Program-made: the position numbers and the translations under genes
The notes under the pieces: model-generated
What the model saw: the letters and a program-made list of their open reading frames with translations, nothing else
Databases searched by the model: none
Told to the model about the DNA's origin: nothing
Origin: Prevotella sp.
GTDB taxonomy: Bacteria; Bacteroidota; Bacteroidia; Bacteroidales; Bacteroidaceae
Length of the DNA: 28,363 nt
Assembly (NCBI GenBank): GCA_024681875.1
Contig: JAILAA010000116.1
Location: 1 to 28,363, forward strand
Reading direction: 5' to 3'
In this document: positions 1-28,363 of the stretch, one piece after another
Layout of the letters: every line of letters starts with the position of its first letter
Numbering within the stretch: position 1 is the first letter of the stretch

Positions 1-1
1 T

Positions 2-520
2 ATTTACGTGAAGCGCTTCCGGCCCGACTCCTCGCAGCAGCGCATCAACTACGTGGGGCGCATCGTCACCGTGTGCGGGGCGCTCATCGCCATCGTCCTC
101 ACCGTGGCCATCGACAGCATCAAGGGACTCAACCTCTTCAACGTATTCCAAAGCGTCTTGGGCTTTATCGCACCACCCATGACGGCTGTATTCCTCTTAG
201 GCGTCTTCTGGAAGCGCACAACAACGCGCGCCGCCAACCTCGCCCTCACCGCCGGCACCGTCTTCTGCCTCATCGTGGGCATCCTCTACCTTTGGCCGCC
301 GTCGTGGTTGCACATCGAGTGGCCCCACTTTATGATGCTATCGTTCCTGCTTTTCGTGGTATTGGCACTGATGATGGCCGTGGTATCATGGACCGACAAG
401 ACAAAGCCCGTGACCAGTGCCACCATTACTAAGGAGCGCTCGACCGTCCCGCCGCTCGTCGCCGCGCTCTGGCTTGCCTTGGCCGCAGTCATGGTAGGCC
501 TGTACGTGTTCTTTAACTGA
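2..520 (+). CDS. Sodium:solute symporter (SSS family), C-terminal fragment
   Basis: The reading frame is open from the left edge, so the true start lies outside the window and only about 173 C-terminal residues are seen. The fragment has four or five hydrophobic segments. It includes a stretch typical of SSS-family symporters: a YVKRFRPDSSQ-like loop, an INYVGR helix start, then FIAPPMTAVFLLGVFWKR followed by an N-A-L helix. The family couples inward sodium flow to uptake of sugars, amino acids, sialic acids or other solutes across the inner membrane. The substrate cannot be told from this piece. The gene converges on tamL with only 38 bp between stops and no clear hairpin terminator there. 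Confidence 0.85.
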   Translation: MYVKRFRPDSSQQRINYVGRIVTVCGALIAIVLTVAIDSIKGLNLFNVFQSVLGFIAPPMTAVFLLGVFWKRTTTRAANLALTAGTVFCLIVGILYLWPPSWLHIEWPHFMMLSFLLFVVLALMMAVVSWTDKTKPVTSATITKERSTVPPLVAALWLALAAVMVGLYVFFN

Positions 521-558
521 ACCGAAGTCTCCCTTGTTTACCCAAAGACAGAAAAGAA

Positions 559-3015
559 TCAGAAGGGGTATCCGATGGCGATGTGCAGCGTGTGCATGTC
601 CTTGAATCGCGGAATGTTAAAATAGCCGCCTTTCCCCGTTTCGTAGGGCAGATGCAGGCCGAAGCCCCAGTCCACGCGCAAGACAAGGAAGTCCAAGTCG
701 TAGCGCAGACCCACACCAGTGCCGGTGGCCAGCTGGTTGAAGAAATTGCGTGCACTAAAGTTCCACCCCTTAGACAATATATTATTCCAAATAAACATGG
801 CAAGATAATCATCTTCGTCCGTCACATCTATATCATCCATTTCGTAAGTCAAAGTCTCTGAACTCCACACATTGCCTGCGTCAAGGAACACAGCGCCATA
901 GAGATTGCCGAAGAGGCGCTGGCGTAGTTCCAGATTCATCAGTACCTTCATGTCACCATTCCTAATAACATAATCAATCTCGCGACTGTCTAAGCCTATA
1001 AACGAGCCAGGGCCGACGCTGCGCACAGGGAAGGCACGAATACTGTTGGCGCCACCCACGTAGAAGCTCTCGCTGAAAGGTATCTCATCACTGTTGCCAT
1101 ATACCCACATCAGGCCAAGGTTACAATGCCCTACGAGCTTCGCATGAGAGTTTAGCGTCCAGGTCTTGGTCAAGTCGGTCTCCACCTTCAGAAACTGTGA
1201 ATAGGGATTCTTAAACAGTGTCTTTTCTTTCTCCTTCCAACCGTTACCCTGCACGAGCACGTCGTAGAGGGCAGTGGCATTGCCCGCCTCCTCAACCGTC
1301 GTCTCCCAGCGGATGGGGTGGCGCATCCTGGCGGGAGAGGTGTAGGTATAGGTATAGCGCATCTTGGGGATGAACTGGTCCTCCATAGTTGCAAACAAAT
1401 ACAAATTGTCGGCCAGCATACTGTCAAAGCGCTCGGTATGGCTATTCATAAACTGATATTTCACCGTCAACGGCGAGAACTCGTGGCGGCTTGTGGCCGA
1501 CGGCTGCCAGCGGTAAATCCACTCGCCACTCACAACATGCATCTTGTAATAGTTTGGGCGGCGTATCACATCGGTTGAAAACCTTGCAATGGTAGAAGGC
1601 GGTGCATAGGGACGCCGACGCCGGCGTGGACGGGTTGGGCCGGAAGCGTCAGTCATGCCCACCTCACTAATGGGCCTGGCTTGACCGGCAAGTCTCATGC
1701 GTCTTCTCCTCTCGCTGCCGAAGCGGGGCAGCAAAGTACGCGGAAACTCAATGCTGGCATCCAAACCATACTGGTAGCTGTTCATGTCTGAACCCTTGCT
1801 CGATGCCTCCCACTCATAGGCGCCATGCAGGTTGACGTCGAGTTTCTCGCCGCCGTGGAAGGCATTGCGCCGCGTCAGACCAATCCTCATTTCCGGACCA
1901 AAACGGCCTATGGTACGATTGACGAAGTTGGTCTCCACGTAGAAGTCGTATGGCTTGTCGAAGACGCAGTCAAGCAACAGGTCGAGGGAGTCGCCGCGTG
2001 GCGTGAACTGAAAGTCGATGGTTGAGAAGACGCCTGTGGCATTGACCTTCTGCATGGACTCCTGATAGTTATCGTAGCTGAATAGGCTGCCGGGGCGCAG
2101 CTTCATACCCTGCATAATGACGCGGGCACGTATAGGCGGACGCTTGCCGCTATACAGCACCTTCAGAAAGTTACGGCCCAAGACGCTGTCGGTCCTTTCC
2201 ATCTGGGAACGGCGCAAGCGCACACTGGTGTTACCGACATACCACGGCTGCAATGCGCGCTGGGGCAGTGAATCGGCCAACTGCAGACGTAAGGTGGCAG
2301 TGTAGTCAACGCCATCCGTTCTAACGGTATCGGCCAGAAACGAGGCATAATTGGACTGATAATAGTAATAGCCCTTGTTGCGGAAGAGCTTGGCCAGGCG
2401 CGTGCGCTCGGCATCGAGGTTCGCCACACTGAAAACGGCACCGGGCCTCAGTGTACTCTCTGAGAGCGTGGAGTCTATGAGTAATTGCATGGCAGGCGGA
2501 AATCCCACGTAGGTAAGCGTATCTACGCGGAAGACCGTGTCCATCGTCACCGTGTAGGCCAGCTTCGCTTTCTTTGGATTCTTCTTCGTTACCTCGCGGT
2601 AGCTGACATCGCCATGCAGATAGCCGTGCGTGCGCAATACTTGCTTGGCCACCTGGGCGCGCAAGGCAGGATTGACCTGGCTCATCAGCACAGGCTGCTT
2701 GCCAAAGGTACTGCCAATCCAGTGGCCCAGTTTCGTATTGGATTCCTGGGTGATATTCCATATCCACAAGCCGTAGGGAAACATACGGTAGTAGCTGCTG
2801 CCGAAAAGGGCGCCGTTGGGAGCCGTGGCCAAGGCGGCTTCAACCTCCTCTTGCGTATCCTCAGCGTGCTGGTTGTGCTCATAATTGGTGTAGGCAATCT
2901 TTTCCAATCCCACGAAGAGCTGATCGTCGTCGGGCACGTATTTTGTGACGGAGCAGGCTGTGAGAAACAGTACAAGGGCTCCCAAAGGCAAAAGTAGTCT
3001 ACTTGATGCTATCAT
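559..3015 (-). CDS. tamL: TamL: lipoprotein Omp85-family outer-membrane protein partner of TamB
   Basis: The 818-residue protein begins with a lipoprotein signal (hydrophobic segment, then lipobox LTAC with the acylated Cys at residue 21). POTRA-like repeats follow in the first half (roughly residues 30-370). The C-terminal half is a 16-strand-type beta-barrel ending in an aromatic residue (IAIGYPF), as expected for the Omp85/BamA/TamA superfamily. A basic, Arg-rich loop (GPTRPRRRRRPY) sits in the barrel region. In Bacteroidota the TamA role is filled by this lipidated form, called TamL. The start codon lies 17 bp inside the end of tamB, implying translational coupling in a tamB-tamL operon. 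The assignment to the family is firm; the exact cargo (outer-membrane proteins or phospholipids) is not shown by the sequence. Confidence 0.9.
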   Translation of the reverse strand: MIASSRLLLPLGALVLFLTACSVTKYVPDDDQLFVGLEKIAYTNYEHNQHAEDTQEEVEAALATAPNGALFGSSYYRMFPYGLWIWNITQESNTKLGHWIGSTFGKQPVLMSQVNPALRAQVAKQVLRTHGYLHGDVSYREVTKKNPKKAKLAYTVTMDTVFRVDTLTYVGFPPAMQLLIDSTLSESTLRPGAVFSVANLDAERTRLAKLFRNKGYYYYQSNYASFLADTVRTDGVDYTATLRLQLADSLPQRALQPWYVGNTSVRLRRSQMERTDSVLGRNFLKVLYSGKRPPIRARVIMQGMKLRPGSLFSYDNYQESMQKVNATGVFSTIDFQFTPRGDSLDLLLDCVFDKPYDFYVETNFVNRTIGRFGPEMRIGLTRRNAFHGGEKLDVNLHGAYEWEASSKGSDMNSYQYGLDASIEFPRTLLPRFGSERRRRMRLAGQARPISEVGMTDASGPTRPRRRRRPYAPPSTIARFSTDVIRRPNYYKMHVVSGEWIYRWQPSATSRHEFSPLTVKYQFMNSHTERFDSMLADNLYLFATMEDQFIPKMRYTYTYTSPARMRHPIRWETTVEEAGNATALYDVLVQGNGWKEKEKTLFKNPYSQFLKVETDLTKTWTLNSHAKLVGHCNLGLMWVYGNSDEIPFSESFYVGGANSIRAFPVRSVGPGSFIGLDSREIDYVIRNGDMKVLMNLELRQRLFGNLYGAVFLDAGNVWSSETLTYEMDDIDVTDEDDYLAMFIWNNILSKGWNFSARNFFNQLATGTGVGLRYDLDFLVLRVDWGFGLHLPYETGKGGYFNIPRFKDMHTLHIAIGYPF

Positions 3016-6000
3016 TATGGTGTATGGAATCTATGGGAATCATAATGGTGTCCTGCATGACTGCCCTACCCTCCCTCGGGAAAGAGCCAGGCACATACCT
3101 GTCTCTCCGTAAGGAGTCAGAGGGGAGTCGCCGCAGTGTGGTACGCCTGTTCTTATGGAAAATATCCGTCAGCCTGTCTAACTTACGCTTATAGAGGTAA
3201 CCGCCGCCGTACTCGCCCGTATATCCCTCTAACCAGTCATAGACGTTTTGATTATAGAACAGCTTCACATACTGGTTTCCCGTGGGTGACAGGCGGTACT
3301 CCATAGTAACGTTGTCAAAGAACGACTGCTGACGGCCTTCAACCTCTGCGCCCGACGACACCTTTCCACCCAGCTGCACGCTGAGGCGGTTGTTCCAGAA
3401 GCGCTTGGAAAAGCTGAAGCTATAGTCCGTATGCGTCTGCCCTGCTGCATCGGTGGTGTTGTCCAAGCCCACCTGCAAGTCTACGGTCTTCAGCGCACCG
3501 GCCGTAATATTGTTGATCTCGTTCTGCAAGAAGGAACTCAAGGCCGAGTTCATGGAGAAGGCACTGGTGTTGCCATCGGCCAGATACATGCCAGTGGTGA
3601 GCATGGTCACAGCCAGTTTTCCACGCTGCTCCGTTGACATGCTGTTCAGCTCGTTCTGCAGCTGCATGTCCTCTGGTGCACTGATGGTAAACATCAGTCC
3701 CATATTCTCTAAGGTCTGCGTGATGACCACGCCACAATCGAACACGACATTGCGGCTTTGTCCGTCTTCCGTAGTCACGGAGGCACGATTACGCTCCGTA
3801 GCAGTGATGTTCAAAGTTGGGTTGCCTGGCGATCCTGTGAACTCGACGTAGCTGCCCTGTGCCAGTGAGAATGTCTTCAGAGGTATGACGGGCAGCGAAT
3901 ACTTCATCGTTCCGCTGTTGATAGTATAGCGTCCGATGAGGTTCAAACCATCGGCATTCATCCGCATACGGAGGTCGCCGCCTCCTAAAAGGTCTACGTA
4001 ATTCGTCTGTTCGGCATTGAGGGCGCACCGTACATGTGCTCCCTGGTCGATTTTCAACTGTACATCCAAGTCAAGGGCGTCACTCTCGGGTCTAACAACA
4101 ACAGTCTGCGTCGTGTCGCTGAAGTCAGTAAAACGCACCAGCTCATCCATCTGGTTGTCGGTAGAGAGCGGCGAGTCTAATAATATATAATTGAGGTCAG
4201 TAGTTCCAAGCACGTCAAGACGTCCACGGAGACTGAGTCTGTCGAGATTGCCCCTGAGGCGTAAGAAGAAATTGACATACATCTTTCCATAAGCCACGGA
4301 CTCCTTCTTCTGCTTTGCATTCACCAACTGGAAATTACTGGCATTTATCCTCAAGTTGACGGCATCATCGCCCTTGCCATAGAAATCTACACGGCCATTG
4401 ATGGTAAGCGGTCTGCCTTGCGTACTACTATTGTTGGCGTAAAGCGTAAAGTCGTCGAGCAGCAGCTGCGAGTTCTTCATCTGCAAAGGCTTGTCGCCGA
4501 AGCGCATCCTCATGCCGTAGGGCGCACTGACGAGATAGCCGTTTGAAAAGAGCAGGTTGCCATTCATCATCAGTTTCGACAACGGACCGCTGACGCTGAG
4601 GGTGCCGCTGGCGGAGCCCTCAAATCCCAACAACTGGTCGGGCATAAAGCCGTTGACGATGGACAACGGCATGTCATCAAGCTCTAATGCGGCATCAAGG
4701 CGTTTTCCGTCAAGATAGCTGCCTTGCAAAGTGCCGATAGGCTTATCATCGAGCATCAGCGTACCATCGACAACGTGTGTACCGTCCTCGCGCAGCAGGT
4801 ATACGAACTCCGAGCCAAGATTACCAATAGGACTGCCCTCGTAGACCATGTTACGGATATTCATATCGCTGGCCACCGAGATGTCATGCTGATGGTTCAT
4901 CATCAGGTGATAGTCGCCGCTGATGGTGCCCTGGATATCTGGCAGCATTGCCAGGCTACCGACGAGGTTGGCGAGGTCGAGGTTGTTCACGCTGATGGTA
5001 AGGTCTTGTAGGAGCGAATCATCCACGATTGCCTCGCCATCGGAGGAACTGCCCGAGTAGACCATGATATGTGTACCGTCGTCGGCCAGCAAGTCAACAT
5101 TGCCCTCTATCTTCATGTTGCTGTGCAACAGCAGATAATTATCGTCGCTCAGGGCAAATTCCTTATAGCCTAGTGTCGGACGGTTGGGGATGAGCTGGAA
5201 GCGCAGCGCCGTCTTGTTGCCGTCTGCATCAGACAACGAAACCATCTCCACCTTTGAGCCGATGCGGGTATTCAACAGTCCCTTTGCATCATAATATTTA
5301 ACACCAAGGCTGGCTCCGTGCTGTTGCAGCAAACCGTCGAAGGTGACGCGGAAATTGCCGTTGCTATTGTGTTTGACGTTGGCCACAGAGCCATTAAACG
5401 TCAGGCCTTTCTCTCGCTCAACCAGTTCCATGCCGACGCTGTCGAGTTGTATGGACCCCGTATTTAATCCCAAGAGCATCAGATTGCCATTGAGTCCCGT
5501 CAGGGGCGACGCATCCAGTTTGGCCTCCAGACGGCTGAAGGTAATGCCTGCCTGTGCGTTCAATATGGCGGCGATAGGATTGTTCTCCTCGCTGGTTATG
5601 AAGAGCTTTCCTGTGGGCAGGAGCCGCTTTAGCGCCTGCTGATCGATGGTGTGGTTGTTCAACTGCGAGGTAACGGTGTCGGCCAGCGCCGTAAGTTGTG
5701 GCAGCAACTGCTCATAATTACCCTGTATGTCAGCCTTTACGATGAAATCGCCACTTTGCAGACGTACAACAGTGGTATCGGTGCTTGTATTCACCAGTAC
5801 GCCAAGTGGCTCGGGATGATATGTCTTTACGCTGTCGCGGATATAGATATCCTCCATATAGGCCGAGAGCCGGTGGTGCTGTTTCCTGTCGCTGTCCAGC
5901 TCAAAGCTGCCGGTAAGACCTATGACGGTGGGAAGGCCCACTATGCCCATGGCAAAGAGGTCGGCATGTTGCAGGCTAGTGCTTACCTTTGCTGCGATGC

Positions 6001-7651
6001 TGCCTTTGCTAACTTCAGCGTCGACATCGACAGTGCCGCGCAGCAGGTCGTTCTGGCTGTCGGCACTTAGCAGCAGATGACGGCCCACTATCGTGGCGGT
6101 GGCTTGCACGCTGTCTATCTGCCACCGGTCGTAGGCCATGTTGTGCAGCTGTATGTCGGCCGTAAGAGTGCCTTTCCCCTCTGTAGTAAGCTGCGGCATC
6201 CCCTTGCCATGAAGACTGGCGTCGGCGCTGAGGAGGCCTATGCCGGCAGTAGGCATGAAACGACGCACGTCGAGGTGCATTGTGCTGAGGTTGGCATCGT
6301 ATTGTATTGCCTCTGGATGGTCGAGCAGGGTGGCCAAGGTGCCATTCAGCGTGCCATCCAGCCTGGCAACGCCTCTTTCTGCTGTGCCCATGGATGCATC
6401 TATGGCCTCAAGTGCAAAAGAAATGACAGTTCTTTCTGGAGCAGAAGCAACGGCTTGTCTGCACGCCATATCGGCGTTTACGCTGAGTCCGGCAGGCAGT
6501 TGAAGGTCATCGGCCTTGACGGTTTGAAAGACCTGCGCTTTCAAGTTGAGATTGCCTGTCAGACGATCACTGTCGAGTATATTGCATAGCTGCCCGCTGG
6601 CCTCGGCATGTGCCTTGGTAGGTATGGAGATGCTGAGCCGCTCGATGTCAAGCTGGCGGGCATCGCCGTCCACGCTGGCATGTAACGTCACAGGCTGCTC
6701 GTCCCAAGTGGCCGAGGCGTCCATCTTCAGCTGGCGCACGCTGAGGTCATCGGCACCGTTCATGGCGATACGTCCCTCCAACTGGTGCAGCTGAAGCCCC
6801 ATTGTTTCCTCCTTCAACTGTGCCTGTGCAATGCCCACACGCAGCTGGTCTTTGTAGGAGAAGAGCGAGTCCAACCTCAACTCCATGTCGCTGAGCATGT
6901 AGGCGTCGTTATAGTTAAGCCGCCCCTCGTGCCACTCGATAGCACCAAAGGCAAAGCGCACCAACCCCAGATGCAGGTCTCCCTGGCGCAGCGAAGCCTG
7001 CGGCAGCCAGGCCGTAATGCGTGTAGGTACGGTAGCGGCGGTATCAGCGGGCGAGACATCGGTGGCAAAGACGGCCGTGGAGTCCATGACGATGGTCAGG
7101 CGCGTCTGCTCCATGTCAAAGCGGTCGAAAAGGATGTGCCACCCCGTCGTTGTAGTGTCTACCGCGGCGGTGTCACTCATAAAGACGGTCAGGTCTGCAT
7201 GACTCAGGCGCGGACTGCGCAGTTCCATCTCCAGCGCATCGGCATCGATGCCAGGCGATGAAAGGCTGAGCGTACCGATGGTGCCTTTCAGACGCATATC
7301 ATCAATAAAGTCAAGAGTGTTCAGGCGGGCATCGTCAAGCCTGAGCTCGTTCAGCACGATGTTGCCCTTCAGCAAGGGGAGTAGCTGCACATCAACAATG
7401 GTGCGGCGGATGTCGGCGATGGTGTCACGCTCTTTTACAATTCGCACGCCATCCACTTGCAAGTCTAGCGGGAAGCTCAGGTCCACACGCTCCAAGCTGA
7501 TGTCCATGCCCGTTTTCTTCGAAACGACAGACACCACCTGTTGCGCCACCCAGTTCTGTATGGGCGGTACATAAAGCAGTGCTGCCAGGACGACAAACAG
7601 CATGACGGGGCTGAGCAGCACAATGGCTATCCACTTGAATACCTTCTTCAT
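2999..7651 (-). CDS. tamB: TamB: translocation and assembly module protein (AsmA/TamB, DUF490)
   Basis: This 1550-residue protein has one N-terminal membrane anchor (about residues 7-29). A very long, repetitive beta-rich body follows with many short DxxLxL/LxGxL strands, and a C-terminal TamB/DUF490 domain covers roughly residues 1100-1500 (motifs such as GRYTINSGTMKY and FTGSPGNPTLNITA). TamB proteins are bridge-like proteins crossing the periplasm with a hydrophobic groove. They work with an Omp85 partner in outer-membrane protein assembly and phospholipid transport. The next gene downstream, overlapping by 17 bp, is that partner (tamL). The ATG at 7651 sits about 30 nt downstream of a near-perfect promoter. 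The tail after the DUF490 domain is charged and Arg-rich, which is usual in Bacteroidota homologues. Confidence 0.92.
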   Translation of the reverse strand: MKKVFKWIAIVLLSPVMLFVVLAALLYVPPIQNWVAQQVVSVVSKKTGMDISLERVDLSFPLDLQVDGVRIVKERDTIADIRRTIVDVQLLPLLKGNIVLNELRLDDARLNTLDFIDDMRLKGTIGTLSLSSPGIDADALEMELRSPRLSHADLTVFMSDTAAVDTTTTGWHILFDRFDMEQTRLTIVMDSTAVFATDVSPADTAATVPTRITAWLPQASLRQGDLHLGLVRFAFGAIEWHEGRLNYNDAYMLSDMELRLDSLFSYKDQLRVGIAQAQLKEETMGLQLHQLEGRIAMNGADDLSVRQLKMDASATWDEQPVTLHASVDGDARQLDIERLSISIPTKAHAEASGQLCNILDSDRLTGNLNLKAQVFQTVKADDLQLPAGLSVNADMACRQAVASAPERTVISFALEAIDASMGTAERGVARLDGTLNGTLATLLDHPEAIQYDANLSTMHLDVRRFMPTAGIGLLSADASLHGKGMPQLTTEGKGTLTADIQLHNMAYDRWQIDSVQATATIVGRHLLLSADSQNDLLRGTVDVDAEVSKGSIAAKVSTSLQHADLFAMGIVGLPTVIGLTGSFELDSDRKQHHRLSAYMEDIYIRDSVKTYHPEPLGVLVNTSTDTTVVRLQSGDFIVKADIQGNYEQLLPQLTALADTVTSQLNNHTIDQQALKRLLPTGKLFITSEENNPIAAILNAQAGITFSRLEAKLDASPLTGLNGNLMLLGLNTGSIQLDSVGMELVEREKGLTFNGSVANVKHNSNGNFRVTFDGLLQQHGASLGVKYYDAKGLLNTRIGSKVEMVSLSDADGNKTALRFQLIPNRPTLGYKEFALSDDNYLLLHSNMKIEGNVDLLADDGTHIMVYSGSSSDGEAIVDDSLLQDLTISVNNLDLANLVGSLAMLPDIQGTISGDYHLMMNHQHDISVASDMNIRNMVYEGSPIGNLGSEFVYLLREDGTHVVDGTLMLDDKPIGTLQGSYLDGKRLDAALELDDMPLSIVNGFMPDQLLGFEGSASGTLSVSGPLSKLMMNGNLLFSNGYLVSAPYGMRMRFGDKPLQMKNSQLLLDDFTLYANNSSTQGRPLTINGRVDFYGKGDDAVNLRINASNFQLVNAKQKKESVAYGKMYVNFFLRLRGNLDRLSLRGRLDVLGTTDLNYILLDSPLSTDNQMDELVRFTDFSDTTQTVVVRPESDALDLDVQLKIDQGAHVRCALNAEQTNYVDLLGGGDLRMRMNADGLNLIGRYTINSGTMKYSLPVIPLKTFSLAQGSYVEFTGSPGNPTLNITATERNRASVTTEDGQSRNVVFDCGVVITQTLENMGLMFTISAPEDMQLQNELNSMSTEQRGKLAVTMLTTGMYLADGNTSAFSMNSALSSFLQNEINNITAGALKTVDLQVGLDNTTDAAGQTHTDYSFSFSKRFWNNRLSVQLGGKVSSGAEVEGRQQSFFDNVTMEYRLSPTGNQYVKLFYNQNVYDWLEGYTGEYGGGYLYKRKLDRLTDIFHKNRRTTLRRLPSDSLRRDRYVPGSFPREGRAVMQDTIMIPIDSIHHNDSIK

Positions 7652-7676
7652 CAGCGCGGACGCATAAATTAGGCTG

Positions 7677-7707
7677 CAAAATTACTGATTTGCACGCAAA
7701 CGAACAA
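7677..7707 (-). promoter_or_regulatory. Promoter of the tamB-tamL operon
   Basis: Read on the minus strand there is a TTG (7705-7707), exactly 20 bases, then TAATTTTG (7677-7684). This is a full match to the Bacteroidota primary-sigma consensus TTG-N19-21-TAnnTTTG. It lies just upstream of the tamB ATG, predicting a leader of about 20 nt. Confidence 0.75.
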
Positions 7708-7767
7708 AGAAAAATTCCTTTTTCTGCTATGCATTTCCCAAAAACAAATGAGTTTTGCCCCCTGAAG

Positions 7768-8664
7768 CTATGGTAAATCGGGATTCCTTGAGTAGCGAAA
7801 CTCGGAAGGCGAGACGCCAAGGTGCTTGCGCACATAAGAGCCGAAATGACTCATGTTTGAGAAACCCAAGTGCGCGGATATCTCCTTGATGCTCAATTCC
7901 GTGTGCTTCAGGTAGTAGCGTATCTCCTCAACGGTGTATTGAGCCACCCATTCCGATGCGGTCTTGTTCGAATATTTCAGGCACAGCATGGTGAGATACT
8001 TAGGCGTAATGGCCAACTGACTGGCATATGCCGAGATAGGCTGCCGCTTCACCTCGCTGTTAGACACGAGGGCAAGGAAGCGGTTGAACAAGACCTTTCC
8101 CTGCGACATACGCGGTTCGCGACGCCTGACTTCGCCGGAGCGGAGCATAAAGTGCATCTCGAGAAAGAAGGCGCGCAAGATGGCGAGCAGGACTTCATAA
8201 TGCAACGGAAGGCTGTCTCGCTTCAGCTTTGAGTGTATGACGGAGAAATATGCGCCGAAATCTTCGCGACACGGCTGTGTCATGGGGATGATGTTCAGAT
8301 GACGTATGCAGAAATCGTGCTGCCATTCATCGATTTGGTCGCGCAACAAGGCACGCACAATATGAACAGCAACGCAAAGCACCTTGCAGTCAAAATCATC
8401 GCTATGCTCCCCGGCACTTACCCTCACCTTGGGAGGACAATGCATAATATTACCCTCGGCCAGGCACAACTCATTACCCTCTACATTTATCATCTGCTGT
8501 CCTTTGTTGCAGATGACAAAGATAATGGTTTCAGAATCTAGGGGAAAGAATGGTGAAATATCCTTGACGCTTTCAAGTAGCATCACATCGCCCTCGCTGA
8601 AATCGACGGAGAAGCCACCTATTTCCAAGTAGCGCAGCTGGTCTTTTTTAGTGCCGTAAGCCAT
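7768..8664 (-). CDS. AraC-family transcriptional regulator
   Basis: About 298 residues with a cupin-like N-terminal sensing region (roughly 10-110) and an AraC/XylS double helix-turn-helix at the C terminus (roughly 195-290). The first helix-turn-helix is around ISAYASQLAITPKYL. The second is around SIKEISAHLGFSNMSHFGSYVRKHLGVSPSEFR, a classic family signature. I chose the ATG at 8664 (MAYGTKKD). The frame continues upstream to a TTG at 8706, but that extension would overlap the likely promoter. The gene lies between buk and tamB on the same strand, 116 bp from tamB, with its own upstream region. It is probably a local stress or metabolite-responsive regulator; its ligand and targets are unknown. 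Confidence 0.85.
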   Translation of the reverse strand: MAYGTKKDQLRYLEIGGFSVDFSEGDVMLLESVKDISPFFPLDSETIIFVICNKGQQMINVEGNELCLAEGNIMHCPPKVRVSAGEHSDDFDCKVLCVAVHIVRALLRDQIDEWQHDFCIRHLNIIPMTQPCREDFGAYFSVIHSKLKRDSLPLHYEVLLAILRAFFLEMHFMLRSGEVRRREPRMSQGKVLFNRFLALVSNSEVKRQPISAYASQLAITPKYLTMLCLKYSNKTASEWVAQYTVEEIRYYLKHTELSIKEISAHLGFSNMSHFGSYVRKHLGVSPSEFRYSRNPDLP

Positions 8665-8683
8665 GGGCTTTCTTGTTTGAGTG

Positions 8684-8691
8684 CAAATATC
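8684..8691 (-). promoter_or_regulatory. Possible -7 box of the AraC-type regulator gene
   Basis: On the minus strand this reads GATATTTG, seven of eight matches to TAnnTTTG. It sits about 20 nt before the ATG at 8664. No TTG lies at the expected -33 spacing, so this would be a weak or activator-dependent promoter. Confidence 0.35.
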
Positions 8692-8725
8692 ATCATTTTT
8701 TTTCAAACAGCACTACTCAATAAGC

Positions 8726-8738
8726 GACAATTATTGTC
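8726..8738. promoter_or_regulatory. Perfect 13-bp palindrome upstream of the AraC-type gene
   Basis: GACAATTATTGTC is perfectly self-complementary around its central base. It lies about 35-50 bp upstream of the weak -7 box of the regulator gene, a usual place for an operator. A T-run follows it on the plus strand, but no plus-strand gene ends here, so a terminator role is less likely. Confidence 0.35.
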
Positions 8739-8772
8739 ACTTTTTTCCAATACTTCCGATTTTTGTTACGAA

Positions 8773-8792
8773 TGATGTATTTTTGAACATCA
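8773..8792 (-). terminator. Weak hairpin at the end of buk
   Basis: TGATGT (8773-8778) and ACATCA (8787-8792) form a 6-bp stem that overlaps the buk stop codon. The loop is AT-rich and no strong U-tract follows on the minus strand, so termination would be inefficient. Confidence 0.25.
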
Positions 8793-9860
8793 ATCGTACT
8801 CAGCTACGGCACGCTGACCACGGAGCACAGCAAGGGCATTAAGTGCTAATGCCTCCATCTCGTCCTCGCCTGGGAAGCAGTAGACGGGTGCCACCCATTC
8901 GATGCGCTTTCTGAGGCGACTGATGACATATTCTGAGCGGGCCAGGCCGCCGGTGAGCAGGATGGCGTCTACCTTGCCGCAGAGCACGGCACCCTCGGCC
9001 GTGATGTTCTTCGCGATGTGATAGATCATGGCGTTGAGGATGAGCTCGGCGTGCGTGTCGCCATAGTCGCGGATGCGCTCCTCTATCTCCTTCACGTTGG
9101 CAGTGCCGAGATGTGCGTTCAGGCCGGCCTTGCCGGCGATGCGTTTCAGGAGCTGCTTCTCGGTGTATTTGCCGCTGAAGCACAGGCGGATGAGGTCGGC
9201 GGCAGGCAGCGAGCCGGCGCGCTCGGGCGAGAAAGGCCCTTCGCCGTCCAGTGCGTTGTTGGCATCCACAGCGCGGCCGTGGTCGTGGGCCGCCACGCTG
9301 ATGCCGCCGCCCAGATGGCAGATGATGAGGTTGAGGTCCTCATACTGCTTGCCTATCTCCTGTGCGAAGCGGCGGGCGATGGCGCGCTGGTTGAGGGCAT
9401 GCCAGATGCAGATGCGGCCCATGAGGGGCGACCCGCTGATGCGGGCGTAGTCATTCAGCTCGTCGACGACGCCCGGGTCGGCGATGAACGAGCGGCAGCC
9501 TGGGATGGCGCTGGCGATGTCGTGAGCAATGAGGCATCCCAGGTTGCAGGCGTGATTATGCATGGCGATACCCGAGTGGGTGTCGTCCAGCATCTTTTGG
9601 TTGATTTCATAGACACCGCCTGCGATGGGCTTGACCAAGCCACCGCGTCCGATGACGGCATCAAACTCCAACGGTACGCCTACCCGCTCCAGCTCGTCAA
9701 GCACGAGCTGGCGGCGGTAGGCGAACTGTTCGATAACGTCATCAAACTGAGCCAGGTCTTCGTTGCTGTGAGAAATGCTACGCAACACCAATGGCTTCTC
9801 GTCCTCATAAACGGCCATCTTCGTCGACGTCGACCCAGGATTTATGACTAATATGAGCAT
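8790..9860 (-). CDS. buk: Butyrate kinase
   Basis: Butyrate kinase converts butyryl phosphate (or branched acyl phosphates) plus ADP to the free acid plus ATP. The 356 residues match the normal family length. The N terminus has the acetate/butyrate-kinase nucleotide motif NPGSTSTK. Other ASKHA-fold motifs are visible: HLGGGISVAAH, a NNALDGEGPFSPERAG segment and LTGGLARSE near the C terminus. The gene starts 9 bp after the ptb stop, so the two are almost certainly co-transcribed. In Bacteroidales this couple may serve branched-chain or other short acyl-CoA substrates rather than bulk butyrate; the sequence does not decide this. Confidence 0.93.
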   Translation of the reverse strand: MLILVINPGSTSTKMAVYEDEKPLVLRSISHSNEDLAQFDDVIEQFAYRRQLVLDELERVGVPLEFDAVIGRGGLVKPIAGGVYEINQKMLDDTHSGIAMHNHACNLGCLIAHDIASAIPGCRSFIADPGVVDELNDYARISGSPLMGRICIWHALNQRAIARRFAQEIGKQYEDLNLIICHLGGGISVAAHDHGRAVDANNALDGEGPFSPERAGSLPAADLIRLCFSGKYTEKQLLKRIAGKAGLNAHLGTANVKEIEERIRDYGDTHAELILNAMIYHIAKNITAEGAVLCGKVDAILLTGGLARSEYVISRLRKRIEWVAPVYCFPGEDEMEALALNALAVLRGQRAVAEYD

Positions 9861-9869
9861 TAATACTGA

Positions 9870-10760
9870 TTATGCGTTGATACAGGCCAATGCCAGTGAG
9901 TAGAACTTCGAGTCGGCGTCGTCGGCGCGCGAGGTGAGCACCACGGGAACGTCGGGACCGGCCAGAACAGCGGCGGTGGTGGCGCGGCAGAACAGGGTGA
10001 TAGTCTTGTAGAACACGTTGCCAGACTGGATGTCGGGGAAGATGAGGGCATCGGCATGACCGCGCAGCGGCGAGTGCAGTCCCTTCTTCCTCAAGGCCTT
10101 GCCCGAGAGCGATGTCTTCAGGTCGAGCGGACCGTCGACGATACATTCTCCATACTTGCCCTTCGCTGCCTCATCCACCAAACGCTTATACTCCACGGTG
10201 TGGGGGAAGTGTTTCTCGTCGACCTTCTCTGAGCAGTTGACGAGGGCCACGCCAGGCTCCTTGATGCCAAACGAGCGGCACAAGCGCAACAGATATTTCA
10301 ATTGTTGCTTACGCTGTTCCTCGGTGGGCTGCGGAATAACGGCTACATCGCTCATAAAAAGCAGTTTGTCGTATTCGGGCAACTCGGCACAAGTCAGATG
10401 CGTGACAATGCGACCCTCCTGCAAGATGCCAGTCTGCTTGTTCAGCACTGCACGCAAAAGGTCATCGGTATTAAGCATGCCCTTCATCAGAATGTCGGCC
10501 ATGCCTTCGTGCACCAGCTGTACAGCCTTGGCGGCGGCATCCACCTCATCAGTGGCCTTCAAGCGCGTCACATCTTTCATGGCGGGGCCGATGAGTTTAG
10601 GGTCACCCACGAAGATGGGCTTGATAAAGCCCGCCTCCTTGGCGCGCTCAACGGCTTCCAGTGTGCCGTCATCGTAAGGACATACTACAGCCACTCGTTT
10701 CGGCTCAAAGCCGCCAGAGAGATAGGCAATTAACTCCTCAAAATTCTCGATTGCTTTCAT
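9870..10760 (-). CDS. ptb: Phosphate butyryltransferase (phosphate acetyl/butyryltransferase family)
   Basis: This enzyme exchanges the CoA of butyryl-CoA (or related acyl-CoA) for phosphate, feeding butyrate kinase next door. The 296 residues equal the usual family length. Visible family motifs include VVCPYDDGTLEAVERAKEAG near the N terminus, ADILMKGMLNTDDLLRAV in the middle, and DALIFPDIQSGNVFYKTI plus a final GPDVPVVLTSRADDADSKF. The last is the conserved acyl-phosphate/CoA region ending in the typical SRAD-D-xxxK pattern. It is upstream of buk by 9 bp and 51 bp downstream of aqpZ. It could be transcribed from its own weak box or by read-through from aqpZ. Confidence 0.92.
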   Translation of the reverse strand: MKAIENFEELIAYLSGGFEPKRVAVVCPYDDGTLEAVERAKEAGFIKPIFVGDPKLIGPAMKDVTRLKATDEVDAAAKAVQLVHEGMADILMKGMLNTDDLLRAVLNKQTGILQEGRIVTHLTCAELPEYDKLLFMSDVAVIPQPTEEQRKQQLKYLLRLCRSFGIKEPGVALVNCSEKVDEKHFPHTVEYKRLVDEAAKGKYGECIVDGPLDLKTSLSGKALRKKGLHSPLRGHADALIFPDIQSGNVFYKTITLFCRATTAAVLAGPDVPVVLTSRADDADSKFYSLALACINA

Positions 10761-10789
10761 AATAGTTGTAGATTATTTATTACTGACGG

Positions 10790-10797
10790 CAAAATCA
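10790..10797 (-). promoter_or_regulatory. Possible -7 box for ptb-buk
   Basis: The minus strand reads TGATTTTG, one mismatch from TAnnTTTG, about 30 nt before the ptb ATG. There is no TTG at the right distance upstream, so ptb-buk may instead rely on transcription from aqpZ. Confidence 0.3.
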
Positions 10798-10811
10798 TGT
10801 TTTCAGCCAGA

Positions 10812-11489
10812 TTATACCTTGCGGGGATGGATGATCTTCCACACGCCGGCAGCTATTGCACCACCCACGAAAGGACCTACGATGAAGACCCAGAGTTGGC
10901 TCAAGGCATCACCACCAGCGAAGAGTGCAGGGCCAATGCTGCGTGCAGGATTCACGCTTGTGCCTGTGAAGTGGATGCCGACCAAGTGGATGAGCACCAG
11001 CGACAGACCGATGGCCAAGCCAGCGAAGTTGTTGGTGGCGCCGTTGGTCTTCGATGTGGCACCGAGGACTACGAGAACGAAGAGGGCAGTGAGCACAGTC
11101 TCGACAATGAGGCCGTTAAGCACGCCGAAGGCACAGCCGTTGGCACCCGTGTCGGTGGTGATGATGGCGCTGGGCTCAGCAGTTGACACGATCAACTTCA
11201 GCACGGCGGCAGCCAGGATGGCGCCGATGACCTGGAACACCATGTACATGCCGCAGTCTTTCGAGTTCATACGCCCCGTCAGGAAGCAGCCCAGGGTAAT
11301 GGCGGGATTGATGTGGCAACCAGAGATGCCTCCGATAGTGTAAGCCATTGCCACCACAGCAAGGCCAAAGGCCAGGGCTGTACCCACGATGCTGGCTGTG
11401 TCGCTTCCACAGCCCAGAGCTACGGCTGCACCGCAACCGAGGAACGTCAGCGTAAACGTTCCGACCAATTCTGCTAAATACTTTTTCAT
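10812..11489 (-). CDS. aqpZ: Aquaporin Z (MIP-family water channel)
   Basis: A 225-residue, six-helix channel with both half-helix signatures: NPA at 61-63 (GCHINPAITLG) and NPA at 180-182 (GTSVNPARSIGP). The aromatic/arginine filter residues of a water-selective aquaporin are all present: Phe41, His168, Thr177 and Arg183, aligned with Phe43, His174, Thr183 and Arg189 of E. coli AqpZ. This favours water over glycerol. It lies between the GH43 gene (33 bp upstream) and ptb (51 bp downstream), all on the minus strand, so read-through is possible, although the functions do not obviously belong together. Confidence 0.93.
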   Translation of the reverse strand: MKKYLAELVGTFTLTFLGCGAAVALGCGSDTASIVGTALAFGLAVVAMAYTIGGISGCHINPAITLGCFLTGRMNSKDCGMYMVFQVIGAILAAAVLKLIVSTAEPSAIITTDTGANGCAFGVLNGLIVETVLTALFVLVVLGATSKTNGATNNFAGLAIGLSLVLIHLVGIHFTGTSVNPARSIGPALFAGGDALSQLWVFIVGPFVGGAIAAGVWKIIHPRKV

Positions 11490-11522
11490 TGTTGTAACAT
11501 TATTAAGTTAAAGGGTTAATAA

Positions 11523-13052
11523 TTATTGTTCAACATAATTGACATACTCAAAATCAGCATAGGCCTTGCCTGCCGGGCGCGAGCCGCCGTTGTAGGCGTA
11601 AAGCCCCAGCGTAGCGCCTGTGAAACCGCCTGCAGTCTCGGTAGAGAGTAGCGTACAGCTGATGTCGCCCACATGGTCAAACTCCTGACCGTCCGTAGAA
11701 CAGAAGAACTGGTAGTTCACGCCGTCGCTGGTGACACGCAGCCATAGTTTTCCTCCACTGATGCCCTTCGAGCCCAGCACGGTGGTGACGTTCTTGAGAT
11801 TCAGAGTGAGGTTGACGAAGGCAGTGCCGTCGTTGTGTACAATTCCCAACTGCGCGTTGCCATCATTGATCTGGAAGACGGTAATGCCCGCCTCATCAGT
11901 GCCTCGCAAGTCATAGTCGGTTATCTTCGTCTCGAAGCAGAACTTCACAGCCTCCTGACGGCGTCCTATAAAGGTAGGCTGCTTGTTCTCACGCAGTGAA
12001 GAAGCACTGCCTATGAGGCGCAAAAGGTTGTTTTGCTGGCTGTAACAAGCCGAATCGGGGTTTTGCTGGTACACCCATTCATAACCTAAAGGTTTGTCGA
12101 AGGTGGTCTTGATGGCGACGGGCTTCCGCTCGTTGACCACGATAGGCTTGCCGCCGTTCACCACGGGCCACCCCCCACGTGGCCACTCCACAGGTGCGAT
12201 AAATGTTTCGCGCCCGATATGGTGGTAGGAGCCGTTGAAGTTGCGGTAGCCCAGGAATGTGAGCCACCACCGGCCCTTTGTATCCTGAATAAGGTCGCCG
12301 TGGCCCGTGCCTTGTATCTGGCTGTCCTGTGCCAGTCGGCAGCAGTGTGTGAGAATAGGATTCTTCGGATTGGCCTCATACGGGCCATAGATATTACGGC
12401 TGCGGGCAATGGTAATGCTGTGGGCCAGCTCGGTGCCTCCCTCAGAGACGAGCAGGTAGTAATAGCCGTCCTTCTTGTAGATGTGCGGCCCCTCAGGATA
12501 GCGTCCGCCCGTACCTTGCCAGATGCCTCGGCTTTCTGTAAGCTGCTTGCCTGTGACAGGGTCAATCTCACACAAGGTAATCATGTTGTCAGGATTCGAG
12601 ACCATGTAGCATTTGCCATCCTCGAACAACAGAGAAGGGTCGATGCCCTGTTGCTGCAACCACATGGGCTCGCTCCACGGGCCTGCGGGGTTCTTGGCCG
12701 TCACCATGAAGTTGCCGCCCTTGCCCACATTGGTGGTAATCATGTAAAAGACACCGTTGTTGTAGCGAATGGTAGGTGCATAGATACCCAACCATGACGT
12801 GGCACCGCCCAGCGGCAGCTGTGAGGCACGGTCGAGCACATTGCCGATGAGCTGCCATGACTGCAGGTCGCGTGAATGATAGATAGGCACGCCGGGGAAA
12901 TACTGGAACGAGGAATTGACCAAATAATAGTCATTTCCCACGCGACACACACTGGGGTCGGGGTGATAGCCCGGAATAACGGGGTTAATGACTTGGGCAC
13001 TTGCACACGGCGAGCAGGCCAGAAAAAGCAGGAAGAGCAGTCTTTTCTTCAT
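11523..13052 (-). CDS. Secreted GH43 glycoside hydrolase (xylosidase/arabinofuranosidase type)
   Basis: A 509-residue enzyme with an N-terminal signal peptide (cleavage expected after CASA, residue 19). A five-bladed GH43 propeller follows (about 21-305). The catalytic acids of GH43 are visible: Asp32 in HPDPS (general base), Asp138 in IDPS (pKa modulator) and Glu187 in YPEGPH (general acid), plus the conserved His251 in GHGDL. The C-terminal part (about 315-505) is a concanavalin-like beta-sandwich of the beta-xylosidase C2 type. Likely substrates are arabinose or xylose linkages in pectin side chains or arabinoxylan. It is divergent from the propeller regulator at 13176 and could share its control. 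A lipobox is not convincing, so I call it periplasmic or exported. Confidence 0.9.
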   Translation of the reverse strand: MKKRLLFLLFLACSPCASAQVINPVIPGYHPDPSVCRVGNDYYLVNSSFQYFPGVPIYHSRDLQSWQLIGNVLDRASQLPLGGATSWLGIYAPTIRYNNGVFYMITTNVGKGGNFMVTAKNPAGPWSEPMWLQQQGIDPSLLFEDGKCYMVSNPDNMITLCEIDPVTGKQLTESRGIWQGTGGRYPEGPHIYKKDGYYYLLVSEGGTELAHSITIARSRNIYGPYEANPKNPILTHCCRLAQDSQIQGTGHGDLIQDTKGRWWLTFLGYRNFNGSYHHIGRETFIAPVEWPRGGWPVVNGGKPIVVNERKPVAIKTTFDKPLGYEWVYQQNPDSACYSQQNNLLRLIGSASSLRENKQPTFIGRRQEAVKFCFETKITDYDLRGTDEAGITVFQINDGNAQLGIVHNDGTAFVNLTLNLKNVTTVLGSKGISGGKLWLRVTSDGVNYQFFCSTDGQEFDHVGDISCTLLSTETAGGFTGATLGLYAYNGGSRPAGKAYADFEYVNYVEQ

Positions 13053-13072
13053 AGCTATAGGTATTTCAATCG

Positions 13073-13080
13073 CAAAATTA
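13073..13080 (-). promoter_or_regulatory. -7 box of the GH43 gene
   Basis: TAATTTTG on the minus strand matches TAnnTTTG perfectly and sits 20 nt upstream of the GH43 ATG. No TTG occurs at the -33 position, which fits a promoter that needs an activator. Confidence 0.55.
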
Positions 13081-13131
13081 CAAATAAAAATTCACTCCAT
13101 GCTTTTTTTTGCCAGTTTTTTTCACTACCAT

Positions 13132-13162
13132 TTGCTGATTTCATCATTTTTCTGTATTTTTG
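13132..13162 (+). promoter_or_regulatory. Promoter of the propeller regulator gene
   Basis: TTG (13132-13134), 20 bases, then TATTTTTG (13155-13162) is a full consensus match. Transcription would begin near 13168, only about 8 nt before the first ATG (13176) and about 29 nt before the second in-frame ATG (13197). Confidence 0.7.
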
Positions 13163-13175
13163 TAGCCTGAAGAGT

Positions 13176-15713
13176 ATGGATAGTGTTATTTCTTCAATGC
13201 GCAGACCTTTCTTATCTTTCATTCGGAAAACGTTCTTGGCACTTGTGCTGCTGGGCTTTTCAAATGCTTCAGCACAGCCATTGTGCACCGTCACACAGTA
13301 TGATGAGGAAGACGGTGTGCCCTCCAGCCATATTACGCAACTGTTGCAGGACCAACAAGGCTTCCTCTGGTTTGCCACTTGGAACGGGCTATGCCGTTTC
13401 GACGGTTACGAGTTCCATACGTTCAAGCCGCTCCCCGGCGACGGCTGCCAGATGATGACCGACCGTATACGCGACATCGGGCTGCGGCCTGACGGAAAGA
13501 TACTGTGCCGTGTGGACGAGGATTTTTTCCTATTCAATACAAAGACCTACCGCTTTTCCAATGACGACAGCCCTGACGCTGCAGATGAAATCATCCGTCT
13601 GAGGAAGAGCCGGATGTTGCACGACGGACAAGACATCTCCTGGGAGGACGCTTCACGCACCCGCTGGACGCTGAATGCCAACGGCCAGCTCGACTATCAG
13701 GCCCAAAACGGAACGAAGGGTACTATTGACACGGGCATCAGTTTGGGCAACACTCCTTTCACACTTACCGACAGGCAGGGCAACCTCTGGATTCTGACAG
13801 GCAGCAGTATCTGCCGTATGAGCACGGGAATGAGCCACGCTATGCGGTTAGACATCGAGCCGCAGGCAGAGGCGAAAAGTCTGTTCACCGACAGCAAGGG
13901 CCGCAACTGGGTCGCCACTAAAGACAAAGCAGTACGCATCTTCTCTGCCAGCGACGACACGCTGCTGGGCTATTTAGGCACAGACGGGCGCCTACACCGC
14001 GAATTCTCCAAATTCTTTGCACCCGTCTACTGCATCTACGAGACACGTGAAGGCACACTCTGGCTGGGCACGAAGCCCGACGGTTTGTACCGGCTACGGC
14101 CAACAACGGCAAACAGTTTCGACATAAGCCATTTCACCAATCTGCCTGACATGAGCGTCTATCATCTGGCAGAAGACTGCTATGGCCACTTGTGGGTGGC
14201 TACCCTTGGCGGCGGTCTCTGCTATGCAGAACAGTCGCTGGGCGACAGTCTACTGTTTCTGACACCCGCCCATTATCCAAAAGACAATGGCCAGAGGGTA
14301 CGCTATCTGTACATCACCAAAGACCATGTGCTGCTGGCAGCCACCACCGACGGACTCATAGTGTCAAAGATTGAACGGAATGTCAAAAACATGCGGTTTC
14401 ATCGGCATACCCGTGAACCGGAACGCGTCAGCAGCCTCAGCAGTAGTGCCATCATGGACGTACTGGAAAGGAGCGACGGCCGAGTAATGGTGAGCACGGA
14501 GAGCGGCGGTGTCAACATCACAGACGACGCTGATTTGCTGGCCGACAAACTCTCTTTCACCCATTTCAACGAGACTAGCCACCACCTGCCAACCGACATC
14601 GCCCTGTCGCTGACAGCGTTGGACGACGGCAGGACAATGGTGGTGGGCGACCATCTCGTAACGCTGCTCGACAGTATGGGACACAGCCACGTGCTGGATT
14701 CGCGCTTTTTCAACGATGACTACCGCTTCAGCGATGCACATCCCTTGCAGCTCCAGGGCGACCGCTGGCTCTTCGGACTAACCGACGGCGCCTTTATCAC
14801 CTCGACAGAGCAGATGTCGCTGTCAGCAAGCCATCCCCCGCTGGTGCTGACGCGCGTCTCCATTCAAGGTGGAGAAAGTCGATGGGATGTAACGACGGCC
14901 GACACACTGGTGCTGCAGCCTGGCGAGCGTAGCATCACCCTACACTTCGCAGCCCTCGAATACAACGCCCCCGAGCGCATCAGCTACGCCTTTCGCCTGA
15001 TGCCCCACAGCCGTAGCGACAGCACAGCCTGGAACGTCATCGACCACGACCGCTCGGCCACACTGCTCGACCTGAAGCCAGGCACCTACCGCATGGAGAT
15101 ACGCTGTACCAACGCTGATGGCGAATGGTCAGACAAGGTGCGTGCGCTGACTGTCATCGTCAAGCCCACCTTCTGGGAGTCGGTTTGGGGCCGCCTGCTC
15201 ATCCTGTTACTTATCGCCGGTGGTATGGCCACCATCGCCTATACATTAATATATATTAGACGCATCAAGCGGAAGCAGCGCGAAACTTTGGAGGCCTATC
15301 TGGCATTGATCAAGCTAAAGGACAACACACAACCGTCACACGACATTTCTATCACAGCTTCTCCCACACCGCTCACGCCGCATCAGCAGGATCCCGTGTT
15401 GGAACGCGTAATGGCCTACATTGAGGAAAAGCTTTCCGACAGCGATGCCAACATCGGCGACATGGCCTCGGCTGCCGCCGTCAGCCGCTCCGGACTGCAG
15501 CGCAAGTTGAAACAGGCTATGGGCATCACGCCGCAGGATCTGTTGCGTGAGGCACGCATCAAACGCGCCTGTCAACTGCTCGTACAGACCGACAAGAGCA
15601 TCGCCGATGTGGCTTATAGTTGCGGATTCACCGACCCGAAGTATTTCGGCCGCTGCTTCAAGCAAAGCACAGGGCAGTCGCCAACTGAATATAAGACGAC
15701 GCATAGCGTATAG
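13176..15713 (+). CDS. Membrane-bound Reg_prop/Y_Y_Y sensor fused to an AraC-type DNA-binding domain (kinase-less HTCS-like regulator)
   Basis: About 845 residues. A signal/anchor segment (RRPFLSFIRKTFLALVLLGF) is followed by a periplasmic beta-propeller with several regulator-propeller repeats (GFLWFATWNGLCRFDG, GNLWILTGSSICRM, GTLWLGTKPDGLYRL, GHLWVATLGGGLCYAE). A Y_Y_Y domain (about 575-664), one transmembrane helix (about 672-695) and a C-terminal AraC helix-turn-helix (about 740-840, with SIADVAYSCGFTDPKYFGRCFK) follow. Classic hybrid two-component sensors place a histidine kinase and a receiver between membrane and DNA-binding domain; both are absent, and only about 45 residues separate them. 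So this is a one-component membrane regulator by inspection. Its neighbours suggest it senses a pectin or hemicellulose oligosaccharide. The start could be 13176 or 13197. Confidence 0.88.
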   Translation: MDSVISSMRRPFLSFIRKTFLALVLLGFSNASAQPLCTVTQYDEEDGVPSSHITQLLQDQQGFLWFATWNGLCRFDGYEFHTFKPLPGDGCQMMTDRIRDIGLRPDGKILCRVDEDFFLFNTKTYRFSNDDSPDAADEIIRLRKSRMLHDGQDISWEDASRTRWTLNANGQLDYQAQNGTKGTIDTGISLGNTPFTLTDRQGNLWILTGSSICRMSTGMSHAMRLDIEPQAEAKSLFTDSKGRNWVATKDKAVRIFSASDDTLLGYLGTDGRLHREFSKFFAPVYCIYETREGTLWLGTKPDGLYRLRPTTANSFDISHFTNLPDMSVYHLAEDCYGHLWVATLGGGLCYAEQSLGDSLLFLTPAHYPKDNGQRVRYLYITKDHVLLAATTDGLIVSKIERNVKNMRFHRHTREPERVSSLSSSAIMDVLERSDGRVMVSTESGGVNITDDADLLADKLSFTHFNETSHHLPTDIALSLTALDDGRTMVVGDHLVTLLDSMGHSHVLDSRFFNDDYRFSDAHPLQLQGDRWLFGLTDGAFITSTEQMSLSASHPPLVLTRVSIQGGESRWDVTTADTLVLQPGERSITLHFAALEYNAPERISYAFRLMPHSRSDSTAWNVIDHDRSATLLDLKPGTYRMEIRCTNADGEWSDKVRALTVIVKPTFWESVWGRLLILLLIAGGMATIAYTLIYIRRIKRKQRETLEAYLALIKLKDNTQPSHDISITASPTPLTPHQQDPVLERVMAYIEEKLSDSDANIGDMASAAAVSRSGLQRKLKQAMGITPQDLLREARIKRACQLLVQTDKSIADVAYSCGFTDPKYFGRCFKQSTGQSPTEYKTTHSV

Positions 15714-15730
15714 TTAGCGTAGGGTTTCTG

Positions 15731-15775
15731 GGGTAAAAATACGTCAAGCAGTGGGTTTGACGTATTTTTTATCCC
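15731..15775 (+). terminator. Long inverted repeat after the regulator gene (terminator and/or operator)
   Basis: The left arm ends in TAAAAATACGTCAA (to 15747). The right arm begins TTGACGTATTTTTT (from 15757) and runs into ATCCC, with about 9 nt between arms. Pairing extends to about 17-18 bp with one bulge and one mismatch. The stem with a trailing T-run lies 18-60 nt after the regulator stop and would serve as an intrinsic terminator. The same arms carry the TTGACG repeats discussed for the esterase promoter, so a dual role is likely. Confidence 0.55.
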
Positions 15776-15795
15776 TACTTGACGCAAAAATCCCC
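15757..15795 (+). promoter_or_regulatory. Direct TTGACG repeats, candidate activator site of the esterase operon
   Basis: TTGACGTA...TCCC starts at 15757 and TTGACGCA...TCCC at 15779, so the repeats are 22 bp apart, about two helical turns. A third copy is inverted at 15742-15747. The second copy ends where the -33 element should be, the usual position for AraC-type activators. The -33 TTG itself is missing. Assignment to the adjacent regulator is inference. Confidence 0.5.
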
Positions 15796-15817
15796 CCATT
15801 TCATCGGGGAAATCGTG

Positions 15818-15825
15818 TACTTTTG
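15818..15825 (+). promoter_or_regulatory. -7 box of the CE12-CE7-CE8 operon
   Basis: TACTTTTG matches TAnnTTTG perfectly. The expected TTG at -33 is replaced by a run of C, consistent with an activator-dependent promoter. The predicted leader is about 43 nt long. Confidence 0.65.
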
Positions 15826-15873
15826 CAGCAGAAAAATAATAACAACTATCTGTAAAAAACAAACTACAAGAAA

Positions 15874-17757
15874 ATGAAATCAAAATTTTTGTTCCTGCTT
15901 GCCTTGGCCCTGATGCTCAACTCCATGAGCATCGGTGCCAAGAAAGTGCACACCTTGGGCGACAGCACCATGGCGCCCTATGAAGAGAGCCAGACCGTGA
16001 CACGCGGCTGGGGCATGTACTTTGGCAACTTCCTCACCAACGGATGGACCAGCATCAACTATGCCAAGGGCGGACGCGACTCACGCGGCGGCTACAACGA
16101 ACTGTGGCAGACGGCCAAGAAGAACGTTGAGGCCGGCGACTATGTCATCATCACCTTCGGACACAACGACGAGAAGAACGGCGGAATGGATGGCGTCGCT
16201 TTGTACAATTATTATAAGAGCATCGGCAACGAGACGGCCGCAGCCGCAGTCGACCAGCGCGGCACCGTGCCTTCCACCACCTATAAGGAAAATCTCGGAA
16301 AGATTGTTGACGAAGTGAAAGCTCTCGGCGCCACACCCATCATCTGCTCGCCCGTATGCCGTAGCTACTTCTCGGGCAGTAAGATTCGTCGCAACGGTCG
16401 TCACGACCTGGGCGACTCGTTCAGCATCCTAACCGAGAACGGACCTACCACTGGTCACAGCGTGCCCGCCAATGACCACACCATGGATTATGCCTACCAC
16501 TCAGAGCAGCTGGCCAAGGAAAAGGGCGTCGCTTTCATCGACCTGACCAACGCCACCGCCGACCTCTACGAGAGCTACGGCGACGCGAAGTGTCACGAGT
16601 ACCTCTTCGACGGTGAGGGTTCCACCCACTATAATACGACCGGCGCCCTGCTCGTGGCCCGTGAGTGTGCCCGACTGATGAAGGCTCAGGGCATCATGGC
16701 CGACGACATCGTGCTGCCCACCGACCTCACTGTGACTCCTGCCTCGGGCGACCTGGGTGAAGCCTACAAGGGTCAGACGCTGACGAAGGAGTTTACACTG
16801 AACGGCTTCGGACTGACTCCAGAAGAGGGCAGCGTCACTATCACCGCCTCTGAGGGCATCACCCTCTCCACCGACAAGAAGACATGGAGCAACGAACTGT
16901 CTGCTTCATATGCCGCCTCAACGCTCGTACAGTCCTTCTACGCCCAGGTGACACTGACCGAGAACGGCTTGTTCAACGGCACTATTACCGTCAGCGTGCT
17001 CAATGGTTCTGCCATCGAGATTCCCGTCACCGCCACCGCCATCGTCCTTGAGGGCGGCACCGAAGTGAAGGCCTACTGGCGCTTGGAGAAGGACGACAGT
17101 TACGAGCTGACTGGTCCTGCCGCCATCGTTCCGGAAAGCTGGACGGGTATGTATGTGCAGCGCTATTCCAACCCTAACGCCAACACCGTATGGCCCGAAT
17201 GGACAGACTTTGACGCTACTCGCAAGACACAGCGCAACCTGCTCACCGGCGACGCTTGGCCTGCCGATGAGATTGACGACAATCCCGACCGCTACATCCA
17301 GTGGGGCATCAAACCAGCTGCCGGTATGACGCTCAACATCGACGCCATCAGCCTTTTCGTCTGCGGATGCGGTGGCAACGGCATGTGCTGTCACATCTAT
17401 TACTCTACTGATAACTTCGAGACCCGTACCACTATCTTCGAGATGAAGAAGATGCCCGCCAACAACATGCAGTATGTGGAGAGCAAGCCCGTCCTGAAGC
17501 TCACCGATGGTCAGGAGCTGTTGATACGCGTCTATCCTTGGTACAATGGCGCCGCCACGGGCAAGACCATCTGCCTCTCTGACCTCACCATCCACGGCAT
17601 GGCCAGCTCCGCCACTACAGGCGTCCAGTCTGTTGCAACTGAGTCGCAACAAACGGAACAGTGCTACAACCTGCAGGGCCGCCGCCAGTCCTCCTTTCTC
17701 ACCGGCCTCAACATCGTACGCCAGTCAGACGGCTCGTTCAAGAAGATAATCCGCTAA
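15874..17757 (+). CDS. Secreted rhamnogalacturonan acetylesterase (CE12, SGNH fold) with C-terminal accessory domains
   Basis: A 627-residue enzyme with a signal peptide (about 1-22). An SGNH/GDSL esterase domain (about 24-275) has Ser31 in GDST, the glycine block GGRDSRGG (66-73) and GHND (96-99), which are the oxyanion and nucleophile blocks of CE12. The last block has His252 in STHYNTTGA. The family Asp three residues before this His is Gly249 here, with Glu248 and Asp246 nearby. An Ig-like domain (about 283-395) and a jelly-roll-like region (about 396-575) follow. A short tail (YNLQGRR...GLNIV...FKKIIR) resembles sorting tails of Bacteroidota secreted enzymes. Its role is to remove acetyl groups from rhamnogalacturonan I. 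It is the first gene of a three-esterase operon, 2 bp before the next start. Confidence 0.88.
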   Translation: MKSKFLFLLALALMLNSMSIGAKKVHTLGDSTMAPYEESQTVTRGWGMYFGNFLTNGWTSINYAKGGRDSRGGYNELWQTAKKNVEAGDYVIITFGHNDEKNGGMDGVALYNYYKSIGNETAAAAVDQRGTVPSTTYKENLGKIVDEVKALGATPIICSPVCRSYFSGSKIRRNGRHDLGDSFSILTENGPTTGHSVPANDHTMDYAYHSEQLAKEKGVAFIDLTNATADLYESYGDAKCHEYLFDGEGSTHYNTTGALLVARECARLMKAQGIMADDIVLPTDLTVTPASGDLGEAYKGQTLTKEFTLNGFGLTPEEGSVTITASEGITLSTDKKTWSNELSASYAASTLVQSFYAQVTLTENGLFNGTITVSVLNGSAIEIPVTATAIVLEGGTEVKAYWRLEKDDSYELTGPAAIVPESWTGMYVQRYSNPNANTVWPEWTDFDATRKTQRNLLTGDAWPADEIDDNPDRYIQWGIKPAAGMTLNIDAISLFVCGCGGNGMCCHIYYSTDNFETRTTIFEMKKMPANNMQYVESKPVLKLTDGQELLIRVYPWYNGAATGKTICLSDLTIHGMASSATTGVQSVATESQQTEQCYNLQGRRQSSFLTGLNIVRQSDGSFKKIIR

Positions 17758-17759
17758 CA

Positions 17760-19127
17760 ATGAGAACATTCCTGTTGTCCGTACTGTTGTTGCTTGGTAT
17801 TAGCACGCAGGCCGAAAACTATCCCTATCGTGCCGACTGCTTGTGGCTGACGGTTCCCGACCATGCCGACTGGCTCTACAAGACAGGCGAGAAAGCCAGT
17901 GTCGAAGTGAGCCTCTATCGCTACGGCATACCGCAGGATGTGGAGGTGAGCTACGAGATTGGACCCGACATGATGCCGGCAACAGCTTCAGGCAAGGTGA
18001 TGCTGAAAGGCGGTCGTGCCGTCATCGACATGGGAACGATGAAGACTCCCGGCTTCCTAGACCTTCGGCTGAAGGCAATCCTGAACGACTACAAGTATGA
18101 GCACCACGTGAAGGTTGGCTTCTCGCCCGAAAAGCTGAAACCTTACACCAAGAATCCTGCCGATTTCGTTGCCTTCTGGCAGAAAGCAATCGAGAAGGCC
18201 CGCAAGGAGGTGAGTGGTGAGAAACTACAGGTGAGTAGCAAGAAGGTGGACGAATACTGCACCGACGAGACCGACATGTATCTTCTGAAGCTCCATACCG
18301 ACCGGCAGCATAGTATCTACGGCTATCTGTCAGTGCCAAAAGGGGTGATGCAAAGCTTGGAAGCTTCATCCGCTACGGGGCAGGAAAACGTCAATCGTAA
18401 ATACCCTGTTGTTCTCTGCCCTCCGGGTGCCGGTGTGAAGACTATCAAGGAACCCATGCGCAATCTCTACTACGCCAAGAACGGCTTCATCCGTTTGGAG
18501 ATAGAGATTCACGGTCTGACCCCCGAGATGACGGCAGAGCAGTTCAAGGAGATGAGGAGTGCCTTCGACCATGAAAACGGCTACCTTTGCAACGGACTTG
18601 ACGATAAGGACAACTACTATATGAAGCACGTCTACGTGGCTTGCGTGCGCGCCCTCGACTACCTCTGCTCCCTGCCTCAGTGGGACGGCAAGAACGTCTT
18701 TGTGCAGGGCGGTAGCCAAGGGGGAGCACTCTCGCTCATCACCGCCGCCCTCGACCCTCGTGTCACGGCTTGCGTGGCCAACCATCCGGCTTTGGCCGAC
18801 ATGGCAGGCTACTTGGACAACCGCGCCGGAGGCTACCCCCACTTCAACAAGATGAACAACATGCTGACGCCAGCGAAGGTGGAGACTCTGGCCTACTACG
18901 ACGTGGTGAACTTTGCCCGCTGCATACAGTGCCCGGTCTACATGACATGGGGCTACAATGATAACGTCTGTCCGCCTACCACCAGCCACATTGTGTGGAA
19001 TCTCATCACCGCTCCCAAGGAGCCGCTCATCACACCCATTAATGAGCATTGGACAAGCGAGGACACCAATTACGGACAGATGCTTTGGCTTAAGAAACAA
19101 ATATCAAAATATCCTTTAATCAACTAA
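17760..19127 (+). CDS. Secreted acetylesterase, CE7/AXE1-like alpha/beta-hydrolase
   Basis: A 455-residue protein with a signal peptide (about 1-18), an N-terminal beta-sandwich domain (about 20-125) and an alpha/beta-hydrolase domain of the acetyl-xylan esterase family. The catalytic triad is visible as Ser319 in GGSQGG, Asp401 in WGYNDNVCPP and His430 in NEHW. Usual CE7 enzymes carry an RGQ motif and His-Glu; here the first is replaced by a HGL sequence and the His is followed by Trp, so it is a divergent branch. I placed the start at 17760, two bases after the preceding stop, because it opens directly into the signal peptide. Operon context suggests it deacetylates pectin or its oligosaccharides; xylan is an alternative. 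Confidence 0.85.
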   Translation: MRTFLLSVLLLLGISTQAENYPYRADCLWLTVPDHADWLYKTGEKASVEVSLYRYGIPQDVEVSYEIGPDMMPATASGKVMLKGGRAVIDMGTMKTPGFLDLRLKAILNDYKYEHHVKVGFSPEKLKPYTKNPADFVAFWQKAIEKARKEVSGEKLQVSSKKVDEYCTDETDMYLLKLHTDRQHSIYGYLSVPKGVMQSLEASSATGQENVNRKYPVVLCPPGAGVKTIKEPMRNLYYAKNGFIRLEIEIHGLTPEMTAEQFKEMRSAFDHENGYLCNGLDDKDNYYMKHVYVACVRALDYLCSLPQWDGKNVFVQGGSQGGALSLITAALDPRVTACVANHPALADMAGYLDNRAGGYPHFNKMNNMLTPAKVETLAYYDVVNFARCIQCPVYMTWGYNDNVCPPTTSHIVWNLITAPKEPLITPINEHWTSEDTNYGQMLWLKKQISKYPLIN

Positions 19128-19141
19128 TTTTCTAAAACAAA

Positions 19142-22100
19142 ATGAAAAAGACAAACTTTTTCCTGACCTTGCTAGCACTCCTCGGCATGACGACCGTCAA
19201 CGCCGAGACGGTGCAGTTGGCTGACTGGAACATGGAGCAGAGCGACGACATCGCTGTGACATGGTTTGCACAGGGCGGGGCACCCTCTATTGCCCCTGAC
19301 GAATGTATCGGCGAGAAGGCCGACTATGTACTGACCGGCTGGAGCGAAAATCGCTATTGGCAACTCTGTACCGGGTACCAGAACAAAGTGCTGCGCATCG
19401 AGAACACGGCGGCTAACAACATTACCGACTACACCGATGCCTCGCAACACAACGTGTACTACGAGGTGCAGTTCCCCACGAAGGGCTACAAGAACATCAG
19501 CGTTGCCTTTGCCTGTGCCTACGGCAAGAACGAAGTAGCCACGCTTGAGGCTGTCGTCTCCACCGACGGCGGACAGTCGTGGTTCGATGCCGGGGCCTAC
19601 GAGACAATGGGCAACTGGTGGCTCTACAAGGATAACACTGTGACGCTCTCGGCCAATAATAAGGAGAAGGTCATCCTGCGACTCATCGCCGGTAACGGCT
19701 GCGCCTCAAACTGGAACCTTGACTATGTGAAGGTTTCAGGCGAAGCTATGGAGGCTGCCGAACCCGTAAACGAGCAGGATTTCACTCTTAGCTGGCCGTT
19801 GAAGGACGGCGCCAACAGTGCCACGACGGCTGCGGCATCGAAAGAGGGTGTATTCTCAGTAGCTGAGATGACCGTGGGCGACAAACTCTTGATGAACGGC
19901 ACACGCACCGACGGCGGCATCTGTGAGACAATGTTCCAACCTGTCGAACAGGCTGGCGCACAGGAAGATGGTAACGCCATCACCTTCACCCTGAAGCCAA
20001 AGAAAGGCCTGACCTTCACCCCGAAGTCATTCGCCTTCCATGCCAGCCGCGTGGGAACCAACGGCGGTAACTTCGATGTGGTTGTGATCTCTGGCGGCAC
20101 TACGACTGAGATTGCCAAAGACGAGCGTCCGCAGTTAGTGAAAGAAGCTCCATATTTCACTGAGTATAATTACGACCTAAGCAATATTGTCGCTACTGAT
20201 GATGTGCTAACGCTGAAGATCTATATCCGTGGCCTGGCTACCAACAAACAGTATGCCTTCAGCGATGTTGTTGTCACTGGTGACGTAGAGGGCCAGATTG
20301 AAGCCGTACCCGTCTATACGCTCAGCATTAGCCTCGGTACCGAGGGTGCCGGAAAGGTATCGTCGAACCCCGTGGGCAACGAGTTCGACGAGGGCACCCA
20401 CATCACCGTTTCGGCTACCGAAAACTACGGCTATCACTTTGCCGCTTGGGTCGACGAGAACGGCGAGATCGTCTCGACCGAGAACCCCTACAGCTTCGAC
20501 ATTTCTGCTAACACAATATTGACTGCCACCTATACAAAGAATAATGTATATGCCCTGAACCTCAAACGTTCGGAGGGCGTGAACGACAATTTGGTGCAGT
20601 ATGCCCCGACAGGAAATGTCGTCGATGGCGTACACTACTACGAGGAGGGCACCAACGTGAAGCTGACGGCTGTGAACAACCGCATCCTGACCTTCACAGG
20701 CTGGGAAGGCGACGCACAGGGCACTGAGCAGGAGTACGAACTGAAGATGGACGGCGAGAAGAACGTCACCGCCAACTTCTCCACTGCCGACTACATCGTA
20801 GGCTGGGACCTCTACTACGACCAGCCTTCCAAGGACCGTGCCGCCGACTACAAGGCTGACTCCGAGAACGCCGGTATGCTTACCCTGCGCAAGGCTGACG
20901 GAACGACTACCAGCTGGCTCACCCGCGGCATCGGTAACGGCCAGGAGAACGGCAAGTTTGCCGCCCGCATCTGGAAATACCTCAGTGAGGAGTGGTACTG
21001 GGAAATCTCGTTCTCATCGAAAGGTTATGAGAATCTTAGCATCTCGTCGTGCATCGGCGACGACTACAACACCTATTCGGTGAATAACGTGCAATACTCC
21101 GTCGACGGCACGAACTTTACCACCATCGGCACGTTCAATCCGCCCGCTCGCGGATGGGATGGCCCAAAAGAGTTTGCACTGCCCGCCGAGGCCAACAACC
21201 AGGATCGCATATGGATTCGCTGGATGCCCGACCGCACTTCTGAGAAGGTTGGCGTTGAGAGCGATTACGACGGCACCAGCATTGCTGAGATCTTCGTCTT
21301 GGCCGATGCCAGCGGTGCTACCGATCAGCAGGCCACACTCGTCAGCAGCAACCCCGCCGAAGGTGCTACCGACGTGAGTGCGAATGGCAGCATCATCCTG
21401 AACTTCGACAACAAGGTAAAGGCCGGCACCGCCGCAGCCACCCTCTTAGCCACAGCGATCGACGCTTCACCCGTCGAGACTCTCACCCCCATCATCAGCG
21501 GAAAGAGCGCCATCTTCAAGTACAGCGGCCTGAAATATGCTACAGACTATACCTTCACCATGCCCGAAGGCGTGCTCCTTAGCCGCAGCGGCCAGCCCGT
21601 GCCTGCTGTCACCATCAACTTCACCACCATGGAACGCAAGCAGCCCGAGTCGCGCCTTTACGACGCCATCGTTGATGCCAGCGGCAGCGCGCTCGATGGC
21701 TTCCCCGTCGAAAAAACCTTCTCCACTGTTCAGGCCGCCATCGATGCAGCCCCAGCCGGCCTCGGCAAGCCTTGGCTCATCTTCATCAAGAACGGTGACT
21801 ACAATGAGCACGTTGACATTCCAAAGACGAAACCCTACATCCATCTCATCGGTCAAGACCGCGACAAAACCGTCATCAAGGACAACCGTCTCTCTGGTGG
21901 AGAGAATGCCGTACACGTCAGCGTGGGTGCCACAGTCGTGGTGAACGCCGACAACTGCTTCTTCGAGAATCTCACCATGGAGAACAGCTATGGCCATGAG
22001 CAGCAGGCAGGCCCACAGGCCCTCGCCCTGAACACCGGCGGCGACCGAATCGCATTGAACAACGTGGCATTGCTCTCCTACCAGGACACTTGGATCACCA

Positions 22101-23008
22101 CCTCGACGCAGAAGAACCGCCACTACATCAAGAACTCGCTCATCGAGGGTGCCGTTGACTTCATCTATAACGGCGGCGACGTCTATCTTGACGGCGACAC
22201 GCTGGAAATCAACCGTCCTTCAGGCGGCTACATCGTCGCTCCCTGGCACACGGCTGACACAAAGTGGGGCTATGTGTTCCAGAACAATGTCATCCGTCCG
22301 CACAAGGGCGTCAACGTTACTGACGTATGGTTGGGACGTCCCTGGCACGGCGAGCCGAAGACCGTATACATCAATACGCAGACCTTCGTTAACATCCCTG
22401 CCAAGGGCTGGTACAACACCATGGGCGGACTGCCTGCTCTCTGGGCCGACTACAACACCGTCGATGCCAACGGCAATCCCGTAGACCTCAGCCAGCGCGA
22501 ATCCTACTACTATTATACCGATAGCAATACGGGGCAGAAAGTGGAGAAGTTCAACGTGAAGAACTACCTTACCGCCGAAGAGGCAGCACAGTACACCATC
22601 AAGAATGTGTGCGGCAGCACCGACAACTGGCAGCCGGACCTGATGTGTGAGGCCTGTGATGCACCCATGGTGACTGGCGAGAATGGCAGACTGACGTGGA
22701 ACGCTGTGCCTTACGCCATCTGCTACGTCGTGACAAAGGACGGCGAGGTGGCAGGCGTCACCACCGACACCAGCTTCAACGGTTATACAGACGGCGACAA
22801 ATGGCAGGTGCAGGCCGTAAACGAATATGGTGGACTGAGCAAGAAGGCCATGGCCAATGTCAGTACTTCCATCGGTGAGGCCCGTACTGTAAGGAACTAC
22901 AGCGAGGCAGTCTATTCCCTTGACGGTCGCCGGATCAACGGTGTACTTAAACATGGTTTTAGTATTGTACGTCTCCATGACGGCACCGTTGTCAAACAGA
23001 TGCGATAG
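19142..23008 (+). CDS. Giant multidomain secreted pectin methylesterase (CE8)
   Basis: A 1288-residue protein with a signal peptide (about 1-21). In order it has a beta-sandwich module (about 24-200), a second beta-rich region (about 210-385), two divergent InlB/Flg_new-type repeats (about 391-465 and 468-547), another copy of the first type of module (about 551-722), an SbsA-like Ig domain (about 732-830) and the CE8 right-handed beta-helix (about 838-1160). Catalytic residues are visible: Gln959 in GPQ, Gln981 and Asp982 in YQDTW, Asp1006 in GAVDFIYNGG, and Arg1066 and Trp1068 in WLGRPW. A fibronectin-like segment and a sorting-type tail (YSLDGRR...FSIVRL...VVKQMR) end it. It removes methyl esters from homogalacturonan. 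It follows the CE7 gene by 14 bp and is the last gene of the operon. Confidence 0.9.
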   Translation: MKKTNFFLTLLALLGMTTVNAETVQLADWNMEQSDDIAVTWFAQGGAPSIAPDECIGEKADYVLTGWSENRYWQLCTGYQNKVLRIENTAANNITDYTDASQHNVYYEVQFPTKGYKNISVAFACAYGKNEVATLEAVVSTDGGQSWFDAGAYETMGNWWLYKDNTVTLSANNKEKVILRLIAGNGCASNWNLDYVKVSGEAMEAAEPVNEQDFTLSWPLKDGANSATTAAASKEGVFSVAEMTVGDKLLMNGTRTDGGICETMFQPVEQAGAQEDGNAITFTLKPKKGLTFTPKSFAFHASRVGTNGGNFDVVVISGGTTTEIAKDERPQLVKEAPYFTEYNYDLSNIVATDDVLTLKIYIRGLATNKQYAFSDVVVTGDVEGQIEAVPVYTLSISLGTEGAGKVSSNPVGNEFDEGTHITVSATENYGYHFAAWVDENGEIVSTENPYSFDISANTILTATYTKNNVYALNLKRSEGVNDNLVQYAPTGNVVDGVHYYEEGTNVKLTAVNNRILTFTGWEGDAQGTEQEYELKMDGEKNVTANFSTADYIVGWDLYYDQPSKDRAADYKADSENAGMLTLRKADGTTTSWLTRGIGNGQENGKFAARIWKYLSEEWYWEISFSSKGYENLSISSCIGDDYNTYSVNNVQYSVDGTNFTTIGTFNPPARGWDGPKEFALPAEANNQDRIWIRWMPDRTSEKVGVESDYDGTSIAEIFVLADASGATDQQATLVSSNPAEGATDVSANGSIILNFDNKVKAGTAAATLLATAIDASPVETLTPIISGKSAIFKYSGLKYATDYTFTMPEGVLLSRSGQPVPAVTINFTTMERKQPESRLYDAIVDASGSALDGFPVEKTFSTVQAAIDAAPAGLGKPWLIFIKNGDYNEHVDIPKTKPYIHLIGQDRDKTVIKDNRLSGGENAVHVSVGATVVVNADNCFFENLTMENSYGHEQQAGPQALALNTGGDRIALNNVALLSYQDTWITTSTQKNRHYIKNSLIEGAVDFIYNGGDVYLDGDTLEINRPSGGYIVAPWHTADTKWGYVFQNNVIRPHKGVNVTDVWLGRPWHGEPKTVYINTQTFVNIPAKGWYNTMGGLPALWADYNTVDANGNPVDLSQRESYYYYTDSNTGQKVEKFNVKNYLTAEEAAQYTIKNVCGSTDNWQPDLMCEACDAPMVTGENGRLTWNAVPYAICYVVTKDGEVAGVTTDTSFNGYTDGDKWQVQAVNEYGGLSKKAMANVSTSIGEARTVRNYSEAVYSLDGRRINGVLKHGFSIVRLHDGTVVKQMR

Positions 23009-23033
23009 GCCCTATACTTACATATTAGCCTAT
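23005..23033 (+). terminator. Weak hairpin after the esterase operon
   Basis: ATAGGC (23005-23010, including the stop codon) pairs with GCCTAT (23028-23033) around a 17-nt loop, and the tail is AT-rich without a clean T-run. It may slow or end transcription of the esterase operon. Confidence 0.3.
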
Positions 23034-23576
23034 ATTATTCATAAGAATTATTTATAACACGAATTACCATGAATTGAACACAAATATTCAGGAATTATTT
23101 TTTGAATAATTATGTGGGATTGATTTGGACTTTTGTAAGTAACTGAAACACAGACAGAAGCATAATACCCCCAAAAGTGAACGGTACAAAAAAGTGTAAT
23201 AGCGAAAAATGGGAAATCTAAGAGTTTTGTAGAGCAAAACCTGCCTTCAAAAATGAGAAAGATTTAACAATTCATTAGGATTATTTAACTCTTGTTTTTG
23301 GGCATTTTTGCCGTTTGACAAGTCTGGTTAACAATAGTAATTCTTTTTTTGCAAACATATATATTGCATGGCTGCAACAAGAATCCAAAGTACATCCGTG
23401 TTTTTCGAGAAAGAGAAGTTGAATAATTGAGTAGTATAGAAAACAAAGTATGGACTTTCATCTACGTATACATCAGCTACTCCTACGACACCAGTCTTCA
23501 AACATTTCGACCAAATGGCTTGAAATATTGAGATGGATTCGTCGGAGCAAGGTTCAAGAAAAGTATTGAAAAAACT
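23009..23576. other. 568-bp AT-rich gene-free stretch
   Basis: No gene can be supported here. Visible items are an AT-rich hairpin (AATTATT at 23093-23099 with AATAATT at 23105-23111), a small GGCA-TTTT-TGCC hairpin near 23301-23312, and a 39-codon open frame from 23450 to 23569 starting with ATG. That frame encodes a basic peptide beginning MDFHLRIHQLLLRHQ that I do not recognise. The composition is clearly more AT-rich than the flanking genes. It could be a decayed gene or mobile-element remnant, but no element ends are visible. Confidence 0.5.
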
Positions 23577-24455
23577 CTACTTTTCGTCGCGATACTGCAT
23601 TGGAGTCATACCTACTTGCTTCTTGAAATAGCGGTTGAAGGCCGTCGGCTCAGGGAAATTCAATCGTTCACCTATTTCATATATCATGAGGTCAGAGTGT
23701 TTCAACAGCACTTTGGCCTCTGTTATTGTGGTGCGGTTCAGCCAATCCATCACCGAGAGCCCCGACTGCTGGCGTACCACGTCGCTCAGATGGTTGGCGG
23801 TCAGTGCAAGCTGACTGGCATAGAAAGGGATGCTGCGCTGGGTGGTTCCATATTGTCGAAGCAGCGTGAAGAATCGACTCAAAATTTCTTCGCTGCGAGA
23901 GAGTTTGCGATGCGAGCCATCAGCAACGAGTGCCCTCTGCATTTTGTTGACATCGGCCACCATCGAGAGGACGAGGAAACTGATGGCACTGTCAGAATGC
24001 TCTGCACGCCCCATCTGTCTGGCCATCAAGTCGAAATACTCACCGATACGCTGATTGTCATCCTCGTGTAGCGACAGATGCAACACTTCTACTGGAAAAA
24101 TACGTTTGGACAATTCATGGTCGATGCCGGGAAGGTCGATAACAGCCAGGGCTTCCACGGCATAGTCATCAGAGAATTCCAGCACTTCTACGATGGTATC
24201 AGACGGCAGCACTATGACATCTCCCTGACACAGCGAATGGTCAAGAAGATTGAAACGATAGACGGCCTTGCCACTGATGATGCGAAGAAACCGCTGTTCT
24301 GTCAGTCGCATGGGTTGGCCAATCATTGCTCCTTGTGTCACGATGTCCGACTGGCGTACAAGGATAAAGCGCCTGTCCATCATATTTTTCGGGTGGGCAG
24401 CAGAGCCGATTTTGTCTTTTATCTGCTCGGCATTCAGCGTCTCAATGGTCTTCAT
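23577..24455 (-). CDS. AraC-family transcriptional regulator next to an HXXEE gene
   Basis: About 292 residues: an N-terminal cupin-like sensory region (about 30-130) and a C-terminal AraC helix-turn-helix pair (about 190-290). The first helix-turn-helix is around IPFYASQLALTANHLSDVV, the second around MIYEIGERLNFPEPTAFNRYFKKQVGMTPMQYR. I chose the ATG at 24455. An upstream in-frame TTG at 24473 would fall inside the promoter's TATTTTTG box (24471-24478). The gene is divergent from the HXXEE membrane protein at 24581 and probably controls it. The regulator at 7768 has the same domain order but is otherwise clearly different. Confidence 0.85.
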   Translation of the reverse strand: MKTIETLNAEQIKDKIGSAAHPKNMMDRRFILVRQSDIVTQGAMIGQPMRLTEQRFLRIISGKAVYRFNLLDHSLCQGDVIVLPSDTIVEVLEFSDDYAVEALAVIDLPGIDHELSKRIFPVEVLHLSLHEDDNQRIGEYFDLMARQMGRAEHSDSAISFLVLSMVADVNKMQRALVADGSHRKLSRSEEILSRFFTLLRQYGTTQRSIPFYASQLALTANHLSDVVRQQSGLSVMDWLNRTTITEAKVLLKHSDLMIYEIGERLNFPEPTAFNRYFKKQVGMTPMQYRDEK

Positions 24456-24470
24456 ACGGGTAATTTTCTG

Positions 24471-24478
24471 CAAAAATA
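24471..24478 (-). promoter_or_regulatory. -7 box of the AraC-type regulator at 24455
   Basis: The minus strand reads TATTTTTG, a perfect TAnnTTTG, only about 16 nt before the ATG at 24455. It therefore predicts a very short leader and decides the start codon choice. Confidence 0.55.
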
Positions 24479-24544
24479 ATCATTTTCCGTGAAACTGCAC
24501 ATAAATGGAGAGAAAAAGTTCATCAAACACTGCAAAAAACCGTG

Positions 24545-24552
24545 TATCTTTG
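24545..24552 (+). promoter_or_regulatory. -7 box of the HXXEE gene
   Basis: TATCTTTG is a perfect TAnnTTTG 28 nt before the ATG at 24581. The -33 TTG is not evident, which suggests activation by a regulator, most simply the divergent AraC-type protein. Confidence 0.6.
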
Positions 24553-24580
24553 CACCGTCAAACATTTAAACATTACGATT

Positions 24581-25189
24581 ATGACAAAGTTTATCAAATT
24601 TTACGCACTGGAGATTTACACAGTATTGGCCATGCTCTTTATCGTTTACACCGCCATGCTGGGCGAACTGTCTGTGATTCAGAAGCTGGTAGTGATTGAC
24701 GCTTTCCTCTTCATTCTGCACGAGTGGGAAGAAGGACACTATCCAGGTGGATTTATCAACCTGATTGCTGGGATGACACAAATTAATCCAAGCGACGAGA
24801 TCAAGCGTGCCAGCCGCATTCCTGCCGGCATCCTGCTGCTCCTGCTGAGCATCGTGCCGTTCATCTATCATGATGTGCCGATGATAACGATGATCGTAGC
24901 CACCTTTGGCATCATCGAGGGCTTTGTCCACACCATGGGTATCCGTCTGTTCCGCACGAAGTACTTCTATACTCCTGGCGCAGCAACAGCCTGGTTGGAA
25001 CTGGTGGTAAGCGGATTGATGATTGCTCACCTCGTAATGAACAATCTCGGCCAGTGGCAGGATTATGTTTTTGGTCCCATCATCATGTTCATCTGCTTCG
25101 GCATGCTTCAGAAGACGATGACCCTAATGGTCGGCATCAACTACAGCGATATGCCGAAAATGGTCAAGAGACAGTGGAGCAAGGAATAA
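24581..25189 (+). CDS. HXXEE-domain integral membrane protein
   Basis: A 202-residue protein with about five hydrophobic segments (roughly 10-28, 78-98, 99-120, 138-160 and 165-185). The motif LHEWEEG (His47, Glu50, Glu51) is the hallmark of the HXXEE family, a group of membrane proteins of unknown function. A second Glu/His cluster (EGFVHTMG) could complete a metal-binding site. I start at the ATG at 24581, which begins MTKFIKF and lies 28 nt after a perfect -7 box. A longer frame from 24542 would begin inside or ahead of that box. The divergent AraC-type gene is the likely regulator. The enzymatic role, if any, is not known. Confidence 0.82.
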   Translation: MTKFIKFYALEIYTVLAMLFIVYTAMLGELSVIQKLVVIDAFLFILHEWEEGHYPGGFINLIAGMTQINPSDEIKRASRIPAGILLLLLSIVPFIYHDVPMITMIVATFGIIEGFVHTMGIRLFRTKYFYTPGAATAWLELVVSGLMIAHLVMNNLGQWQDYVFGPIIMFICFGMLQKTMTLMVGINYSDMPKMVKRQWSKE

Positions 25190-25313
25190 GAAAAAAATGG
25201 AATCCCTCTTAGACGAACGAAAATATTCCAACCACAACGATATGTAGCTCATGAAATCGTAACAAGCAGTTTGTATTATTGACCATAGAAGCACTCTGAA
25301 AATGTTTTATTGT

Positions 25314-25362
25314 ACCGCCATTGTGTCTTGGATGCTCTAAGTGTCTGGGATTCAATGGCGGT
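25314..25362. repeat. Two-tiered inverted repeat, candidate structured RNA
   Basis: A perfect 10-bp stem (ACCGCCATTG at 25314-25323, CAATGGCGGT at 25353-25362) encloses a second hairpin CTTGGA-TGC-TCTAAG (25327-25341, one G-U pair). Nearly identical direct repeats (GTGTCTTGGAT at 25323-25333, GTGTCTGGGAT at 25341-25351) overlap the inner part. It lies 125 nt after the HXXEE stop. No U-tract follows, so a simple terminator is unlikely. Confidence 0.5.
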
Positions 25363-25548
25363 TAATAATTCAAAGTCAACTAAGGACACTGAAAATGGAT
25401 TTCAATCGTACCAATGTTTATATGTCGCCAGACAGATAATCTTTGGTTCAAATTGATTCAAAAGATAGGGAAAAAGAAAGGTTGAGGTGGCACTTTGAGG
25501 CAAAATGCAGAATTTTACGGCTACATTTAGTCTTTTCCTTCAAAAAGT

Positions 25549-25579
25549 TTGGCTATTCCAAATAAAAGCCGTACCTTTG
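25549..25579 (+). promoter_or_regulatory. Consensus promoter of the AbiF-like gene and its RNA leader
   Basis: TTG (25549-25551, within TTTG), exactly 20 bases, then TACCTTTG (25572-25579) is a full consensus match. Transcription is predicted to start at about 25585, just before the leader hairpin. Confidence 0.75.
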
Positions 25580-25584
25580 CACCA

Positions 25585-25640
25585 ACAGTTCCCGCCACGC
25601 CTCCTAACAATGCGTACCACGGCGGGACTTCGTCATTTAT
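25585..25640 (+). ncRNA. Candidate structured RNA (abiF-type) ahead of the HEPN gene
   Basis: The predicted transcript opens with a hairpin: CCCGCC (25591-25596) pairs with GGCGGG (25621-25626), and an inner ACGC (25597-25600) pairs with GCGT (25612-25615). There is an 11-nt loop and a five-base ACCAC bulge on the 3' side. AbiF genes are known to be stably associated with a conserved upstream non-coding RNA, the antitoxin of the pair. Position and GC-rich pairing in an AT-rich context fit that RNA, but I cannot test the match to the known covariance model. The 3' boundary is a guess. Confidence 0.5.
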
Positions 25641-25646
25641 AAAGGT

Positions 25647-26540
25647 ATGAGATATAACAAGCAACCTACAGACATTACCACTCAGCTTGCCATGCTGAAG
25701 CAGCGCGGTCTCATCGTTAGTGACGAGGACACTGCCTTGAAGCAACTTGCCTCCATCAGTTACTTCCGTCTAGCAAGTTACTGGAAAATCTTCGAGACAG
25801 ACGAGGCTACACATCAGTTCGCCAGCGACACTCGTCTTGAAGATGTCATTTCCCTATACACATTCGATAGAGAGCTGCGTTCCATCATCTTCACTGCCAT
25901 ACAGGACATAGAAGTTGCCCTGCGCACACGAATCATTCATTTCTTCTCCCTGCCACATGGGGCTTTTTGGTTTATGGACGCGTCGAAGTTCAACAGTCGT
26001 AGCATCTTCCAGACATGCCTTGACAACATACAGGTGGAGCTCAGCCGCTCAAAGGAAGAATTTCTACAGGAGCACTTTGCCAAATACAGTTCGCCTTCCA
26101 TGCCTCCCGTATGGAAGACGCTGGAAGTCGTTTCTTTTGGCAATCTCTCTAAGTTGTATGCTAACATGAAAGACGTGGAGGTAAAGAAACAGGTGGCAAA
26201 GAGCATCGGTCTGCCACAATACACCTATCTGGAAAGTTGGATGCGCAGTCTCACCGTCCTTCGCAACTGCTGTGCCCATCATGCCCGTGCATGGAATCGT
26301 CGCTATCCAGCCATGCCCCAGTTGCCAAGACGATTGCCGCTTACATGGGTTGATACACAACACATACGTCCCATGAAACTGTACGCTCAGCTATGCACCC
26401 TTCTCTATTTGGAACAGAGCATAACGCCAAACAGTCAAATAAAAAACAGGCTATTAAGCCTTCTCAATGCCTATCCCAATACCATCACCAGGCAAATGGG
26501 CTTCCCTCGCGGATGGGAGAACGAACCGCTGTGGCAGTGA
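25647..26540 (+). CDS. AbiF/AbiD-like abortive-infection protein (Abi_2 family HEPN RNase)
   Basis: A 297-residue protein of the Abi_2 family. The N-terminal signature is visible (LKQRGLIVSDEDTALKQL, then ISYFRLASYWKIF at about 37-49), as is the central YTFDRELRSIIFTAIQDIE (71-89). Two RX4H motifs of HEPN nucleases are present: R93-TRII-H98 in the first half and R206-NCCA-H211 in LRNCCAHHARAWNR. AbiF-type proteins are RNA-targeting toxins in phage defence, restrained by an associated non-coding RNA, and are the proposed ancestors of Cas13. Length fits the family. It stands alone on the plus strand with its own strong promoter. The RBS is not Shine-Dalgarno-like (AAAGGT directly abuts the ATG). 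A lone Abi protein without an antitoxin partner is the alternative. Confidence 0.88.
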   Translation: MRYNKQPTDITTQLAMLKQRGLIVSDEDTALKQLASISYFRLASYWKIFETDEATHQFASDTRLEDVISLYTFDRELRSIIFTAIQDIEVALRTRIIHFFSLPHGAFWFMDASKFNSRSIFQTCLDNIQVELSRSKEEFLQEHFAKYSSPSMPPVWKTLEVVSFGNLSKLYANMKDVEVKKQVAKSIGLPQYTYLESWMRSLTVLRNCCAHHARAWNRRYPAMPQLPRRLPLTWVDTQHIRPMKLYAQLCTLLYLEQSITPNSQIKNRLLSLLNAYPNTITRQMGFPRGWENEPLWQ

Positions 26541-26599
26541 AGCTCCCACACCCATCACGACTGCGTGGAACTATAACTATAATAAAGGAGAATCAAAGC

Positions 26600-26689
26600 A
26601 TGAGCAGACTGGCCGACGGACACGAGGGCTGTCCGCTCATTGCTTACAAAGAGAGAGAATGGAACAGAAGTTCAGCAATAACAGTTTAG
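26600..26689 (+). CDS. Possible 29-residue small protein with a Shine-Dalgarno sequence
   Basis: An ATG at 26600 opens a 29-codon frame (begins MSRLADGHEGCPLIAYKERE) preceded by AAAGGAG at 26584-26590 with 9-nt spacing. Strong Shine-Dalgarno sequences are rare in the other genes here, so this is notable, but there is no family match that I recognise. It lies 59 nt after the AbiF-like stop. Confidence 0.25.
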   Translation: MSRLADGHEGCPLIAYKEREWNRSSAITV

Positions 26690-26763
26690 GCCTCGAGACG
26701 CTACAGGAGTTCTGCGAACGGGAGGGCGACCTGAAAAATCGTAAAATAGCACCCATGATGTGA
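26659..26763 (+). CDS. Possible 34-residue small ORF overlapping the previous one
   Basis: An ATG at 26659 opens a frame beginning MEQKFSNNSLGLETLQEFCE and ending in KIAPMM. It is hydrophilic and helix-prone, with no recognisable domain and no RBS. It overlaps the preceding small frame by 31 bp in another phase, so at most one of them is likely real. Confidence 0.15.
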   Translation: MEQKFSNNSLGLETLQEFCEREGDLKNRKIAPMM

Positions 26764-26772
26764 CAAATAGTC

Positions 26773-27456
26773 TTAACCATTATTCACTTCCAAGATATAC
26801 CCTCGTTTTTTTAGTGAGACGATTGAGATGGAAGTGTCTGCTTCGAGCAGCTTGCGGAGATAGGTTATCTGAACATTGAGAGCGAGTGAATTGGCATAAC
26901 TGTCGTTACCCCATACTTTTTGCAGAATGGTTTCTCGTTCTACAGTCTGGCCGATATTCTGGGTGAGGATGGTAAGGATTTCTGACTGGCGGGCGGAGAG
27001 ATGTTGTACTACGCCACCTGTTTCTATGGTCGAGAGATTGCGGTCGAAGATAGTCTGTCCGATGGTGATTTGCGTTGGAAGCGACGGCTGCCGATAATCG
27101 AAACGCTCTTTGATTTTAGCAATGAGTTCTTCGGGATAGAAGGGCTTGGGAATGTAGTCATTGCCTTGCAAAGAAAAGCCTTTCAGTCGGTCGGCCTTTT
27201 CGGTGCAGTCGGTCAAGAAGAAGATGAGTACATCGCGGTCTTGCTCACGAATTAACCGTGCCAACTCAAAACCATTCATCTCTGGCATATTGACATCGAG
27301 CAACACTAAATCGGGCTTGGCAGCAGAAAACGCCTCCCAACCTTTGCGTCCATTCTCGGCGTAAGTGACTTCATAGCCCTCCACCTCTATGAACTTCCGC
27401 AAAAAATCAGAGTTCTGGCGGTCATCGTCCACAAGCAATATCCTAATTCTTTCCAT
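26773..27456 (-). CDS. OmpR/PhoB-family response regulator (RprY-like)
   Basis: A 227-residue protein with a receiver domain (about 4-118) showing the acidic pocket DDD (10-12), the phospho-acceptor Asp54 in LLDVNMPEMNG, Thr82 and Lys104 in PKPF. A winged-helix transcriptional-regulator C domain follows (about 128-223, with LSARQSEIL and VQITYLRKLLEAD). The gene begins 14 bp inside the end of the histidine kinase gene, so the pair is translationally coupled and forms one two-component system. The layout resembles RprX/RprY of Bacteroides; the signal and regulon are not visible. Confidence 0.92.
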   Translation of the reverse strand: MERIRILLVDDDRQNSDFLRKFIEVEGYEVTYAENGRKGWEAFSAAKPDLVLLDVNMPEMNGFELARLIREQDRDVLIFFLTDCTEKADRLKGFSLQGNDYIPKPFYPEELIAKIKERFDYRQPSLPTQITIGQTIFDRNLSTIETGGVVQHLSARQSEILTILTQNIGQTVERETILQKVWGNDSYANSLALNVQITYLRKLLEADTSISIVSLKKRGYILEVNNG

Positions 27457-28363
27457 CCGTCTGTGGTATTAAAATGGTGAATGTCGTGCCTTCGCCCTCG
27501 GTACTCTCAAACGTAATCGTGCCACCGTGCGCCTCCACCAGCAGTTTTACATAACTTAGTCCAAGTCCGATACCAGGGATGGCCTTGTCCTTTGCCGTTT
27601 CGCTACGGTAGAATTTGTCGAACACATACCGCTGGTCGGCTCGTGCAATGCCGATGCCATTATCGGCTACGCTGATTTGCAGCAGTCCGTCCGTGCGCTG
27701 CTGATAGTCAACACGTATAGTCACTGCCTCGCAGGAGTATTTGATGGCATTCTCCAGCAGATTGCAGATGACGTTGCCGATATGCATTCGGTCTGCCCAC
27801 GCTTCCACATCACCTCCTGCCACGATTTCCGTCTCCACCTCCTTATCGCTGGGAATATTCTGTTTGCCGATACATTCTTCTATCAGACTACGAAGCGAAA
27901 AGTGTGACTTCATCAGCGGAATCCCAGTGGCATCATTCAGCGTGATGTCGCGTAGTTTCGAGAAATACGAAGTCAGGTTATCCAGCTCATTGTGCGAGCT
28001 GCTGAGTATGCGCTGTTTACCTTCCTCGTCCTGCATCATCCGTTCATTACCCATGAACGACACACACATCTTCAGCGTCGAAATGGGCCGCTTCAATTCG
28101 TGAATCATCGTGTGCAGGAACTCCTGCCTGATGGTCTCAATATGCCGTTGTTTGCGGATGGTCAGTATCTGATAGACCAGGCAGAAGATGAGGAACACCG
28201 ATAGCAGCACGGTTATTAGTAACGTATAGGCCATCCGGCGGATGACAGGCGAAACGCTGATAGTCGTAGTTACCACAACCTGCTGTCCCTCGAAGATGTC
28301 GTAAGGATAAGACACTTGCATTACGGGTTGCCAAATGGATCCCTTTGTTTGCATGGACGGTTG
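27443..28363 (-). CDS. Sensor histidine kinase, C-terminal part (RprX-like)
   Basis: The frame is open to the right edge, so the N terminus is missing; about 306 residues are present. They include the end of a periplasmic region, one transmembrane helix (MAYTLLITVLLSVFLIFCLV), a HisKA region with the phospho-accepting His in HTMIHELKRP, and a HATPase domain. The HATPase N box is NLLENAIKYS, the G1 box is DNGIGIA, the F box is FDKFYRS and the G2 box is GIGLGLSYVK. It phosphorylates the response regulator whose gene overlaps its stop by 14 bp. The missing N terminus presumably holds the rest of the sensor domain. Confidence 0.92.
   Translation of the reverse strand, partial: QPSMQTKGSIWQPVMQVSYPYDIFEGQQVVVTTTISVSPVIRRMAYTLLITVLLSVFLIFCLVYQILTIRKQRHIETIRQEFLHTMIHELKRPISTLKMCVSFMGNERMMQDEEGKQRILSSSHNELDNLTSYFSKLRDITLNDATGIPLMKSHFSLRSLIEECIGKQNIPSDKEVETEIVAGGDVEAWADRMHIGNVICNLLENAIKYSCEAVTIRVDYQQRTDGLLQISVADNGIGIARADQRYVFDKFYRSETAKDKAIPGIGLGLSYVKLLVEAHGGTITFESTEGEGTTFTILIPQTDGKN

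Follow-up and report, generated by a model that had tools for sequence, protein, structure and literature searches.

The stretch of Prevotella DNA analysed here (28,363 nt; hereafter, the window) very probably encodes an AbiF module of approximately 1 kb, in which a promoter-like element and a leader abiF RNA, the likely antitoxin, precede the gene for a predicted homodimeric HEPN RNase. Judging from its sequence, the module appears to belong to the already known AbiF toxin–antitoxin (type III-like) kind. In relatives, the promoter-like element, the RNA and the gene follow one another in a fixed order. The elements in the window are:

25548–25579, plus strand: promoter-like element of the Bacteroidota type, with TTTG at 25548–25551 and TAnnTTTG (TACCTTTG) at 25572–25579.
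25590–25627, plus strand: abiF RNA (RF03085), identified by Rfam, by our own covariance model R1 and by covariation.
25628–25646, plus strand: spacer of 19 nt between RNA and start codon, with an interrupted T-tract (longest run 3).
25647–26540, plus strand: AbiF gene, a predicted HEPN RNase toxin with an Abi_2 domain at residues 33–217 and RNCCAH at residues 206–211.

The open reading frame starts with ATG and encodes 297 residues, at the coordinates given in the first-pass annotation. The Abi_2 profile, proposed there as a check, matches residues 33–217 well above threshold (PF07751, 193.9 bits versus a cut-off of 25.6). The protein also matches an abortive-infection PHROG, shares the fold of PbAbiF and carries the C-terminal RNxxxH HEPN motif of the AbiF family. 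R206, N207 and H211 are invariant in 44/44 distinct proteins from the collected loci and in 111/111 database proteins, the latter being those used out of 120 proteins of 270–340 aa; these counts exclude matches that cover no more than 200 residues or contain in-frame stops. The structure model is weak at residues 101–170 (block pLDDT 57–73). Near-identical relatives (96–99%) are found in the protein database, and the loci retrieved with this protein as query are in Prevotella, Prevotellaceae, Bacteroidaceae or Bacteroidales records. Protein and RNA families both match, and the earlier identification as a Bacteroidales AbiF with an abiF RNA leader is upheld.

The nested GC-rich hairpin previously noted at 25591–25626 is present as described. 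Stem P1 (25591–25596 with 25621–25626, CCCGCC/GGCGGG) encloses stem P2 (25598–25600 with 25612–25614, CGC/GCG), and U25590–A25627 forms the outer pair of the RNA. The Rfam abiF model, with which a scan had been suggested, matches 25591–25627 with 43.7 bits, over the gathering score of 37 (E 6.3e-07 for the 401 nt searched); with an E of 4.4e-05 in the whole window, it is the sole Rfam match there above a gathering score. Model R1, built from 25 hairpins, gave 57 matches in 60 sources, training sequences matching by construction; the window RNA, itself among the training set, scores 46.4 bits. The 49-nt leader folds better than 199/200 shuffles (z −2.64), and a 116-nt stretch better than only 190/200 (z −1.76).

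Covariation across homologous loci, on which the first-pass annotation had staked its reading, is found in 33 distinct sequences, in which 97.3% of cells are paired and 7/8 pairs change on both sides, in an alignment that was fitted to the tested structure and so favours it. The covariation score is reached by 0/500 shuffles and the number of pair types by 2/500, and sliding the partner strand destroys the covariation. RNA and protein distances are correlated in 38 intact loci (Mantel r 0.67, 0/5000), as expected of a pair travelling together, but also of shared descent alone. The RNA varies in some loci: an additional insertion makes its loop larger in L045 (1500–1566) and L084 (905–956), and two copies precede one AbiF gene, as in the RCd22 RNA of Clostridioides difficile, in L017 (4687–4979), L021 and L022 (4871–4976) and L077 (768–977).

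The TTTG and TAnnTTTG elements correspond to what we take to be the Bacteroidota promoter consensus. The earlier annotation had placed a promoter 76 nt upstream of the gene; TAnnTTTG begins 75 nt 5′ of the ATG. A promoter of the sigma-70 type near the RNA was considered and discarded, as a scan of 25200–26800 found no site at the promoter position and no more sites than in shuffles. TAnnTTTG ends 9–12 nt before the start of the RNA model in 43/45 distinct Bacteroidota copies of abiF RNA, the chance of this spacing being approximately 0.002 per copy. Transcription is predicted to start at approximately 25585, so that the abiF RNA would be transcribed first.

The neighbourhood is chromosomal in character and includes TamB/Omp85 genes, relatives of acetate kinase and phosphotransacetylase, GH43, pectinesterase and acetyl xylan esterase genes and regulators; a two-component pair follows downstream. 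The interval that separates this pair from abiF (26541–26772) contains nothing but short, overlapping ORFs, which may be remnants of genes. Of the related loci, 31 come from genome contigs; their records are of Prevotella, Prevotellaceae or another Bacteroidales type, with ruminants as a frequent source, and the window itself is closest to Prevotella of animal guts. DNA similarity to eight loci (L001–L003, L005, L006, L008, L010 and L011) starts at 25526–25542 and stops at 26534–26543. Similarity begins later in L007 (25572) and L009 (25564), and reaches further left in L004 (25412) and L012 (25307). Since L012 and L030 also match at 23112–23348, they may share the neighbourhood of the window. 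Because the borders of similarity flank the module, its three parts (promoter-like element, RNA and gene) for the most part resemble a single transferable unit. A phage or plasmid origin was rejected: the phage collection gave no DNA match to 24500–28363 at the ‘distant’ setting, and all 429 plasmid records with an AbiF protein match are less than 60% identical (best 54.2% among the matches listed). Tandem arrangements also occur. L006 (4944–7199) carries two AbiF modules, the proteins of which are 90% and 38% identical to the window AbiF; the two RNAs, one per module, differ in subtype. The second gene is PbAbiF-like by its motifs (IEVAVRSAIVN and RNSCCH), and its RNA features an AGC..GCU stem and a CAAAUG linker, compared with CGC..GCG and UACCAC in the window. 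In L079 (995–2885), a Chryseobacterium plasmid, two Abi family genes lie close together.

Two known systems guide the interpretation. The window AbiF is 34–35% identical to PbAbiF, a protein of a Prevotellaceae bacterium solved in complex with AbiFr (PDB 8VZ6). PbAbiF is reported to be a homodimer whose active-site residues lie where the two chains meet (PMC12737573), and the R210A+H215A protein, altered at the residues equivalent to R206/H211, is reported to be inactive (PMC12373285). AbiFCd–RCd22 of the C. difficile phages phi027 and phiC2 likewise has an abiF RNA 5′ of an Abi_2 gene under one promoter (PMC12373285). AbiFCd (L080) features RNQCAH at the site of RNCCAH, and the phiC2 copy is 26.7% identical to the window AbiF. 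Unlike the window RNA, which has one motif and no clear terminator and lies among sugar-use and housekeeping genes, RCd22 is carried by a prophage and comprises two motifs with a terminator of its own. PADLOC labels the window protein AbiD; the AbiD/AbiF proteins of Lactococcus plasmids are also of the Abi_2 family, and PMC12373285 groups AbiD, AbiD1 and AbiF together. The Lactococcus plasmid match is distant (22.9% identity), and R1 found no abiF RNA in the stretch around it (L083).

An antitoxin role of the window RNA is likely by close homology. By analogy with PbAbiF and the C. difficile protein, one RNA would bind per AbiF chain, and two R206/H211 pairs would make up a single active site where the chains meet, to be silenced when RNA is bound. 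Since no clear terminator separates RNA and gene in the window clade, the toxin mRNA would include the RNA, which AbiF might release by its own processing or which might arise by partial termination. By binding the leader 19 nt ahead of the AUG, AbiF would in addition restrict its own synthesis. When the RNA supply falls, for instance after a phage has shut off transcription in the host, unbound AbiF would cleave RNA and growth would stop; this trigger is the least supported step of the proposal.

The leader hairpin might instead act mainly in cis, as an attenuator or translational control of abiF, rather than as an antitoxin in trans. The hairpin is indeed near the start codon, and a run of at least five T follows it in 16/21 other Bacteroidota leaders, as opposed to 3/164 control gene starts. 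We infer that abiF hairpins may terminate transcription in these Bacteroidota, where the T-run right after the hairpin makes it look like an intrinsic terminator before the toxin start; fold z-scores of three leaders with T-tracts are modest (L018, −1.17; L016, −0.77; L025, −1.60). In contrast, a T-run of this length occurs in only one of the 11 leaders of the window clade (Fisher p 0.0005, without correction for kinship). The clade nevertheless conserves both stems and the greater part of the loop and linker. Moreover, the C. difficile RNA acts in trans and binds the protein, according to PMC12373285, and RNA is bound to AbiF in 8VZ6. Control mainly in cis is therefore improbable for the window.

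RNA and toxin are not strictly linked, which is a point against the antitoxin reading. We surveyed 101 genomes of the family of G005, of which 36 contain a total of 43 RF03085 places (42 above the cut-off and one below it, under survey filters that are stricter and lose weak RNAs) and 47 contain 70 PF07751 matches. For 29/43 RNAs, an Abi_2 gene on the same strand follows within 400 nt; for the other 14 it is absent, a count that rests on Pfam-level detection of Abi_2. These orphan RNAs are located in L145–L157, with two copies in L151. AbiF remnants, defined as tblastn matches at E up to 0.01 (the weakest, in L149, has an E of 2e-5), are present downstream of 7/14. For other orphans, the next gene is of the RhuM family (L157) or codes for an MBL-fold protein (L152); a short ORF follows in L153, and elsewhere no gene is clear. 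In L157 (1154–1981, minus strand), an abiF-like RNA is found 19 nt before the RhuM-family gene (PF13310, 80.1 bits), which takes the place of AbiF. By eye, TAnnTTTG is kept in 12/14 orphan copies, and the stems at orphan loci are paired in 99.1% of 109 cells (set A5, 15 matches including one extra copy in L145). In four further loci (L023, L026, L027 and L028), the RNA is intact and AbiF is truncated or internally deleted within the contig. Repeated deletion of the toxin with survival of the RNA fits antitoxin logic, although recent deletions under no selection would give much the same picture.

These broken genes in relatives also raise the prospect that the window holds a decayed or silent copy, intact by sequence but unexpressed; given the full-length ORF, the invariant RNxxxH, the perfect stems, the promoter-like element and the near-identical proteins in the database, we consider this most improbable.

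Toxins without RNA were also observed. Among 57 long Abi_2 matches, 40 have an RNA by model: 25 at the Rfam level, 10 of 13 further loci by R1 and then five of the remaining 19. In four of the 17 others (L134, L140, L161 and L165), a hairpin was seen by eye and not scored, which leaves 13/57 without. The rule that the toxin always comes with the RNA, which 26/29 loci had suggested at first, was abandoned after the 5/19 result, since it fails strictly when only 40/57 long matches have an RNA by model. Evidently, some Abi_2 proteins do without abiF RNA. Eight of the 13 RNA-less genes (L167–L174) share a related helix of the IE[VIN]xxRTxxxY type, with L171 differing slightly, which suggests a separate, more distant Abi_2 branch lacking the RNA.

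Tentatively, these patterns might be combined as follows. Bacteroidota abiF RNA would be both an antitoxin and a T-tract attenuator, the window clade would have lost the attenuator and would depend on AbiF to bind or cleave the leader of its own gene, and orphan RNAs would disarm AbiF modules in trans. We regard this as possible, although rather doubtful as a whole. A literature search on AbiF with orphan ncRNA and toxin–antitoxin found none, and the attenuator and orphan observations may be published nonetheless.

The first-pass annotation had further proposed that two complete HEPN motifs in one chain parallel the active site of Cas13, which is itself proposed as an AbiF descendant in PMC12737573. 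Both RX4H strings exist at the positions reported, R93..H98 (RTRIIH) and R206..H211 (RNCCAH), but the first is no conserved HEPN motif. R93 is nearly invariant (43/44 locus and 110/111 database proteins). Position 98 is H in 101/111 of the closer database relatives, whereas in the 44 diverse locus proteins it is H in 18, Y in 9, N in 7, Q in 5, R in 3, K in 1 and D in 1, and the equivalent position is N in PbAbiF. Since H98 varies while R93 is conserved, the first string looks like a lineage-specific coincidence atop a conserved arginine.

The structure model points in the same direction. R93 and H98 both lie within one continuous helix (64–104) and, being five residues apart on it, would face directions approximately 140 degrees apart by helix geometry; R206 is in helix 192–210, and H211 is just past its end. 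In addition, a single Pfam Abi_2 domain covers both strings. A Cas13-like site formed by R93/H98 and R206/H211 of the same molecule is thus highly unlikely, and was rejected on conservation; a Cas13-like pairing within one chain is not supported. The window protein matched no NCBIfam profile (E up to 10) and only Abi_2 in Pfam, in libraries that may not include every Cas13 subtype. VIA-align returned no Cas13 chain among its matches, which says nothing against common descent. A CRISPR array beside abiF was also looked for and rejected, as 23000–28363 contains only two-copy partial repeats and no direct-repeat array. Cas13 and AbiF are both HEPN RNases with an RNA partner; the window AbiF differs in being a 297-residue protein with one invariant HEPN motif per chain.

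The locus therefore corrects a tempting misreading, in that two RX4H strings do not amount to a conserved Cas13-like pair. Two points now become testable, namely that the antitoxin hairpin may double as a terminator in sister clades, and that orphan abiF RNAs may act as antitoxins in trans. With the window, the toxin–antitoxin family that is proposed to have given rise to Cas13 gains a clean example from the Bacteroidota.
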